From assembly GCA_947469485.1 (NCBI GenBank), contig CANIPU010000007.1:78637-142636 (forward strand): 64,000 nt of DNA, given 5' to 3'. The notes beneath the pieces were generated by a model. The model ran no database searches. It was not told where the DNA came from and worked only from the letters and a program-made list of their open reading frames with translations. The DNA comes from Chitinophagaceae bacterium (GTDB lineage Bacteria; Bacteroidota; Bacteroidia; Chitinophagales; UBA10324). How positions within the stretch are numbered: position 1 is the stretch's first letter; each line of letters starts with the position of its first letter. The position numbers and the translations under genes are program-made. Positions 1-64,000 of this stretch are shown here, one piece after another.

Positions 1-2670
1 GCAGGTGTGTTCAAGGTTGTTGTTTCTAATGTCGTTTGCTGCTGCAATGATTTTGTTTTTTATTCCTTCAAGGTCATTTGCTGTTAGTTCGTTTTTGTAA
101 CCTTCATTTGTGTCAAGGTTGTATATCTGTAAGAAGTCAGCATTTTCTCCTGTCAAGGCACGATAACCCAATGCGTAAAGCTGCAACTGGTCAATGGTTG
201 CACTGTATGCCTGTGAATCTTCTGTTGATTTGAAATCAACTATTGTTTTTTCAAAAGTGCCATCAAAATTTTTCTTTTTGATTAAGTCCATTTTGCCACT
301 TACTAAAATACCTTCTCCTAAGTCAAGTTGTATTTGCTTTTCAGCAAATTCAATTTGATTGAACTCGGGTGAATTTTTATCATAATAAATATTCACTGCG
401 GTGTCTGCCTTTGTTGTCATGGCGGCAGTTATCTTTTCCGTTGCATAAGGAAAATTAGTGTGCCTGTTTAAAAGCGTTTCTAATTCTGTTTTTGCAATTT
501 CATTTCCGTCAAGATATTCTCTATGCAATTCCATCAGTGTATTGTGTATTGCAGAACCATAACCCATTCTTGCACCCAATGGAGATTGAAAACCATAGAA
601 TGTATAAAACTTGAAACTGTAAGGACAATCAAAAAATGATTTCAGCAATGAGAAAGTGAGTGAAATATTTGATAAGTCCAAAAATGGTTTTGGTGTGCCG
701 TGTTCTCTTTCTGCATAATTGCGGTTTGGTGAAATAATTACATAGTCAGATGCTCTTACTTCATTTCCAAAAATTGATTCATTGCCTTGCTGCCTTCCAT
801 CGGGGGCACGGCTCATTAGAAGGAATTTTTTTGCCCTTGTGATTGCTACATACATTAACCTTCTTTCATCTTCCGGTCTTGGAAAATATCTTTCAACTCC
901 TCTGATTAAAGTTCTTTCAATGAAATGCCAAACTTGTTTTCCTGATGGTTGTTTTGAAGGCAAATAATTTTTATTCAGTCCCGGAATAAACACTACTGGA
1001 AACTCCAACCCTTTTGCTTGGTAGATAGTCATTATCTGCACTGCGTTTGGAGTTTTGTAAGTGTTGTTTTGCCAACCTTCGGGATAGTAGTCGGCTGCTG
1101 AATAAAGTAAGAAACTTAGAAAGGTTGAAAGTTTTCTGTCGGGTGGATATGTGAAGTAAATTGTTTCAAAATCATTTATGATTTGACTGAACATACCAAG
1201 GTTGTAAAAAATTATTTCTTCGTTGCTGAACCCTGTTACTTCTGCTGCTTCATCAGAAAAAAGGTCTTCACGGATTCCTGCTTTGTCAAGGAATGTTTGA
1301 AAGATTACTTGAATGTTGAATCTTTCGTAGTAGGTGTTTTTGTTGGGTTTGTTCTTATCAAGAAAAGCAATTGCATCATTTAGTTTTTCCTCTGTTACAT
1401 TGTCGCTAAGTGATAGCCAATGATGTTTCAATGTTTCTTTGTCAAGCTGTGCATTGAGATACATAAAGATTGCCTTTGATGCACCTACTTCATGCCGTTG
1501 GAATAAATTATTTACACCTGAAACAATGAAAGGAATTTGTGCTGCTTGCAGTGCTTCAATTATTGCATCTGCTTTTTTCCATTTACGGACAAGTATGACA
1601 AAGTCAGAATAGTCAAGCCCCCTGTGTTCTAATTCGGGTTTGTCTTGAAATAATGTACCTCTTAAATTGCGAATAGAATTTACAATGTTTTCATTTTCTT
1701 CTTCAACTGTGTTGAACTGGTTGTAAAGAATATCGCCTTTCTCATAGGTCTGAAAACCCTTTGCAACCATTTGTTTTGGTAGTCGTGCTGAATTGTTGGT
1801 GATGACTTTCAAGGCAACATCTACAATTGCTTTTGAACTTCGGAAGTTATCGTTCAAGATAACTTCTTTTACATTGTTGTATCGTTCTTTGAAGTGTTGT
1901 ATGTAATCAATATCACTACCACGCCACTGAAAAATTGTTTGGTCATCATCTCCTACAACACAAGTGTTTGCACCTAATTCGTAAAGCTCCCTAACCAATG
2001 CTTCTTGAATTGGGTTGACATCCTGATACTCGTCAACTATTAAATAGCCAATGTTGTTTTTGATTTTATTGCGAAAGGCATCATCATTTTTTATGTGATG
2101 AAATGCCTTTGTCATAATCATTGTAAAGTCAAGGTAGCAGCTTTGTTGAAGTGTTTTTTCATATTGTTCTAATGCTGTGAAAAGGTCTGCCGGAACATCT
2201 TCACGATTATGAAAATCTGCTTCACGAAGTATTCCCATTAACTGAATGAAATGCCCTGTGTCCTTAAACCTATCCATATCAAGGGCTTTCATTCCAATGG
2301 TTGAAAACTTTCTTTCAACAAAAAGTTTTAGCTTGATTTCATCAAGCACTGAAAACTTTTGAAATTCATATTTGTAATCCTGTAAAACATTTAAGCACCA
2401 AGCATGTATTGTTCCGATATACATTTCTGAAAGCCCTTTCAAATCGGGTAATTGCTCACGGCAAAGTTTTAAGATTCTTGCCTGTAATTCTCCTGCTGCT
2501 TTTTCGGTGTAGGTGAACGCAATTACTTTTGAAGGTGGTGTGCCTTGTTTCAGTATGTTGATGATGCGTTCTGAAATAACTTGGGTCTTGCCTGAACCAG
2601 CACAAGCGATGATAAGAAGGTTCTTATCAAGCGTATTCATTGCATTAATCTGTTCAGGTGTGTATTTCAT
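1..2670 (-). CDS. UvrD/Rep-type DNA helicase fused to RecB-like nuclease (3' end outside window)
   Basis: I translated this frame myself: it is open from the ATG at 2670 to the left edge (890 codons, no stop), so the C-terminus is missing. All superfamily 1A helicase motifs are visible: Q motif near residue 5, Walker A GSGKT at 25-29, FTYTEKAA near 52, VDEYQD near 212-217 (motif II), GDDDQTIFQWRG near 240 (motif III), TIYQAKGLEF near 548 (motif V) and YVAITRAK near 607 (motif VI). After about residue 690 comes a PD-(D/E)XK nuclease of the RecB/AddB type: a helix with H in AIHNTLMELH near 700, SGKMDLI near 790 and the catalytic VDFKS near 811. It is expected to be a 3'-5' DNA translocase that cleaves DNA. 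It overlaps the upstream XRE gene by ATGA, so the two are co-translated. A housekeeping repair role is possible, but the position on a tRNA-linked island suggests cargo such as defence. Confidence 0.9.
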   Translation of the reverse strand, partial: MKYTPEQINAMNTLDKNLLIIACAGSGKTQVISERIINILKQGTPPSKVIAFTYTEKAAGELQARILKLCREQLPDLKGLSEMYIGTIHAWCLNVLQDYKYEFQKFSVLDEIKLKLFVERKFSTIGMKALDMDRFKDTGHFIQLMGILREADFHNREDVPADLFTALEQYEKTLQQSCYLDFTMIMTKAFHHIKNDDAFRNKIKNNIGYLIVDEYQDVNPIQEALVRELYELGANTCVVGDDDQTIFQWRGSDIDYIQHFKERYNNVKEVILNDNFRSSKAIVDVALKVITNNSARLPKQMVAKGFQTYEKGDILYNQFNTVEEENENIVNSIRNLRGTLFQDKPELEHRGLDYSDFVILVRKWKKADAIIEALQAAQIPFIVSGVNNLFQRHEVGASKAIFMYLNAQLDKETLKHHWLSLSDNVTEEKLNDAIAFLDKNKPNKNTYYERFNIQVIFQTFLDKAGIREDLFSDEAAEVTGFSNEEIIFYNLGMFSQIINDFETIYFTYPPDRKLSTFLSFLLYSAADYYPEGWQNNTYKTPNAVQIMTIYQAKGLEFPVVFIPGLNKNYLPSKQPSGKQVWHFIERTLIRGVERYFPRPEDERRLMYVAITRAKKFLLMSRAPDGRQQGNESIFGNEVRASDYVIISPNRNYAEREHGTPKPFLDLSNISLTFSLLKSFFDCPYSFKFYTFYGFQSPLGARMGYGSAIHNTLMELHREYLDGNEIAKTELETLLNRHTNFPYATEKITAAMTTKADTAVNIYYDKNSPEFNQIEFAEKQIQLDLGEGILVSGKMDLIKKKNFDGTFEKTIVDFKSTEDSQAYSATIDQLQLYALGYRALTGENADFLQIYNLDTNEGYKNELTANDLEGIKNKIIAAANDIRNNNLEHTC

Positions 2671-2993
2671 TTCTTGTTCAAATTGTTTTTATAATACTTA
2701 ATTTCTTTTAGTGCTTGCTTCAAAACAACAGAGCCAAAAATTTCATGAGCTAATTCTAATAAAATTTTTTCACTAAGAAACTTTATAACTAATTTTCTTT
2801 CACTGGTTTTATATAGCAATGCAAATTTGGGGAGTAGCTTTCTGCTGATATTTCTTTCACCTCTTTCCATCTTGCTGAGAATGGCAATGTCAATGCGCAA
2901 ATGAGCGGCAGCGAGTGTTAGCGAGATTTTTTTTCTCATGCGAAGATTGCGAAGCAATGCGCCAAGAGAAATGTTTTCAGATTGGTTTGACAC
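2667..2993 (-). CDS. Small XRE-family HTH transcriptional regulator
   Basis: 108 residues with an N-terminal XRE/Cro-type helix-turn-helix (about residues 8-62: LGALLRNLRMRKKISLTLAA, then an ILSKMERGERNIS recognition segment) and a C-terminal helical tail ending in a lysine/asparagine-rich stretch. The start is GTG at 2993. The gene overlaps the helicase-nuclease start by four bases (ATGA), which makes one translational unit. The architecture resembles the short regulators that precede restriction or defence genes in Bacteroidota and act on their own promoter. A perfect 7-bp inverted repeat lies exactly on its start codon (2987-3003), fitting autoregulation, although that is inference. Function as a DNA-binding regulator is well supported; the controlled genes are inferred from linkage. 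Confidence 0.85.
   Translation of the reverse strand: MSNQSENISLGALLRNLRMRKKISLTLAAAHLRIDIAILSKMERGERNISRKLLPKFALLYKTSERKLVIKFLSEKILLELAHEIFGSVVLKQALKEIKYYKNNLNKK
2946..2958. repeat. Inverted repeat ATTGC-GAA-GCAAT containing GCGAAGC
   Basis: A perfect 5-bp inverted repeat around a GAA spacer lies inside the 5' part of the XRE gene. Its core TGCGAAGCA is identical to the core of the hairpin at 3029-3043. GCGAAGC is known from biophysical work as an exceptionally stable DNA mini-hairpin. Confidence 0.5.
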
Positions 2994-3003
2994 GAAGTGT
3001 CAA
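2987..3003. promoter_or_regulatory. Palindrome TTGACAC-GAA-GTGTCAA on the XRE start codon
   Basis: Two perfect 7-bp arms separated by GAA; the left arm contains the GTG start codon of the XRE gene. A small HTH regulator often binds such a dyad over its own start or promoter, so this is a candidate autoregulatory operator. The palindrome is directly visible; the function is inferred. Confidence 0.5.
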
Positions 3004-3028
3004 TACTAATAAAATGATTTGAAACAAA

Positions 3029-3043
3029 AGCTGCGAAGCAGCT
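3029..3043. repeat. Hairpin AGCTGC-GAA-GCAGCT upstream of XRE gene
   Basis: A perfect 6-bp inverted repeat with the same GAA spacer as the palindrome at 2987-3003, located 36 bp upstream of the XRE start. It also contains GCGAAGC. It could be a second operator half-set or a 5'-leader hairpin. Confidence 0.5.
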
Positions 3044-3062
3044 AATGTTGAAAAATATGTGT

Positions 3063-3072
3063 GGGGGGGGGG
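3063..3072. repeat. Homopolymer tract of ten G
   Basis: A run of ten G (C10 on the coding strand of the XRE operon) sits about 70 bp upstream of the XRE start, in the likely promoter/leader region. Runs of this length in AT-rich genomes are prone to slippage. Confidence 0.7.
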
Positions 3073-3096
3073 TAAGGAGGGTAAGTGATTTTGGCT

Positions 3097-3136
3097 AAAA
3101 GCAAAAACGCCCACCTTGATGAGGTGAGCGCTTTGC
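3097..3136 (-). terminator. Rho-independent terminator of the vapE operon
   Basis: Read leftward, a stem built from GCGCTCACCT and AGGTGGGCG with a five-base loop is followed by TTTTTGCTTTT. It lies 45 bp beyond the stop of the VapE-like gene and separates the integrase/HTH/VapE operon from the XRE-helicase unit, which therefore needs its own promoter. Confidence 0.75.
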
Positions 3137-3180
3137 ATTTAACACTAAAAGTTTGACGGAATTATCTTACCTATCTTACC

Positions 3181-4503
3181 TTATTCGGGCAAATCTGTTT
3201 CCATTCGAAACCTTGACTGATAACCAGCTAACTCTACATCTTTCAACTTCATAGCATAGATCCATCTGTTTTTGCGTTTCAGGCGATGAAACTTATTCTT
3301 CTTCAAAGCCCTACCCAATTTGTTTACCATTGAATCAGTGATATTCAAATTTGCTTTCTCTGCAAGAGCAGTTGCAATTGCGGTGGCGGAAAGAAAAAGG
3401 GTGCATCCTTCTACTTCTGCCGGTTCGTAATTAGAAAGTAATAATTCTTCTTCAACTGATACCACACTATACTGTTCGTTGTTTGCAGAAATCTTTTCAA
3501 TCTCTTCCTGGTCGAACCAAAACTTAAACTCTTTCGATTTGAAAAGGTGATATGCCTGAGCATAAACCTTACTCAAATCAATTTCGTGATTGAAATTTAT
3601 TTCAAGCGATTCAAAGCAAAGGAATCTTCTGGAACCCGTGGTGTCATTGAGGAATTGTTTACTGTTAACCGAGCCAGCGAATGAAGCGCGGCGAGGCAGG
3701 TTCTCATTGTTAATCCCATATGGACGGCGAATGCGAATTCCGTTTTTGGTAATCAATTCTTTCAAGCTCCCGATTTCGGATTTGTTCAGGTTTTCCAATT
3801 CGTCAAGGTTAATCAACATGCACTCGGAGAGCTGAATGATTGTATCCTTATTGTTCGGATTAATAGTACCTGAGAACTTGTAAGTTTTCAGTTGATCAGG
3901 AATAAGGTTGAGCATCCAAGTTGTTTTACCTACACCCTGCTTACCTGAAAAAACAATCACAGTGTGATTGATTGTTTCATCGTCGAGAGCGCAAGCGACC
4001 ATTGCTACTAACCATTTTTTGAAGCAAGCTTGCCAAAGCTCATCGTCGTTGGTTTTTACAGTAGCAGCGAGAGCTGCGATATGGTCTGTTTGGCCATCCC
4101 ATTCCGGTAATGAGTTGAAGTATTCAACGAATGGGTCGTAAACTTCGGAGAAGTTGGAGTTCAGCAACGAACGAAGTGAAGTGCTGTAAGCTCCAATTTT
4201 GTTTTTCTGCAGTTCACGAAGAATAGAATTAGCAATGTAATCCGATAGGATTATATACTTACTCTCTTCTTTGAATTTGTATTCTATCTGCCCTATTACT
4301 TTGTTGTAACGGAAATCGAATCGCTTGTTGAGGTGCGCCTCCATGATGTCAATGTTGGAATGGCTCATTTCTGATTCTGTTTCAGGCAGCCGCTCTACCG
4401 GGGCTGCTTCTGAAATTACCTCCGCTACAGCGGGAATTATCTTTGTATCTAATAGTAAAATCTCTAATGGAGATTCCGGTTTTAATAAATTAGCTTGTTG
4501 CAT
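3181..4503 (-). CDS. VapE/VirE-family P-loop protein of a mobile element
   Basis: 440 residues matching the virulence-associated E (VapE/VirE, PF05272-like) helicase-type ATPase found in phage satellites, prophages and mobilizable islands. Visible: Walker A GKQGVGKTT at 187-195, Walker B LINLDELENL near 230-238, a sensor-like SVNSKQFLNDTTGSRRF near 278-294 with a candidate arginine finger, and a C-terminal winged-helix-like basic segment (about 375-425). The N-terminal 50 residues are low-conservation; no primase domain is present in this protein. It is the last gene of a leftward operon and overlaps the KilAC gene by 14 bp. The likely role is element replication or interference with a helper phage; the family role is established only in part. 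Confidence 0.85.
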   Translation of the reverse strand: MQQANLLKPESPLEILLLDTKIIPAVAEVISEAAPVERLPETESEMSHSNIDIMEAHLNKRFDFRYNKVIGQIEYKFKEESKYIILSDYIANSILRELQKNKIGAYSTSLRSLLNSNFSEVYDPFVEYFNSLPEWDGQTDHIAALAATVKTNDDELWQACFKKWLVAMVACALDDETINHTVIVFSGKQGVGKTTWMLNLIPDQLKTYKFSGTINPNNKDTIIQLSECMLINLDELENLNKSEIGSLKELITKNGIRIRRPYGINNENLPRRASFAGSVNSKQFLNDTTGSRRFLCFESLEINFNHEIDLSKVYAQAYHLFKSKEFKFWFDQEEIEKISANNEQYSVVSVEEELLLSNYEPAEVEGCTLFLSATAIATALAEKANLNITDSMVNKLGRALKKNKFHRLKRKNRWIYAMKLKDVELAGYQSRFRMETDLPE

Positions 4504-4819
4504 AATTGCCTTGGTTGTTAGTTAATAATTGTTTGATGTATTCCATTCCTTTTAATGAAACCAGTGTAACAGTTTGGACAAACAAGATTTGACCATAGCT
4601 GTTAGTAATATCCTTAATCACATACTTAAAATATCCTCTGTCAATAAATTGTTGATATGGTTCATTAGAACCATTAATCACTTGGTTATCTCTCAGGAAT
4701 TTGAATAGCTTCGTGCGCCCAATTCCATTGACACTAATAATCTTGGCTGTTTCCTTCATGTCATACCAATTCTCTCCTTGCGGGTGTCCCGCTGTCGTTA
4801 TTTTGTTTACTTGAATCAT
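4490..4819 (-). CDS. KilAC-type phage antirepressor domain protein
   Basis: 109 residues made up almost entirely of a KilAC/ANT domain (PF03374-like): WYDMKETAKIISVNGIGRTK near 18-37, KLFKFLRDNQVI, PYQQFIDRGYFKYV and a final VSLKGMEYIKQLL helix. Such domains are DNA-binding modules of phage antirepressors, normally at the C-terminus of a BRO/AntA protein; here the domain stands alone. The start at 4819 overlaps the stop of the upstream HTH gene (ATGA) and its end overlaps the VapE gene, so all three are probably translated together. The role is likely control of island genes; target unknown. Confidence 0.8.
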   Translation of the reverse strand: MIQVNKITTAGHPQGENWYDMKETAKIISVNGIGRTKLFKFLRDNQVINGSNEPYQQFIDRGYFKYVIKDITNSYGQILFVQTVTLVSLKGMEYIKQLLTNNQGNYATS

Positions 4820-5097
4820 AGATTCACTTTTTTGTTAAAATGCTTCATCATCATTTGTTCGATGTCGCTGAGTTTATAAAATAATTTAGAACCAATCTTG
4901 GAGTGCGGAAGTATGCCGCGGTCTCTCCACTCTTGCCCGGTTCGGGGGCTGATTTTCAGTAATCTGATTAAATCTGAGTTGTCAATATACTGAAAATTCT
5001 TCTCGTACTGTTCGCCGTCCTTCGGCATCAAACTAATTATGTGTTCCAGCTTAATTAATACCTGCTGGAGAAGGTTTTCTATTTCCAAATTGACCAT
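4816..5097 (-). CDS. Excisionase-like HTH_17 protein (second copy)
   Basis: 93 residues: an N-terminal amphipathic helix (about 3-30) followed by a MerR/excisionase-type winged HTH (about 38-85: YIDNSDLIRLLKISPRTGQE, WRDRGILPHSKIGSKLFY, LSDIEQMM). Proteins of this type in Bacteroidota integrative elements act as excision directionality factors or regulators. It is related in architecture to the neighbour at 5219-5491 (same helix plus HTH, IGSKLFYKLSDIE against LGGTLFYDYEEIQ), suggesting duplication. It overlaps the KilAC start by ATGA. The start ATG lacks a Shine-Dalgarno; translation may depend on coupling or on a free leader. Confidence 0.8.
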   Translation of the reverse strand: MVNLEIENLLQQVLIKLEHIISLMPKDGEQYEKNFQYIDNSDLIRLLKISPRTGQEWRDRGILPHSKIGSKLFYKLSDIEQMMMKHFNKKVNL

Positions 5098-5163
5098 TGA
5101 TATGGTTTTTAATTATAAAAAAATTCCTGTTACTCACCTGTGAAGCGGGTGTCGCTTTTGAGC

Positions 5164-5222
5164 TTACTGTTTTTGTTCTGTCATAGGGCTACCTCCTTTT
5201 TTTTAGTGATAAAATTTGTCAT
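5164..5222 (-). other. Two chained mini-ORFs with a strong Shine-Dalgarno between HTH genes
   Basis: The upstream HTH stop overlaps ATG 5222 (ATGA) of a 13-codon ORF reading MTNFITKKKEVAL, whose TGA in turn overlaps ATG 5184 of a 6-codon ORF reading MTEQKQ. A perfect GGAGGT (5191-5196) preceded by A8 lies 6 bp before the second ATG. These may be coupled leader peptides or reinitiation relays. The sequence features are visible; expression is not proven. Confidence 0.4.
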
Positions 5223-5491
5223 GCAATGTTCTTTTTGTTCTTCTCAATTACTGATTGGATTTCTTCGTAGTCGTAGAATAGAGTTCCTCCAAGTTTACTG
5301 AACGGGATAACTCCCGCTATTCTAAGATTTTGTAAACTGGATGCTGAGATGCCAAGCATCTCCGCTACCTCACTACTTTTCATATATCTTTTGCCAGGGT
5401 TACTGGCTTTGCTAAGAGCATCTGTAAGATGCGAAATAATTTCATTCTTCATCTGAAGAATGTCTGACTGAGTAACAATGTTTATGTCCAT
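5219..5491 (-). CDS. Excisionase-like HTH_17 protein (first copy)
   Basis: 90 residues with an N-terminal helix (about 8-30) and a MerR/excisionase-type HTH (about 36-82: YMKSSEVAEMLGISASSLQN, LRIAGVIPFSKLGGTLFYDY, EEIQSVIEK). It is the first gene of the leftward operon that runs through the second HTH gene, KilAC and VapE. The 288 bp between it and the integrase stop must hold its promoter. By analogy with NBU/Tn4555-like elements of Bacteroides, two such HTH proteins beside the integrase commonly regulate or direct excision. No catalytic domain is present. Confidence 0.8.
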   Translation of the reverse strand: MDINIVTQSDILQMKNEIISHLTDALSKASNPGKRYMKSSEVAEMLGISASSLQNLRIAGVIPFSKLGGTLFYDYEEIQSVIEKNKKNIA

Positions 5492-5568
5492 ATAGTTAAA
5501 TTTTGTTTAGTTAGTGATGGGAGAAACAAGGGTTAACTACTCCCTAATTCTCCTTCTTTCAAATTCAT

Positions 5569-5588
5569 CTTTTGGAGTCATCCAAAAG
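5569..5588. repeat. Inverted repeat CTTTTGGA-GTCA-TCCAAAAG
   Basis: A perfect 8-bp inverted repeat with a 4-base loop, 78 bp upstream of the first HTH gene, in its only possible promoter region. Candidate operator for one of the island's HTH/KilAC regulators; function inferred. Confidence 0.45.
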
Positions 5589-5763
5589 TCCGTAAAGCAA
5601 AGGAACTGTATCAAAAATCGTGCTACAATATTGAAACTGTCTCTTTGGCATTTCAGAGGTAAAACCTACCTAATCATGCTTCACAAAAGTACGAATAAAT
5701 ATTGGATTTTCCTAATTTTTTTCAATATTTATTTTTATAATATTTTCAAATATTCTTACTTGT

Positions 5764-5779
5764 TTAAAGTGCACTTTAA
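5764..5779. repeat. 16-bp perfect palindrome touching the integrase stop codon
   Basis: TTAAAGTGCACTTTAA has no spacer and ends directly before the integrase stop codon, at the far end of the HTH-operon promoter region, next to a very AT-rich stretch (5690-5760). It could be a dimer binding site or recombination-related. Confidence 0.5.
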
Positions 5780-7012
5780 TTAAGCAATTTTCAAGATTTT
5801 GTTTTTCATTCTTGACTTTAACCCTTGCATTTCATCAGACACGCGACTGTCCATCATGCGCGCATAAATTTTTGTGGTGTTCATGTTTGAGTGAGCGAGC
5901 ATTTTGCTTACTGCTTCCAAACTGATGCCATTTGCAAGTGTAACGGTTGTGGCGAAAGTATGCCGGGCAAGGTGTGAAGAAATATTTTTATTGATTTCAC
6001 ATAAGTCACCAATCTCTTTTAAGTAAGCGTTCATCTTTTGATTACTGAGAACAGGAAGCAAGACACCTTTATTGATGCACATCGGATTTTCTTTGTACCT
6101 GTTCAAAATTTTCAGTGCTTCGGGAAGCAATGGAACATTCACATTTGAATTTGTTTTCGTGCGGTGTGTGCTTATCCAAAGCTCACCATCCGCACCTTTA
6201 ACAATGTGTTCCGGTTTTAATTTATTGACATCAGCATAAGCCAAACCAGTGTAACACTGAAAAAGAAAAGCATCTTTAACCTGCTGCATTCTAGGAATGG
6301 AAAAAGTTTTCGCTGCGAGTTTGTCTAATTCTTCTTGTGTTAAATATCCGCGGTCAACTTTTTTCAACTTGGGTTTGTAATTCAAGAATGGGTCCCGAAG
6401 CAACCAACCATTCGCAATAGCAATGCGAATAATTTTCTTGAAGTTCTTTATGTATTTGATGGTGGTGTTGTTCGCACACTTGCGAACTGAGCGCAGATAG
6501 TAATCAAGCTCAGTGATGAACTCATTATCTATATCACACAAAAAGAAATCTGATTTATTGTAACGCGACAAAACGAATGCACGCAAGTGATGTAAGCATG
6601 TTGTATATCTATCTAAAGTTCCGGCTGCGAAATCCTGACCGACTAATGATTTTACTTTCGCGTTGTGGTCTTCGAATATTGCAAACAAACTTTTTGACTT
6701 GGTAGAAATACCGAGGTAAGAATTTTTTATCGCCTCTGCTGTAACAGTTTTGTTTGCATCTTCCAACATGCGATGATGGTCATAAATTTTTGTGCGCACT
6801 GTATCAATATAAGTATTGATGCTTTTGAATTCCTCGCTTGAACCTTTGATGATTTCATTTCCGGGAACCCATCTTTCAATTGGTGCTTCTCGCTTGATTG
6901 CAAGTTCACTTCTCTTTCCGTCAACTGTGATTCTACAATAAATGGGAGCATTGCCCAGGCTGTCTGCCTTGTCTTTTCTGATGTAGAACAGAATGTTTAA
7001 ATTTTTTACCAT
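5780..7012 (-). CDS. Tyrosine recombinase/integrase of a tRNA-Ser-linked mobile element
   Basis: 410 residues in the Bacteroidota site-specific integrase layout: arm-binding N-terminus (about 5-90), SAM-like core-binding domain (about 107-205), catalytic domain (about 222-395). Catalytic residues visible: K286 in RTKTN, H347 and R350 in HLAR, H374 in LAHSN and nucleophile Y383 in KIYARM. The usual first arginine of box I is replaced: the motif reads YTGLAYADV with alanine at 258. Loss of that arginine is known in related Bacteroides integrases such as IntDOT, so the enzyme is probably active. The gene lies 270 bp from tRNA-Ser and reads away from it, the usual layout for an element integrated in a tRNA 3' end. 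AGGTATC repeats lie directly upstream. Confidence 0.92.
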   Translation of the reverse strand: MVKNLNILFYIRKDKADSLGNAPIYCRITVDGKRSELAIKREAPIERWVPGNEIIKGSSEEFKSINTYIDTVRTKIYDHHRMLEDANKTVTAEAIKNSYLGISTKSKSLFAIFEDHNAKVKSLVGQDFAAGTLDRYTTCLHHLRAFVLSRYNKSDFFLCDIDNEFITELDYYLRSVRKCANNTTIKYIKNFKKIIRIAIANGWLLRDPFLNYKPKLKKVDRGYLTQEELDKLAAKTFSIPRMQQVKDAFLFQCYTGLAYADVNKLKPEHIVKGADGELWISTHRTKTNSNVNVPLLPEALKILNRYKENPMCINKGVLLPVLSNQKMNAYLKEIGDLCEINKNISSHLARHTFATTVTLANGISLEAVSKMLAHSNMNTTKIYARMMDSRVSDEMQGLKSRMKNKILKIA

Positions 7013-7014
7013 TG

Positions 7015-7281
7015 TTAGATACCTGTTTTAATTTCAGTAAAGATACGAAATAAAATTGACATTATTTTTAAAATAGACATTTTTTGTCAAAATAAATAAA
7101 CTGATTATCAATATATTATACCACTTTTTAAAGAAGCTGGATACCTAAATGAAAATTAAAATCAGGTATCCGAATAGGTATCTTGAGGATACTGATTTCA
7201 TGAAATATGTGGTTGTTTGGTGAAATAAAAAACCACCATAAACATTTAGTTTACAGTGGTTTAGTGGTATTTGGTATCTAA
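7015..7281. repeat. Cluster of AGGTATC sites between integrase and tRNA (candidate att/arm sites)
   Basis: Five copies of GGTATC in both orientations lie in this gene-free stretch: 7015-7024 and 7139-7146 (as GATACCT), 7164-7171, 7176-7183 and 7273-7281. The pair 7139-7146/7164-7171 forms a perfect GGATACCT/AGGTATCC inverted repeat, and GTATC-TTGAG-GATAC (7179-7192) forms a small hairpin. AGGTATCTAA and GGTATCTAA occur at the two extremes. Spaced copies next to a lambda-type integrase gene fit arm-type binding sites; this role is inferred. The rest of 7013-7285 is AT-rich with the tRNA terminator. Confidence 0.5.
7223..7262 (-). terminator. Terminator downstream of tRNA-Ser
   Basis: AAACCAC and GTGGTTT (7230-7236 and 7256-7262) plus inner TAAAC/GTTTA arms make a two-part stem. 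On the minus strand it is followed by TTTTTTATTT. It would end the tRNA-Ser transcript 24 bp past the mature 3' end. Confidence 0.7.
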
Positions 7282-7285
7282 GATG

Positions 7286-7370
7286 CGGAGAGAAAGGGAT
7301 TCGAACCCCTGGAACATTGCTGTTCAACGGTTTTCAAGACCGCCGCTATCGACCGCTCAGCCATCTCTCC
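7286..7370 (-). tRNA. tRNA-Ser (anticodon UGA)
   Basis: 85 nt, class II with a long variable arm. The acceptor stem GGAGAGA pairs with TCTCTCC, discriminator G. D-arm GCTGAGCGG, anticodon loop CTTGAAA (anticodon TGA), T-arm GGGGTTCGAATCCC are all present. CCA is not encoded. Its 3' end faces the integrase, so it is the likely integration target of the island. I could not find a second copy of its 3' end in 1-7280, so the far boundary must lie outside the window. Confidence 0.95.
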
Positions 7371-7536
7371 GCCGCAAAAATAACCGCAGATTTCATTTGG
7401 CAAATTTTAACTGCACTTTATTGACAAATTAATTTTTAAATGATGTTGAATTGCGAAATAAAAAGAGGATATTTGGAAAACTATATGATTATTTGAGCGT
7501 AGAGTCAGCAAATTTTCAATAACCATAATTGTCATA

Positions 7537-10500
7537 ATGAAGAACTTCTTTTACCACTCATTTTTTATCATTTTGATTTTTACTTTTTCCAGGTCATTTG
7601 GAATGACTGGAGAAAACAAAATTGCTCCAGTATATTCCTTTACTGAAAATAAGGGGCAACTAATAAATTCAGAAAACCTACCTGCATCTGATGTGTTATT
7701 TTATTGTTCTGTTGGGGGAATGAATATTTATATCTGTAAAAACAAACTTTATTATGTTTTAAGTAAAAAATCTGAAGGAGAAGTTTCATTATTTAGCGAT
7801 AACGAAGGGGCTGATAGAAATTTTAAGAAAGAGTTTAATCGAGTTGAAGTGAGTTTGGCAAATTGCAATTCAAATATTTCTGCTAATGCTGAAGAAGAAA
7901 GTTCATTGATATCTAATTATTATTTACAAAATTGCCCCAATGGAATTACCGCAAAAAATTATAAGAAAATAAGATTAGAAAATGTTTATCCGGGTATTAA
8001 TTGGGTATTATATTTTAAAGAAGAGAATGGAAATACTGTTTTTAAATATGACTTTGAAGTAAACGCCGGAGCAGATGTTAATCGTATCAGATTAAAATAC
8101 AGTGGCGCAACAAAAATAACAAAATCAATTGATGGGGGTATTGATATTGAAACCCTGTTTGGTAAAATTACTGATGGAAAGCCGTTTTCATACCTAAAAG
8201 ATTCAAAACAGGAAATCAAATCTTCATTTAAATTTTTTAACGACCAAATTGGCTTTGACTTAAATAATTACGATAAAAAAGAAAAGATAATTATTGACCC
8301 GACTGTGTTATGGTCAACTTATTATGGGTACAATGGTGATGAACATGGAAGAGCTGTTGCAGTAGATGCAAATGGTTTTATTTATGCAGGTGGTTTTACA
8401 AACAGTACAAACTTTCCTGTTCTTAATGGTTATAGTTCTCCGGTTCATCAGGGGTTTGATGGTTGGATAATGAAACTAACACCTTCATTTCAACCGATAT
8501 GGGTTACATACTATGGTGGAAGTCTGGCTGATGTTTGCAGAACATTGGAAGTTGATTCAGCCGGGAATGTTTTCGCCGGTTTGGAAACCCGAAGTGCAGA
8601 TATGCCAACCTTTAATGCTTATCAACAAGTTAAGGGTGATACGGATGATTTGTTTATTATGAAATTAAATCCTTCTGGTATTCCAATCTGGGCAAGTTTT
8701 TATGGAGGAAATAATCTGGATGCTATGAGAAGGATTAAGCTTAGTAATTTCGGGTACCTTTTAGCTTCAGGGTATTCAAAAAGTACTAATTTCCCAATGA
8801 TAAACCCAATTCAAGGGACTAATGCCGGTGATGCTGATGCTGTAATAATGAAAATTAGTATGGCAACAGGTTTTCCAATTTGGTCAACCTACTATGGGGG
8901 TTCAGGATATGATGAACCAGTCGGAATAACATTGGATAGCAACAATAATATTTTCGTAGTTGGAACTACATTAAGTTCAAATTTTCCTGTATTAAACGCT
9001 TTTCAGGGAGCAAAACGAGGCCCCAGTGACATATTTGTTTTGAAGTTGAACGCAAATCTTTCAGTTGCCTGGTCTACCTATATTGGAAGTACAATGGATG
9101 ATGATGGTAATGGTGTAGGAGTTGACAATAATGGTAACTGTTTTATACTTGGAACAACCAAGAAAGGAAATTATCCGATTCTTAATGCATGGGATAACGA
9201 TTATAATGGTCCTTCTGACGCTGTTGTTACTAAATTTAGTCCAACAGGAAGTATGATGTGGTCAACCTATGCAGGAGGTCAGGGAACAGAAGATGGGAAT
9301 TCTATTACTATAGATAATTCAGGAAATGTTTTAGCTACCGGATATACATTAAGTACATCTTTTCCAATGGTAAATGCAATACAACCGGTTTTTGGTGGAA
9401 TACATGATGCATTTGTCTTAAGGTTTTCCAATACAGGAACTTGCCTAATGTCAACTTATTATGGCGGAAATGGAATGGAGCATGCAAGAAGTATTGCAGT
9501 TGATAATTCTGGAAATGCTTATATCGTAGGTTCTACTGAAAGCACAAACTTGCTATTGGTTAATCCAATACAAAGTGCAAATGGGTCATTAGGAAACGCT
9601 TCAGCAGATTGTTTTATGTTGAAATTAAACTATTCATTACATGTAAAACCTTTCATCTTTTTAAATGGCAATAATCCAAAATGTAATTTTTCAGATACAG
9701 TTTTATTGACCAGCAACAATTCTTTAGGCAATATTTGGTCAAATGGTGCAACAACTCAAAGTATAAATGTTAATCAGCCAGGTGGATATTTTGTTACTTC
9801 TTACGATTCAACAGGAATAGGAGTTAAGTCAGATAATTTAATTATTCAAAACAGTTTACTAGCCGATTATATTTCTGATTCGACCGGATTCAACAACCTA
9901 TGCAGATATTCTTCTTTTAATTTAAATACACCAATTATTAATAGCGCAAGTTTTATCTGGATAAATCCAAATGGTAATGCTTTACCATTATTAAGTACTT
10001 CTATTGATAACTTACAAGATTCTTCCTTAGGCATTTATAGTTGCATAGCCATTATTGGAAATTGTTCAAAAGTTGTAAGGAAAATAAACCTGATTAATTT
10101 CTTTGATCAAGTTATTCCTACAGGAATTAGTTTTTCTGGCCCGGTTTGTCCAGGTGGTTCTTTTACCATAAGTATTGATAGTATTGCAGGTGTTCAGATA
10201 TTATGGATTGGCCCAAATGGGTTCACCGCAAATTCAAAAACAATTTCAGTATTAAATGCACAGCCCCAAAATTCAGGTATATATGCCGTTAAATGGATTA
10301 TGAATGGTTGTGAAAGTTCTGTTTCCAATATTTCAGCTATCGTTCATTCAAATCCGGTTGCTAATGCTGGAGGAGATGTGAATTTATGTAGCGGACAAAA
10401 TGTACAATTGCTAGGTACAGGTGGAGTTAGTTATACATGGTTTCCTAGTGCAGGATTAAGTGCAACAAATATTTCAAACCCAATTGCTTCACCAACAATT

Positions 10501-11385
10501 TCAACAACCTACATTCTTTCTGTTATTGATTTAAATAATTGTCAGAATACAGATGATGTTGTATTTACTATTTCATCTTTACCAGTACCGGATGCCGGGC
10601 AAGATTTGATTGCATGCAATGGAAATAATAGTATAAACCTTGAAGGAATTGCACCGTCGAGCGGTATAGGTACTTGGACATGCACAACTCCCCCAAAAGC
10701 AACAATTCAAAATACAAATAACCCAAGCACTCTGGTTACCAATTTAAAAGTTGGTTCCAATCAATTTAAATGGACAGTTTCTAATGGAGCTTGTACACCT
10801 GCTTATGATTTAACAATTGTTAAATACACCACAGCTGCAAATTTTGGGTGTATAAAACCATCTAACCTTAAGCAGACTATTAACGGAAACGCTGCCACTT
10901 TAAATTGGTCAAATTGTACAATTGCAGATCAGTTTCAGTTTAGATATACTATTAATAATGTTTCATATAATGTCTTAACTACTAATTTCACAACTGTACT
11001 TAATAATCTTGCACCTGGAATTTATACTTGGAAAGTAAGACCTAAATGCAACGGAGTTTGGTCTGCTTTTTCTATTTCTAAAACATTTGTTATATATCCT
11101 CTTCATGAAGAAGAAAATATCACTCAAGAAAGCGATGGTCTTTTTTTATTTCCAAATCCTGTTTCTGGCCAGCTGAATATTTCTTTTAATGTTCATTCAG
11201 CCGGAAATTATAAAATTGAAATGATTGATGTATTAGGCAAAGTTTTGAATTCACAAACAGCCGAATTTGAAGAAGGTAAATGGTCTTTAAATTTTTATAC
11301 TGGAGAATTAGGTGGTGGTATATATTTTATTCGTTTGACTGGAATTGATAATACATATCTGATAAATAAATTTATTAAGCAATAG
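7537..11385 (+). CDS. Large secreted SBBP beta-propeller/Ig-like protein, T9SS type A cargo
   Basis: 1282 residues. Signal peptide (about 1-22). Residues 30-250 form the conserved N-terminal region found before SBBP repeats (DUF7948-like). Residues about 257-685 hold seven repeats of roughly 60 residues of the pattern WSTYYGG...D..GN.Y..G.T.S.NFP..N, consistent with a seven-bladed propeller. Then Ig/PKD-like segments (about 690-1080), a fibronectin III-like unit (about 1105-1190) and a type A sorting domain (about 1205-1282: LFLFPNPVSGQLNI, GKVLNSQ, GGIYFIRL). It is expected at the cell surface or outside; the ligand is unknown. It converges on folC with no gap between the two stop codons. 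Confidence 0.88.
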   Translation: MKNFFYHSFFIILIFTFSRSFGMTGENKIAPVYSFTENKGQLINSENLPASDVLFYCSVGGMNIYICKNKLYYVLSKKSEGEVSLFSDNEGADRNFKKEFNRVEVSLANCNSNISANAEEESSLISNYYLQNCPNGITAKNYKKIRLENVYPGINWVLYFKEENGNTVFKYDFEVNAGADVNRIRLKYSGATKITKSIDGGIDIETLFGKITDGKPFSYLKDSKQEIKSSFKFFNDQIGFDLNNYDKKEKIIIDPTVLWSTYYGYNGDEHGRAVAVDANGFIYAGGFTNSTNFPVLNGYSSPVHQGFDGWIMKLTPSFQPIWVTYYGGSLADVCRTLEVDSAGNVFAGLETRSADMPTFNAYQQVKGDTDDLFIMKLNPSGIPIWASFYGGNNLDAMRRIKLSNFGYLLASGYSKSTNFPMINPIQGTNAGDADAVIMKISMATGFPIWSTYYGGSGYDEPVGITLDSNNNIFVVGTTLSSNFPVLNAFQGAKRGPSDIFVLKLNANLSVAWSTYIGSTMDDDGNGVGVDNNGNCFILGTTKKGNYPILNAWDNDYNGPSDAVVTKFSPTGSMMWSTYAGGQGTEDGNSITIDNSGNVLATGYTLSTSFPMVNAIQPVFGGIHDAFVLRFSNTGTCLMSTYYGGNGMEHARSIAVDNSGNAYIVGSTESTNLLLVNPIQSANGSLGNASADCFMLKLNYSLHVKPFIFLNGNNPKCNFSDTVLLTSNNSLGNIWSNGATTQSINVNQPGGYFVTSYDSTGIGVKSDNLIIQNSLLADYISDSTGFNNLCRYSSFNLNTPIINSASFIWINPNGNALPLLSTSIDNLQDSSLGIYSCIAIIGNCSKVVRKINLINFFDQVIPTGISFSGPVCPGGSFTISIDSIAGVQILWIGPNGFTANSKTISVLNAQPQNSGIYAVKWIMNGCESSVSNISAIVHSNPVANAGGDVNLCSGQNVQLLGTGGVSYTWFPSAGLSATNISNPIASPTISTTYILSVIDLNNCQNTDDVVFTISSLPVPDAGQDLIACNGNNSINLEGIAPSSGIGTWTCTTPPKATIQNTNNPSTLVTNLKVGSNQFKWTVSNGACTPAYDLTIVKYTTAANFGCIKPSNLKQTINGNAATLNWSNCTIADQFQFRYTINNVSYNVLTTNFTTVLNNLAPGIYTWKVRPKCNGVWSAFSISKTFVIYPLHEEENITQESDGLFLFPNPVSGQLNISFNVHSAGNYKIEMIDVLGKVLNSQTAEFEEGKWSLNFYTGELGGGIYFIRLTGIDNTYLINKFIKQ

Positions 11386-12666
11386 TCAGATAATTTCCGC
11401 TACAATAAAAGTGCTTCCGCCAATGAAAATCAAATCGTTTTCGGAAGCATTTTTTTTTGCTTCATTGAAAGCTGCCTGAACAGAACGAAAATATTTTCCT
11501 TTCAATCCGATTGTAGTGGCTTCTTCAAATAATACTTTTTCATCCAATCCTCTTGGGATATTCGGCTTGCAAAAATAGTAAATGAAATTTTTGGGTAGCA
11601 GTTGAAGAATATTCTTTCGGTCTTTATCTCCAACCATTCCCAACACAAAATGAACTTCTTCTTTTTGTAATGAATGAATTTGCTCCATCACATCTTTAAT
11701 TCCAGCTTCGTTATGACCGACATCAGCTATAGTTAATGGTTGATTGTTCAAAACTTCCCAGCGACCTCGCAATCCGGTTATTTGTTTTGTATTCGCCAGC
11801 GCTTGACGAATATGCTCATCGGTAATTATGAAATTCAGTTTTCGCAATTCTGCTACAGCTGCAAGGAAAGTGCAAATATTTTTTTGCTGATAATTTCCTG
11901 ATAGGTCAAGTGTGTAATTCTCTGATTTGTTTTTTGATGTAACAATGAGTGTTTGCTTGAATCCGGAATAATTTTTTCCGCTTACTTTAAATTGTTCATC
12001 AGCAAAAACTATTGGAGTAGTTAGTTCTTTAGCTTTATGAAGAAAAATATTTTTTGTTTCTGATTGAAATTCCCCAATCACAACAGGAATATTTGGCTTA
12101 ATAATTCCTGCTTTTTCAATCGCAATTTTTTCCAGAGTATCACCCAACAAATCTTTGTGGTCAAAACTGATATTGGTAATTATGGATAGGAGCGGAGTGA
12201 TAATGTTTGTTGAATCCAATCTTCCACCCAATCCGGTTTCAATAACTGCGATATCAATTTTCTCTTCCGCAAAAAATTCAAATGCTAAACCAACAGTCCA
12301 TTCGAAGAACGAAGGTTTTATTTTTTCAAACTGCTTAGAATATTTTTCAACGAAGTCAATCACTTTCTTTTCAGCAATCATTTCACCATTGATTCTGATT
12401 CGTTCGCGAAAATCTTTCAGATGCGGTGAAGTATAAAGTCCGGTTTTATAACCTGCTGTTTGTAGAACAGAAGCAAGCATGTGTGAAGTAGAACCTTTTC
12501 CGTTTGTTCCTGCAATGTGAATGCTCTTGAAATTGTTATGCGGATTATTTAAACTGTTACATATGGCAATTGTGTTATTCAAATCAGCTTTGTAAGCAGC
12601 TGCGCCAATGCGATGAAACATTGGTAATTGAGAAAATAAATAATCAAGTGTTTCAGAATAATTCAC
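11386..12666 (-). CDS. folC: Bifunctional folylpolyglutamate synthase/dihydrofolate synthase
   Basis: 426 residues, the usual length for FolC. The cytoplasmic enzyme ligates glutamate to dihydropteroate or folates with ATP. Visible: N-terminal LFSQLPMFHRIGAAAYK, the P-loop HIAGTNGKGSTSHMLA (about 50-65), the conserved TSPHLKDFRERIRING, the Mur-ligase-type ETGLGGRLDSTNI and NISFDHKDLLGDTLEKIAIE, and C-terminal ADVGHNEAGIKDV. The start is GTG at 12666; the next methionine is inside the conserved N-terminus. The gene follows the TonB gene by 88 bp on the same strand and could be read through from it. Confidence 0.95.
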   Translation of the reverse strand: MNYSETLDYLFSQLPMFHRIGAAAYKADLNNTIAICNSLNNPHNNFKSIHIAGTNGKGSTSHMLASVLQTAGYKTGLYTSPHLKDFRERIRINGEMIAEKKVIDFVEKYSKQFEKIKPSFFEWTVGLAFEFFAEEKIDIAVIETGLGGRLDSTNIITPLLSIITNISFDHKDLLGDTLEKIAIEKAGIIKPNIPVVIGEFQSETKNIFLHKAKELTTPIVFADEQFKVSGKNYSGFKQTLIVTSKNKSENYTLDLSGNYQQKNICTFLAAVAELRKLNFIITDEHIRQALANTKQITGLRGRWEVLNNQPLTIADVGHNEAGIKDVMEQIHSLQKEEVHFVLGMVGDKDRKNILQLLPKNFIYYFCKPNIPRGLDEKVLFEEATTIGLKGKYFRSVQAAFNEAKKNASENDLIFIGGSTFIVAEII

Positions 12667-12753
12667 ACCGCAAATATTCTGAGGAAATATTCATTCAAAG
12701 AAATATTTCAGAATAAATTATTTCTCAACTGAAAAAGCTAGTTCAGTGAAATT

Positions 12754-13593
12754 TTATTTCGCTTTAAAATTATATGTTATGGTTCCGAACTGTTCATCCA
12801 TAGCAGCAGAGTTCACATCGAACTGCGCAGCCAATGATGCCTGCTTGGCAAGATTTAATAAATAAGTTGAGGTAGTGGTGGAACCTTGTGCAGGACCATC
12901 CGCAGAAATAACTTTCCCTTGTTTGTTAACTTTTATTTTCACCACTACAATTCCGGTTTCCTGCGAATTATTTTTCAGCGATGGTTCTTTCATCATTTTT
13001 CTTCCGGTCAGATTGTAGTTGATTCCTTTTCCGTATCCGCCTGGTCCGCCATTGATACCAGGTGTTCCTGAATAATTGGTTCCGGTTGGTGTTCCATTAG
13101 TTTGTCCTTTGTCGCCGGGATGAGTGCCATCACCTTCACTGGAGCTGTTTGTATTTGTCCATCCTTTAAAAACGGCTTTGGGTTGTTCTTGTTTTTTTTC
13201 TTCAGTTTTTTTATCAGTTGGAGTGACTGGTACAACGGTTGTTTTTTTCTTTTTGTTGTCATCCTTCTTTTTAGAATTGACTATCACATCAGAATTTTCC
13301 TGCGAAATAATTTTATCGCCTGTGCTTTTTTCAGGAGTAGTTGGTTTCACTGCTTGCGGTAGTACTGGTGCAACATCAGTAGCGATAGGTTGCACATCAC
13401 CCATGCCATCATCCATGTAACCAAAATTAATTTCCACGCCACCGCTGTCCCACGCAGGAATCGGAGGTGTTACACCTGTGAGAAAAAAGAAAAGGATAAT
13501 TAATATTCCATGTATCGCAATGGAGGTTATCATTCCTTTAACCTGATTTTGTTTTTCAACCCGGTCGTTTTCCATTTCAAACAAACGCGCCAT
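12754..13593 (-). CDS. TonB-like energy transducer
   Basis: 279 residues: short cytoplasmic N-terminus, one membrane helix (about 22-41, SIAIHGILIILFFFLTGV), a long periplasmic linker rich in Lys, Pro, Thr and Gly (about 60-195) and a C-terminal TonB-like domain (about 205-279, IVVVKIKVNKQGKVISADG). Unlike classical TonB, the segment after the helix is glycine/asparagine-rich rather than Pro-Glu/Pro-Lys repeats. Together with ExbD and ExbB/TolQ genes just upstream (5-bp gap, then 1-bp overlap) it forms a complete inner-membrane motor that transmits proton-motive force to outer-membrane receptors. Which receptor it serves is unknown. Confidence 0.88.
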   Translation of the reverse strand: MARLFEMENDRVEKQNQVKGMITSIAIHGILIILFFFLTGVTPPIPAWDSGGVEINFGYMDDGMGDVQPIATDVAPVLPQAVKPTTPEKSTGDKIISQENSDVIVNSKKKDDNKKKKTTVVPVTPTDKKTEEKKQEQPKAVFKGWTNTNSSSEGDGTHPGDKGQTNGTPTGTNYSGTPGINGGPGGYGKGINYNLTGRKMMKEPSLKNNSQETGIVVVKIKVNKQGKVISADGPAQGSTTTSTYLLNLAKQASLAAQFDVNSAAMDEQFGTITYNFKAK

Positions 13594-13598
13594 AAAAT

Positions 13599-14003
13599 TT
13601 AATTTTTATTTTGAACAGCCAATACCATCCGCACTTTCAGTTTAGCTCCGATGTCGAGTATGTCAACAAAATCCTGAACGCTGAGCGATTGGTCAACTTT
13701 TAAAACCACAGATGGGTCTACAACAGTTTTTATTTTTTCCTGTAAAGAAATTTCGAGTGTTTCGATGGAAACCGGAACATCATCAATGGTTACATTTCTG
13801 TTGGCATCAACAGAAACATTAATCATTTTTTTTGCCACAGTTTGTTCGCCTGTTGCCCGTGGTAAAATCAGTTTTATCACTGACGGATTTACCATTGTTG
13901 AAATAATTAAAAAGAACAACAGCAACATGAACATAATGTCGTTGAGCGAGCTGGTGCTCACTTCTGAACTAAGGCGACTTCTTCTTCCTCCTCTGAGATT
14001 CAT
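13599..14003 (-). CDS. exbD: ExbD/TolR-family biopolymer transport protein
   Basis: 134 residues with one membrane helix (about 22-43: LNDIMFMLLLFFLIISTMV) that contains the conserved helix aspartate D23, essential for proton flow in the family, then a periplasmic domain (about 45-134). The ATG at 14003 overlaps the TAA of the ExbB gene by one base, so the two are translated in tandem. Family length is typical. ExbD and TolR cannot be told apart with certainty; the adjacent TonB-like gene favours ExbD. Confidence 0.92.
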   Translation of the reverse strand: MNLRGGRRSRLSSEVSTSSLNDIMFMLLLFFLIISTMVNPSVIKLILPRATGEQTVAKKMINVSVDANRNVTIDDVPVSIETLEISLQEKIKTVVDPSVVLKVDQSLSVQDFVDILDIGAKLKVRMVLAVQNKN

Positions 14004-14719
14004 TATGATGTAGGTTCCTGAATGAGGTCAACAAATTCTATTGCATTGCTTTCGAGCTGGTAGCTAACGCGGTCAATCATGCTGTTCAGATAATGGAAAG
14101 CAATGTGTGCGAAAATTCCAACAATCAAGCCCGCAGCGGAGGTAATCATCTTCTCGTACAAACCACCGGCAATAATGTCAATAGAAATATTTTTTTCAAT
14201 CGAAATTGTATAGAAAATTTTTATTACTCCACTTATGGTTCCAACGAACCCCATCATTGGAGCAATACCGGCAATGATTCCGAGCCAGCTTACATTTTTT
14301 TCCAAACGATAAATTTCCAGTTTGCCTTCATTCTCTACTGCTGATTCAACTTCCTTAATGGGTTTGCCGATTCTTTTTATTCCTTTCAGGAGCAATCGTG
14401 CAATCGGAGTATTTTGATTTTTACAATGTGCAATAGCTGCTTCCATTTTTCCGTTCACGAGATAATCGCGAATGCTTTTTATAAAATTATCGTCAATGCG
14501 CGAAGCTTTTCTGATGGTTAAAAATCTTTCAATGGTAAAATAAAGTGCAAGCACTGATAGAATTCCGATTGGAATCATTACCCAACCACCCTTCATCAGC
14601 ATTTGCAAAAAACTTAGTGACTCAGCCGGTTTACCTGTGGTAACAAGGTTAGAGGAAATTGCAGCAACAGTATCTCTAATTGAATCTGCCGCCATGTTTA
14701 TTTGAAGTAGTAAGCTCAT
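14003..14719 (-). CDS. exbB: MotA/TolQ/ExbB proton channel protein
   Basis: 238 residues with three membrane helices (about 42-66 WVMIPIGILSVLALYFTIER, about 145-170, about 190-215) and the MotA/TolQ/ExbB domain signature GIAPMMGFVGTISGVIKIF. It forms the pentameric proton channel around ExbD. It is the first gene of the exbB-exbD-tonB-like unit; 200 bp without a gene separate it from the tRNA methyltransferase upstream, where its promoter should lie. Confidence 0.92.
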   Translation of the reverse strand: MSLLLQINMAADSIRDTVAAISSNLVTTGKPAESLSFLQMLMKGGWVMIPIGILSVLALYFTIERFLTIRKASRIDDNFIKSIRDYLVNGKMEAAIAHCKNQNTPIARLLLKGIKRIGKPIKEVESAVENEGKLEIYRLEKNVSWLGIIAGIAPMMGFVGTISGVIKIFYTISIEKNISIDIIAGGLYEKMITSAAGLIVGIFAHIAFHYLNSMIDRVSYQLESNAIEFVDLIQEPTS

Positions 14720-14918
14720 GTTTTGTAGTATGCCTGTTTAAACGAGGTAAGATTCTCTTTTATTATTTCAACAAATTTATTTCCTGTGTAAGGAGCAATA
14801 GCATGGTAGATTCAACAGATTCAAATTGCTTGTAGTTAATTGTAGGCAATTTTTCAGAATACGACAGAAATTTGACTCGTGGCAATTAACTATTTTTCTT
14901 CTGAATTTATTTAGAAAA

Positions 14919-15632
14919 CTATAGATGTAGATAATAGGGCGAGAGTAATTCCATAAAACGATTGGAATATTTTCCGCCTTTTTCATGAATGAATATTTTT
15001 TCTTCTGAAAATTTATCAGGATGGAAGGAAAATGAAATGATATGAAGATGCGGAGTTTTTTCTTCGGAAGAAAAAATTATGAATTTATTTTCCGGAAATA
15101 AATGCTGGATGAAACAATGTTTTTCAAAGGAATTCATCTCATTCGGCGGAAGCATGATAAATGCTTTTCCGTTTTCACTGAGATGTTTTGAAAGAATGAT
15201 AGATAAGTTTTCGTGCGAAAGTGAATCATTGTGTCTAGCCAATGATTTCCGTACATCAGCATTTTTTTTATGTGAGGTGAAAAATGGGGGATTGCAAACA
15301 ATTAAATCAAATTTTGAATCATCATATTCACTCCATAATAAAATATCTGAATGAATTATTTTCATTTTCTCTTTCCATAATGATTTTGAAAAGTTTCTTT
15401 CTGCTAAATCTGAGGAAAGTTTATCTACTTCAATTCCAAGAATACATGATGCTTGTGATTTTTGTGCAATCATTAATGCTAACAAACCTGTTCCTGTTCC
15501 GATGTCGAGAATTGATTTTGCATTTACGGTTTCAATCAATGCACCAAACAAGCAAGCATCGGTCGTCACTTTCAGTGGTGCACCTTCCTGATGAATAATA
15601 AATTTTTTGAACTGGAAGTACGGGTTGCTCAT
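14919..15632 (-). CDS. trmN6: tRNA1(Val) (adenine37-N6)-methyltransferase
   Basis: 237 residues of the TrmN6/YfiC type. Motifs: SAM-binding SILDIGTGTGLLALMIAQKS (about 40-59), acidic IEVDK, and the N6-adenine catalytic motif NPPFF (about 114-118). The N-terminal YFQFKKFIIHQEGAPLKVTTDACLFGA is characteristic of the family. It methylates A37 of tRNA-Val in the cytoplasm. The gene stands between the motor operon and the formyltransferase operon, with 32 bp to the latter. Note that a different N6-adenine substrate cannot be excluded from sequence. Confidence 0.88.
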   Translation of the reverse strand: MSNPYFQFKKFIIHQEGAPLKVTTDACLFGALIETVNAKSILDIGTGTGLLALMIAQKSQASCILGIEVDKLSSDLAERNFSKSLWKEKMKIIHSDILLWSEYDDSKFDLIVCNPPFFTSHKKNADVRKSLARHNDSLSHENLSIILSKHLSENGKAFIMLPPNEMNSFEKHCFIQHLFPENKFIIFSSEEKTPHLHIISFSFHPDKFSEEKIFIHEKGGKYSNRFMELLSPYYLHL

Positions 15633-15664
15633 GAATAGTTAATTCTGAATATACGAAAATTTTA

Positions 15665-16489
15665 TCAAGGCAACGAAACAGTTTTTACTTCTTTTTTTAA
15701 TCGGATAAATTCTGCTGAGTTGTAATTTTTTCTGAAATCATCAGATGAAATTGATTGGAATAATTTCCATCTCGCTTTTAAATTCCAGTCTTTAGTAAAA
15801 TAAGTTGTTCCGGTTGTAATGGATGATTGCAGTGCTGACGGAACATTTGATTTATCTTTTTCTATTTGCCGAAGGCTTCTTAAATAAAGTTCGTGAGCAT
15901 GATCCATTACCTTGATATGAATTTCTTCAAAAGATTCATTTCCATTTAGGGGTGTTTGCTCCGTTGTAATCAAAGCGCCTGAATCTATTCCAGCGTCAAT
16001 CCACATTATTGTATTGCCGATGTATTGATATTGTCTGGTTGCCAGGCACCAGTTAGTACAATTTGGGCCGCCTTTTATATAAGGTGATAAACCAGTATGG
16101 AGATTAATAATTCCGTTTTTTATGGGGAGCGATAAAATTTTATTTTTTATTAAGTCGGTTCCTGATACCATAATTAAATCCGGCTGCAGTTTATTTATGA
16201 AGGAAATTGTTCCTTCTGAATTTATATTGCTTACAGTTATCGTTTCTGTTTTTGGAAATGCTGAAAAATTATTAAAATAATAATTCAAAAGGTTTTTCCA
16301 TGTCTGGTGAATTTTTTTGAAAACAATTCTATCCAATACTTTAATAAATAATTGTTTGACTTTGATTTCCGAAATTTTTTTACTTGGTCTTTTCTCAATT
16401 ACTATTCCTACCAAATTAAATTCATGCGACACTTTATTTGCCAGTGCTATCTGATTTGGCTGATCACCACAGAGTAAAATAATTTTCAT
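15665..16489 (-). CDS. Formyltransferase-family protein (sugar/lipid N-formylation candidate)
   Basis: 274 residues, Formyl_trans_N fold. The family catalytic triad is visible: N129 and H131 in INLHTGLSPYIKGG, and D169 in DAGIDSG. It lacks a methionyl-tRNA formyltransferase C-terminal domain and its order relative to other genes is not that of fmt/def, so a role in tRNA charging is unlikely. Its ATG overlaps the stop of the NodB-type deacetylase (ATGA). By analogy with ArnA/ArnD or O-antigen formyltransferases it probably formylates an amino sugar made for the envelope. Substrate unknown. Confidence 0.78.
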   Translation of the reverse strand: MKIILLCGDQPNQIALANKVSHEFNLVGIVIEKRPSKKISEIKVKQLFIKVLDRIVFKKIHQTWKNLLNYYFNNFSAFPKTETITVSNINSEGTISFINKLQPDLIMVSGTDLIKNKILSLPIKNGIINLHTGLSPYIKGGPNCTNWCLATRQYQYIGNTIMWIDAGIDSGALITTEQTPLNGNESFEEIHIKVMDHAHELYLRSLRQIEKDKSNVPSALQSSITTGTTYFTKDWNLKARWKLFQSISSDDFRKNYNSAEFIRLKKEVKTVSLP

Positions 16490-17421
16490 CTCCCAAAAAT
16501 ATTTTTTACAGAAGAATAAAATCCGGTTGTACGCAATTTTGTTTTCAAAAAACCTTCGTTATATAATTCCAGTCGTGGTATTTCAAAAAGATTATCTCTT
16601 TCTGGTTTGTAAATTTTATGATTCACTGCTAATCCAAATCGGTAACCTGTTTCCTTCGCTATTCGCATCACACGGTGGTCATAACTTCCAACAGGATAAG
16701 AAATAACATCAGGAAACTTTCCAGTCATAAGTTTTATCCGTTCACCTGATTCATATAGTTCGCTTTTTATTTCATTTTCATTTTCAAGAGTTGCGAGTGG
16801 GGGATGATTCACTGTATGAGATCCGACTTCAACACTTTCTGATAAAATATTTTTTATTTCATTCCAATTCATCATCATTCCCTCAGGAGAATTCACATCG
16901 TTGAAATTTTCAATAATATGTTTCAGCATCAATTTCCTTTTATCGTTTGAAATGGTTTTCATAAATTGTTTAAGGGATCTACCAAAATCCAATCGCTTAA
17001 TTTTTGAATTCCACTTAGTGATTAAATATTTCTCAGGCAAACCTTCGAACGGAAAATCTTCTATTTCTAATTTTCTGGTATGAAAGAAATAATGATCTAC
17101 TACATAAGTCCATGTCGGAATGTTTTCATCAATACAGTTTGTAACAACATACATGGATGACGGAAATTTATATTTAGTAAGTATAGGTAAACTGTATTCA
17201 ATAAAATCTCTGTAGCCATCGTCAAAGGTTATGGCCGCAATTGGCTTTTTAGATCTTATTTCGCTGCCAGCGGTTATTTCTGACAATGATAGAACAGTAT
17301 ATTTCTTCGAAACATAATTTAAAACCTTATCAAATAATTTTGGATCCATTGGATCCCAAAGAGGATCGCGCTTTGGATACACACGATGAAAAAGAAGAAT
17401 ATTTGCTATGCTTAATTTCAT
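16486..17421 (-). CDS. NodB-type polysaccharide deacetylase
   Basis: 311 residues with a NodB/CE4 domain. Metal and catalytic residues visible: D67 and D68 in TFDDGYRDF and the HxxxH pair H202 and H206 in GSHTVNHPPLA; later ISYPVGSYDHRV. No signal peptide is evident, so it probably acts on the cytoplasmic side or is membrane-peripheral, which suits a lipid-linked sugar substrate rather than peptidoglycan. It overlaps both the YdjM-like gene upstream and the formyltransferase downstream by four bases, so the three are one translational unit. Substrate unknown. Confidence 0.88.
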   Translation of the reverse strand: MKLSIANILLFHRVYPKRDPLWDPMDPKLFDKVLNYVSKKYTVLSLSEITAGSEIRSKKPIAAITFDDGYRDFIEYSLPILTKYKFPSSMYVVTNCIDENIPTWTYVVDHYFFHTRKLEIEDFPFEGLPEKYLITKWNSKIKRLDFGRSLKQFMKTISNDKRKLMLKHIIENFNDVNSPEGMMMNWNEIKNILSESVEVGSHTVNHPPLATLENENEIKSELYESGERIKLMTGKFPDVISYPVGSYDHRVMRIAKETGYRFGLAVNHKIYKPERDNLFEIPRLELYNEGFLKTKLRTTGFYSSVKNIFGR

Positions 17422-18419
17422 ATTCCTTTTATTCTTTCAATCAACTTAGCAAATGCATCTGAATTGATTGCTTTCATCCGTCCGCGTTGAATCATCATGC
17501 CATCAGCATTTGATTTTAAATCATAGGTGAAAACAAAATCTTTTTTGTCAGTAAATAAATCGGTGAGACCAAACCGTAAATCATGAAGACGGACTTCACC
17601 AGAACTATCAGTAGTTAAACAATAATAGCCTTGTGAAAACCGGATTAGTCGCTGAACCCTTGCATCATTTATATATTGATTGGCTAATTCATGCTGCGAT
17701 GGTGTAAATGAAAAATGAATACTGTCGGATTTATCAAATACTGAATAGTAACCTGTATAAAATCCTTTGTCGTCTTGTGCCAGTATGTACCATAAAAAAT
17801 TATTCAGTGGTGATGGCGTGGTCATGTAACGGTTTTCATTGATTCCATTCGATTTGAAATTCGCTTGTGTAACAGCATCAATTTTTGCTTTGTTGAAAAA
17901 AGTATAACACAAATAAATCAATGCCGGAATCAAACCAATGAGTGCCCATGTAGTTCTTCCGCTGCTGAATTTTTTTTTGATTAACAATGCAATAGCTCCA
18001 AATAAAAGCGATAGCGTAAAAAACGGGTCGGCTACAAAAATGGTGTTGAACGAAACCCGGTAATGACTGAATGGTTCAAACCAACCAGTTCCATAAGTAG
18101 TGAATGAATCAATTAAAATATGTGAAAACATTCCACAGCCCCATAACAATAACCAACCTGAAAATTCGAGTGACTGATTTCTTCTTCGGAAATAAATGGC
18201 GGCAAGAATGGAAATGAGAATTGCAAACAAAATAGAATGCGTGAATCCTCTGTGCGTAAGCAAACTTTGATCAACTGAAACAAAAGGTGAAATCGCAACA
18301 TCAATATCCGGAAGGCTATTCGCAATCGCTCCCCAAAGCATTGCTTTCTTTCCTAGTTTTTTTCCGGCGATTAATTCACCTTCAATCATTCCAAGAACAA
18401 TGTGTGTGATTGAATCCAT
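17418..18419 (-). CDS. YdjM/LexA-binding-type membrane metal-dependent hydrolase
   Basis: 333 residues. The N-terminus MDSITHIVLGMIEGEL, DIDV near 39-42 and HRGFTHS near 56-62 match the metal-dependent hydrolase family of bacterial inner-membrane proteins (YdjM, PF04307). About four membrane helices lie between residues 60 and 185; the C-terminal 140 residues are soluble. Biochemical function of the family is unsettled. It is the first gene of an ATGA-coupled set with the deacetylase and formyltransferase, so a lipid or lipid-linked sugar substrate is plausible. Confidence 0.82.
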   Translation of the reverse strand: MDSITHIVLGMIEGELIAGKKLGKKAMLWGAIANSLPDIDVAISPFVSVDQSLLTHRGFTHSILFAILISILAAIYFRRRNQSLEFSGWLLLWGCGMFSHILIDSFTTYGTGWFEPFSHYRVSFNTIFVADPFFTLSLLFGAIALLIKKKFSSGRTTWALIGLIPALIYLCYTFFNKAKIDAVTQANFKSNGINENRYMTTPSPLNNFLWYILAQDDKGFYTGYYSVFDKSDSIHFSFTPSQHELANQYINDARVQRLIRFSQGYYCLTTDSSGEVRLHDLRFGLTDLFTDKKDFVFTYDLKSNADGMMIQRGRMKAINSDAFAKLIERIKGI

Positions 18420-18446
18420 TTTAAATTGGTTGGTCTTTTTAAAAAA

Positions 18447-19193
18447 TTATTGTTTTTGGTTTTTATGTTTTTCCAATTCATTCGCAATCATTCTTTTTAC
18501 TTTTTCATTTAACTGCGAAATATCGTCTATTGTCATTCCTTTAACTGAAATTTTTTCCAGAAAAATTGTTTTTGTTTTTCCGGGCATAAGCTTAAAAAAC
18601 GAATCGCGAGGTAAAACACTTGTGGCATGCAGATAGACCAATGGCACAACAGGTGTTTGTGTTTCAATTGCAATACGAAATGCGCCATCGTAAAAACGGC
18701 TTAATAGTTCTTTGGTATAATTAAAACCTCCTTCAGGAAAAACTATGATACTGATGTTTTTCGATAAAACATGTTTTAAAATCCGAACACTTTTAGCGCG
18801 ATTTTCTTTATCTGCACGGTCAACTAAAATAACTCCGTAGCGATATATCCAACCAAAAAACGGAATGCGACGGATTTCAGTTTTTCCCAATGCACGAAAT
18901 TGTCCGTGCAACGAAAGCATAGTAATTGGCGCATCCAAATAACTATCATGATTCGCTACATAGATAAAAGGTCCGTCCTTTTTGTTAGGCTGTTTTCCTT
19001 CATTTTCGTGTCTCAGTCCGCAGAAAAAATACCAAACTATTGCCCATAATTTTATTAGTAAGAAAATAATGTTTCCGCCAATGTAAATTCCGAAAAGGGC
19101 TGCAATAACCATAAAAGGTATAAATATGAACATCAGCAATATGAACATTGTACAAGCATAAATTCGATAGAAAAATAGGAATAATTCGTTCAT
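18447..19193 (-). CDS. 1-acyl-sn-glycerol-3-phosphate acyltransferase-like protein
   Basis: 248 residues from the ATG at 19193; a TTG 39 bp upstream would add 13 residues not typical of the family. A membrane helix (about 8-45), then the PlsC motifs: NHDSYLD (HX4D), GKTEIRRIPFFGWIYRY, FPEGGFNYTKELL and VVPLVYLHAT. It acylates lysophosphatidate or a related lysolipid at the inner membrane. The gene lies 28 bp upstream of the YdjM-like operon on the same strand and may be its first member. A second, different acyltransferase is encoded at 25087. Confidence 0.85.
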   Translation of the reverse strand: MNELFLFFYRIYACTMFILLMFIFIPFMVIAALFGIYIGGNIIFLLIKLWAIVWYFFCGLRHENEGKQPNKKDGPFIYVANHDSYLDAPITMLSLHGQFRALGKTEIRRIPFFGWIYRYGVILVDRADKENRAKSVRILKHVLSKNISIIVFPEGGFNYTKELLSRFYDGAFRIAIETQTPVVPLVYLHATSVLPRDSFFKLMPGKTKTIFLEKISVKGMTIDDISQLNEKVKRMIANELEKHKNQKQ

Positions 19194-19294
19194 GCAATTT
19201 GAGTATTCATTGCGAAATGTATTTATTTTCAACTGATTCAGTTTTTTAATTTTTATTCATCAATAAATATATCTGCCCAATTATTTTGATTTAA

Positions 19295-19302
19295 TATTTT
19301 TG
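19295..19302 (+). promoter_or_regulatory. Candidate -7 element TATTTTTG
   Basis: Full match to the Bacteroidota -7 consensus TAnnTTTG, 19 bp upstream of the TTG start at 19321. A well placed -33 element is not obvious. Confidence 0.4.
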
Positions 19303-19320
19303 AAGTAAGATTTATCTGAA

Positions 19321-19794
19321 TTGGAAAAATTAGCAGAAGCAGAAAACAGTTTATTGTATTCTTTTTACAAGGATGAAATAATTATTGCCAAAGAAAATTC
19401 TTATAAGCCGCCGCATTTAAGAGGAGGATTTGAACGCAAAATTTTATTTCTTACAAATGGAGAGGGAGTTCCTTTTTTTATTCCTGAAATTGAAACTATG
19501 TTTCAGCGAATGATTAGCAACCTTCAATCAAATGAAAATGAAATCGGAATACTTAATTTGAAAAGTAATGCTGTTTCTTTTTCTCAATTGAAAAAAATGT
19601 TTCAACCACAAACAATTATTTTTTGTGGAGTGAAAACTGCTGATGTAGGATTGCAGATTGAAGCAAAAAAAAATCATATTATACAAATGAATGACTGTAA
19701 AATATTGTTGGCTGATTCTTTCGCTGAATTGTATAAATCTGACTCGAAGAAGAAAGAAATTTTTCCTTACTTGAAAAAAATATTTTCACTTTAA
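19321..19794 (+). CDS. Conserved hypothetical protein next to rdgB
   Basis: 157 residues, soluble, no signal peptide. The only start after the in-frame stop at 19306 is TTG at 19321. It is lysine- and glutamate-rich with a mixed alpha/beta pattern: LFLTNGEGVPFFIPEIE near 43-60 and TIIFCGVKTADVGLQI near 99-114 look like two beta-strand/loop units. I do not recognise a family. It is 11 bp upstream of rdgB, which also starts with TTG, so they are probably co-transcribed. Confidence 0.7.
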   Translation: MEKLAEAENSLLYSFYKDEIIIAKENSYKPPHLRGGFERKILFLTNGEGVPFFIPEIETMFQRMISNLQSNENEIGILNLKSNAVSFSQLKKMFQPQTIIFCGVKTADVGLQIEAKKNHIIQMNDCKILLADSFAELYKSDSKKKEIFPYLKKIFSL

Positions 19795-19805
19795 ACTCAA
19801 TTGAA

Positions 19806-20390
19806 TTGAAATTATTATTTGCCACACAGAATAATAACAAGGTTAACGAAATAAAGCAATTGATTGGCACGCAACACGAATTGCTCACACTAGCCGATTT
19901 GAATTACGATGAGGAATTGCAGGAGTCATCGCTGTTGTTGGAAGAAAACGCGTTGGAAAAAGCGAATCACATTTATCATGAATTCAAAATGAATTGCTTT
20001 TCCGAAGACACCGGACTGGAAATTGATTTCCTGAATGGTGCACCCGGCGCTTTGAGTGCGCGATATGCCGGAGAAGAAAAGGATGCAAACCAAAATATGA
20101 ACAGAGTTTTGAAGGAACTGAATGGAATTGCAAATAGAAATGCACGCTTCAGGACTGTAATTGCATTGGTGATTGATGGAAAAGAATTTTTGTACGAAGG
20201 TTTTATCAATGGAACAATCACCACCGAAAAAAAAGGAACCAACGGATTTGGTTACGACCCTATTTTTCAACCTGAAGGATTTAATAAAACTTTTGCTGAA
20301 ATGAATGCAGAAGAAAAGAGTGCAATAAGTCACAGAGCACTTGCGTTTACCAAAATGAAGGAGTTTTTGGAGTCGGAATTTGCTGAATAG
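19806..20390 (+). CDS. rdgB: Non-canonical purine NTP pyrophosphatase (RdgB/HAM1)
   Basis: 194 residues, normal length. Removes dITP, XTP and related nucleotides from the pool by hydrolysis to the monophosphate. Family marks: LLFATQNNNKVNEIKQL at the N-terminus, the metal-site ESSLLLEENALEKA and SEDTGLEID, SARYAGEEK, FGYDPIF and EKSAISHRALA near the end. TTG at 19806 is the only start that keeps the conserved N-terminus. Second gene of a likely two-gene unit with the hypothetical protein upstream. Confidence 0.95.
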   Translation: MKLLFATQNNNKVNEIKQLIGTQHELLTLADLNYDEELQESSLLLEENALEKANHIYHEFKMNCFSEDTGLEIDFLNGAPGALSARYAGEEKDANQNMNRVLKELNGIANRNARFRTVIALVIDGKEFLYEGFINGTITTEKKGTNGFGYDPIFQPEGFNKTFAEMNAEEKSAISHRALAFTKMKEFLESEFAE

Positions 20391-20435
20391 CATTTATTTT
20401 TTCAGACAACATTAACCAGGCAGAAAATAACTTTT

Positions 20436-20465
20436 TTTGTCATGCAACTCTTTCATCTATCTTTA
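20436..20465 (+). promoter_or_regulatory. Candidate promoter of first ECF sigma gene
   Basis: TTTG at 20436-20439, 18 bp spacer, then TATCTTTA at 20458-20465 (7 of 8 match to TAnnTTTG), 21 bp before the ATG of the sigma gene. Spacing fits the Bacteroidota housekeeping promoter. Confidence 0.5.
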
Positions 20466-20486
20466 ACTCTCTAAATTATCGTTCTA

Positions 20487-21062
20487 ATGAAATTCAGAAT
20501 CAAGCAGCATTTTTCTGATCAGGAATTAATTACCGGTTGTTTGCGTGGTGAGCGCAGATTTGAGGAAGGGCTCTATAATCAGCATGGTTCAACTATGTTC
20601 TCTATTTGTTTGCGTTACGCAAATGATTATTACCAGGCAGAAGATATGTTGCAGGAAGGTTTTATTAAGGTGTTTAACAACCTTAAAAATTTCAGAAGCG
20701 AAGGATCATTTGAAGGATGGATGAAACGGATTTTTGTGAATACAGCGATTGAATGGCTACGGAGAAATAAAGTGATGAACGAGATGCAGGAAATTGAAAA
20801 TGTACCGCTTCACATAGTTCAGGAAGATTGTTTCAGTCAATTAGCCGCAGACGATTTAATGAAACTGATTCAGAGTTTATCACCTGGTTACCGAACAGTG
20901 TTTAACCTTTATGCCATTGAAGGTTATTCGCACAAAGAGATTGGCGAAATGATGAACATAAACGAAGGAACTTCAAAATCACAATTAGCAAGAGCACGCT
21001 ACATTCTTCAAAAGATGGTGGTGCAATCGAATAAAGTACAATATGCAGCAGCAGTTCTCTGA
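20487..21062 (+). CDS. ECF RNA polymerase sigma factor
   Basis: 191 residues. Sigma region 2 (about 25-95: YYQAEDMLQEGFIKVFNNLK, GWMKRIFVNTAIEWLRR) and region 4 (about 125-180: LSPGYRTVFNLYAIEGYSHK, EIGEMMNINEGTSKSQLARA) are present; region 3 is absent, as in extracytoplasmic function sigmas. The 3' end overlaps the next gene by 20 bp. That gene encodes a membrane-anchored protein and is the likely cognate regulator. Signal unknown. Confidence 0.92.
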   Translation: MKFRIKQHFSDQELITGCLRGERRFEEGLYNQHGSTMFSICLRYANDYYQAEDMLQEGFIKVFNNLKNFRSEGSFEGWMKRIFVNTAIEWLRRNKVMNEMQEIENVPLHIVQEDCFSQLAADDLMKLIQSLSPGYRTVFNLYAIEGYSHKEIGEMMNINEGTSKSQLARARYILQKMVVQSNKVQYAAAVL

Positions 21063-22260
21063 TAATAACATTGACAAAGCTTTCCGCGAAAAATTAGGCG
21101 AGTTGCGCGTTGAACCACGCTCACGGGTGTGGTATCGCGTGTCGGCTGGTCTTGACCGCGAAGCTGCACTTGTTGCGCACAAAAAGCGCAGAGTGATTGG
21201 TGTGTTAATCGGGGTTGTTCTTTTAACTGGAATTGTTTTAACAGCTGTTTTAGACCCTGTTGCTACCAGAAAGAAAATTTCAAATACAAGCGGAAATATT
21301 CCTCAGATAATTGGAGCTATTAGCAAAAAGCATTTGCATTCATCCGAATTAATTAATGCTGAAATTTTTAATTCAGTTATTAAAACGAATTCTAAAGAAT
21401 CAGTTTTATATTCAAATGTTTCTTACTCGCAATTATTAGAAACAAATATTGCAGGTTCAGACATTGTTGTAAAGCCAATTAGTGAAATTAAAGAGATTAA
21501 TAGCATAAAAGGCTTTCTTTTTCAATTAGAGGAATATAAGAAGAATAATAAGACCTTAATAAATGAAGATCGAATTTTCGCAATTGATAAATTTGTTTCT
21601 GATGTCGCTGTTAATAAAATTGAGAATTGTAATTGCCAAGGCAAATTTTATGTAGGTGCCAACTTTAAGTTAAATAGAACTTCATTTTCTGATACTTCGC
21701 TTAGACAAAACTTGAATTTCGTAGATAAATTTCATATACAAAAAGCGATAAGTGTTTTTGCTGGTTATAATATCACAAAAAATATAAGTGCTGAGTTGGG
21801 CTGGAATATTTTTTCGAATGAAGGCCAGTCATATGGATATACTTCATTATCAAGAAAACCCGGCACAAAGGCTACAAGAAAGGATTATGAAATTGCTCTT
21901 CGATATACTCAAATACCAATTAAAATAAGGTACGGTGTTGAGTGTTGGTCTGAAATTTTAAAAACGCATGTTACTTATAGTCTGGCAATCGGAGCCATGT
22001 ATGGTAAATTACTAAGGAGCGGATTTACAACGAGCGATATGGATATTTCATCTCGACTTAAGAAGTCCGAAATTGCTGGTATTGGAAATGCATCAATTGA
22101 TATCAAATTATTTAAGAAGTTCTCTTTCAGTACAGGAATTGAAGCTTCTTATAGCAATAATATTTTTCTTAAGGATAATAGAATAAGTCCTTTTACCGCT
22201 CCTCATAACTTTGTAGTAGGTGCAACAGCCGGTGTAAAATATAATTTCTGCGGCAAATAG
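21043..22260 (+). CDS. Sigma-linked protein with inner-membrane helix and outer-membrane-type beta-barrel domain
   Basis: 405 residues. A cytoplasmic segment (1-48, DKAFREKLGELRVEPRSRVW) is followed by one membrane helix (about 49-70, RVIGVLIGVVLLTGIVLTAV), a polar periplasmic linker (about 75-190) and a C-terminal stretch (about 193-405) of alternating strands typical of an outer-membrane beta-barrel (YVGANFKLNRTSF, SAELGWNIF, VVGATAGVKYNF). The order helix-then-barrel in one chain would span the envelope. It overlaps the ECF sigma gene, so the N-terminus probably binds that sigma (anti-sigma role, inferred). Alternatively the last domain is a periplasmic beta-fold. Confidence 0.75.
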   Translation: MQQQFSDNNIDKAFREKLGELRVEPRSRVWYRVSAGLDREAALVAHKKRRVIGVLIGVVLLTGIVLTAVLDPVATRKKISNTSGNIPQIIGAISKKHLHSSELINAEIFNSVIKTNSKESVLYSNVSYSQLLETNIAGSDIVVKPISEIKEINSIKGFLFQLEEYKKNNKTLINEDRIFAIDKFVSDVAVNKIENCNCQGKFYVGANFKLNRTSFSDTSLRQNLNFVDKFHIQKAISVFAGYNITKNISAELGWNIFSNEGQSYGYTSLSRKPGTKATRKDYEIALRYTQIPIKIRYGVECWSEILKTHVTYSLAIGAMYGKLLRSGFTTSDMDISSRLKKSEIAGIGNASIDIKLFKKFSFSTGIEASYSNNIFLKDNRISPFTAPHNFVVGATAGVKYNFCGK

Positions 22261-22370
22261 ATTTTTAAATTTTTATTGAGAATTTTAATGAGGATAATCA
22301 ATCTTTGTATCTCTCATTTATATGGTAATTAGCTTGTTTTTGATAATTAATAATATATGTTTATCAAATT

Positions 22371-22378
22371 TATGTTTG
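22371..22378 (+). promoter_or_regulatory. Candidate -7 element TATGTTTG before second ECF sigma gene
   Basis: Full match to TAnnTTTG, 39 bp before the ATG at 22418 in a 157-bp gap. No convincing -33 at the right distance. Confidence 0.35.
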
Positions 22379-22417
22379 CCTGTAACTTTTCTTTCCATTT
22401 TAACGCTTCACTCTTAA

Positions 22418-22906
22418 ATGACGGTTAAGGAATACAACCAAAGTGTTGAACTCTTCTCCGATCGGGTTTTTCGGTTCATTTATAAGAATACAAGAGATAG
22501 AGATGATGCAAATGATGTTGTTCAAAATGCTTTTGAGATTCTTTGGAAAAATCACGAAAAGGTGGAGTTTGAAAAATGCAGGAGTTACCTTTTCACGGTC
22601 GCCTATCACAACTTCATTGATAATGTTCGAAAAATGAAACGGATTACCAGAATGGAAGAACATCATGAGGACCTGATGGAAGCTCCTGACAGAAGTTACA
22701 AAGGAGTTAAAGAAATTGTTAACCAGGCGCTGAGCAAACTTCCGGAGATTCAAAAAAATGTAGTGATGCTCAGAGATTACGAAGGATACGATTACGCAGA
22801 AATCGGAAACATAACCGGACTAACAGAATCGCAGGTAAAAGTTTACATTTTCAGAGCAAGGCAAACATTAAAAGATTATCTGGTGGGAGTTGAAAGAGTA
22901 ATTTGA
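22418..22906 (+). CDS. Second ECF RNA polymerase sigma factor
   Basis: 162 residues with region 2 (about 14-72: DRDDANDVVQNAFEILWKNH, CRSYLFTVAYHNFIDNVRKM) and region 4 (about 103-155: LPEIQKNVVMLRDYEGYDYA, EIGNITGLTESQVKVYIFRA). It is not closely similar to the sigma at 20487, so this is not a recent duplicate. It heads an operon with a putative membrane anti-sigma protein and an outer-membrane-type protein. Confidence 0.92.
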   Translation: MTVKEYNQSVELFSDRVFRFIYKNTRDRDDANDVVQNAFEILWKNHEKVEFEKCRSYLFTVAYHNFIDNVRKMKRITRMEEHHEDLMEAPDRSYKGVKEIVNQALSKLPEIQKNVVMLRDYEGYDYAEIGNITGLTESQVKVYIFRARQTLKDYLVGVERVI

Positions 22907-22940
22907 AAATTAGATACAAAAATTAGTAATAAACAATAAA

Positions 22941-23798
22941 GTGAAAATCGACAGAAACAATTACGAAGACTTCCTCATTCAAAAGTTAGAAGGACAACTC
23001 AGCAACGAGCAAAATGCAGAGATGGACTTATTTCTTCATAACAATTCTGATATTCAATCAGAATGGGAAGCTTTCGAATTAACTCGTTTGATTCCTGATG
23101 AAAGTTTAGTTTATGAACATAAGGAATTGCTGAAGAAAAAGGAAAGTGCAGGAATTATTCCTTTTTATAGAACTTTAATGTATGCCACTTCAATAGCGGC
23201 TTCGTTGTTATTGGTATTTTTTATTTCACAGAAATATTTTTTTAAGCAAACACAAAAAAATCCATCATTAGTTGCGGTAAATAATTCCATTAAGAATAAT
23301 AAAACTGAAAATGACACTTCTGAAGTTAAGTCATTAAATAATAATTTGATTGTTGCTGAAAATTATTCATCAAATAACCAATCGTCAAATGGTTCTGAGA
23401 ATAAAACAATAAATAATTTACAAAAAACTAATTCTAGTCTAATAACAAATCAAATTAATCAGGTTCGAATCTCAGATGACATTCAACCAATGAAACCGAT
23501 AGTTGCTGGGGTTGTGAGAACTTTCCCAAGAGTTTCTTATGCAAGTTTCATTTGGACAAAAGGATTAACTGTACCTCATTCGCCAAGTCGATCTGTAAAT
23601 GAAGCCGGCGCCTGGCTTCAAGTAGCAAGTATTCTTGGTTCAGAAATTATTCGATTAAGTGGCAGAGGTGAACGCCTGAATAAGGCACCGCTGGAATTGC
23701 AATTCAAAAACAAACCGGTTCAGTTAAATATCAATAATCCTTACTTAAGACTTAATAAATTTTTATCATTCAAAAAGAAAAATTCAAACAACAAATAA
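22941..23798 (+). CDS. Putative membrane-bound anti-sigma partner
   Basis: 285 residues, GTG start at 22941. The N-terminus YEDFLIQKLEGQLSNEQNAE, MDLFLHNNSDIQSEWEAFEL resembles the zinc-finger-like/anti-sigma N-termini found after ECF sigmas in Bacteroidota, but no HxxxCxxC zinc motif is present. One membrane helix (about 75-95, LMYATSIAASLLLVFFIS), then an Asn/Ser-rich periplasmic linker (about 105-180) and a conserved C-terminal part. Third-codon and residue bias match its neighbours. Function as regulator is inferred from position between the sigma gene and the 366-residue envelope protein (2-bp gap). Confidence 0.7.
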   Translation: MKIDRNNYEDFLIQKLEGQLSNEQNAEMDLFLHNNSDIQSEWEAFELTRLIPDESLVYEHKELLKKKESAGIIPFYRTLMYATSIAASLLLVFFISQKYFFKQTQKNPSLVAVNNSIKNNKTENDTSEVKSLNNNLIVAENYSSNNQSSNGSENKTINNLQKTNSSLITNQINQVRISDDIQPMKPIVAGVVRTFPRVSYASFIWTKGLTVPHSPSRSVNEAGAWLQVASILGSEIIRLSGRGERLNKAPLELQFKNKPVQLNINNPYLRLNKFLSFKKKNSNNK

Positions 23799-23800
23799 TC

Positions 23801-24901
23801 ATGCGTAAACTTTTTGCTTTACTCCTCCTCGTTTCATTTTCTATTAATTTGTCAAATGCGCAGATTGCAGATGTTCCGGCGCCGCCTCTTTCTCCTGATA
23901 AGGAAATGTCAGCTGAACAGCAAAAGGCTTATGATGACGCAATGCTTCAATTGAACCAAGCGATTCAAAATCTGAATCAATCATTAAAAAAGATTGACAG
24001 TGTTAGTGCCGGTGGATACAAAATAGATATACCACCAATTCCGCCGATACCTCCAATGCCGGAATTTGGGTTTTCTCCGGATGCTGATGTAGTAATAAAA
24101 ATTATTGGAGATAGTCTGGAGGAATTTGAAAATGCAATGGAAATATTTGGAGATAGCCTGGAAGTTGCTTTAGGAAAAAAAATGAAAATTGAAATAAATG
24201 AAGATGGAGACAAAAGAGTAATGATTATTGAAAATGAAGAAATTGATACTGCTTTTGACGATGAAGGTTGCGGAAGAAAAAAAGTTGAAACTAAAATGTT
24301 TGGGTTGGATTTAGGAGTTAGTGCATTTCTGCAGGATGGAGGCTCAACTATTAAAGCTCCTTATACACCACTTGAACTAAATCTTGGAAAAAGTATAAAT
24401 GTTAATCTTCACATTATTCATCAGAACATAAGTCTGATTAAGCATTATGCAAGTATTGACTGGGGTTTATATGCCGAGCTTAATAACTATCGTTTTGCCA
24501 ATGATGCTATAATTATCCCTAAAACTGATACTGTAGGGTTTAGTTTAGAAAGCGGTGTAAGTTATAAGAAGAACAAATTGTTTTCTTCCTATCTAAATTT
24601 ACCTGTTACATTAAGATTTGAAACTAATCCTAAGGAGCCAAAGCGATCATTTAATTTAGCGATAGGAGGTTATGCAGGATTTTTACTTGGTGCTCACACT
24701 AAAACAGTTAAGCAAAGCAAGGAGTCAAATAAAGTTCACGACGATTTCAATTTAAATAAAATGCATTATGGATTAACCGCTCGTATTGGTTATAGTTGGT
24801 TCGACATATATGTTACTTATAGTTTAACGCCTCTGTTTAATGATGGAATCGCGCCGGGTTTAACTCCTGTATCAGCAGGAATTGCATTGGTTGGATTCTG
24901 A
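23801..24901 (+). CDS. Secreted envelope protein with coiled-coil/proline repeat and beta-barrel-like C-terminus
   Basis: 366 residues. Signal peptide (1-20, ending SNAQ). Residues 35-68 are helical and glutamine-rich, followed by a tandem PPIPPIPP stretch (about 72-80), an acidic region (about 95-150) and a strand-rich C-terminal half (about 165-366) ending VSAGIALVGF with terminal phenylalanine, as outer-membrane barrels often do. It is the last gene of the second ECF module. No named family recognised. Confidence 0.72.
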   Translation: MRKLFALLLLVSFSINLSNAQIADVPAPPLSPDKEMSAEQQKAYDDAMLQLNQAIQNLNQSLKKIDSVSAGGYKIDIPPIPPIPPMPEFGFSPDADVVIKIIGDSLEEFENAMEIFGDSLEVALGKKMKIEINEDGDKRVMIIENEEIDTAFDDEGCGRKKVETKMFGLDLGVSAFLQDGGSTIKAPYTPLELNLGKSINVNLHIIHQNISLIKHYASIDWGLYAELNNYRFANDAIIIPKTDTVGFSLESGVSYKKNKLFSSYLNLPVTLRFETNPKEPKRSFNLAIGGYAGFLLGAHTKTVKQSKESNKVHDDFNLNKMHYGLTARIGYSWFDIYVTYSLTPLFNDGIAPGLTPVSAGIALVGF

Positions 24902-24978
24902 TTAATTTAAATTTTTAAATCAAGATAATGGACTGATTTTTTTTCTGAAAGGTGTTTTGGTAAAGATGATGTCTCATT

Positions 24979-25016
24979 AAAACCCGGTTAATCTTAAAAG
25001 ATTGCCGGGTTTTTTA
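24979..25016 (+). terminator. Rho-independent terminator of second ECF operon
   Basis: AAAACCCGG...CCGGGTTTTTT stem with inner TAATC/GATT pairing, followed by T6. Lies 78 bp after the stop of the 366-residue protein. Confidence 0.8.
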
Positions 25017-25086
25017 GTATTTATAAAATTCAAACTTTCTTGTTTCTTAATTAAACAGTATTCCTTCTTAAAACTATTTTCACCGC

Positions 25087-25830
25087 GTGAAAAAAACAGG
25101 GTACTTTCTTAAGGTTATATGGGCTTATTGGTACTTTTTTGTTTTTGTATTGTTGTTTCTGTTATTATTTCCATTCTTCTATATTCTTTTAAGCAACAAA
25201 AAATGGTATCCGGCTGCAAATAATCTTCGTAGAGTTTGGGCATGGTTGATTTTTCTTTTTACAGGAATTATTTACTCAATTAAGCGGGAATCTAAGTTGA
25301 ATAAAAATCAAGCGTATATCTTTTGCCCGAATCATACTTCATACCTCGATATTCCATTGTTTGCTATGTGTTATCAAGGTCATTTTCGTTTCATGGCAAA
25401 ATTGGAATTAAGCAATATTCCTTTATTCAATATTTTTTTTCGAACCATAGATATATCTGTAAACAGAGGCAGCATTACAGAAAGTTATAAAGCTTTGCGA
25501 ATTGCAGCTGAAAGCATTGAAGAAGGTGACAGCCTCGTTATTTTTCCGGAAGGGAAAGTTGCGCATCATCCACCTAAACTGGAGAAATTTAAAGCTGGTC
25601 CGTTCCGGTTGGCAATAGAAAAACAAGTTTCGGTTGTTCCTGTAACTTTTCTTGACAATTGGCAAATGCTTTATGTCGATAAAAAAATATGGGGTCGTCC
25701 AGGAATTGCAAGAATAGTAGTTCATAAACCAATTTCAACAATAGGATTAACTTTGGACGATATAGAATCGCTGCAAATAAAAGTTCAGGATATAATAGAA
25801 AATACGATAAAGGAATATGGAAGTAAATAA
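25087..25830 (+). CDS. plsC: 1-acyl-sn-glycerol-3-phosphate acyltransferase
   Basis: 247 residues, GTG start. Two N-terminal membrane segments (about 7-32 and 45-60), then PlsC motifs CPNHTSYLDIPLFAM (HX4D), FRFMAKLELSNIPLF, FPEGKVAHHPPKLEKFKAGP and VVPVTFLD. It makes phosphatidate from lysophosphatidate at the inner membrane. The 3' end overlaps gatC by 14 bp. Which of the two acyltransferases in the window is the main PlsC cannot be decided; this one has the more canonical motifs. Confidence 0.88.
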   Translation: MKKTGYFLKVIWAYWYFFVFVLLFLLLFPFFYILLSNKKWYPAANNLRRVWAWLIFLFTGIIYSIKRESKLNKNQAYIFCPNHTSYLDIPLFAMCYQGHFRFMAKLELSNIPLFNIFFRTIDISVNRGSITESYKALRIAAESIEEGDSLVIFPEGKVAHHPPKLEKFKAGPFRLAIEKQVSVVPVTFLDNWQMLYVDKKIWGRPGIARIVVHKPISTIGLTLDDIESLQIKVQDIIENTIKEYGSK

Positions 25831-26110
25831 CGAATTAATTGACAAACTTGCTGTTCTTGCAAGATTGGAATTTGATGATAATTCACGAGAGGCTATCAAA
25901 AAGGATTTGCAAAATATTTTGGGTTTCGTTGAAAAAATTAATGAATTAAAACTTGACAATGTTGAGCCACTTATTTACATAACAGATGAGGTTAATGTGC
26001 TTCGGGAAGATGAAGTGAAACAAACTATAAGTCATGAAGAGGCGATGAAGAATGTACCGGTGAAGGATAGCGATTATATTAAAGTTCCAAAAGTGTTAAA
26101 GGGGAAATGA
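25817..26110 (+). CDS. gatC: Asp-tRNA(Asn)/Glu-tRNA(Gln) amidotransferase subunit C
   Basis: 97 residues, typical for Gat[21 protein letters not shown] (about 6-25), [24 protein letters not shown] and a C-terminal LREDEV...[19 protein letters not shown]. GatC wraps around GatA and GatB, not encoded in this window. It overlaps the acyltransferase gene and, by ATGA, the ABC ATPase gene. Confidence 0.93.
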
Positions 26111-26826
26111 TGGCCAAAGAAGTAATAAGGTTAGAAAATGTTGCTAAAAGTTATGTGTTGGAGAGAGTTGTTATTCCTGCATTAAAAAATGTAACTCTTT
26201 CAATAAATAAAAATGAATATGTGGCTTTAATGGGACCATCGGGTTCTGGTAAGTCAACACTAATGAATATTTTAGGATGCCTTGATACTCTTACAGCCGG
26301 AAGGTATTTTCTTAATGGTACAGATGTTAGTCATATGATTGATGATGAACTGGCAGTAATTCGTAATCGCGAAATCGGTTTTGTTTTTCAAACATTTAAC
26401 CTCTTGCCACGAATGACCGCTTTAGAGAATGTAGCATTGCCACTTGTGTACAATGGAACAAGCCGAACCAATAGAACCAATAAGGCTTCTCAAATGCTTG
26501 ATGCAGTTGGATTGGCAGATAGAAAAGAACATAAACCAAATGAAATGAGCGGCGGCCAAAAGCAACGAGTTGCCATTGCGCGTGCCTTAATTAATTCTCC
26601 ATCTATTATTCTGGCAGATGAACCCACTGGAAATTTAGATAGCAAAACATCTTATGAGATAATGGCAATACTCGATAAAATTCATAAACAAGGTAATACT
26701 GTGATATTGGTTACCCATGAAGAGGATATTTCCAGATATGCACAGCGTATTATAAAACTAAAGGATGGTGAAGTAGCTTCTGATGAAATTAATCTAAATC
26801 CGACTCAGGTTGCAGCGAATATTTAA
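26107..26826 (+). CDS. ABC transporter ATPase of the LolD/MacB type
   Basis: 239 residues. Walker [10 protein letters not shown] (about 42-50), Q-loop [20 protein letters not shown], signature [15 protein letters not shown] (about 147-161), Walker [16 protein letters not shown] and switch H in LVTHEEDI. The sequence is of the class that pairs with MacB/LolC-type permeases. No permease is adjacent; the nearest is at 29687-30937, so that is a likely partner. The start could be either of two tandem ATGs (26107 or 26110); 26107 overlaps the gatC stop (ATGA). Confidence 0.9.
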
Positions 26827-26840
26827 TTTCAAATTAATTT

Positions 26841-27389
26841 ATGAAAATTTATACCAGGAAAGGCGATTCAGGAACAACACAGTTAATAGGAGGAACCCGT
26901 GTTTCTAAAAATCATATCCGAATTGAAGCTTATGGAACAATTGATGAACTGAATTCTTACATTGGCTTAACAAGTGATAGTCTGACTGATAATATTGTTA
27001 AGGATCTGTTAAAAGAAATTCAGGATCGTTTATTCACCATTGGTTCTACTCTAGCCAGTGACCCTGAAAAATCAAGAATGAAAATCCCCGATTTAAAAGA
27101 GGAGGATGTAGAACTTCTTGAACAGGAAATGGATAAAATGAATGAACGGCTTCCAGAAATGAAATCTTTTATTCTTCCCGGAGGTATTGCTGCTAATTCT
27201 ATATGCCACATTGCAAGATGTGTGTGCCGTAGGGCCGAGCGGTTAACAGTTGCTCTTTCAGAAAATGAAACAGTTGAACCGCTTGTAATTAAGTACCTGA
27301 ACCGACTTTCCGACTACCTTTTTGTGCTCTCCCGTAAAATATCAATAGATGCTGGTGTTGACGAAATACCCTGGAAGCCACGCCTGTAA
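26841..27389 (+). CDS. PduO-type cob(I)alamin adenosyltransferase
   Basis: 182 residues. Converts cob(I)alamin and ATP to adenosylcobalamin. Family marks: N-terminal IYTRKGDSGTTQLIGGTRVS, the ATP-site IEAYGTIDELNSYIGL (about 29-44), FILPGG (about 110-115), RCVCRRAERL (about 126-135) and LNRLSDYLFVLSR. Full length. It follows the ABC ATPase by 14 bp, probably as part of the same transcript. Confidence 0.93.
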   Translation: MKIYTRKGDSGTTQLIGGTRVSKNHIRIEAYGTIDELNSYIGLTSDSLTDNIVKDLLKEIQDRLFTIGSTLASDPEKSRMKIPDLKEEDVELLEQEMDKMNERLPEMKSFILPGGIAANSICHIARCVCRRAERLTVALSENETVEPLVIKYLNRLSDYLFVLSRKISIDAGVDEIPWKPRL

Positions 27390-27470
27390 GCTGTTTGAGC
27401 CTTATCCACAGGCGCTTTTAATCTTTTAAAAAAAACATTTTGAGGTGTAAAGAATAAAGATACTTTTGCG

Positions 27471-27478
27471 CAAAGTTT
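27471..27478 (+). promoter_or_regulatory. Candidate -7 element TACTTTTG
   Basis: Exact TAnnTTTG match 17 bp upstream of the ATG at 27496. The identical octamer precedes mnmA at 42109. Confidence 0.5.
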
Positions 27479-27495
27479 AAACCACCTGAAAAATT

Positions 27496-27717
27496 ATGTT
27501 TTGGAGTCTTGAATTGGCATCTTATCTTGAAGAAGCACCATGGCCTGCCAGCAAAGATGAGCTGATTGATTATGCTATTAGAAGTGGTTCACCACAGGAA
27601 GTAATAGAGAATTTACAGGAGTTGGAAGACGAAGGTGAAATGTATGAAGGCATTGAAGATATATGGCCTGATTACCCTACGCACGACGATTTCTTCTTCA
27701 ACGAAGATGAGTACTGA
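27496..27717 (+). CDS. DUF2795-family small acidic protein
   Basis: 73 residues, strongly acidic at the C-terminus (DDFFFNEDEY). The core LASYLEEAPWPASKDELIDY, AIRSGSPQEVIENLQELE matches the DUF2795 pattern of short proteins of unknown function, here in the form conserved across Bacteroidota. It has its own candidate promoter and a terminator right after it, so it is probably a single-gene unit. Confidence 0.85.
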   Translation: MFWSLELASYLEEAPWPASKDELIDYAIRSGSPQEVIENLQELEDEGEMYEGIEDIWPDYPTHDDFFFNEDEY

Positions 27718-27741
27718 TTGAATAAAAATTTCAATTTAATT

Positions 27742-27772
27742 AAAGCGAAACCCAACAGTTTCGCTTTTTTAT
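27742..27772. terminator. Bidirectional terminator between DUF2795 gene and ispD
   Basis: AAAGCGAAAC/GTTTCGCTTT stem with a six-base loop followed by a T run on the plus strand; A-rich on the other side. The right part overlaps the ispD stop region. Confidence 0.75.
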
Positions 27773-28452
27773 TTTCTCTGCTTCAGGACAGTTTCTGCAA
27801 ACAATAAATCTTCAGGATTGGTGATTTTGAAATTGGTTGATTCACCTTCCACTAAATTCAATTTATTTCCAGCTGCTTCAAATACCGAAGCATCATCAGT
27901 AAAACTCTCGTGATATTCCTTTTGATACGCTTTTTTAATTCCTGATAATTTAAAGCATTGCGGAGTTTGGGCTAATCTGAAATTATTTCTGTTCGCACTT
28001 TTAAATCCGCTGGCTGTCAATTCAAAAACTGAATCTTTTACCCCGACTGCTGCAATGGCATTTCCATTCAAAATTGTTTCAGTAAAACATTTTTCAATTA
28101 AACCTGGAGTAGCCAATGGTCTTGCGGCATCATGAATTGAAACCAATCCTTCATCAGGTAAAACAGCCAGAGCATTTTTTACAGATTGATACCTTGTTTC
28201 TCCACCTTCGATACATTCAATTAAAGATGGTAATGAATATTGGTCCTTCAACTCATTGAAATATAATTTCCATTCTGCTGCAACCGGAACAATAATTTTT
28301 TCAATTCCATTTACGGTTAAAAACAAACGAAGAGTATGTACAATAACCGGAATATTGTTTAGTAATAGAAATTGCTTGGGTAAAGCGGCCTGCATTCGCA
28401 AACCTATTCCTCCTGCCGGTATAATTACATAGCGCTTGTTTGCGGCGCTCAT
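27769..28452 (-). CDS. ispD: 2-C-methyl-D-erythritol 4-phosphate cytidylyltransferase
   Basis: 227 residues from ATG 28452 (a TTG two codons upstream is less likely). Third step of the MEP isoprenoid pathway. Visible: VIIPAGGIGLRMQAALPKQF (about 7-26, CTP-binding loop), SIHDAARPL (about 98-106), AVGVKDSVFEL, AQTPQCFKL and FTDDASVFEAAG, KITNPEDLLFAE. Lies 12 bp after queA on the same strand, likely one operon. Confidence 0.93.
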   Translation of the reverse strand: MSAANKRYVIIPAGGIGLRMQAALPKQFLLLNNIPVIVHTLRLFLTVNGIEKIIVPVAAEWKLYFNELKDQYSLPSLIECIEGGETRYQSVKNALAVLPDEGLVSIHDAARPLATPGLIEKCFTETILNGNAIAAVGVKDSVFELTASGFKSANRNNFRLAQTPQCFKLSGIKKAYQKEYHESFTDDASVFEAAGNKLNLVEGESTNFKITNPEDLLFAETVLKQRK

Positions 28453-28464
28453 AAGCAAATATGA

Positions 28465-29514
28465 TTACATGATGAGCATTGCATCTCCATAAGTGGCGAA
28501 ACGATATTTTTCTTTCACCGCTAACTTGTATGCATCCATAATCAAATCATACCCGCCAAAAGCACACGCCATAATTAACAGGCTTGTTTTTTCTAAATGG
28601 AAATTGGTAAGCAGGCTATCTGCAACAGAAAAATCATAAGGCGGATGAACAAAAATATTAGTCCAGCCTTCCTGTGGTTTAACATGTTTACCGGCGCTTA
28701 CGCAACTTTCAAGTACACGCATAGTTGTAGTTCCGATTGAACAGATACGCTTCTTTTGGTCAATAGCGGTATTTACAATATTTGTTGCTTCTTCATTCAT
28801 CATAAAGAATTCAGCATCCATTTTATGCTTCGATAAATCTTCTACTTCTATCTGGCGGAATGTTCCAAGACCTGTATGCAAAGTAACTTCGGCTAAATTC
28901 ACGCCTACAATTTCAAGTCTCTTTAACATTTCACGGCTGAAGTGTAAACCTGACGATGGAGCTGCTACAGCTCCTTCAATTTTGGCAAATGTTGTTTGGT
29001 AGCGTTCTTTATCCATTTCATCGGGCTTACGCTTAATGTATTTTGGAATAGGAGTTTCACCCAATGAGTATAAAGTTTCACGCAATTCATCATCAGTGCC
29101 GTCAAATAAAAAACGAATAGTTCTTCCACGGCTTGTGGTATTATCAACCACTTCAGCTACCAGAGAGCTATCAGCTCCGAAGTATAATTTATTACCAACA
29201 CGAATTTTTCGGGCAGGGTCAACCAATACATCCCATAAGCGCATTTGCTTATTGAGTTCGCGCATCAGAAACACTTCAATTTTTGCACCTGTTTTTTCTT
29301 TGCGGCCATACATGCGCGCCGGAAACACCTTGGTGTTGTTCATTACAAACACATCGCCCTCACCAAAAATGGTAAGCAGGTCTTTTATTTTTTTGTGTTT
29401 GATTTTTCCGGTTTTTCTTTCAATCACCATCAGCTTGGCATCTTCGCGATTTTTAGCCGGGGTCTGTGCAATAAGATTTGCAGGGATATCGAATTGGAAT
29501 TGTGATAATTTCAT
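28465..29514 (-). CDS. queA: S-adenosylmethionine:tRNA ribosyltransferase-isomerase
   Basis: 349 residues, full length. Transfers the ribosyl part of SAM to preQ1-tRNA in queuosine synthesis. Family motifs: N-terminal [52 protein letters not shown] (about 185-198), TLHTGLGTF (about 211-219), [11 protein letters not shown] and [15 protein letters not shown] near the end. Upstream gene of the queA-ispD pair. No other queuosine gene is in the window. Confidence 0.95.
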
Positions 29515-29686
29515 AATTTAAAAAGTTACGGCTTTTTATTTTTTGAGCGCGCAAATATAACGGCTTCTTTGGGTTATGAATTAATTATTTTAATTTACTT
29601 GAAATCCTAATTATTTTGAAAAAAAATGAATGTTTGCAGAATTGATATTTTGATTCAAATTGATATCGCTTAGGTTTGAACCCTTG

Positions 29687-30937
29687 ATGTTGATTCTCAG
29701 AATTTTTTCGGAAAGTTTTGCTTCGGCCATTCACGAGTTACTGGTGAACCGGCTGCGCACTTTTTTAACATTGATGGGAATTTCTATTGGTATTTTTTGT
29801 GTCATCACCATTTTTTCGGCGGTTGATTCGCTTGAGAATAATTTAAAATCAAGTATTGGAAAATTTGGTAATGACATAGTTTACATAAGCAAGTGGCCAT
29901 GGAGTTTCGGAAGCGATTATCCGTGGTGGGAATACTGGAAGCGACCACATGGCACTTATAACGAGATGCGACAAATGGAAGATAAACTTCCATCGGCAAA
30001 GGCGGTTGGCATAGTGCTTTATATGGGAGGTAAGGTAATTAAACAGGGAACTTACAGTGTAGAGAATGCATTTATAAGCGGTGTTTCATATAACTACGAT
30101 TTGATTCAGAACCTGGAATTTAGTGAAGGACGGTTTTTTACACAGGAAGAATCGTTTTCGGGGCAGCCAGTTTGTATAATAGGAGCAAGTGTGAGTGAGC
30201 AATTATTTCCGGGAAATATTGACCCTGTAGGCAGAGATATTTCTCTGCTAGACCGAAAGCTTAAAATTGTAGGGTTGTTTGCAAAGGAAGGGGAGAGCAT
30301 TATGCAGAACAGCAATGACAATGCTGTGATGATTCCATACAACTTCTTAAAAACAAGGGTATATGTTGACGGTGATGATATTGAGCCGAGCATTTTGGTA
30401 AAGGCTAATGCGGGAGTAAGTTTAAATGAACTGAAGGATGAAATAAGAGGTGTTTTGCGGGGAATAAGAAGACAAAGGCCAACCGAGAAAGATAATTTTG
30501 CCATGAACCAGATAAGTTTTTTAAGCAACGGAATAAGTTCGTTGTTTTCTGTTGTGGATTGGGTGGGATTAATTATCGGAGGATTTGCAATTCTTGTAGG
30601 TGGTTTTGGAATCGCGAACATCATGTTTGTGTCGGTGCGCGAACGCACCAATATTATTGGGATTAAAAAAGCATTAGGGGCAAAAAGTTATTTTATACTT
30701 CTTGAGTTTTTAGTTGAGTCAGTTATTTTATCAATAATCGGAGGGCTATTGGGGTTGTTTTTTGTTTACCTGATATTAATTGCAGCTAATAATCTAATAG
30801 ATTTTCAGTTTGTGATGAGTATGAAAAATATATTAACCGGCATAAGTATATCAGCTGTTATAGGATTAATTGCTGGATTAATTCCTGCAATATCAGCTTC
30901 GCGTTTGCATCCGGTGGATGCAATAAGATTCAAGTAG
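29687..30937 (+). CDS. MacB/FtsX-type ABC transporter permease
   Basis: 416 residues from ATG 29687; a TTG at 29660 would add nine non-conserved residues. Layout of the family: N-terminal membrane helix (about 24-46, TFLTLMGISIGIFCVITIFS), periplasmic MacB-like core domain (about 55-275) with the typical SNGISSLF linker, and three C-terminal helices (about 285-405: GLIIGGFAILVGGFGIANIM; SVILSIIGGLLGLFFVYL; ISAVIGLIAGLIPAISASRL). It probably works with the ATPase at 26107. Cargo unknown. Confidence 0.9.
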   Translation: MLILRIFSESFASAIHELLVNRLRTFLTLMGISIGIFCVITIFSAVDSLENNLKSSIGKFGNDIVYISKWPWSFGSDYPWWEYWKRPHGTYNEMRQMEDKLPSAKAVGIVLYMGGKVIKQGTYSVENAFISGVSYNYDLIQNLEFSEGRFFTQEESFSGQPVCIIGASVSEQLFPGNIDPVGRDISLLDRKLKIVGLFAKEGESIMQNSNDNAVMIPYNFLKTRVYVDGDDIEPSILVKANAGVSLNELKDEIRGVLRGIRRQRPTEKDNFAMNQISFLSNGISSLFSVVDWVGLIIGGFAILVGGFGIANIMFVSVRERTNIIGIKKALGAKSYFILLEFLVESVILSIIGGLLGLFFVYLILIAANNLIDFQFVMSMKNILTGISISAVIGLIAGLIPAISASRLHPVDAIRFK

Positions 30938-31083
30938 TTTATTTCTTTCGGTAAGCCTCGTCGAACAGCGTGTTCTTTGACTCTTCGTTGTTTTTTTATA
31001 CAAATTGAAATTTATTGTCAATTTGTTTCTGTATGAATTTTAAAAGACCCCTTTACATTTATGTTGAACAGAAAAATTCAATC

Positions 31084-32352
31084 ATGAATCAAAAATCAAA
31101 AAACTCCATTGTTCCGATACTTATTCTTGGCGCCTTTTTTTTCATTTTCGGTTTTGTTACCTGGTTGAACGGCACACTTATTCAATACTTAAAAATTGCA
31201 TGTGAGTTAAATACTTTTCAATCATTGCTGGTAGCATTTGCTTTTTACATTTCTTACTTTGTAATGGCTTTGCCATCGTCGTGGGTGCTAAGACTTACAG
31301 GTTTTAAAAACGGAATGAGTCTTGGTTTATTTATTATGGCTTTAGGTGCGATATTGTTTATACCTGCAGCCGAGTCACGGAATTATAATTTATTTCTTAC
31401 CGGCTTATTTATTATTGGAACGGGTTTATCCATTCTGCAAACCGCTTCAAATCCGTATGTAACCATTGTAGGCCCAATTGAAAGTGCCGCAAAGCGTATT
31501 AGCATTATGGGAATTTGCAATAAAGTGGCAGGTGTAATGGCACCAATAATATTAGGCGCTATTGTTTTATCAGATGCTGATTCGTTAGTGAATGAATTAA
31601 AAACAATGGATGTTGCGCAAAAGAATTTTCGGTTGGATGAATTATCGTCAAGGGTAATTATGCCTTATTCCATAATGGCTGCGGTTCTCGCCTTGTTGGG
31701 AGTACTGGTTCGTTTTTCACCATTACCGGAAATTGAAGAAGAGAATGAAAGCGTTGTAGCGAAAGATAGCTTGAACCTTAACACAAATGTGTTTCAGTTT
31801 CCGCATCTTGTTTTAGGAGTGATTGCTTTATTTCTATATGTTGGAGTTGAGGTGCTTGCAGGAGATACGATTGGAAGCTACGGTCAATCGCAAGGTATTC
31901 CTTTATCAGAATCAAAAAATTTTACGGCATTTACATTATCAGCTATGGTTATAGGATACATTATAGGAATTTTTTCTATTCCCAAATTTATTAGTCAATC
32001 AAAAGCACTGGCTTATTCAGCAATAGTTGGTGTTGTTTTCAGTGTTATTGCAATTAATACTCAAGGTTATGTATCAGTCTTATTCATTGCGTTACTTGGT
32101 TTGGCAAATGCACTCGTATGGCCTGCCATCTGGCCCTTGGCAATAAGCGGCTTGGGAAGATTTACAAAAACCGGTTCTGCATTATTAATAATGGCAATTG
32201 CCGGCGGAGCACTTTTACCATTACTATATGGTAAGTTGGCAGATATTGAAAATATTGGCCATCAGAGTGCATATTGGATATTGGTTCCTTGTTATCTCTT
32301 TATTCTGTTTTATAGTTTGAAGGGATATAAGTATTCTAAATGGAATAGCTGA
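31084..32352 (+). CDS. FucP-like sugar MFS transporter
   Basis: 422 residues from ATG 31084; the long upstream extension begins with TTG and carries no conserved sequence. Twelve predicted membrane helices; the start SIVPILILGAFFFIFGFVTW, LNGTLIQYLK and later QTASNPYVTIVGP match the glucose/galactose and fucose permease (GGP/FucP) group of the major facilitator superfamily. Proton-coupled sugar uptake across the inner membrane is likely; the substrate cannot be told. No sugar catabolic genes are adjacent. Confidence 0.88.
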   Translation: MNQKSKNSIVPILILGAFFFIFGFVTWLNGTLIQYLKIACELNTFQSLLVAFAFYISYFVMALPSSWVLRLTGFKNGMSLGLFIMALGAILFIPAAESRNYNLFLTGLFIIGTGLSILQTASNPYVTIVGPIESAAKRISIMGICNKVAGVMAPIILGAIVLSDADSLVNELKTMDVAQKNFRLDELSSRVIMPYSIMAAVLALLGVLVRFSPLPEIEEENESVVAKDSLNLNTNVFQFPHLVLGVIALFLYVGVEVLAGDTIGSYGQSQGIPLSESKNFTAFTLSAMVIGYIIGIFSIPKFISQSKALAYSAIVGVVFSVIAINTQGYVSVLFIALLGLANALVWPAIWPLAISGLGRFTKTGSALLIMAIAGGALLPLLYGKLADIENIGHQSAYWILVPCYLFILFYSLKGYKYSKWNS

Positions 32353-32421
32353 TTTCAATCACTTATTATTAATTATTTTTCTCCATTAGATTTCTTTAGT
32401 TTGCACAATTAAAGATTTCTT

Positions 32422-33213
32422 ATGAAAAAAATTTTTGTTCTTACAGTTTGTTTGGTAGTGTTTGGATTAACATATTCAAAAGCTCAAACTGCAGCAACTG
32501 ATTTTACAGAAAATGATTGCGCAGGAACTTCTCATCACTTATTCAGTGAACTGGAATCAGGAAAAGTAATTGTTTTGGTTTTTGTTATGCCTTGCTCATC
32601 TTGCTTGGGACCTGCACTTACTGCCTATAATATTGTGGAGAGTTTTCAGGGATCAAATCCAGGACAGGTTTTATATTATTTAAGCGATGATATTGGAACA
32701 ACCCTTTGTTCGCAAATTGATGGATGGGCAACCAGCAATGGTATTGGCAGCAACAGAAGTTCGTTCTCTTCTCCAAACATTACTATGAATGATTATGGAA
32801 TTGCAGGCATGCCAAAAGTGGTTGTACTCGGCGGAGGAATTCAGCATAAGATTTATTACAATGAGAATGATGCAGCAGCAGGAAATTCAATAAATATTCA
32901 TAACGCAATCAGTACAGCTTTAGCTGAAACAGGAATTAGTGACCTCAGTTTTTCCGTTAAGGATTTTTCATTGTTAATTGATTACAGTAATTCAACAGTA
33001 AAAACTTCTTATTCATTAAATAAATCTTCACAAGTAAATATTTCAATGATTAATTCAATAGGACAGGAAATAAAAAGTGTTTCGTTTGCGAATCAATTAC
33101 CCGGAACGCAATCCCATGATTTTAATTTTGAAAACCTGACGGCCGGATTGTATTTTATTAATATTAAAACAAGCAACGGATCATATAGCCGGAAATTCTT
33201 TATAGGAAAATAA
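32422..33213 (+). CDS. Secreted thioredoxin-like protein with T9SS type A sorting domain
   Basis: 263 residues. Signal peptide (1-21, ending SKAQ). A thioredoxin-like fold is suggested by VIVLVFVMPCSSCLGP (CxxC at C58 and C61, about 49-64) and YGIAGMPKVVVLGG (cis-Pro-like loop, about 124-137). The last 80 residues (about 180-263: FSLLIDYSNSTVKTSYSL, GQEIKSVSF, AGLYFINIK, YSRKFFIGK) are a T9SS sorting domain. It is 9 bp upstream of an outer-membrane-type protein with a heavy-metal tail, suggesting joint work on metal or thiol chemistry outside the cell. Confidence 0.78.
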   Translation: MKKIFVLTVCLVVFGLTYSKAQTAATDFTENDCAGTSHHLFSELESGKVIVLVFVMPCSSCLGPALTAYNIVESFQGSNPGQVLYYLSDDIGTTLCSQIDGWATSNGIGSNRSSFSSPNITMNDYGIAGMPKVVVLGGGIQHKIYYNENDAAAGNSINIHNAISTALAETGISDLSFSVKDFSLLIDYSNSTVKTSYSLNKSSQVNISMINSIGQEIKSVSFANQLPGTQSHDFNFENLTAGLYFINIKTSNGSYSRKFFIGK

Positions 33214-33222
33214 ATAGATGAA

Positions 33223-34317
33223 ATGAAATTTTTAATTTCTGTTTTAATTTCTCTCGTCGGCTTATTTAATAATTATTCTTTTTCACAATCCTGCTGTTCC
33301 GGCTCAAGCAGTTGTCCCATTGCCGGCGGCGCATCACAGGGAGTTTTAGCAGAAAAGCAAGTTGAGGTAAATACCAACTACCAATATATTTTCTCTGATA
33401 ATTTTTTAAATGGCGATACTGCTGACGCAAATTTCTTAGACTTATATAAAAGTCAATATAACTATTTGAGACTTGCATATGGTGTTACTGAGAAACTTAC
33501 ATTATCACTTGAATCAGGTTATTATTTTAATAAAACTCAGGTTGGTTTAAATAAACGCGATACTATTTCCTCAAGTGGAATTGGTGATTTGATATTATTT
33601 CCAAGATATAATGTTTACCATCATCAGGGAAGTAATGGAAATTTTGATGCAACCATTGGGTTGGGTTTAAAAATTCCAATTGGCGATTACAATGATTCAT
33701 TAAAACAGGTTGAACCATTCAGTGGCACAACATATTATTTGCGTAAGCCTCCGGCAATACAACCTTCTTCTGGTTCTCAGGATTTTATTTTTTATGCAAT
33801 GATCTTTAAGGGGTTTACAAAAGCGAAATTCAGAATCTTTTCAAATTTTATATTTATAAAAAAAGGCTGGAACCCATTGGGCGAAAAAGCGGGCAATTAT
33901 TCAAGTGCAGGTTTGTTTTTCAGCAAATCTGTTCTTAAAAACCTTGGCGTTATTATGGAAGTTAAAGGTGAGCATACAAACAAACTAAAGCTCAACAACG
34001 ATTTGTTTTTGATGGGATTCTACAATTATGATGTTAATGCAACGGGGGGAAATAAATTATTCATTGTTCCTCAAATTAATTACAGCTATAAATCGCTCAG
34101 TCTGTTTGCCAATGGTGAATTTCCATTGTATCAAAATTTGAATGGAACTCAAATTGCTTCTAAGTATTTATTTACAGTGGGTTTATCGTATAAATTTTTT
34201 CCGTTCAAAAAGAAAATTGCAATCGGAACATATTACTGTCCAATGCATCCACATGAAACCAGTTTAACAACCGGAAAATGTTCAATATGCGGAATGGACT
34301 ATATTTTGATGAAATAA
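33223..34317 (+). CDS. Outer-membrane-type beta-barrel protein with heavy-metal-binding tail
   Basis: 364 residues. Signal peptide (about 1-22) followed at once by a cysteine cluster SCCSGSSSCPIAGG. The middle (about 45-330) is strand-rich with barrel-like sequences (LTLSLESGYYF, FDATIGLGLKIPIGDYNDS). The C-terminus (336-364) is a heavy-metal-binding domain of the HMBD type: YYCPMHPHE and GKCSICGMDYILMK, metal ligands C339, H342, C353, C356. Such tails usually occur in copper, lead or mercury systems. Nine bp after the thioredoxin-like gene. Possible role: metal uptake, efflux or sensing at the surface; inferred. Confidence 0.8.
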   Translation: MKFLISVLISLVGLFNNYSFSQSCCSGSSSCPIAGGASQGVLAEKQVEVNTNYQYIFSDNFLNGDTADANFLDLYKSQYNYLRLAYGVTEKLTLSLESGYYFNKTQVGLNKRDTISSSGIGDLILFPRYNVYHHQGSNGNFDATIGLGLKIPIGDYNDSLKQVEPFSGTTYYLRKPPAIQPSSGSQDFIFYAMIFKGFTKAKFRIFSNFIFIKKGWNPLGEKAGNYSSAGLFFSKSVLKNLGVIMEVKGEHTNKLKLNNDLFLMGFYNYDVNATGGNKLFIVPQINYSYKSLSLFANGEFPLYQNLNGTQIASKYLFTVGLSYKFFPFKKKIAIGTYYCPMHPHETSLTTGKCSICGMDYILMK

Positions 34318-34327
34318 GTAGGGCTTA

Positions 34328-35560
34328 TTATCCGAACAATAGTTTGAAATAAAAGGAAGGTTTCCGCAGTTGACTTCGAATATCTAAATCATTAAACATA
34401 CAGGAAAGGGTTTCCTGTACAGTTTTATTTCGCGAGGCTTTGTTTACTACAAAATTAAAAAGCCATCCGTGCTTTGATAAATTTTGTAGCCGCTTACTCA
34501 AACTCAATTCGTTCCAGAGTTTTCGATAAACTATTTCATCGTATTCTTTTAAAAGTGTTTTCGAAAAATCATTTTGGTTTTTCGCTTTCAGGGCAATTTC
34601 GGCTGCTACCATTCCGCTTAACATTGCATTTCCTATTCCTTCGCCTGTAAAGGGATCTATAAGTGAGCCTGCATCACCAACCAACAGATATCCATCACCT
34701 GAAATAGGTCGCTTCTTGGATCCAAGCGGCAATCCATACCCTTTTACATCATCAACTAACTCTGCGTTTTTAAACCGTTCCTTCAACGATGGATATTTCT
34801 CAATAATCTCAGGCAATAATTTTTTCAGATTTGCTTTTCGTTTACTTACAATATCACTCCGCATTCCTATTCCAACATTAGCTTGTCCGTTGGGTAAAGG
34901 AAAAATCCAGAAATAACCAGGTAGCAGTTCATCTAAAAAATGAAGTTCAATAAAATTGTCTTCATCCATTGCACTAACATTTTTATAATATGCTCGAATG
35001 CCTGCACAATAATGTTCATGCTCTACTTCTATTTTTCCGAATTCTCTTGCAAAAGCGCTGTGTGCGCCATCAGCAGCCACTAAAAGTTTTGAGCTGAAAA
35101 GAATTTCATTTTCATTGAGGCCAACTAACCATTCATTGTTGGTTCGTTTGAAATATTTCAATTGAGTGTTTTCAATCAGTTGAATAAGCGGTTGAAGTTT
35201 TACCTGTTCAATTAAAAAATTATCGAAGTCAATTCTTTTTGAAATAAAGCCTGGTGCATTACCAACTGCCGGATAATCTTTTTTAAATGGTATCCGGATG
35301 TTCTTAAGATTTGGTGCAAAAAACTTCACACCAAATGAACCAACCTGAATAGATGATGATGAAAGCTTATTTACTAATTCGGGATTTAGTTTGTTAAGTA
35401 TGCTCACAACTTTTCCGCTAAGTGCATCACCACAAATTTTATCGCGTGGAAATTTTGCTTTGTCAATCAAAACAGAAGAAATTCCTTTTGAAGCCAGAAA
35501 CAAAGCAGCAGTTGCTCCTCCGGGACCACCTCCTAAAATACAAACATCTGTTTTCTGCAT
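34328..35560 (-). CDS. Geranylgeranyl-reductase-family FAD-dependent oxidoreductase
   Basis: 410 residues from ATG 35560; the longer TTG form is not conserved in the family. Rossmann FAD motif VCILGGGPGGATAALFL (about 6-22), IDKAKFPRDKICGDAL typical of the geranylgeranyl reductase group, LVAADGAHS, and the second FAD motif YLLVGDAGSLIDPFTGEGIG (about 285-304). Members reduce isoprenoid chains or act in menaquinone/carotenoid-type pathways. No isoprenoid gene is directly adjacent, so the substrate is open. Confidence 0.85.
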   Translation of the reverse strand: MQKTDVCILGGGPGGATAALFLASKGISSVLIDKAKFPRDKICGDALSGKVVSILNKLNPELVNKLSSSSIQVGSFGVKFFAPNLKNIRIPFKKDYPAVGNAPGFISKRIDFDNFLIEQVKLQPLIQLIENTQLKYFKRTNNEWLVGLNENEILFSSKLLVAADGAHSAFAREFGKIEVEHEHYCAGIRAYYKNVSAMDEDNFIELHFLDELLPGYFWIFPLPNGQANVGIGMRSDIVSKRKANLKKLLPEIIEKYPSLKERFKNAELVDDVKGYGLPLGSKKRPISGDGYLLVGDAGSLIDPFTGEGIGNAMLSGMVAAEIALKAKNQNDFSKTLLKEYDEIVYRKLWNELSLSKRLQNLSKHGWLFNFVVNKASRNKTVQETLSCMFNDLDIRSQLRKPSFYFKLLFG

Positions 35561-35704
35561 CCGCCAAAGAAAAGAAACCAATTTAATTTTATAAGTAAGT
35601 TTTTCAAGGTGCAATAATCTAAATACTATTTTAGCTACTGACTTGAAACAATTTTATTTGACTTCTAACTTCATGACTAACTTTCTTTTTCTTTGCAATC
35701 GCCC

Positions 35705-36406
35705 ATGAAAAACCTTTTAGTTATTTGTTTTATGAACCTGATTTCATTTTACTGTTTCAGTCAGATAGAAATAAACAAACAGGATTCCGGTAAATGTTTT
35801 TCTATGTGCGGAGCTCCAATGATTTATCGAATTGAAAATATTACTGCAGTAAATATTCCTAAACATAAAAAAACACTCAGTATTCCATCATCTTATTTAG
35901 TAAGCTTCGATACAGTTCAGTTTGCTTCAGGTGATTCAGTTTGGAAAACATTACCGGGCATTTATGATGCTGTGGAAGAGAAAATTTCATTGAGCAATGG
36001 AAAAACAAAAACAATTACCAAATACAAGGTGATTCAGGAACCAAAACATGAATTCACCAGAGATGAAAAAAAGATAAAAGAGATAACAATTTATGAAGCA
36101 GCTGATTTGCCCGGTAGAAAAAAAATTGAATTTCCTGCCACATATACAAAAGTGAGTCTTAGAAAATTAGTAAATCCTGAAGTTAAAGAAATTGAAATTC
36201 AGGTACTATGCTCAGATAAATTAACCGAAAAAATTATTGATCAGATACAAATGAAATTAAAGGGGCTGGGGTATGAGACAAATAATTTCTCCAATGAATT
36301 AGGAGAAACAACACTCGACTCATTAAAGAAATTTCAGCAAGCCAATGAACTTCCAATCGGAGGATTAAATTTTCCTACTCTTGATTTATTGGGAATTGCC
36401 TATTAA
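35705..36406 (+). CDS. Exported protein with C-terminal peptidoglycan-binding-like domain
   Basis: 233 residues from ATG 35705; the TTG at 35693 would add four residues. Signal peptide (about 1-20, ending CFSQ). Two cysteines close together (KCFSMCGAP). A C-terminal PG_binding_1-type three-helix unit (about 170-233: KIIDQIQMKLKGLGYETNNF, GETTLDSLKKFQQANELPIG, FPTLDLLGIAY). The middle part is unknown. It may anchor in the periplasm on peptidoglycan. Confidence 0.75.
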   Translation: MKNLLVICFMNLISFYCFSQIEINKQDSGKCFSMCGAPMIYRIENITAVNIPKHKKTLSIPSSYLVSFDTVQFASGDSVWKTLPGIYDAVEEKISLSNGKTKTITKYKVIQEPKHEFTRDEKKIKEITIYEAADLPGRKKIEFPATYTKVSLRKLVNPEVKEIEIQVLCSDKLTEKIIDQIQMKLKGLGYETNNFSNELGETTLDSLKKFQQANELPIGGLNFPTLDLLGIAY

Positions 36407-36486
36407 TTAATTGAAGTGCCATATAATAAAATTTATTCTGCCACCTATTTTGTTCTAAATTCACCACCTAATACTATTTGAACTGA

Positions 36487-38589
36487 ATGATCAGGCAATC
36501 AAGAATCTTTTTTTTAATATTATCAATAGGCTTGGTTGTATTCTTTATTTCATGCAAAAAAAATGTTGAAGTAAAACCTTCGTGGGAAACCAGCATGTTA
36601 GTTCCTATTCTGAAAACTAATTTAAATATCGCAAATATTGTTGGCGATACATTAATTCAAACCAATGCCGATAGTAGTTTGCAATTGGTGTATGAAAGCA
36701 CATTATATAGTTTAATTCCTGGCGATGGTGCATTCGAAATCCCTGATACAATTATTAAAGGAACTTACAATTTAACAAATCTTGCTTTAACAAATCAGGC
36801 TATTGTTTACAATCTTTCATTGGGGCAGGCTGCACAACAAATGGGAATTGCAGGAGGAGCTATAATATCGAGTAATGGTACAATGGCATCAATACCTGCA
36901 ATCACAAATCAATCCTCCGGTGATAATGATGTTAATGCAACACAATTTTTTCAGACTGCAACTTTAGAGAAAGGATTTCTTGATATTACAATTCAGAATG
37001 GGTTTCCAATTGATATCAGTAACATTCAATTTCAAATCAAAAATAAAGTAAGCGGGACCATTGTAGCCGATACTTTCTTTACCAATATAGCATCGGGAAG
37101 TACAACTACAAAAACTGTTAACTTAGGTGGTAAAACAGTTGAGGGTACTTTGGTTTTTAAAATCGTAGATCTGGATAGCCCCGGAAGCGTGAACCCGGTT
37201 TTAATAGATACAACTGATGCATTAAATATAACTATGCAGGCAAGAGACATGGTTGTTAGTTCAGCAACAGCGGTATTCCCCTCGCAGGATATTATTGATG
37301 AAAATCAGGAAACTGTATATAAACTGAGTGGTGGAGCTAAATTGAAATTTGTGACAGTTCATAGTGGTAAATTAAGAATGACTGTACGCAGTGCTATTAA
37401 ACAACTTGTGCATTTTACCTATGGCTTTCCTGGGGCAACAGATGAATTTGGTCAGGCAATAAATTTGGTTACAGATTTACCACCAGCACCTTCAGGTGGA
37501 TTAAGTACCCTAATACAGGAATATGACCTTACAGGATATAGACTTGATTTAACGGGCATTGATCATAATTCATTCAATTCATTTGTTAACCATATTAAAG
37601 CCAGAATTGATTCAACCGGCCAAGTGCAAACACTTTCGTTTGCTGATAGTATTTATATTGATTATGGTTTAGTTGATCTTGTACCAGAATATATTGAGGG
37701 ATTTTTAGGTCAACAGATTTTAACACTTGGACCAGAAGAAGTAAATTTTGATTTGTTCAAAAATATTCAAGGCGGAAGCATATCACTATCTGATGTGAAT
37801 TTGGGAATTGAAATTGAAAATGGAGTGGGAGTGAATGCAAGAATGAATTTGTACGAGCTCACCGCTGTTAACTCAAAAAAGAATCAATCTGTTTCATTAA
37901 GCAATTCTTTAATTAATTCTCCTCAAAATTTAAATAGAGCTACTGATCCGCCTTTAATACCATCAATACTTTCATTCTTTTTAAATACGGGTAATAGCAA
38001 CATAAAAAATCTGGTAGAAGTATTACCGGACAAAATGAAGTATCAACTTGATTTGTTCGTGAATCCGGATGGCAACATCAGCAACTATACTGACTTTGCG
38101 TATTACAACAGCCCTTTAAATGTAAATCTGAATGTTAGCATGCCGCTTTCTTTGCAAGCATCCGGACTTGTTTTTCAGGATACTGTGGACTTTGATTTAT
38201 CAAATGCGAGCAGTAAAGGTTTAGATGCAATTAAAGATGGTGTGTTTACTGTTTTTGCTGATAATGGATATCCTTTGCAAGCTAATTTGCAATTGTATTT
38301 ATATGATGAATGGGGCAGTTTTCTTGATAGCTTAATAGTTGCCCCTCATACAATTTCAGCTGCTCCGCTAAATAGTAACTGTAAAGTTTCTGAGCCTTTG
38401 CGTTCCACATTACAAGTTTCGGCTGATGAAAATAAAATGGATAGAATCAGAAATGCTAAAAAGGCAGTTGTCAAAGCAGTGTTCGATACCAAGTCAACAA
38501 TACCATGCGGAATTTATACAAGCATTTACAATACCTATAATCTTTCAATAAAACTAACAGGAAGATTTACATACTTAGTTGGCCAATGA
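36487..38589 (+). CDS. Large lipoprotein of unknown function
   Basis: 700 residues. Lipoprotein signal with lipobox VVFFISCKK (cysteine near residue 23), so it is a lipid-anchored envelope protein. The rest is strand-rich without a recognised domain; a conserved WETSMLVPILKTNLNIANI follows the anchor. It overlaps the downstream barrel gene by four bases (ATGA), which strongly suggests a two-component envelope complex. Repeats inside are not obvious. Function unknown. Confidence 0.72.
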   Translation: MIRQSRIFFLILSIGLVVFFISCKKNVEVKPSWETSMLVPILKTNLNIANIVGDTLIQTNADSSLQLVYESTLYSLIPGDGAFEIPDTIIKGTYNLTNLALTNQAIVYNLSLGQAAQQMGIAGGAIISSNGTMASIPAITNQSSGDNDVNATQFFQTATLEKGFLDITIQNGFPIDISNIQFQIKNKVSGTIVADTFFTNIASGSTTTKTVNLGGKTVEGTLVFKIVDLDSPGSVNPVLIDTTDALNITMQARDMVVSSATAVFPSQDIIDENQETVYKLSGGAKLKFVTVHSGKLRMTVRSAIKQLVHFTYGFPGATDEFGQAINLVTDLPPAPSGGLSTLIQEYDLTGYRLDLTGIDHNSFNSFVNHIKARIDSTGQVQTLSFADSIYIDYGLVDLVPEYIEGFLGQQILTLGPEEVNFDLFKNIQGGSISLSDVNLGIEIENGVGVNARMNLYELTAVNSKKNQSVSLSNSLINSPQNLNRATDPPLIPSILSFFLNTGNSNIKNLVEVLPDKMKYQLDLFVNPDGNISNYTDFAYYNSPLNVNLNVSMPLSLQASGLVFQDTVDFDLSNASSKGLDAIKDGVFTVFADNGYPLQANLQLYLYDEWGSFLDSLIVAPHTISAAPLNSNCKVSEPLRSTLQVSADENKMDRIRNAKKAVVKAVFDTKSTIPCGIYTSIYNTYNLSIKLTGRFTYLVGQ

Positions 38590-39914
38590 TGATAAACTTT
38601 TCGCACTCAGGTTTTTTCTCAATACTAATTTTATTTCAGTTTTCATTTTCCACTACTTCAGCACAATCTGATTCAACAAAAATTTCAGATAAAAGAACGC
38701 ATTTAAAAAACTCTTTTGATGGTTTGTTTTGGAATGGACCAGTAAACCACTTTTCTTCGGATGCTGATACATTTAAAACTAAAATTTATGTGTCAGGTGG
38801 TATTTATCTGAATAGTAATTCGCTTCCATTTTCATTTTCAAAAAAAATATTACAAAGTGGTTTTATTAATACTGAATTGAAAAAAAATGCGTCTGATCAT
38901 TCACAGAATTTAAATGGAATACAGGCTGGATATAAGTATGGTGGAGGATTTACAACAAAGCTGAAAAAAAATATTATTGGCTTTGGGGTAAGCGAAGAAT
39001 CTATTTCAATAATTAATTATCGTCGAGACCTGTTCAATTTGATTTTTTTTGGCAATGCTGAATATGAAAACGATACAGCTTATTTGCGTGGAAGCGGATT
39101 AGCGAATCAGGATTTTCATCGCCTTCGTTTAATATTTTCCACTTCTTCAGGAGTTGGAGATTCAAGTTGGCAGTTAAATGGTTCATTAAGTTATTTACAG
39201 GGCTATCATGTGAACTTGTTTAATGTAGGTCAAACTAAATTGTTTACAGCCCCATTTGGTGAATATTTATGGCTTCAATCGCAGTTTTCATATCAAACCA
39301 ATGACACGGCAAATAGTGGTTCATTTGCTTTCAATGGAAATGGGATATCATTGGATGTTTGCGTCGCTTTTCCTGCAGGAAAATCACAGTTCATGGTTGC
39401 TATAAATGATGCAGGGTTTATTAGCTGGAATAGGAAATCTCTTTTTTACGGCATGGACACAACAATTCAATTTGAAGGAATTGAATTAGAAAATATTTTA
39501 AGTTCTGAAGGGACTTCAATTAATGATATTAATAGTGATACTATTTTAAACTACTTAGGAGTTATACAAACGATAGATGGTTTTTCTTTAAATCTACCAT
39601 TGCGTTTTTCATTTGTATGGAATCGACTAATTTTTAAAAACAACATTGGACTGAACGCAGGATTTAGTTTTCTTCCGCAATATGAAAATCTTCCAATGTT
39701 TTTTGCCTCATCTACTTTTAACCTGAAAAATTTGAAACCAACACTTTCAGTTTCGTATAATGGTTTTCAATCAATTAATGTTGGGGTTGATTTGACAGGT
39801 AAAATTTCAAATCATTTTAACTGGCAAATAGGCTCAGGACAATTAGCTTCTTTTTTATTTCCTGATAAATTAAATGGAATGAATTTCTATTCAACTGTAT
39901 CATATTCATTCTGA
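38586..39914 (+). CDS. DUF5723-like outer-membrane beta-barrel protein
   Basis: 442 residues. Signal peptide (about 1-26), then a strand-rich sequence with aromatic girdle patterns (FINTELKKN, INYRRDLFNLIFFGNAEY, GVDLTGKISNHFNWQIGSG) ending FYSTVSYSF with terminal phenylalanine, as in outer-membrane barrels. It resembles the DUF5723 group. Translationally coupled to the lipoprotein gene at 36487; together they look like a lipoprotein-barrel pair. Two tandem ATGs are available as starts. Confidence 0.72.
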   Translation: MMINFSHSGFFSILILFQFSFSTTSAQSDSTKISDKRTHLKNSFDGLFWNGPVNHFSSDADTFKTKIYVSGGIYLNSNSLPFSFSKKILQSGFINTELKKNASDHSQNLNGIQAGYKYGGGFTTKLKKNIIGFGVSEESISIINYRRDLFNLIFFGNAEYENDTAYLRGSGLANQDFHRLRLIFSTSSGVGDSSWQLNGSLSYLQGYHVNLFNVGQTKLFTAPFGEYLWLQSQFSYQTNDTANSGSFAFNGNGISLDVCVAFPAGKSQFMVAINDAGFISWNRKSLFYGMDTTIQFEGIELENILSSEGTSINDINSDTILNYLGVIQTIDGFSLNLPLRFSFVWNRLIFKNNIGLNAGFSFLPQYENLPMFFASSTFNLKNLKPTLSVSYNGFQSINVGVDLTGKISNHFNWQIGSGQLASFLFPDKLNGMNFYSTVSYSF

Positions 39915-39946
39915 ATTTTAAAATTGTAATTTATATTATCTTAAAT

Positions 39947-39987
39947 AAAAAAAGGGCTGTTTGTTTTAACAAACAGCCCTTTTTTTA
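39947..39987. terminator. Bidirectional terminator between convergent genes
   Basis: AGGGCTGTTTGTT/AACAAACAGCCCT perfect stem flanked by A7 and T7, between the convergent barrel gene and the 652-residue secreted protein gene. Works in both directions. Confidence 0.9.
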
Positions 39988-40000
39988 TTATCGGGAAAAA

Positions 40001-41959
40001 TTATTCTACAATCATCTTGTGTGCAGATTTTTCATTTCCAACTGTAACAGTATAGAAATAAACACCTGAAGAAAGATTTTTTATGTTTAGATTGATATTA
40101 TTAATTCCTGATTTCAAATTCTGAACAGGTAATGAAATTAAAGTCTGTCCCAACAAATTAGTTACTTCAACTTTAACATCTGATGCCTTTGTTAAATTTA
40201 TTGTGAATGATGTAACATCATTTGCAGGATTTGGAATGTTTTGAGAAACATTAAATGTTGATGCTTCTTTGATAGAAGGAGCAGATAAAGGATAAAAATC
40301 AGCATCGCTAAAACCAATTCCCTGAACAAAATAATGCTCAGCTAATCCGGTTCCATCATCACTGGCATTTTTAGATTTTGAGGTAGTAACTGGAATCTGG
40401 TAGTTGCTTCCGTTAGTAATTACCTTTTCACTTGCATATAGCCAGTAATTGTCACCATTATACTGATTTCCACCAGTGAAATTCCAAGGACCAGCTTGTT
40501 TTTGATTTGCTATATCATATCCGCATGAAAAAATATTCGGGAAGGTATTATTTTGATCGATATTAAAATCTGTATCTAACCAGGTATAAAAAAACTTAGT
40601 ACGGCTTTCATTCATTGAAGCCTGCATTCTTCCATCCCAGGTTATTCCTCCGCCATATGACCAAGGGGAAATACCACCATATACCGGTTCTGTTTGAATA
40701 GTATCAATTAAAAATGCTGCCCATCCTGTTGATGTTTGATAAACATCAAACATTTGATTGAAAAGTGAGTCATTCCAAATGTACCCTAGCGAATCTGGGT
40801 CAGAAGAATAAGCGCTGTTTACCTGACAAATAACATGAAGGTAATCATCACTGTCAACTAATAAATCAAATCCGTTTTTTGAAGTGAAGAATGGTCCGGT
40901 TACAGAACCATCAGTTGTAGGTTTCAAATATTGTGTTAAAGAAGTTACTGTTGAAAAATCATACGGAGTCTGATATACCCAATTCGCTCCCGCATCAATT
41001 GTTTTAAAAATCAATGGCTGATTATAATTATAATCAACTACAGAATCTCTACCTAAAATTACCATATAACCGATATCTCCGGCAGCATTGAAAGCAATAC
41101 TTCCGAAATTACCCCAGTTTTGAGTATTATCTGCAGGATCGTGAGAAAATGCGATATAAAATTTCTGACGATTCCAATCAAATTTATTTGTGCCGGAATT
41201 AAATGAACCGGTATTTAATACAAGACCATTAAATGGTGTTGTAGTTAAAGCTTCATTAAAATCCCAATCACTTCCTAAAACATAAGCTTTAGCTTGTGCA
41301 GTAGTTGTAAAGCCATAACGAGCCATGTGCTGAAAAAATGTTCCGCCATTTGCATTTAATTCAAATTGTTGGTCATTGTTTGTACCATCTAATTGTGAAC
41401 TGCAGAAAAAATTTCCAGTCCAACCACCTGATGCTGTAGATCCACTTGTAATCGGACCTGAAATTACAGCGAATGCGTTGTTAGGATCAGTATTTCCAGC
41501 TGGATTATAAATTCCACCTGAAGGATAACGACCATATTGAGTAGTATCAGTTTGTATGATTAATGAAGTATCCCAAGTGTTGCCACCGTCAACAGAAAAA
41601 GATGTTTGAACCAATCCACTGTTTCCTGGATAAGAACCACATTGTCTGTGAGTGAAACTGATTAAATTCAAATCAAAATCACCTGTCAGGCATTGTTGAG
41701 TTGAAGTAATCAAAGTAAATAAATTGTAAGAGCTCGAAAATTTCATTTTTGAAACAGTAGAGCGATCATTGCTGCCGGTTGGGAGGTCATTGATTCCTGA
41801 ATTCGCAAAATTGTAAATTGATGAAACATCATCAATTTTATTTTGAACATTCATTTTTGGGCTAAGCTTTGGCGTTAATCGGTACGCTGGAACAATTGAT
41901 TGAGCAAAACTGCCAATTGTAAACAGAACTGCACCTGCTAGTAGTATTAATTTTTTCAT
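40001..41959 (-). CDS. Secreted T9SS type A protein with Asp-box-like motifs
   Basis: 652 residues. Signal peptide (1-19, ending SFAQ). Two Asp-box-like motifs of the sialidase/BNR type are visible: SVDGGNTWDT (about 124-133) and TIDAGANWVYQT (about 323-334). The C-terminal 80 residues (about 572-652: SQNIPNPANDVTSFTINL, GQTLISL, LSSGVYFYTV, SAHKMIVE) form a type A sorting domain. A beta-propeller fold is likely; no catalytic residues can be assigned, so enzyme activity is not claimed. It is a single gene with its own terminator. Confidence 0.8.
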   Translation of the reverse strand: MKKLILLAGAVLFTIGSFAQSIVPAYRLTPKLSPKMNVQNKIDDVSSIYNFANSGINDLPTGSNDRSTVSKMKFSSSYNLFTLITSTQQCLTGDFDLNLISFTHRQCGSYPGNSGLVQTSFSVDGGNTWDTSLIIQTDTTQYGRYPSGGIYNPAGNTDPNNAFAVISGPITSGSTASGGWTGNFFCSSQLDGTNNDQQFELNANGGTFFQHMARYGFTTTAQAKAYVLGSDWDFNEALTTTPFNGLVLNTGSFNSGTNKFDWNRQKFYIAFSHDPADNTQNWGNFGSIAFNAAGDIGYMVILGRDSVVDYNYNQPLIFKTIDAGANWVYQTPYDFSTVTSLTQYLKPTTDGSVTGPFFTSKNGFDLLVDSDDYLHVICQVNSAYSSDPDSLGYIWNDSLFNQMFDVYQTSTGWAAFLIDTIQTEPVYGGISPWSYGGGITWDGRMQASMNESRTKFFYTWLDTDFNIDQNNTFPNIFSCGYDIANQKQAGPWNFTGGNQYNGDNYWLYASEKVITNGSNYQIPVTTSKSKNASDDGTGLAEHYFVQGIGFSDADFYPLSAPSIKEASTFNVSQNIPNPANDVTSFTINLTKASDVKVEVTNLLGQTLISLPVQNLKSGINNINLNIKNLSSGVYFYTVTVGNEKSAHKMIVE

Positions 41960-42108
41960 TTGGGTTTTGATTTATTTTCAGTTTGGAGGCCTAAATGTAG
42001 CATTTTTTGCTTTTCATAAAATATATTGTAAGTCATTTTAATATCAAACTAAATAAATGGAATTAATTCTGTTATTTAATAGTTTAATTATGCTCACTAA
42101 AGGAAGTT

Positions 42109-42116
42109 TACTTTTG
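42109..42116 (+). promoter_or_regulatory. Candidate -7 element TACTTTTG of mnmA
   Basis: Exact consensus match ending 9 bp before the ATG at 42126; transcription would start at or within a few bases of the ATG, giving a near-leaderless mRNA. TTTA at 42083-42086 is at the -33 distance. Confidence 0.5.
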
Positions 42117-42125
42117 CCGAAATAA

Positions 42126-43226
42126 ATGAGCAAACACGGAAAAATATTAGTTGCAATGAGTGGGGGTATTGACAGCACTGTGGCAGCAATTATGTTGCAC
42201 AATGAGGGATACGAAGTCATTGGAATGACCATGAAAACATGGGATTATGCATCAAGTGGTGGGAGTAAAAAGGAAACAGGTTGTTGTAATTTAGATAGTA
42301 TTAATGACGCACGCTCGGTTGCAGTAGATTTGGGGTTTCCTCATTACATTATTGATATCAGGGAAGAATTTGGTGATGCGGTAATTGAAAATTTTGTTGA
42401 TGAATATCTTGCCGGAAGAACTCCAAATCCTTGTGTTCTTTGCAATACTCATATAAAATGGAATGCATTATTGAAAAGGGCCAACATGCTTGGTTGCGAA
42501 TTCATTGCAACAGGCCATTATGCTCAGCTCAGAAATGAAAATGAAAGATGGATTGTCTCAAAAGGGCACGATGACTGGAAAGACCAATCATATGTACTTT
42601 GGGGATTGACTCAACCTGTTTTGAATATTACACGATTTCCTTTAGGCGGATTCAAGAAAACTGAAATCAGAAAAATGTGTGAGGAATGGGGATATAAAGA
42701 ATTAGCAAAAAAGAGTGAGAGTTATGAAATTTGTTTTATACCGGATAACGATTACCGGGGCTTTTTAAAACGAAGAGTCGTGGGGCTTGAAGAAAAGGTG
42801 AAAGGAGGAAATTTTGTTTTAACTGACGGAACAGTAGTAGGGCAGCACGAAGGATATCCTTTTTATACAATTGGTCAACGAAAAGGGTTAAATATCGCCT
42901 TAGGAAAACCAATGTTCGTTACGGATATTAATCCGGATACTAATACTGTTGTTTTAGGAGAAGAAGAAGAACTTAACCGTACCGGAATGATTGTAGGCGG
43001 AATTAATTTAGTGAAATATGCTTCAATTGAAGATGGAATGGAAGTTACAGCAAAAATCAGATACAAAGATTCAGGTTCGCCAGCTTTAATTTATAACGAT
43101 GGAAAAAATATACGAACCGAATTTATGAGAGAAGTGAAGGGAGTAGCTCCTGGGCAATCCGCTGTATTTTATGATGGAAATGATTTGGTAGGAGGTGGAA
43201 TAATTCAAAAAAGTTTTACACTTTAA
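42126..43226 (+). CDS. mnmA: tRNA-specific 2-thiouridylase MnmA
   Basis: 366 residues. Makes s2U34 in tRNA-Lys, -Glu and -Gln. PP-loop SGGIDSTVAA (12-21), catalytic C103 in NPCVLCN and partner C203 in ESYEICFIP, the ATGHYAQL motif (about 128-135), and C-terminal YTIGQRKGLNIALG barrel domain. Full length and start ATG 42126 agree with the family. Candidate promoter directly upstream. Confidence 0.95.
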   Translation: MSKHGKILVAMSGGIDSTVAAIMLHNEGYEVIGMTMKTWDYASSGGSKKETGCCNLDSINDARSVAVDLGFPHYIIDIREEFGDAVIENFVDEYLAGRTPNPCVLCNTHIKWNALLKRANMLGCEFIATGHYAQLRNENERWIVSKGHDDWKDQSYVLWGLTQPVLNITRFPLGGFKKTEIRKMCEEWGYKELAKKSESYEICFIPDNDYRGFLKRRVVGLEEKVKGGNFVLTDGTVVGQHEGYPFYTIGQRKGLNIALGKPMFVTDINPDTNTVVLGEEEELNRTGMIVGGINLVKYASIEDGMEVTAKIRYKDSGSPALIYNDGKNIRTEFMREVKGVAPGQSAVFYDGNDLVGGGIIQKSFTL

Positions 43227-43270
43227 TAATTGATGAACAATTATTTTTTCACTTCGTTAAAACGAAGGCT

Positions 43271-43978
43271 ATGAATTTTAAACACATTCTGCTGACTTTC
43301 AGCGCATTTATTTTATTGTTCACTTCGTGTAAAAAGGATCCTATATCTTCATCAATTGACGAAAGCACTAAGTACTTTCCACTACAGGTTGGTAGATATA
43401 CCATTTTTGATGTTGATAGCATTCATTACAACGATGTTACTATGACAAGTGATACCACTCGGTTTCAAATAAAAGAAGAAATAGGTTCATCATTCTCAGA
43501 CAGTACTGGTGGAGTTACATATATAATTAAGCGTTACAGGCGAATGAATGATACCCTGAATTGGTTGGAAGTAAACGAATGGAACGCAACAGTAAATAAA
43601 AGCAGAGCAGAAAAAACTGAAGAGAATCTCCGTTTCGTAAAAATGATTTTCCCTATAAGTGAAGGAATTAAATGGCGTGGTAATCAATACATTGATACTT
43701 CAAATGGTTTGGATGAATATTATGGTTGGGAATACGAATATTCAGAAGTTAATATCGGCAAAATTCAAAATGGTTTGTCATTAGATTCAACAGTGACGGT
43801 CACAGAACAAAATAATGAAAACTTAATTGAAAAGGATTTTGAGCAAGAGGTTTATGCCAAAAATTTCGGGTTGATATATCGTATACAAGAGCATGTTTCT
43901 AAACAGGATGTATCTATACCTTGGACTAATCCTGAAAAAGGAACCAAAGTAATTATGATGGCAAAGGAAATTCACTAA
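43271..43978 (+). CDS. Predicted lipoprotein of unknown function
   Basis: 235 residues with a lipoprotein signal peptide: ILLFTSCKKDP puts the lipid-bearing cysteine near residue 20. The mature part starts with a Ser/Asp linker, then YFPLQVGRYTIFDVDSIHYN (about 36-55), a pattern seen in small lipoproteins of Bacteroidota. No known domain. Lies 44 bp after mnmA on the same strand, so read-through is possible. Function unknown. Confidence 0.75.
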   Translation: MNFKHILLTFSAFILLFTSCKKDPISSSIDESTKYFPLQVGRYTIFDVDSIHYNDVTMTSDTTRFQIKEEIGSSFSDSTGGVTYIIKRYRRMNDTLNWLEVNEWNATVNKSRAEKTEENLRFVKMIFPISEGIKWRGNQYIDTSNGLDEYYGWEYEYSEVNIGKIQNGLSLDSTVTVTEQNNENLIEKDFEQEVYAKNFGLIYRIQEHVSKQDVSIPWTNPEKGTKVIMMAKEIH

Positions 43979-44095
43979 TGTTCCTGAGATTGGGCGCATA
44001 AACAGGAAGGAAATCAATTCAGAATTTCCGGTCTTTCAACAATTCAGTCAGTTTATCGTTTATTTGGAAACCAATTAATTCATTCGGTTTCCAGC

Positions 44096-45754
44096 ATGAA
44101 GAAAATTATATCGCTTCTCGTTTTTCATTTTTTGATTTTCATGTATTGCTTTTCATATTCACAAACTTCAAATTTTCACAAATACCAGATTGAACTTACT
44201 GATAAGCATAACAATCTTTTTTCTCTTTCACAGCCGGAGGAATATTTGTCAACCAAAGCAATTGAGCGTCGACAAAAACAAAATATATTAATAGATTCTT
44301 TAGACTTACCGGTTTCGCAATTATATATTGATAGTATAAAAAGTACCGGAGTTTCAGTTTTATATTCTTCAAAGTGGCTAAACTCAATCACTATTTTCAC
44401 AACCGATTCACTTGCTTTAATCAACATCAATTCATTTCCGTTTGTTAAATCAATTAAGCCAGTCGGAAAAAATCTTTCAAATCATAATCAAGGTTCATCG
44501 GTTTTTAATTCTTATCAAAAAGCAGAATGCAGTACTGATAATTATTATGGCTTTGCGTTCAACCAGATAAATCAGGTTAATGGTCAATCCTTGCACAAAA
44601 AAGGATTTAAAGGAACCGGAATGTTAATTGCTTATCTTGATGCAGGTTTTCGGAATGTTGATTTGTTACCGGCATTCGACTCACTAATAAATCGTAACGG
44701 AATTATTGCAACACATGATTTTATAACAGGAAACGACTCTGTGTATGAAGATGATAATCATGGTGCGTATTGCCTTTCTATTGTTGCCGGCAATATGCCA
44801 GGGTACTATGTAGGTACTGCACCCGATGCTGATTTTATTTTGCTTCGGACTGAATATGGAGCAACTGAGTACCCTGTTGAAGAAATTAACTGGGCAGCAG
44901 GAGCTGAGTTTGCTGATAGCATTGGTGCCGATATTATTTCCAGTTCACTTGGCTATAGTGTATTCGACGACACAACATTCAATCATTCATTTTATGATAT
45001 GGATGGTAGTACAAATCCTTCGTCTATAGCGGCGCACATTGCTTCATCAAGAGGAATAATTGTTTGTAACAGCGCAGGCAACAGTGGTGCTGATACAACT
45101 TGGCGATTTATAACTGCGCCTTCTGATGCCGATAATATTCTCACAATTGGTGCTGTTGACAGCGCAAATAATTATGCATTGTTTAGCGGGCATGGTCCAA
45201 CTTTCGATGGACGCATAAAACCTGATGTGGTTGCCCGTGGAGCTTCTACATGGTTCATTGACACCAATTTCGGGACAGTAAGAGAAGGAAATGGCACTTC
45301 GTTTTCGTGTCCCTTAATTGCTGGTTTAGTTGCTTGCTTATGGCAGTCACACCCTGATAAAACAAACGGGCAAATAATGGATGCTATTCGTAGAAGTGGA
45401 TCAAAATATTTTACACCTGATAATAACATTGGTTATGGTATACCGAATTTTGCTTTTGCCGATTTGATATTAAGTGGTTTTAATGAGCAAAGCCTTTTAT
45501 CAACTGATTCAATAATTGTTTACCCAACAATTTTTTCAAACGAATTAAAACTTAATCTGAAATCAAAAACCAATCATGAGATTCTTACTCAGTTTATTGA
45601 TATGTCAGGAAAACTAACCGATGAAACTTGTTCAAATACCAATATTGGATTTAACGAAATAACCATAAATACAACAAACCTTACAGCAGGTGTATATATG
45701 CTGAAAATCAGCTGTGGAACTAAATTTTATTACGAAAAAGTGATAAAAATTTAA
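44096..45754 (+). CDS. Secreted subtilisin-family (S8) serine protease, T9SS type A
   Basis: 552 residues. Signal peptide (1-22), prodomain-like segment (about 25-150), S8 catalytic domain with the triad D182 (LIAYLDAGF), H222 (DDNHGAYC) and serine near 402 (GNGTSFSCPLIAG); the oxyanion asparagine is in VCNSAGNSGAD (about 322-332). A T9SS sorting domain follows (about 475-552: IVYPTIFSNELKLNLKSK, TAGVYMLKISCG, YYEKVIKI). Expected to be secreted and possibly surface-attached. The triad is complete, so it should be active. Confidence 0.9.
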   Translation: MKKIISLLVFHFLIFMYCFSYSQTSNFHKYQIELTDKHNNLFSLSQPEEYLSTKAIERRQKQNILIDSLDLPVSQLYIDSIKSTGVSVLYSSKWLNSITIFTTDSLALININSFPFVKSIKPVGKNLSNHNQGSSVFNSYQKAECSTDNYYGFAFNQINQVNGQSLHKKGFKGTGMLIAYLDAGFRNVDLLPAFDSLINRNGIIATHDFITGNDSVYEDDNHGAYCLSIVAGNMPGYYVGTAPDADFILLRTEYGATEYPVEEINWAAGAEFADSIGADIISSSLGYSVFDDTTFNHSFYDMDGSTNPSSIAAHIASSRGIIVCNSAGNSGADTTWRFITAPSDADNILTIGAVDSANNYALFSGHGPTFDGRIKPDVVARGASTWFIDTNFGTVREGNGTSFSCPLIAGLVACLWQSHPDKTNGQIMDAIRRSGSKYFTPDNNIGYGIPNFAFADLILSGFNEQSLLSTDSIIVYPTIFSNELKLNLKSKTNHEILTQFIDMSGKLTDETCSNTNIGFNEITINTTNLTAGVYMLKISCGTKFYYEKVIKI

Positions 45755-45770
45755 ACTAGAAAATGCAAAT

Positions 45771-45795
45771 CTTGATACTTGTGTCTTGATACTTG
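45771..45795. repeat. Direct repeat CTTGATACTTG x2
   Basis: Two perfect 11-bp copies (45771-45781 and 45785-45795) separated by TGT. They sit just upstream of pyrR, and the second overlaps the likely -33 position. Confidence 0.6.
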
Positions 45796-45814
45796 CTTCT
45801 CCTAATTATATTTG
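45785..45814 (+). promoter_or_regulatory. Candidate promoter of pyrR-pyrB
   Basis: CTTG at 45785-45788, 18 bp spacer and TATATTTG at 45807-45814, a full match to TAnnTTTG. The expected start site near 45821 lies inside the longest possible pyrR reading frame, so it argues for the downstream TTG start at 45833. Confidence 0.5.
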
Positions 45815-45832
45815 CCCAAATCTGTTCAACTT

Positions 45833-46381
45833 TTGCAGCCGCGCATTATACTCACGCCAGAAAAATTTTCTTTCACTATTGAAAGATTATGCAGGCAGTT
45901 GATTGAAGTTCACGGAGATTTTTCAAATTCCATTATTATAGGAGTTCAGCCTAGAGGAATTGTTTTAGCGAAACGAATTCAAACCCGTTTATCTGTGCTT
46001 TTGAAGAAAGAAATTGTATTTGGAATTATTGATCCTACTTTTTACCGAGATGATTTTCGTTCTTCAGAAAAGCAACTAACACCTTCACAAACCGAAATTG
46101 ATTTCATGGTGGAAGGAAAAAAAGTGGTGCTTATAGACGATGTGTTGTATTCCGGTCGAACCATTCGGGCAGCTATGGATGCACTGCTCGATTTTGGTCG
46201 GGCAGAAAAAGTAGAATTGCTAGTGCTTGTAGATAGAAGATTCACTCGTCACCTGCCAATTCAACCTGATTATGTTGGGAAAAGTATTGACAGCATAAGC
46301 AGCGAAAAAGTAAAAGTGGAGTGGAAAGAAAAGGAAGGACAAGATAAAATCTGGATCATACCTAAAACCGATAAAGAATGA
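45833..46381 (+). CDS. pyrR: PyrR: pyrimidine regulator/uracil phosphoribosyltransferase
   Basis: 182 residues from TTG 45833 (reads MQPRIILTPEKF); a TTG at 45812 gives 189 residues, but it overlaps the candidate -7 element. There is no ATG near. PRPP-binding motif VVLIDDVLYSGRTIRAAMDA (about 98-117) and N-terminal IIIGVQPRGIVLAKRI match PyrR. In Bacillus it attenuates the pyr operon and has uracil phosphoribosyltransferase activity; here no attenuator is visible, so regulation may differ. Coupled to pyrB by ATGA. Confidence 0.9.
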   Translation: MQPRIILTPEKFSFTIERLCRQLIEVHGDFSNSIIIGVQPRGIVLAKRIQTRLSVLLKKEIVFGIIDPTFYRDDFRSSEKQLTPSQTEIDFMVEGKKVVLIDDVLYSGRTIRAAMDALLDFGRAEKVELLVLVDRRFTRHLPIQPDYVGKSIDSISSEKVKVEWKEKEGQDKIWIIPKTDKE

Positions 46382-47301
46382 GTTCACTCAGCGTTAAACA
46401 TTTACTTGGAATAAAGTATTTAACTGTTGACGACATAGAACTCATTTTTAAAACCGCTGATAGTTTCAAAGAAGTTATTAATCGGCCAATCAAAAAAGTT
46501 CCTACACTTCGCGACACAACTGTAGTGAATTTATTTTTCGAAAACAGCACCCGAACCCGCATTTCATTTGAGCTTGCTGAGCGTCGACTAAGTGCTGATA
46601 TTGTGAACTTCAGTGCAAGTTCATCATCTGTGAGCAAAGGAGAAACACTTATTGATACTGTCAATAATATTCTAGCAATGAAGGTCGATATGGTGGTGAT
46701 GCGCCATCCCTCACCCGGTGCGCCAGTGTTTTTATCACGACACATTAATGCCAGTATCATAAATGCAGGCGATGGTACACACGAACATCCCACACAAGCA
46801 TTGTTGGATGCTTATTCTATCCGTGAAAAACTTGGCAAAATCAAAGGCAAAAAAGTTTGCATCGTTGGCGATATTCGGCACAGCCGCGTTGCGCTTTCCA
46901 ATATTTACTGCTTAAAAAAATTAGGCGCTGAGGTTATGCTTGTTGGTCCGCCAACGCTAATGCCAACTTACATTGAATCACTCGGAGTGAAAGTTGAATA
47001 CAATTTAAAGAAAGCACTTGAGTGGTGTGATGTGGCAAATGTGCTTCGTATACAATTGGAGAGACAGGATATAAAATATTTTCCTTCATTGCGCGAATAC
47101 GCTTTGTACTTCGGCATCAACAAACCATTGCTCGAATCACTAAAAAAAGAAATTGTGATAATGCATCCTGGTCCCATTAACCGAGGTGTTGAAATCACCA
47201 GCGATGTAGCCGACAGCACTCATTCTATAATTCTCGATCAGGTTGAAAATGGAGTTGCTATTCGTATGGCTGCGCTTTATTTATTAAGTGGAAGGAAATA
47301 A
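46378..47301 (+). CDS. pyrB: Aspartate carbamoyltransferase catalytic chain
   Basis: 307 residues. Condenses carbamoyl phosphate with aspartate in pyrimidine synthesis. Carbamoyl-phosphate motif ENSTRTR (S57-T58-R59-T60-R61), the swinging loop SSSVSKGETL (about 80-89), GDGTHEHPTQALLDA (about 133-147), VGDIRHSRVA and HPGPINRG near 258-265. ATGA overlap with pyrR. No pyrI regulatory chain follows. The 232 bp after the gene hold no feature I can support. Confidence 0.96.
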   Translation: MSSLSVKHLLGIKYLTVDDIELIFKTADSFKEVINRPIKKVPTLRDTTVVNLFFENSTRTRISFELAERRLSADIVNFSASSSSVSKGETLIDTVNNILAMKVDMVVMRHPSPGAPVFLSRHINASIINAGDGTHEHPTQALLDAYSIREKLGKIKGKKVCIVGDIRHSRVALSNIYCLKKLGAEVMLVGPPTLMPTYIESLGVKVEYNLKKALEWCDVANVLRIQLERQDIKYFPSLREYALYFGINKPLLESLKKEIVIMHPGPINRGVEITSDVADSTHSIILDQVENGVAIRMAALYLLSGRK

Positions 47302-47533
47302 AAGAGCTATTTCTTAATACCATTTAATAACCAGTTAACTTCTGGAAGCCAATTAAGATTAAAGTCAATCTTATTGCAATAGAGAATTAATTCGCAATTA
47401 CATTTCAAGTGAATTATTAAAATTTAAGCTTCCTGATTTAACAAAAATTTAATAGTCTTACATCATATCATTTAGGTTGGTTTCAAATAAACTATTACTT
47501 AATTGAATAAATTAAAAGATAAAATTTTAAGTC

Positions 47534-49396
47534 ATGAAAAACATTCTCCCAATTCTTCTTTTCTTTTTAAGCACAAGTCAATTATTTGCCCAGCAAACTT
47601 CTCCTTCAACAGATTTGACTAATAATCTTGCAATAGTTGAAAAAGCTACAAGGTTTGAAATCACTCAATCTTTAAACATGTTGTTTTCTCAGAATGAAAT
47701 TGACCAAATGGATTTTAAAGGAGCAAAGGAAATGCCTGATAGAGAGCATCGGTTGACACAAAAATTTCTTTTCACAATTCAAGATGGTACTGAATATGGA
47801 AATGATCCGTCTACAATTCAAACAAAAATGGGTACTGGGAAAAGTCCTACAGTTATAAAATCATGGAATGGTCTGAATGGCGGTTCAATGCCTCAGGACC
47901 CATCCGGTGCAGCTGGTATGACACAATATGTACAGGCAGTTAATGCAACACCTTTTGCTGTATATAATAAAACAGGAAATGGTTCAATTATATTTAATGG
48001 TGATGTTGGAACGGTAACCGGAGCTGGAAGTGACGGCGATCCGATTGTGATGTACGATAAATTTGCAGACCGATGGTTTGTTGCTGAATTGGATGGGTTC
48101 TTCACAGGATTTGCACTTGCGGTTTCTGCTACAAATAATCCTGCAGGAGCTTGGTATGCATATCAATTTAATATGCCTTCAGGGCAGTCACCTGATTATT
48201 TAAAGTTCTCAATTTGGGAAAATGGATATTACATGACTTCAAATAACGGAAGTGGAACAGTTTATTGTTTTGAGAGAGACTCAATGCTTGTAGGGTCACC
48301 AAATGCAAGATCTATTCGAAAAAATTTTGCTGAGCCTAACAATGCCGGATTTGGATTTTGGCTTCCGCTTCCTGGCGATGCTGATGGTGTTTTGCCGCCT
48401 TTTGGTCAGCGTTGTCCGCTTTTTTCTTATACTGATAATGCCTGGGGCGGAGGTGCTATTGACGGAATCAAAATCTGGTCAATGGGTGTTACATGGGGTG
48501 TTACACCAGTAGCAACCATTACTTTAGATGCTACAATTCCTACTGCAGCTTTTGATGCATCTTATAATCAGAACTGGAACGACATTATTCAACCAGGTAA
48601 TCAGAAATTAGATGGGCTTGGAGGAATTTGTATGTATCGAGCACAATGGAATAATTTTATCGGCACCAACAGAGTTGTATTGAATTGGGGTGTTAAAATT
48701 TCTTCAACACATCGAAGTATTAAATGGGTTGAACTGCGGCAGAACCAGAGTACTAATGTATGGTCATTGTATCAGGAAGGAATTTATTCTCCGGATTCTA
48801 CAAATCGCTGGTGCGGCAGTATTGCAATGGATTGTAATGGTGATATTGGCCTTTGTTATGCCTTAGCATCAAGTACAATTCCAGCTAGTTTAGGCTTTAC
48901 AGGACGAGTGCCTTCTGATCCATTGGGAACAATGTCATTGCCTGAAACAGTTGTATTTACAGGTGCTGGCTCTCTTGCCGGAAGCAACCGATTTGGAGAT
49001 TATTCTCACACCTCAGTTGATCCTGCTGATGGAAGCATATTCTGGCATACAGGAATGTATTGCGAGAATGGTTCAAAAACCGGAATTTATTCATTCCAGA
49101 TTGCACAATGCCAGAATATTGGCATTGATGAAAAGATTAATAATAACAACCCGGATTTAATTGTAACACTAAGTGGTGAATTGATTTTAGTAAGTGCAAT
49201 AAATCTTCCTTCTGATGGCAAAAATGTGGTGCAGTTATATGATGTGAATGGGAAACTGATTTCATATAAATACATTTCCACTAACTCAAAAGCTTTCGAA
49301 ACAACAATTGATGCTCATGATTTAAGTGCAGGAATTTATATTGTAAGAATTGGCACAACTGATTTTCAGCGCGTAGCTAAAATTGCAATTCAATAA
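47534..49396 (+). CDS. Large secreted protein with T9SS type A sorting domain
   Basis: 620 residues. Signal peptide (1-19, ending LFAQ). The large central region (about 100-535: WNGLNGGSMPQDPSGAAGMT, GDPIVMYDKFADRWFVAELD, NRFGDYSHTSVDPADGSIFW) resembles a conserved family of Bacteroidota secreted proteins, probably a propeller-type fold; I do not assign an activity. The last 80 residues (about 540-620: LIVTLSGELILVSAINL, LYDVNGKLISYKY, LSAGIYIVRIG, QRVAKIAIQ) form the sorting domain. Confidence 0.8.
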   Translation: MKNILPILLFFLSTSQLFAQQTSPSTDLTNNLAIVEKATRFEITQSLNMLFSQNEIDQMDFKGAKEMPDREHRLTQKFLFTIQDGTEYGNDPSTIQTKMGTGKSPTVIKSWNGLNGGSMPQDPSGAAGMTQYVQAVNATPFAVYNKTGNGSIIFNGDVGTVTGAGSDGDPIVMYDKFADRWFVAELDGFFTGFALAVSATNNPAGAWYAYQFNMPSGQSPDYLKFSIWENGYYMTSNNGSGTVYCFERDSMLVGSPNARSIRKNFAEPNNAGFGFWLPLPGDADGVLPPFGQRCPLFSYTDNAWGGGAIDGIKIWSMGVTWGVTPVATITLDATIPTAAFDASYNQNWNDIIQPGNQKLDGLGGICMYRAQWNNFIGTNRVVLNWGVKISSTHRSIKWVELRQNQSTNVWSLYQEGIYSPDSTNRWCGSIAMDCNGDIGLCYALASSTIPASLGFTGRVPSDPLGTMSLPETVVFTGAGSLAGSNRFGDYSHTSVDPADGSIFWHTGMYCENGSKTGIYSFQIAQCQNIGIDEKINNNNPDLIVTLSGELILVSAINLPSDGKNVVQLYDVNGKLISYKYISTNSKAFETTIDAHDLSAGIYIVRIGTTDFQRVAKIAIQ

Positions 49397-49435
49397 TAAA
49401 ATTTCAAAGAAGAATTTAAAGTTCAACTAATTTAC

Positions 49436-49440
49436 GGAGG
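49436..49440 (+). promoter_or_regulatory. Shine-Dalgarno GGAGG before small lipoprotein gene
   Basis: GGAGG four bases upstream of ATG 49445. Such a strong site is rare in this window and supports this start. Confidence 0.6.
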
Positions 49441-49444
49441 AAGA

Positions 49445-49792
49445 ATGAAACGAATATTCAATTTGTTGCTTGTGTTTTTATTTCTATCTGCATGTTGTTC
49501 TGAAAAAAAATCGGGAATTACAGGTGCGGATATTGAAACCGTTAATAATATTGGAGAAACACTTGGAAAGGTTTCTCACAAATATAGAAGCACAGGATGT
49601 GCAACAGTTGTTATTGTTAATGGACAAAATTCCAATGACGAAATAATTCTAATACCATTGGATACCCTCGCTTCTGATATAAATGTGGATGGCCTTGAAA
49701 TATATTTTAATTATCAACCTTTAAAAAGAATGAATCCTCAGGGATGTAATGCTGGATTTCCTGCAAAGTTGTATGATATTTCAAAGAAATAA
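49445..49792 (+). CDS. Small predicted lipoprotein
   Basis: 115 residues with lipobox LFLSACCSEKK; the cysteine near 17 (or 18) would carry the lipid. The mature part is about 98 residues with a conserved cysteine near 52 and another near 103 (PQGCNAGFPAKLYD). No known domain. It follows the T9SS protein by 48 bp and has an unusually good ribosome-binding site. Function unknown. Confidence 0.72.
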   Translation: MKRIFNLLLVFLFLSACCSEKKSGITGADIETVNNIGETLGKVSHKYRSTGCATVVIVNGQNSNDEIILIPLDTLASDINVDGLEIYFNYQPLKRMNPQGCNAGFPAKLYDISKK

Positions 49793-49866
49793 TTCAGTTC
49801 AATTTTAGTGTCTTAAGATGAATTTTTAGAAAGAGATTAATGTAAATTTTATTGCCTGTTATATTT

Positions 49867-51501
49867 CTATTTTTTATAAACCAATTCTCCATTCACAAAA
49901 GTCATAAGCACTTTAGCTTTAAATGTTTCTTCTAGCGGCATTGTCATAATATCATTTTCGAGTACTACAAGATCAGCATACTTACCAATTGTTAAACTTC
50001 CGGTTTCTTCATCACTGAAATTAGTATATGCAGCCCATGTGGTCATTCCTTTTAGTGCAGCATCACGAGTTAAATTTTCAGAGGGCATAAAACCTCCAAC
50101 AGGCAAAAGCTTTTGGTCCATGCGGGTTATAGCAGCAAAAAATCCATAAAGCGGGTTTATATCCTCAATCGGGAAATCGCTGCCGCAAGCAACAATTCCT
50201 GTTTTTTCCAATAAGCTATTCCAGCTATATGCACCAACCATTCGTGTTTTACCAATTCGTGTTTCGGCCCAATACATATCACTTGTTGTGAAGCAAGGTT
50301 GTATAGATGGAATTACACTAAAGCTTTCAAACAGTTTCATATCAGTTGGAGATACAATCTGAGCATGTTCAATTCGCCAGCGATTCATGTTTTTGCCTTT
50401 TAAAATTTTGCCATATAAATCCAGGATCAGTTTGTTTGCAGAATCGCCAATGCAATGAACACATACCTGAAAACCGTGTGCTTCACATTCTGCGAATTTA
50501 CGGGTGAAGTAATCAATAGGTTTTAATAATAAGCCAATGTTTTTTGGGTCGTCGTTGTATGGTTTTTTTAATAGTGCACCACGAGAGCCCAAAGCTCCAT
50601 CGGCATAAAATTTAAATGCACGAACAGTGAGTCGTTCAGTTTTATAAGGGCCGTATTTGTAATAATAGTTTCTGTTAACCTCATTGTCAGTGAGCATTGC
50701 ATATACTCTCATTTTTAATAAACCTTGCTGCTGAAGCGAGTCAATAATATCAACTATTTCTTTATCCAATCCAGCATCAGAAACAGTGGTGAGACCTACA
50801 GCAAAACATTTTTCTTGTGCAGCCATTAAAGCCTCAATAATATTTTCTTTCGATAGGAGTGGAATTGACTTTTCCAAACTATCCATTGCATTGTCAACCA
50901 AAACTCCGGTGAGTATTCCGTTTTTTATTTTAAGTTCTCCACCTGAAATTTTTGTTGATGCACTGAAACCTGCAATTTTCAAAGCAACATTATTAGCAAC
51001 GGCAGCATGCCCGTCAATTCTTTTTATAAAAACAGGTTGGTCAGGAAAAGCCTGATTTAATAATTCATTAGTTGGAAATTCTTTCAAAGCCCAGTCGTTC
51101 TGGTCCCAGCCACGCCCCTGTATCCAGCTTGCTTTATTGGTTTGAGCAAATTTTTTCACTCTGGTTACAACTTCATCCCAACTTTCAGTTCCTACTAAAT
51201 TCACACGCTTTAACTGTTCACCATAACCATAGAAATGGCAATGCGCGTCAATAAACCCGGGAAAAACCGATTTACCTTCTAAATCAATTTCGTTTATTGA
51301 AGAGTATTGTTCCTTTACCTGTGCGGTTGTTCCAATGAAAATAATTTTGCCTTTATCAATTGCTATTGCCTCTACAATGGTGTTGTTAGGCGATAAAGTA
51401 TAAATGCGTGCATTAATTATTAAGAAATCTGCTTTTAATTTCATTGGTTCAGTATTAAACAGAATCGAAAGAAGTGACAGAATGTAAGTTATAATTATCA
51501 T
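49867..51501 (-). CDS. Amidohydrolase (YtcJ-like) family protein
   Basis: 544 residues. A hydrophobic N-terminus (about 1-18) suggests a signal anchor. Amidohydrolase-3 marks: metal-site FIDAHCHFYG (H87, H89), WIQGRGWDQNDW, FIKRIDGHAAVAN, RIEHAQIV (about 367-374), ACGSDFPIEDINPLYGFFAA (about 430-450) and the C-terminal GKYADLVVLENDIM. Hydrolyses a C-N bond in an unknown amide or urea substrate, probably in the periplasm. Divergent from the rhomboid gene with 84 bp between starts. Confidence 0.88.
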   Translation of the reverse strand: MIIITYILSLLSILFNTEPMKLKADFLIINARIYTLSPNNTIVEAIAIDKGKIIFIGTTAQVKEQYSSINEIDLEGKSVFPGFIDAHCHFYGYGEQLKRVNLVGTESWDEVVTRVKKFAQTNKASWIQGRGWDQNDWALKEFPTNELLNQAFPDQPVFIKRIDGHAAVANNVALKIAGFSASTKISGGELKIKNGILTGVLVDNAMDSLEKSIPLLSKENIIEALMAAQEKCFAVGLTTVSDAGLDKEIVDIIDSLQQQGLLKMRVYAMLTDNEVNRNYYYKYGPYKTERLTVRAFKFYADGALGSRGALLKKPYNDDPKNIGLLLKPIDYFTRKFAECEAHGFQVCVHCIGDSANKLILDLYGKILKGKNMNRWRIEHAQIVSPTDMKLFESFSVIPSIQPCFTTSDMYWAETRIGKTRMVGAYSWNSLLEKTGIVACGSDFPIEDINPLYGFFAAITRMDQKLLPVGGFMPSENLTRDAALKGMTTWAAYTNFSDEETGSLTIGKYADLVVLENDIMTMPLEETFKAKVLMTFVNGELVYKK

Positions 51502-51585
51502 GGCACGAATTTAACAACTCAATGGTTTAGTAAGCACTGATTTTAAAGTTGATATTTATAAAATTATTTGTTAAAAATTAATTGT

Positions 51586-52314
51586 ATGGAAACAGTAATC
51601 ATTGATGATGAACATAAGAGGGATAATGATCGTTTGAAGTTTAGTATTTATTTGTCATTTCTTATCACAGTGCTTTTTGGCTTTTTAAAGTTTGCTGCAT
51701 GGGCATTTGACATTGATGAAAAGGTTTTTGAACTAGGAATTCTTCCACGAAATATCAGTGGTTTACGAGGAATTATTTTTTCACCTCTAATACATGGTGA
51801 TGCAGGACATTATTTTGGGAATGCAATACCACTTTTTGTGTTAAGTGTATTGATAATTTATTTCTACCGTCAGTTTTATTTTAAAGTATTGCTGTTGGTT
51901 TGGCTGCTGGATGGAGTAGGAGTATGGCTAATTGGCAGAGAAGTATATCACATAGGTGCGAGTGGAGTAGTATATGGTTTAGCTTTCTTTGCGTTTTTCA
52001 GTGGCGTGTTAAAAAAGAACCGGAACATGTTAGCCATGTCAATGCTTGTCTTATTTCTATATGGCAGTATGATTTGGGGAATGTATCCATTGGAGAATGG
52101 AGTGAGTTGGGAAGCACATTTAGCTGGATTTTTAACCGGTACTTTAATGGCTGTTTATTTCAGAAAATCCGGCCCCAACGATGACCCTGTTCCTGAATGG
52201 ATGAATGAAGAAGAAACTGTGGACGAAGAAATTACTTTAATAGAAAAAAATTCAGATGCTGAAAATGAAAATGTGGTTTCTATAAATTATGAATTCAAAA
52301 AGAAATCTGAATAA
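51586..52314 (+). CDS. Rhomboid-family intramembrane serine protease
   Basis: 242 residues from ATG 51586; the TTG at 51568 would add six. Six predicted membrane helices. Catalytic serine S126 in GASGVVYG, histidine H178 in WEAHLAGF, oxyanion asparagine N79 in HYFGNAIP. Active site complete, so it should cleave transmembrane substrates. The C-terminal 40 residues are acidic and cytoplasmic-like. Substrate unknown. Confidence 0.9.
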   Translation: METVIIDDEHKRDNDRLKFSIYLSFLITVLFGFLKFAAWAFDIDEKVFELGILPRNISGLRGIIFSPLIHGDAGHYFGNAIPLFVLSVLIIYFYRQFYFKVLLLVWLLDGVGVWLIGREVYHIGASGVVYGLAFFAFFSGVLKKNRNMLAMSMLVLFLYGSMIWGMYPLENGVSWEAHLAGFLTGTLMAVYFRKSGPNDDPVPEWMNEEETVDEEITLIEKNSDAENENVVSINYEFKKKSE

Positions 52315-52341
52315 GAGATGTAGTTGTTAAAAATATTTTTC

Positions 52342-53835
52342 TCAATTAGCACCAACTACGAATTTGGCAACCTTTCCTTCGATACTTTTCAAAATGTAAA
52401 TCCCTTCGTTAAGATTTTCTATATTCACAATTGTTTTATTTTCAATTGAGGAAATGGTTTGGATTAATTTCCCTTCAATACTGAAAATTGAAAAATTATT
52501 TCCTGAATTAGTTACATAAATAACATCATTGGATGGATTAGGAAAAACCTGAATAGTAGAATTTTCATTTTGTAAATCATTAGTGCTTAAAGGTGAATAT
52601 CCTGCTGCAATTAATATAGGAAGTACAGCATCAATTCTAGCCGGAATAAATGGTTTTAATGCTGGAATATTACCTAGATCGAAATCAATATTGGTTTCAA
52701 AATCAGCATTCGTGAAAAACTTGTTTGGATCAGCATATACTGAAGGTCGAATCCAATCAGCCAAACTGTCGATTAGTGGATACAATGTGGTTGTATCAAA
52801 ACCTGTTGAAAGCATCATATAAAGAGCATCATAATAACTTGTATGCATGCTTGGAATTACAAGAAGCTTTTCTTCAAGTGGGCGATTGCCGGTAGGTGAT
52901 GGCACATAATCAGGCGATAATGACTTAATTTGTTGCAGACTTAACCCTTGTTGAAAATTACCAAAGGCTTCATTTACATCCCATGCAATAAATTCGAATT
53001 TATCACTTGAGGTATTGTGGTAAATAAAATAATTATGACCACTTCCCTGATAAGAATCCAGATTTGCAAATAGAATATTTGTGGCCCATACATTATACCA
53101 CGAATCCATTTCTAATACATTTCCTAAAGAGGTTTCTAATGATGGCGAAGGGGTGGTGTTTAAAATGCTTATGAAATTCAAAAGATCATTCCAGTCATTT
53201 ACAGATTCGTTTGTATGCAGTTCATAATTTGGATAATAGGAGTTTAGATTATTCCCTGAATATTTTAAGTCACCATGAGGATCACCTTTAAACAGATTGC
53301 CATTTTTATTATTAAAATGTTCCTTTAAAAATGTTTTATCAATTTCTTCTACAATTGAATAAAGCCCCCATATTTGATTATTGAGATAAACATTCGCATA
53401 GGTACAACGGGGTGCGTTTGCACCATGTGTATTTAAAAAATCCAAGCAAACTTTTTCTCTTAAAAATGTGGGGTCTTTAAAACCATTATTCAGGTTAATT
53501 TTTTTTAAATCATTCCAGGCAAGAGTTGAATCAAATAAATTAAAATCAATTTTCATTGACTTCTTAACACTGGGATTATTGAAGGAAGAATTCCCTTTGA
53601 ATTTTACACCAAGATTATTAAAAGTAACTCCATTAATAGTCGCATTTCCAGAAATGTAATAGTCCCCTGTATGAGAAGCGATAAGGCTGTCATACCAGTT
53701 CGATTGATTAAATTGTAAATGAATATCGTGTATCTGAGTTGAATTAAATACTGTGTCCCCTGGGTTTTGAGCAAACAACCTGAATGGCTGAATAATAAAA
53801 TTCAGAAAATAAATGAGAAAAATGTTTTTTTTCAT
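52342..53835 (-). CDS. CotH-kinase-family secreted protein, T9SS type A
   Basis: 497 residues from ATG 53835 (a TTG ten codons upstream lacks signal-peptide logic). Signal peptide (1-23, ending LFAQ). CotH domain (about 50-400): VKFKGNSSFNNPSVKKSMKI, YSIVEEIDKTFLKEHF, FEFIAWDVNEAFGNF with DxN motif, and a later region without known motif. A sorting domain ends the chain (about 418-497: STIQVFPNPSNDVIYV, LNEGIYILKS, AKFVVGAN). CotH proteins of spores phosphorylate coat proteins; here the target is unknown. Confidence 0.85.
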   Translation of the reverse strand: MKKNIFLIYFLNFIIQPFRLFAQNPGDTVFNSTQIHDIHLQFNQSNWYDSLIASHTGDYYISGNATINGVTFNNLGVKFKGNSSFNNPSVKKSMKIDFNLFDSTLAWNDLKKINLNNGFKDPTFLREKVCLDFLNTHGANAPRCTYANVYLNNQIWGLYSIVEEIDKTFLKEHFNNKNGNLFKGDPHGDLKYSGNNLNSYYPNYELHTNESVNDWNDLLNFISILNTTPSPSLETSLGNVLEMDSWYNVWATNILFANLDSYQGSGHNYFIYHNTSSDKFEFIAWDVNEAFGNFQQGLSLQQIKSLSPDYVPSPTGNRPLEEKLLVIPSMHTSYYDALYMMLSTGFDTTTLYPLIDSLADWIRPSVYADPNKFFTNADFETNIDFDLGNIPALKPFIPARIDAVLPILIAAGYSPLSTNDLQNENSTIQVFPNPSNDVIYVTNSGNNFSIFSIEGKLIQTISSIENKTIVNIENLNEGIYILKSIEGKVAKFVVGAN

Positions 53836-53889
53836 TTGAAAATATTTTTTTGTTATGACAAACAAAATAAATAATAGTTTAAGACCTCG

Positions 53890-53932
53890 GTAAATAAAAA
53901 AGCCATCGTGTTTATAACGCGATGGCTTTTTA
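53890..53932 (-). terminator. Terminator downstream of first PKD type-B gene
   Basis: AAAAAAGCCATCG/CGATGGCTTTTT stem with a TTTATAA loop, followed on the minus strand by TTTTTTATTTA. It lies between the PKD protein gene and the CotH gene start. Confidence 0.8.
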
Positions 53933-53948
53933 TTTCTTTGAACTAGTA

Positions 53949-56108
53949 CTAACGAAGTAAGGTCAGATTGCCTTTATATTCTTTGGTATCATTGTTAATG
54001 AAAGTTGCACTGATAATATAAGTGTAAACACCAACTGAAGCTTCTTCAGTACCGATTAAACCATTCCATCCCTTATCAGTTTTATCGCTTGAACCGGAAT
54101 AAACCATTTGACCCCAACGATCATAAATCCTCATGTAAACATGAGTTACCTCAGTGCCGAATGGAATAAAAATATCATTTGTACCGTCTCTGTTTGGAGA
54201 GAAAGCATTTGGAATATAAAGTTCACATAAAATTCCAATTTCAATTGCATCATTAAATGTGCAACCGTGGTTATTCAAAGTAACATTATATTCAGTAGCT
54301 TTTTGTGGTGATATGGTAATTTTCTGTGTTGTTTCACCTGTTGACCAGGTATATACCACTCCAGGAACTCCAGCGTCAAGAGTTAATAAAGTTCCTTTGC
54401 AAATTGCAGTATCGTTTCCAATGCTTGTTATTGGATAAGAGTTAACATTTATAAAACCAACCATGGTATCGTTTCCACATAAACTATCGGTTTCAACCAG
54501 AGTTACAGTATAAATTCCTGGTTCATGATAAGCATGCATTGCAGTACTTCCACTACCATTTGCAGCTGTATCACCAAAACTCCAATCCCATTGAACTGGA
54601 TGATAATTACTTAAATCTTTAAAGGTTAGTTGTTGATGAATGCAAACTGTTAATGGGGTTACCGAAAAGGCAGCAATTGGTGCAGGCCATACTTGTATCA
54701 CATGTGTTACAGTATCAGAACATCCACCTGTAACAAGATTTATCATTGTAACAGTAAATAATCCGGAATCAGTGTAAAGATGAAGAGGATTTTGATCAAC
54801 GGAAATTACACCATCGCCAAAATCATACAGCCAACCAATAGGAACTACCCCAGTTGATGCATCCTGAAATTGCAAAACCTTGTATTGACAATATCCGGTT
54901 GGAACACTAGTAAAGTCTGCTTGGAATGCAGCTGCAATAAGAGTTGAAGAATCAACTAATACGCATCCTAATGAGCCATCAACACTAACAAAATAAGTTC
55001 CTATGTATTGATTATTTAAAGTACTTGGGCCATTTACATTTAAATCAGTTTGAATTATAGCACCGGTTGAGTCTGTCCAGGTATAAGAATATGGACCCGT
55101 TCCACTTGCGGTTGCTGTTACACTACCATTTCCAGAATTAGCACATGATGGGTTTATTGATGATAAACTTAAAGTCATTGGATCATAGGTTAAAAGCATT
55201 GTATCATTTGCAGGTCCGCCACAAGTATTTGCTATAGCAATGTATTGGGTCGTTCCAGGAGCAGGATTAACAGATAGTGTAGGACCACTTCCTATCAAGA
55301 TTCCATTTTCATACCAACCAATAACATTCGCAGCATTCATAGGAACTGGGGCATATGGTATAGACGCAACAGTATATCCCCCACCATTTGGTGTAAAGCG
55401 ATACCCATCAAGAGCAACAGCCCATTGGGTGGGATAATTTCTTCCAGGGGCCCAATCAGCTAAAGTTCCACTAGAATTTTGAATACCTTCAATACCAGCA
55501 CCGCTATTCCAAGTTGCGCAAAGAGGTTTATCAGTAATATGCATTTCAATAATATTTGAAGTTTCGTATAAAATAACTTGTTGACTGGTTAATAGGCTAT
55601 TACAGCTAAACATAGGAACGCTACACATATCAAAAACTGCATAGCGGTTTGGAGCGGTACCATAAGTTGCATAAGACATGAAAGCTGTATTACCAGCAGC
55701 AGCAGGATAATAAATATCTTGCCATGGCATCATTATAGAATTAGTAGGATTTGAAGCAGACGGAATAGCATTGCTAATAGGCCATTGGCAGTATGCACCA
55801 GCCTGAGAAATATCAAAATTCACTATGCCATTACTGCCAAAAACACATTGGGTATAGTTATTTCCATAGTATGTGAAAGTAAACCCAAGGTTAATAGGTG
55901 TGGTACAATAACCATCGTCGCAGCCATTAAAATTTGCACAATCAAGATAGGTTGCTGTACCACCTAATCCTGTGTTTCCACCAATTTGGAGTGTAAACGG
56001 AATGGAACAAATAGTTGTGTCATTACCAATTGTAAACTGTGCACTCGCTGATTTATTAACCAGTAAGAAGATACAAGCAACAATTGCAAATTTTATTAGC
56101 TTATTCAT
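53949..56108 (-). CDS. PKD-domain secreted protein with type B (gliding/CHU) sorting domain, copy 1
   Basis: 719 residues. Signal peptide (1-23). Conserved N-terminal domain (about 45-235: DDGYCTTPINLGFTFTYYGN, FGSNGIVNFDISQAGAYCQW, NSIMMPWQDIYYP). Two PKD-like units (about 395-475 and 478-552, with GWLYDFGDG and DWSFGDTAANG), then a segment with TWSTGETTQKI and a type B sorting domain (about 632-719: IPNAFSPNRDGTNDIFIP, IYDRWGQMVYSG, GVYTYII). The 56171 gene encodes a close paralogue, and both are read in the same direction. Surface adhesin or cargo of the secretion system; exact role unknown. Confidence 0.85.
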   Translation of the reverse strand: MNKLIKFAIVACIFLLVNKSASAQFTIGNDTTICSIPFTLQIGGNTGLGGTATYLDCANFNGCDDGYCTTPINLGFTFTYYGNNYTQCVFGSNGIVNFDISQAGAYCQWPISNAIPSASNPTNSIMMPWQDIYYPAAAGNTAFMSYATYGTAPNRYAVFDMCSVPMFSCNSLLTSQQVILYETSNIIEMHITDKPLCATWNSGAGIEGIQNSSGTLADWAPGRNYPTQWAVALDGYRFTPNGGGYTVASIPYAPVPMNAANVIGWYENGILIGSGPTLSVNPAPGTTQYIAIANTCGGPANDTMLLTYDPMTLSLSSINPSCANSGNGSVTATASGTGPYSYTWTDSTGAIIQTDLNVNGPSTLNNQYIGTYFVSVDGSLGCVLVDSSTLIAAAFQADFTSVPTGYCQYKVLQFQDASTGVVPIGWLYDFGDGVISVDQNPLHLYTDSGLFTVTMINLVTGGCSDTVTHVIQVWPAPIAAFSVTPLTVCIHQQLTFKDLSNYHPVQWDWSFGDTAANGSGSTAMHAYHEPGIYTVTLVETDSLCGNDTMVGFINVNSYPITSIGNDTAICKGTLLTLDAGVPGVVYTWSTGETTQKITISPQKATEYNVTLNNHGCTFNDAIEIGILCELYIPNAFSPNRDGTNDIFIPFGTEVTHVYMRIYDRWGQMVYSGSSDKTDKGWNGLIGTEEASVGVYTYIISATFINNDTKEYKGNLTLLR

Positions 56109-56170
56109 TGTTAAAGCTTTAGGGGTTTAAAATTACAAATTAATTTATCTTTCAATTTTATTATTAAAAA

Positions 56171-58291
56171 TTATCGTAACAAAGTAACATTTCCATCAAA
56201 TAATTCATGAACACCATTAACATAAGTTACATCAATTTGATAGATGTAGACACCAATTTCACAATCTTCTCCATTAAATTTTCCGTTCCAACCCAAATCA
56301 ATTCCAGCAAAAGAATCAAGATAGATTACCTGACCCCATCGATTGAATATTTTGATTTTATAAGAAGTTACTTTGTTTCCTCTAGGTCTGAACAAATCAT
56401 TAAAACCATCATCATTTGGTGAAAAGGCAGAAGGAATAACAACATTACATTTTAAATCAACAAAAATGGTATCATAACCTACGCATCCATGGTTGTTAAC
56501 AGCTACAACATAAACAGTTGGTGCAGCAGCGGTGATAATTAAGGACTGAGCTGTTCCACCGGTTGACCAGATATATGAAGTTCCCGGATATCCAGCATTT
56601 AAAGTAAGAGATTCGCCAACACATAAACTCGTATCTAAACCTAAATCAGGATAAGGTTGATAATAAACCGTAAGGTTTTTAGTAATTGAATCAATGCCGC
56701 ATAAACTATCAATTGCAACCATCTGAACAGTATAATCTCCCTGTGTATATTGATGGGTGGGTGCGGCACCTGAGCCATAAGAACCATCTCCAAAAGACCA
56801 GGTCCAACTTATTGGCGATAAGGTCGAATTATCAGTAAATTGTACAATATCAACTTCACAAATATTTTGAGGTGCCCAATCAAAATCAGCCTTAATTAAT
56901 TCATGAACCAATATAGTTTGAGTAGAAGTATCACTGCAACCACCAGGATAGAAAACAATAAAAGTCACATCAAAATTTCCGGCGGAATTAAAAGTATGAG
57001 TTGGATTTTCCTGGCTAGAATTTCCACCCCCTTCAAAAACCCAGTTGAAAGAAGTAGGACTTCCGGTTGAGGTATTATTAAAATTTAAAGGTGATCCTTT
57101 ACATGCAATTATTGGAGTATATGAGAAATTCGCGTTATAAGTTGCGGCTGTTAAAGTAAAGGAATGTTGTTTTACACACCCAATTGAGTCGGTGACAATC
57201 ATTGTATAAGTACCCGGACCTAGATTTAATAAAGAATCATTTCCGGAGGATGAAGTTGTTGTTTGAATAATTACACCGGCTTGATTCTTCCAAACAAAAA
57301 GAAAAGGACCAGTTCCATTACATGTGGCTTCAATAAATCCATCAAAACTATTTGGGCATTGTGGATTCAAGTAAGTAGTTACTGTATCAAATTGAGATAC
57401 GAAAACAGTAATAGTATCGGAACCAACCCCGCAATCTGTCATGCTTACAACATAAGTTGTTGCTTGGGTTGGATTAATAGGTACATCCTGGTCGTTACTG
57501 ATAAAGTTACCAGCTAAGTCAGTCCACTGCAAACTGCCAAGCATTGGTACAGGAGCAAACAAAATAGAATCAATTGTATAAGTTGAAAATGTTGCATCAG
57601 GGGTAAATCGTTTGCCTTCATTAGTTGTTGTCCAAACCGTTGGAAAATTTCTTCCTGGAACAACTGATGCCAAAGTACCATTAGAATCATGTAATCCATG
57701 TATTGCAGCTCCTGCATTCCAAGTACTACAAACTACTTTTTCAGTAATATGGGTTTCTATAATATTACTTCCTTCGTAAAGAATTATTTGGCCTGTAAAT
57801 AATAAGTTGTTGCACGAAAACATAGGAACATTACAAAAATTAAAAACAAAGTACCTGTTAGGTGCAGAACCAAAAGTTGCATAACTCATAATTCCTGTAG
57901 TCCCAACTGACGGATCAACATCATGCCATGGACCCATAATTGCATTTTGTGGTGTACCGGAAGCAGTTGTTGGAATGGCATTTCCAATAGGCCATACGGA
58001 ATATTGACCAGCTTCGCCAATATTAAAATAGATATATACATTGGTTGAAAGTAAAACCTGAGTATAGACATTGCCATAATAATTAAAAGAAAATCCTAAG
58101 TCTACTACAGGGCTATAAGTATCATCAGGCAAATTCAATTGTGTAATAGCACCAGCAGAATCAATTGTAACATGAAGTGTCATTCCGCTTCCCTGACAAA
58201 TGGTTGTATCATTACCAGCAGAAATATTCTGAGCACTACTCGCTTGAATAAAAATTACATAAAAAAAACAAAGGCCTAAAAACTTCTTCAT
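56171..58291 (-). CDS. PKD-domain secreted protein with type B (gliding/CHU) sorting domain, copy 2
   Basis: 706 residues with the same order as the 53949 gene: signal peptide (1-20, ending SSAQ), N-terminal domain (PVVDLGFSFNYYGNVYTQVL, NAIMGPWHDVDPS), PKD units (NWVFEGGGNSSQE; SWTWSFGDGSYGSG), YIWSTGGTAQ and type B sorting domain (VIPSAFSPNDDGFNDLFRP, IFNRWGQVIYLD, GVYIYQID). Many stretches align residue by residue with copy 1, including GPGTYTMIVTDSIGCV against IGTYFVSVDGSLGCV. Tandem duplication followed by divergence is the simplest explanation. The 62 bp between the two hold no terminator. Confidence 0.85.
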   Translation of the reverse strand: MKKFLGLCFFYVIFIQASSAQNISAGNDTTICQGSGMTLHVTIDSAGAITQLNLPDDTYSPVVDLGFSFNYYGNVYTQVLLSTNVYIYFNIGEAGQYSVWPIGNAIPTTASGTPQNAIMGPWHDVDPSVGTTGIMSYATFGSAPNRYFVFNFCNVPMFSCNNLLFTGQIILYEGSNIIETHITEKVVCSTWNAGAAIHGLHDSNGTLASVVPGRNFPTVWTTTNEGKRFTPDATFSTYTIDSILFAPVPMLGSLQWTDLAGNFISNDQDVPINPTQATTYVVSMTDCGVGSDTITVFVSQFDTVTTYLNPQCPNSFDGFIEATCNGTGPFLFVWKNQAGVIIQTTTSSSGNDSLLNLGPGTYTMIVTDSIGCVKQHSFTLTAATYNANFSYTPIIACKGSPLNFNNTSTGSPTSFNWVFEGGGNSSQENPTHTFNSAGNFDVTFIVFYPGGCSDTSTQTILVHELIKADFDWAPQNICEVDIVQFTDNSTLSPISWTWSFGDGSYGSGAAPTHQYTQGDYTVQMVAIDSLCGIDSITKNLTVYYQPYPDLGLDTSLCVGESLTLNAGYPGTSYIWSTGGTAQSLIITAAAPTVYVVAVNNHGCVGYDTIFVDLKCNVVIPSAFSPNDDGFNDLFRPRGNKVTSYKIKIFNRWGQVIYLDSFAGIDLGWNGKFNGEDCEIGVYIYQIDVTYVNGVHELFDGNVTLLR

Positions 58292-58446
58292 TATCTTTTT
58301 TTATCAGGGCACTAATGTAATATCAAATGAGTCTTTCTGTTTTATTAAACATAAATATTCTTACCGATTCAACTTTTAAAATTCGATTTAATTTCGTTTT
58401 TAAATTATTAAAGCTGAAAAATACATTTGTTTCCTATTTAAATTTT

Positions 58447-58959
58447 ATGATTAAGATAAAAACAGGTACGATTGAAGATGTAAATTCATTAAGAGATTTG
58501 TGTATTGAAACATTTTATAAAAAATGGAAGTCGACAAATACTGAAGAGGATATGCAATGTTACATGAATGAATTTTTTTCAAATGAAAAGTTAAAAACAG
58601 AACTACAGGATCCGGAAATTTCTTACCTGATAAGTCAATCATCAGAAAAATTTATTGCCTATACAAAGATTAAGAGAAATTCATTTGAAGGTGACCTCGG
58701 AAATTTGAAGCCGATTGAAATTCAGCGGATGTATGTTTTAGAGTCTTATATCGGTCAAAGAATTGGGGAGAGTCTTATGAAAGAAGTTATTGAAATTGCT
58801 AAAAAAGAGCAATTCGAGGTTGTTTGGCTAGGAGTTTGGGAAAAAAACTATGAGGCAATAAAATTTTATAAACGATTTGGCTTTGATTTTTATGGTTCAC
58901 ATGATTTTGTACTGGGTGCAGATATAACTACCGATCTTTTAATGAAGAAAGTACTATAA
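58447..58959 (+). CDS. GNAT-family N-acetyltransferase
   Basis: 170 residues from ATG 58447. A TTG/ATG upstream at 58327 would add 40 hydrophobic residues not seen in the family. GNAT fold: MIKIKTGTIEDVNSLRDLCI at the start, IQRMYVLESYIGQRIGESLM (acetyl-CoA-binding RxxG-type loop, about 98-117) and WLGVWEKNYEAIKFYKRFGF (about 133-152). Acetyl acceptor unknown; alone between divergent and co-directed genes. Confidence 0.88.
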   Translation: MIKIKTGTIEDVNSLRDLCIETFYKKWKSTNTEEDMQCYMNEFFSNEKLKTELQDPEISYLISQSSEKFIAYTKIKRNSFEGDLGNLKPIEIQRMYVLESYIGQRIGESLMKEVIEIAKKEQFEVVWLGVWEKNYEAIKFYKRFGFDFYGSHDFVLGADITTDLLMKKVL

Positions 58960-59044
58960 CTATTTCATCGAAAAGAAATTTTATCTCTGCTTTCTATAAA
59001 ATACATTTACCGAAACTATTGTAAACTAAATTACTGTAATAATC

Positions 59045-60205
59045 ATGGACACTGTACAAGAATCAATGGAAATGTTGCAAAAAAATGTGGATGCTTTGAG
59101 AAACGAAATAGCCACATTGGAAAACTACCCCCTTCACAAAGAAGAAGATATCCGGAACTTTCATGAGAAAGTTAAAACCGTGAATAATCTCTTCAGAGGC
59201 TTAAATCCTTTATTGAAGAAAGAAGATTCAGGTGAATTATTAGGCCGCTTCAATAATGCAAGCGCGCGGGTTCAACAATTTCGCGAAGAGTTGAATAAAC
59301 AAAAACAACAATTTATTGATTCAAAAAAAGCAGTAATTAAGGCAAGAATTGCTGACGCTGAAAATAAAATTGAGGAACATTACAGTGAGTGTATCAGTAT
59401 TTTAAAACAAGTTTCTGATTGGCTTAAAGAAGGAAAGGTAGATTTGAAATACGCTCAAACTGTTTTTCCGGAAATAAATGATATTGTTCTTTCTGTTAAA
59501 TTAGGTTTGAATGATTTGGATGAACTGTGGACACTATGGAAACAGGCCCGTGAAAAATCAGATGCCGGTAAAAAAAATATATGGGATGTCAATTATAATT
59601 TATGTAAGGCTGATATTATGACTATTGATGATCACGCTAAAAATGGTGATCCTTATGATGCAACAAAATCCATTATGGAAATGCAAAAGCGTTTGCGAGA
59701 TTTTAAAATGAGTAGTGAGCAAACAGAAGAAATAAAAAAGACATTGAATGATTTATGGGAGCAGGCAAATCTGAGGATAAAAGAAAAGAAGGATTTGTTT
59801 AAAGAAGAAAATAAACGCAAGCGAGATGAATTTCAGCAGAAAAAACAAGATTGGCTAAATAAAACCAAGGAAGCATATGATAGATTCAGCCAACTTGTTG
59901 CAAAAAATAAAGAAGTAATAGAAAAGGCTTCTGAGCAGGTTACTCAGCTCATTGATGAAAGAGATACAGCCAGAAGTGAAGCATACAAAAATAGAATTCA
60001 GGTTTGGATTGATGAAAAGGAAACTAAAATAAACGACATCAAAAAAACCAACGACGAATTGCAAGGAAAAATTGACAACATGAAAAAGGAACTGGCAAAA
60101 GCAAAGATGATTGATAAAGAAAATTCAACACCCATTGCAAGCAAAGAAAAAATGCCAGAACAAATCAGCGTTGAAGAACAACCATCTTCTGCAGATAGTG
60201 AATAA
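59045..60205 (+). CDS. Long coiled-coil protein of unknown function
   Basis: 386 residues, nearly all helical and highly charged (Lys/Glu/Gln-rich), with heptad patterns from about 5 to 110 and 210 to 355. No membrane segment or signal peptide, so probably cytoplasmic. LDELWTLWKQAREKSD and DLWEQANLRIKEKKDL are repeated tryptophan-containing helices, which resembles DUF349-type bundles only weakly. The C-terminal 30 residues look unstructured. Function unknown. Confidence 0.75.
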   Translation: MDTVQESMEMLQKNVDALRNEIATLENYPLHKEEDIRNFHEKVKTVNNLFRGLNPLLKKEDSGELLGRFNNASARVQQFREELNKQKQQFIDSKKAVIKARIADAENKIEEHYSECISILKQVSDWLKEGKVDLKYAQTVFPEINDIVLSVKLGLNDLDELWTLWKQAREKSDAGKKNIWDVNYNLCKADIMTIDDHAKNGDPYDATKSIMEMQKRLRDFKMSSEQTEEIKKTLNDLWEQANLRIKEKKDLFKEENKRKRDEFQQKKQDWLNKTKEAYDRFSQLVAKNKEVIEKASEQVTQLIDERDTARSEAYKNRIQVWIDEKETKINDIKKTNDELQGKIDNMKKELAKAKMIDKENSTPIASKEKMPEQISVEEQPSSADSE

Positions 60206-60229
60206 CTAACTAATAGTTAAAAACTAAAA

Positions 60230-60283
60230 GTGAATAGTGAAAAATGAAATACAGTTTCTTGAATTTCATTTTTCACTATTCAC
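60230..60283. repeat. 21-bp perfect inverted repeat (12-base loop)
   Basis: Arms 60230-60250 and 60263-60283 are exact reverse complements; the arms begin GTGAATAGTG and end CACTATTCAC. The stem is AT-rich and lacks a T tract, so it is not a normal terminator. The TTG start of the hydrolase at 60302 is 19 bp beyond. Confidence 0.85.
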
Positions 60284-60301
60284 AATTAACTCTTCACTCT
60301 T

Positions 60302-60988
60302 TTGAAACCTCCTTTAATTTTATTGCATGGTGCCATTGGTGCAGCATCGCAGTTTAATAATTTAAGTGAACTATTAAGCGAATCATTTACCATTTATACT
60401 TTCGATTTCGAAGGGCATGGTCAGCGTGCATTTAACAGCCGGCCGTTTCGAATTGAATATTTTGCTGAAAATCTTTCTGAGTTTATTGAAGAATATCATT
60501 TGCAGCCTGCCGATATTTTCGGTTACAGCATGGGAGGCTATGTTGCTTTGTTTTTAGCAGCAACAAGACCGGAATACATTAATCGTGTTTATACCCTTGC
60601 CACAAAGTTTGACTGGAACCCTGAAACTGCCATAAAAGAAAGTGCGCAACTCAACCCTGAAAAACTCAAAGAAAAAATTCCGCACTTTGCTGATGCATTG
60701 CAACAACGGCACCTGCACGGTTGGGAACAAAACCTGGAACACACTGCGGAGATGATGCTGCACTTAGGAAATAATCCTTTGCTTGATAAAACTGTTTTAA
60801 ATAAAGTGGAAGCACCCTGCATGATAGCGGTTGGTGATGCTGATAAAATGGTGAGCCAAACTGAAACCGAAAATTTTGCCTCCTTTATTCCCGATGCGCA
60901 ATTCAGATTATTGAACAACACCCAGCACCCGTTGGAAAAACTGAATGCTGATTTATTAAAATCGGAACTGGAAGAATTTTTTATTTGA
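60302..60988 (+). CDS. Alpha/beta hydrolase
   Basis: 228 residues, TTG start at 60302. Nucleophile elbow S76 in FGYSMGGYVALF, acid D179 or D181 in VGDADKMV, histidine H209 in NTQHPLEKL; oxyanion HGAIG near 9-13. Complete triad. Esterase- or lipase-like, cytoplasmic. A 21-bp inverted repeat lies in its 5' leader region. Substrate unknown. Confidence 0.9.
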   Translation: MKPPLILLHGAIGAASQFNNLSELLSESFTIYTFDFEGHGQRAFNSRPFRIEYFAENLSEFIEEYHLQPADIFGYSMGGYVALFLAATRPEYINRVYTLATKFDWNPETAIKESAQLNPEKLKEKIPHFADALQQRHLHGWEQNLEHTAEMMLHLGNNPLLDKTVLNKVEAPCMIAVGDADKMVSQTETENFASFIPDAQFRLLNNTQHPLEKLNADLLKSELEEFFI

Positions 60989-61042
60989 TAATTGAACAGT
61001 AAAAATCTTTCTCCCTTTATTTGTGCTCAATAAATTTTCATC

Positions 61043-62842
61043 ATGAGGAACTTAATTTTTTTAAATTTTCTTTTTCTTTTTTCTTTTCAAAGCAATGCAC
61101 AGTCTCTATCTATTATTCCGCAACCAGTAAGCGTTGAACAACAAGAAGGGGTGTTTACTTTTTCCCCTCAGGTGAAAATTATATATGATAAGGATGTAGC
61201 CGTAAATGCCAATTATCTGAACTCGTATCTCGCTAAGTATTATTTGGTTCGTCCGCTTATTCAACCGAATATCAAAAAATACATTGCACTTCGATTACTT
61301 AATTCAAAACAAAAAGTTTATTCAGCTGAAGAATATTATTTAACTATTACACCCGATAGTGTTGTAATTACCGGAAGTGATGCAGGAATTTTTTATGGTA
61401 TTCAAACTCTTTTGCAATTGATGCCTGTAGAATCGAAAATGCAGTTTGATATTCCGTGTTTAAATATTCATGATTATCCCAGGTTTAGTTGGAGAGGAAT
61501 GCACCTCGATTGCTCGCGTCATTTTTTTCCAGTGGAGTTTGTAAAAAAATATATTGACATGATGGCGTATTACAAGATGAATACCTTTCACTGGCACCTT
61601 ACTGATGATCAGGGTTGGCGTATAGAAATAAAGCAATATCCAAAACTTACTGAAATTGGAAGCCATAGAAAAGAAACCATTGTTGCGAAAAATTTTGATC
61701 CCTACATTGGTGATAAAACGCCATATGATGGATTTTATACTCAGGAACAGATTAAAGAAATTGTAAAGTATGCTGCACAACGACAAATAACCATTGTTCC
61801 GGAAATTGAAATGCCGGGTCACTCACAAGCTGCAATTGCTGCATATCCTGAATTAGCTTGTTTTGGAATGAGTTATGAGGTGTTAACCAAATGGGGTGTA
61901 AGCGATGTTGTTTTATGTCCAACCCCCGAAGTCATTCAATTTTATGAAAATATTTTAGATGAAGTAATTGCTCTTTTTCCAGGCAATTATATACATATTG
62001 GTGGAGATGAGGTGCCAGATGATCATTGGAAAAAAAGCAAGCAGGTAACCGAGTTAATGCTTAAAGAAAATATTAAAACCTATGCAGGAGTTGAGGCTTA
62101 TTTCATAAACACAATTGAAAAATATTTGATTTCAAAAGGAAAAAAAATGATTGGCTGGGATGAAATTTTGGATGGAGGAGTTTCTTCAAACGCTTCAATA
62201 ATGAGTTGGCGAGGAACCGAAGGAGGAATTGCTGCAGCAAAACACGGTAACTACGCAGTGATGACACCGGGAGATTATTGTTATTTCGATCATTGTCAGT
62301 CGAAGAATTCAATGGAACCATTGTGCATTGGAGGCTTTCTTCCATTGGAAAAAGTTTATAGTTATGAGCCTGTTGCATCTGAACTGAATTCTGAACAAGC
62401 AAATTATATTTTAGGTGCACAAGCTAATGTTTGGACTGAATATCTATCGACAAATGATCAAATTGAGTACATGATTTTTCCAAGAATGCTTGCACTTTCT
62501 GAAGTAGTATGGTCTCAAAAAGCAAAAAAAGATTGGTGGGATTTTGTTGGCCGAATACAAAAGCAATTTGAATTAATGGAATTCAGAAAAATAAATTACA
62601 GAGTTCCGGAACCGGAAATTCAACTTCGGCCTCTTGAAGAAAATAAATTCACACTTGGAATTAGTTCGTTAAAACAAAATTCTGATTTCTATTATACCAT
62701 TGATGGTTCTGTTCCTACTTCGGCTTCAACAAAATATTCTGAATCTATTGTAATTGCATTAACACCAAACCAAAAAGTTAGGGCAATTGCAATTACCAAA
62801 ACCGGTAAAAAAAGTATTGTTGTTGAAACTGTAAATAATTGA
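61043..62842 (+). CDS. Glycoside hydrolase family 20 beta-N-acetylhexosaminidase
   Basis: 599 residues. Signal peptide (1-19, ending SNAQ). GH20b N-terminal domain (about 25-135), catalytic barrel with HWHLTDDQGWRIEIKQYPKL (about 186-205) and the acid/base pair D322-E323 in HIGGDEVPDD. The C-terminal part (about 545-599: FYYTIDGSVPTSASTKYSE, VRAIAITKTGKKS) is a chitobiase-like C-terminal domain. Releases terminal GlcNAc or GalNAc from glycans in the periplasm or outside. No T9SS domain. Confidence 0.95.
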   Translation: MRNLIFLNFLFLFSFQSNAQSLSIIPQPVSVEQQEGVFTFSPQVKIIYDKDVAVNANYLNSYLAKYYLVRPLIQPNIKKYIALRLLNSKQKVYSAEEYYLTITPDSVVITGSDAGIFYGIQTLLQLMPVESKMQFDIPCLNIHDYPRFSWRGMHLDCSRHFFPVEFVKKYIDMMAYYKMNTFHWHLTDDQGWRIEIKQYPKLTEIGSHRKETIVAKNFDPYIGDKTPYDGFYTQEQIKEIVKYAAQRQITIVPEIEMPGHSQAAIAAYPELACFGMSYEVLTKWGVSDVVLCPTPEVIQFYENILDEVIALFPGNYIHIGGDEVPDDHWKKSKQVTELMLKENIKTYAGVEAYFINTIEKYLISKGKKMIGWDEILDGGVSSNASIMSWRGTEGGIAAAKHGNYAVMTPGDYCYFDHCQSKNSMEPLCIGGFLPLEKVYSYEPVASELNSEQANYILGAQANVWTEYLSTNDQIEYMIFPRMLALSEVVWSQKAKKDWWDFVGRIQKQFELMEFRKINYRVPEPEIQLRPLEENKFTLGISSLKQNSDFYYTIDGSVPTSASTKYSESIVIALTPNQKVRAIAITKTGKKSIVVETVNN

Positions 62843-62844
62843 AA

Positions 62845-63840
62845 CTACTTTAAAGAATCTGTTTCAATTAACAGAGGTTTTCTGATTGTGTCATTTGAAA
62901 CAGGAACCATTCCGGTTTTTAACCAGTTTCTGATATCATCTTCATTTAAATCCGAATATAAACTTCTGAATTTCACTGTATCGTTTTGCATCCAGAATAT
63001 TGCAGGCAAACTTCCATCAACAAAAGAAAAGAAATCGTCGTTATTAAAATAGGAATAAGGGATATTTTCTGCTTTTGAAAAATCAAAAAAACCTTTTTTG
63101 TTAAGTGCAGAATCGCCATGCAAAAGAATGTAAAACGGGAAATCAGGATTTCGTAATTGGAGTGTATGCATTTTTAGAGCGTTCATTCTGCAATGCCCAC
63201 AGGTCAATGACATAAATGCTACAATATGTTTTCCGGTTGTTAAATCAATTGATGGCTTAATAATAGATGTGTCACTATAAATTCTTTTTAAACCTAATGG
63301 ATAATTTATTGCTCCGGTTCTGTGCCCCTTTATCAGCGAATCAGGAGGATTTAAAAGATATGGACTAATAAATGAAGCAAGAATAAATAACGGTATAAAA
63401 AATTTTGACCATGGCAAACTCCACTTTGCGGGAATAAATTGAACTATGATTAAAATGGTTAGCATTGCAATGTTCTTATAAATAGATTCAAGTGGTGTCA
63501 TCTGTAAAAAAGTACCAAAACAACCACAGTTACCTTTATTACCCGTTGTTAGAATCTGATATACGAGATAGAAAGTAAAAAATATAAGAATTGAATAAGT
63601 TGCCTTTATTGTAAACTTATTCATAGCCAAATTGAATATTAGGAATGCACCAAGCAATAATTCAAAACCTATAAGCCCCCGGGCAATAATTGGAGCAGTG
63701 AACCAATTCGCCACACCAAGATCAATGAAATTCAACTCAAAGGGTTCAATGGGTATTAACTTCAATAATCCTGAAGCAATAAATAGCAACCCTAACAAAA
63801 CTCGAAGGGAATGCGAAAAAAATTCTTTTATCAGATTCAT
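62845..63840 (-). CDS. MauE/DoxX-type membrane protein fused to a thioredoxin-like domain
   Basis: 331 residues. N-terminal four-helix MauE/DoxX-like membrane domain (about 8-160), with CGCF (C105, C107) between helices as in redox-associated members. The C-terminal soluble part (about 185-331) carries a CxxC in FMSLTCGHCRMN (C214, C217), as expected for a thioredoxin-like domain. A membrane electron carrier joined to a disulfide-active domain is likely. It converges with the GH20 gene with a 2-bp gap between stops. Confidence 0.85.
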   Translation of the reverse strand: MNLIKEFFSHSLRVLLGLLFIASGLLKLIPIEPFELNFIDLGVANWFTAPIIARGLIGFELLLGAFLIFNLAMNKFTIKATYSILIFFTFYLVYQILTTGNKGNCGCFGTFLQMTPLESIYKNIAMLTILIIVQFIPAKWSLPWSKFFIPLFILASFISPYLLNPPDSLIKGHRTGAINYPLGLKRIYSDTSIIKPSIDLTTGKHIVAFMSLTCGHCRMNALKMHTLQLRNPDFPFYILLHGDSALNKKGFFDFSKAENIPYSYFNNDDFFSFVDGSLPAIFWMQNDTVKFRSLYSDLNEDDIRNWLKTGMVPVSNDTIRKPLLIETDSLK

Positions 63841-63841
63841 A

Positions 63842-63881
63842 TAAAAAAGAAAAGGCTGCCCAAATAAAGGACAGCCTTTTC
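63842..63881 (-). terminator. Terminator of the partial gene at the right edge
   Basis: GAAAAGGCTG/CAGCCTTTTC stem with short CC/GG inner pairing; on the minus strand it is followed by TTTTTT. It lies just after the stop of the edge gene. Confidence 0.75.
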
Positions 63882-63899
63882 AAATCTTTTTAATAAAGA

Positions 63900-64000
63900 T
63901 TAATCAAGTTTGCATGATCCACCAAGAATAGCAGCAGATACATTTAAAGCATCACAAGCATCAGTTGCATCACCTTTAGATGAATTTGCAATTGTTGAAG
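63900..64000 (-). CDS. Partial gene, product unknown (5' end outside window)
   Basis: Only the last 32 residues are present, ending in STIANSSKGDATDACD, ALNVSAAILGGSCKLD with a TAA stop at 63902-63900. Two cysteines 14 residues apart are visible. The terminator right after supports a true gene end. Too short to name. Confidence 0.5.
   Translation of the reverse strand, partial: STIANSSKGDATDACDALNVSAAILGGSCKLD

Follow-up and report, generated by a model that had tools for sequence, protein, structure and literature searches.

A UvrD-type helicase-nuclease encoded at the left edge of the window is co-directional with a type III-like methyltransferase (Mod) and a restriction ATPase-nuclease (Res), and the three probably form a mobile restriction system that carries its own end-degrading helicase-nuclease. 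The window is the whole 64,000-nucleotide stretch of DNA that was analyzed. Host DNA is predicted to be methylated by Mod and would thereby be protected, whereas invading DNA that lacks the mark would be cut by Res. The ends made by Res are the presumed substrate of the helicase-nuclease, which would unwind the invader from there and degrade it, and an exonuclease VII encoded in the same gene run would dispose of single-stranded fragments. The scheme presumes that the proteins of the run work together. Destruction of restriction-cut DNA commonly falls to the host RecBCD or AddAB. A mobile system with its own helicase-nuclease and exonuclease VII could explain restriction in hosts without RecBCD or AddAB, as well as restriction of phages that inhibit RecBCD.

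The gene run and its island

The window contains the following features of the system and its island.

1..2670, minus strand: helicase-nuclease gene (whole gene C7:78595-81306, 903 aa)
2667-2993, minus strand: XRE/Cro-type helix-turn-helix gene (108 aa, GTG start), the first gene of the run
3181..4503, minus strand: VapE-like gene of the island (PF05272, 143.5 bits)
4816-5097 and 5219-5491, minus strand: two small genes, helix-turn-helix/excisionase-like as judged by eye from sequence
5780..7012, minus strand: tyrosine integrase of the island (Arm-DNA-bind_5, Phage_int_SAM_5, Phage_integrase)
7283..7306, no strand: right island end, a 24-bp direct repeat (left copy C7:64037-64060)
7285..7370, minus strand: tRNA-Ser (TGA), the integration site

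The XRE and helicase-nuclease genes, both on the minus strand, overlap by ATGA at 2667-2670 and their Pfam domains agree, so both genes named in the earlier note are real. The window holds 890 of the 903 residues of the helicase-nuclease and the rest lies beyond its edge. The gene run continues to the left of the window.

Eight genes, with reading frames that are all open, follow each other on one strand over C7:67967-81629 in the order XRE, helicase-nuclease, Mod, Res, XseA, XseB, a 118-aa gene, and a RecQ-like helicase. The successive gaps are -4, 9, 3, 39, -23, 12, and 88 bp. The helicase-nuclease gene is separated from Mod by 9 bp, suggesting co-translation, and Mod from Res by 3 bp. XseA (TIGR00237, 234.5 bits, cut-off 180) and XseB (PF02609, 47.1 bits, cut-off 24) constitute a complete exonuclease VII. 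No other XseA above the cut-off was found in the genus; it is the island that brings exonuclease VII in. The placement of XseA-XseB after Res was seen in this locus only.

The RecQ-like helicase was considered as a core part, rejected, and treated as extra cargo. In two plasmids read among eight matched records, the RecQ-like gene has an HNH gene or a sigma-70-like gene as its neighbor, and the stretch shown contains no Mod-Res. The G629 locus has a different, DpdF-like helicase downstream of Res. PADLOC tags the RecQ-like protein as 'poss. alt. Cas3'.

The whole run lies within a 21.9-kb island bounded by 24-bp direct repeats of the tRNA-Ser 3' end. The integration site is empty in four of the five same-genus genomes searched (G448, G473, G478, and G483). 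With both ends located, the earlier proposals that the locus is a tRNA-linked island and that the gene pair is cargo of an integrative element are borne out.

Domains and active sites of the helicase-nuclease, Mod, and Res

The helicase-nuclease is one fused protein, composed of a UvrD-type SF1 helicase and a C-terminal Cas4/AddB-like PD-(D/E)XK nuclease. An HMM search confirmed this architecture, which had been proposed previously, with UvrD-helicase (193 bits), UvrD_C (137 bits), and PDDEXK_1 (56 bits, cut-off 22) matched. The predicted fold resembles UvrD, AddAB, RecB, and AdnB. In an alignment of nine wide-ranging proteins, query included, H709, D795, D812, K814, Q828, and Y832 are invariant. 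The protein also has four Fe-S-type cysteines by sequence, C682, C890, C895, and C897, with C895 and C897 encoded outside the window. C682, C895, and C897 are likewise invariant among the nine. Across 30 close helicase-nucleases, the nuclease residues are invariant apart from D812, which is kept, like C890, in at least 90%. The Cas4-like catalytic residues and cysteines are thus present, and the Fe-S cluster itself is predicted. The PF12705 model fails on some family members, including the G629 protein P0053.

Mod matches N6_N4_Mtase (122 bits) and PADLOC MTase_III (313 bits). Its motif IV reads DVPY, for which reason it is labeled type III-like; the block is DPPY or DPPF in all five relatives aligned over it. 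Mod keeps the FGG of motif I (FGGSG) plus the D, second P, and Y of motif IV. Methylation by Mod is predicted, with DVPY departing from DPPY/F. If Mod cannot methylate, the system would be broken or would operate in some other way.

Res scores 81 bits against Pfam ResIII and gives a partial match of 36 bits to PADLOC REase_III. Its Walker A, DEAHH, QIIGRG, and PD...ExK (D828, E841, and K843) motifs are invariant in 29 aligned proteins, and by these motifs Res is an SF2 ATPase with a PD-(D/E)XK nuclease. No good relative with a solved structure was found for it.

The C-terminal tail of Res is predicted to adopt a LexA/UmuD fold. The positions of the Ser-Lys dyad are occupied by Ala972 (nucleophile) and Arg1017 (Lys) in the query, and none of the 29 aligned Res proteins has both dyad residues together. 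The tail is therefore not filed as an S24 peptidase. A second, intact-looking copy of the LexA-like domain is found in 6 of the 120 Res matches listed; P0197 has such a second domain. A profile of the tail matched neither the G1039 Res nor the Res of a Thermotogota plasmid, and the tail appears, as far as seen, to mark this Res subfamily. We read it as a docking or dimer module. It may alternatively be a sensor of RecA filaments, an idea that we consider unlikely. The tail would dock on single-stranded DNA coated with RecA, of the kind that the helicase-nuclease makes, and would thereby activate restriction where invader DNA is degraded or shut it down upon damage to the host chromosome. In proteins that have a second copy with an intact-looking Ser-Lys dyad, RecA would stimulate self-cleavage and the nuclease would be set free or destroyed, providing built-in restriction alleviation. 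Such sensing would couple restriction directly to SOS, and the six relatives make the idea testable.

Recurring neighbors and alternative explanations

The helicase-nuclease was found in 1 of 395 phylum genomes, its own (E ≤ 1e-120, two candidates scored per genome). Genome counts scored at most two, three, or six candidates per genome, and copies may have been missed. Other copies lie in a defense island and in a stretch that is prophage-like as judged by ORFs. Its rarity, the empty site in congeners, and the other copies on mobile or defense stretches all argue against a fixed housekeeping gene, the possibility raised in the earlier note. The defense role suggested there is likely.

In distant hosts, the family recurs beside Mod-Res or other methyltransferases, one of which lies within 3 kb at 10 of the 14 loci read. 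The order helicase-nuclease, Mod, Res is kept in L004 (Bacteroidota), L005 (Nitrospirota), and the Thermotogota plasmid, whose Res did not match a PD-ExK profile from this Res family. The same order occurs with a 337-aa gene between in G629, where it adjoins Tmt- and Mokosh-like genes, and with a DUF4062 gene between in G1039, where Mod and Res were recognized by BLAST at 23%. Further contexts pair a C5-methylase with MspI, MvaI-BcnI, or Vsr, and an archaeal plasmid carries a relative near an N6/N4 methylase. No methyltransferase was seen at four loci: G1001, G958, G871 (a 5.2-kb contig), and L006 (cut by a contig end). Contig sizes give an indirect sign of linkage with Res. Among 120 listed helicase-nuclease matches, 41 are on contigs equal in size to the contig of one of 120 listed Res matches. 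All 41 belong to the 80 on contigs of at least 8 kb, and jittered sizes give 0.5.

A model search with six candidates per genome listed 34 places in 33 genomes; five of the places (G773, G1039, G1036, G1001, and G958) extend past model position 905. The remaining 29 end at or before position 680 and were set aside, by match range alone, as helicases without the nuclease part. One of these, G1008:C70, scores 408 bits. No helicase-nuclease was found in phages at 1e-60, and no Res match in plasmids at 1e-30, in phages at 1e-10, or in viral contigs by single sequence. With a Res profile, three viral contigs matched at 22-25%, and these matches were confined to helicase stretches.

The XRE protein matches Pfam HTH_31 (33 bits) and HTH_3, and bears a faint likeness to restriction-modification controller proteins (Control_protein, E 0.0007). 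Only seven matches at E ≤ 1e-5, own cluster included, came from a search whose reach is limited when proteins are short. Two of the seven sit on contigs longer than 3 kb, and neither contig size recurs among the helicase-nuclease matches listed. A perfect 7-bp inverted repeat over the XRE start codon (window 2987-3003) was considered as an operator and dropped. When the 121-bp region was shuffled 2000 times, an equally good repeat turned up in 84 of the shuffles, so the repeat does not point to an operator; across the window itself, such repeats occur at 0.24 per 121 bp. The XRE gene probably encodes a local regulator rather than a core part.

The helicase-nuclease could instead act on its own in repair or recombination, as an AdnB- or AddB-like enzyme whose nearness to restriction genes is incidental. 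It would process breaks, including restriction cuts in the host, and so protect the host, not attack invaders. We regard this as unlikely. It accords with a fold and motifs like those of RecB, AddAB, and AdnB, and an ancillary role for such fusions is also allowed by PMC5704561. In addition, the distant G1001 and G958 fusions occupy the same ordinary chromosomal place, have no restriction genes seen beside them, and group with PcrA in the tree. However, in the clade of 13 that contains the query, restriction genes lie near all seven members whose neighbors were read. The query copy is also rare and mobile, and its spacing from Mod suggests co-translation.

The two-gene defense or toxin module of the earlier note, in which XRE restrains a self-toxic nuclease, is very improbable. 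The ATGA overlap and the weak resemblance of XRE to controller proteins would suit it, but Mod and Res, directly next in the same run, are the recurring partners. XRE has few homologues, and no relative of it was seen beside the other helicase-nuclease loci read (BLAST E ≤ 1e-4 or 1e-3); in L004, an unrelated MerR-type regulator occupies its position. The repeat at the XRE start, matched by shuffling, lends the module no support. It is very improbable, too, that the island merely carries along as cargo a restriction system that is decaying or inactive and whose Mod is already impaired. The DVPY motif points that way, but all eight frames are open and the other motif I and IV residues of Mod are kept. 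The absence of the dyad from the Res tail is uninformative on decay, being shared by 29 of 29 proteins. A mobile restriction system with its own helicase-nuclease is the preferred explanation.

Relation to known systems

By its domains, residues, and Mod-Res neighbors, the helicase-nuclease matches the UvrD-Cas4 (pfam12705) fusions described by Hudaiberdiev et al. 2017 (PMC5704561). The fusion is the same and so are its two contexts, Mod plus Res and Dcm with Vsr, with HTH regulators nearby; a defense role was predicted from context alone. The arrangement of UvrD-Cas4, Mod, and Res was thus already predicted in 2017 and is not undescribed, as had been supposed. Section 8 of that paper mentions neither exonuclease VII, nor a tRNA island, nor any LexA-like domain of Res. 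Searches by word in a single open-access library found no experiments on UvrD-Cas4 with type III and no S24/LexA domain on Res in print. As far as searches go, the predicted LexA-fold tail without the dyad, its second intact-looking copy in some listed Res matches, and the introduction of exonuclease VII into a genus with no XseA above the cut-off are new. The tail differs from the S24 domains of LexA, UmuD, and lambda CI in being without the protease dyad.

AdnAB, AddAB, and RecBCD have the same UvrD-type motor and RecB-type nuclease, but the run described here is accessory and mobile and has no second helicase-nuclease subunit. No RecC/RecD, AddA/B, or AdnA partner lies beside the helicase-nuclease, whose neighbors are XRE and Mod. 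Gabija and Hachiman likewise pair a helicase with a nuclease in defense, and PADLOC GajB models match the helicase part. Here, in contrast, the nuclease is fused and Mod and Res are present. Ten proteins of the island were scanned, and their listed matches include neither GajA (OLD-type ATPase-TOPRIM) nor, among the up to 25 PADLOC families listed per protein, HamA. The earlier judgment that the gene content is not that of Gabija, Hachiman, or RecBCD therefore holds.

Type III restriction-modification systems (EcoP15I type; m4C systems in the available part of PMC8259958) share adjacent mod and res genes, a methyltransferase with motif IV before motif I, and an SF2 ATPase with PD-ExK. The Res described here, however, fits type III models poorly and bears the predicted LexA-like tail. 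According to PMC8259958, more than 500 genomes have an additional helicase-like gene 5' of mod; that protein is SF2 without a nuclease motif, whereas ours is SF1 with a nuclease. Bad, a bacterial DNA2-like helicase-nuclease of Geobacillus, has an Fe-S cluster and is encoded next to a type III-like methyltransferase (PMC7430649, available part). It differs in its DNA2-like architecture, and that part of the paper names no Res. Its authors suggest that Bad represents a novel class of restriction enzymes, which unwind and degrade DNA.

Gene run and its island

The query genome (3.08 Mb in 45 contigs) contains the pair proposed by the earlier note, an XRE helix-turn-helix gene (window 2667-2993) and a gene whose product joins a UvrD-type helicase to a C-terminal PD-(D/E)XK nuclease, with an ATGA overlap between the two genes. 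The window spans C7:78637-142636. The window edge cuts the helicase-nuclease gene, and the neighbouring DNA on the left completes it to 903 residues. Downstream, the run continues on the same strand, with intergenic gaps of -4, 9, 3, 39, -23, 12, and 88 bp in run order from XRE onward.

Genes downstream of the helicase-nuclease on its contig (C7), in run order
C7:76618-78585 (L003:1982-3949), strand of the helicase-nuclease, methyltransferase Mod, 655 aa
C7:73402-76614, strand of the helicase-nuclease, restriction subunit Res, 1070 aa
C7:71923-73362, strand of the helicase-nuclease, XseA, 479 aa (TIGR00237, 234.5 bits, cut-off 180)
C7:71733-71945, strand of the helicase-nuclease, XseB, 70 aa (PF02609, 47.1, cut-off 24)
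Between XseB and the RecQ-like helicase, strand of the helicase-nuclease, 118-aa protein, no Pfam match
C7:67967-71275, strand of the helicase-nuclease, RecQ-like helicase, 1102 aa

A perfect 24-bp repeat of the tRNA-Ser 3' end is located at window 7283-7306 and C7:64037-64060, delimiting an island of 21,906 bp from repeat end to repeat end, and a tyrosine integrase adjoins tRNA-Ser at the island end. Four of the five same-genus genomes searched (G448, G473, G478, and G483) display an empty site: they match the gene that lies to the left of the left-hand repeat in the query, and a tRNA match follows after 50-136 bp. G437, the fifth, gave a match to the tRNA and none to that gene. The whole gene run is therefore island cargo, as the earlier note inferred for the pair. 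The island also carries a 323-aa gene (L002:7310-8281) with no Pfam match and a weak likeness to the PADLOC candidates PDC-S02 and PDC-S31 (E 0.002-0.006).

With at most two candidates scored per genome, the helicase-nuclease (E ≤ 1e-120) and Res were each found in one of 395 phylum genomes, the query itself, and a profile search for Res found 2 of 396 genomes of the order, own included. Of 298 genomes of the family to which G629 belongs, a helicase-nuclease profile found 2, G629 and G871, with up to three candidates scored per genome. By these counts, the helicase-nuclease is not a housekeeping gene, and the fixed chromosomal place across the phylum that would favour a repair role is not seen.

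Relatives of the helicase-nuclease and their neighbours

Fourteen loci with a helicase-nuclease of this kind were examined for neighbours. Mod and Res lie beside it in six: the query, L004 (Bacteroidota), L005 (Nitrospirota), G629, G1039, and a Thermotogota plasmid. The order is interrupted by a 337-aa gene in G629 and by a 528-aa DUF4062 gene in G1039, where Mod and Res were identified by BLAST at 23%. A C5 methylase is present at three loci, accompanied by an MspI-type endonuclease and Vsr on a Priestia plasmid (record annotation), by an MvaI/BcnI endonuclease on a Vibrio plasmid (record annotation; endonuclease also by Pfam), and by Vsr in G1036 (Vsr by Pfam, methylase by sequence inspection). 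At one locus, on a Haloferax plasmid, the methylase is of the N6/N4 type. No methyltransferase was seen at the remaining four: G1001 and G958, which have the same chromosomal neighbours, of an ordinary kind, G871, a 5.2-kb contig, and L006/G774, whose contig ends inside the gene.

An indirect sign of linkage comes from contig sizes. Among the 120 + 120 matches listed, 41 helicase-nuclease matches lie on a contig equal in size to that of a Res match, all within the 80 listed helicase-nuclease matches on contigs of at least 8 kb; jittered sizes give 0.5.

A 23-row tree places the query in a 13-member group (98/97) together with proteins from Bacteroidota, Nitrospirota, Priestia, Vibrio, and G1039, and restriction genes are near all seven members whose neighbours were examined. 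The chromosomal fusions of G1001 and G958 group with PcrA (100/99). Long branches of unsure placement, outside the group of 13, lead to the proteins of Thermotogota, Haloferax, and G1036. The Nitrospirota protein (L005) is placed among Bacteroidota proteins, and the Maribacter and Winogradskyella proteins hardly differ from each other, a pattern to be expected if the genes are mobile.

Several loci hold further genes. The genes around L005 are phage-like (by ORF inspection, they resemble lysozyme and tape-measure genes), and this prophage-like stretch of G773 also has an ArdC-like gene (L028:16097-16978, by ORF inspection). The G629 locus is flanked by TmtA with ZorA/ZorB-like genes and by two Mokosh-like helicases; a 1569-aa DpdF-like helicase (L015:12026-16735) lies 3' of Res and separates the restriction genes from the Tmt-like cluster. 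On the Haloferax plasmid, a 462-aa protein with no Pfam match (L024:9930-11318) directly follows the methylase and helicase-nuclease and is a candidate new restriction endonuclease. A 285-aa NOV_C-domain protein (L052:12338-13195) adjoins the C5 methylase, helicase-nuclease, and Vsr of G1036 and is likewise a candidate endonuclease.

Conserved residues and accessory genes

H709, D795, D812, K814, Q828, and Y832, along with C682, C895, and C897, are invariant in an alignment of nine diverse helicase-nucleases. Among 30 close proteins, D812 and C890 are conserved in 90% or more and the other nuclease residues and cysteines are invariant. In AddAB, DNA2, and Cas4, four cysteines that span the nuclease domain are described as the signature of an Fe-S protein (PMC7430649, in part). 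In the query, the last cysteines follow a C-x4-C-x-C spacing; several distant relatives have the common C-x2-C. The PF12705 model is not passed by every member, P0053 of G629 failing it. The predicted structure (pLDDT 83) resembles UvrD, AddAB, RecB, and AdnB.

Res retains Walker A (102), DEAHH (232), QIIGRG (477), and PD...ExK (828, 841, 843). Its relatives P0197, P0198, P0205, P0212, P0217, and P0220 contain a second LexA-like domain at the C-terminus, in which the Ser and Lys positions are both kept. Mod retains FGGSG. Its motif IV reads DVPY, against DPPY or DPPF in the five relatives having that block (L004, L005, G629, G1039, and the Thermotogota plasmid); this substitution is the chief reason to doubt that the system works fully.

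The island XseA is the only one found in the query genome. Of 30 genomes searched, the query among them, 5 score above the PF02601 cut-off. None of the other five members of the genus does so; three of these give weaker matches, at E 4e-4 to 9e-4. Among relatives, the XseA-XseB loci of G403, G407, and G396 were examined, G405 being left out, and all three are without Mod-Res. Thus, the island likely brought exonuclease VII into the query genome, and the genus may otherwise lack it.

XRE has seven relatives at E ≤ 1e-5 among 18 candidates, the query's own cluster included. Two of the seven are on contigs above 3 kb, whose sizes differ from those of the helicase-nuclease matches listed. XRE probably serves at most as a local regulator.

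Comparison with known systems

The ordinary-looking pair of XRE and helicase-nuclease probably belongs to a rare, mobile restriction system. The two-gene module envisaged by the earlier note does not recur in the loci examined: the recurring partners are Mod-Res or other methylases, and L004 has a divergent MerR-type gene in place of XRE. Nor is the arrangement undescribed. UvrD-Cas4 fusions were reported in 2017, with Mod-Res as the commonest neighbours and Dcm second, several with Vsr, and a defence role was predicted (PMC5704561, in part). In the portions available, PMC8259958 and PMC7430649 describe other extra helicases beside type III-like methylases; PMC2292703 covers different sets of restriction genes, in which SF2 helicases occur with methylases and Vsr; PMC7641849 mentions the fusion briefly; and PMC12255303 has no bearing on the set. 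Word searches of one open-access library turned up neither an experiment on the UvrD-Cas4/Mod/Res set nor a type III Res with an S24/LexA domain. In the query, the arrangement comes with a predicted pseudo-LexA domain on Res and an exonuclease VII of its own.
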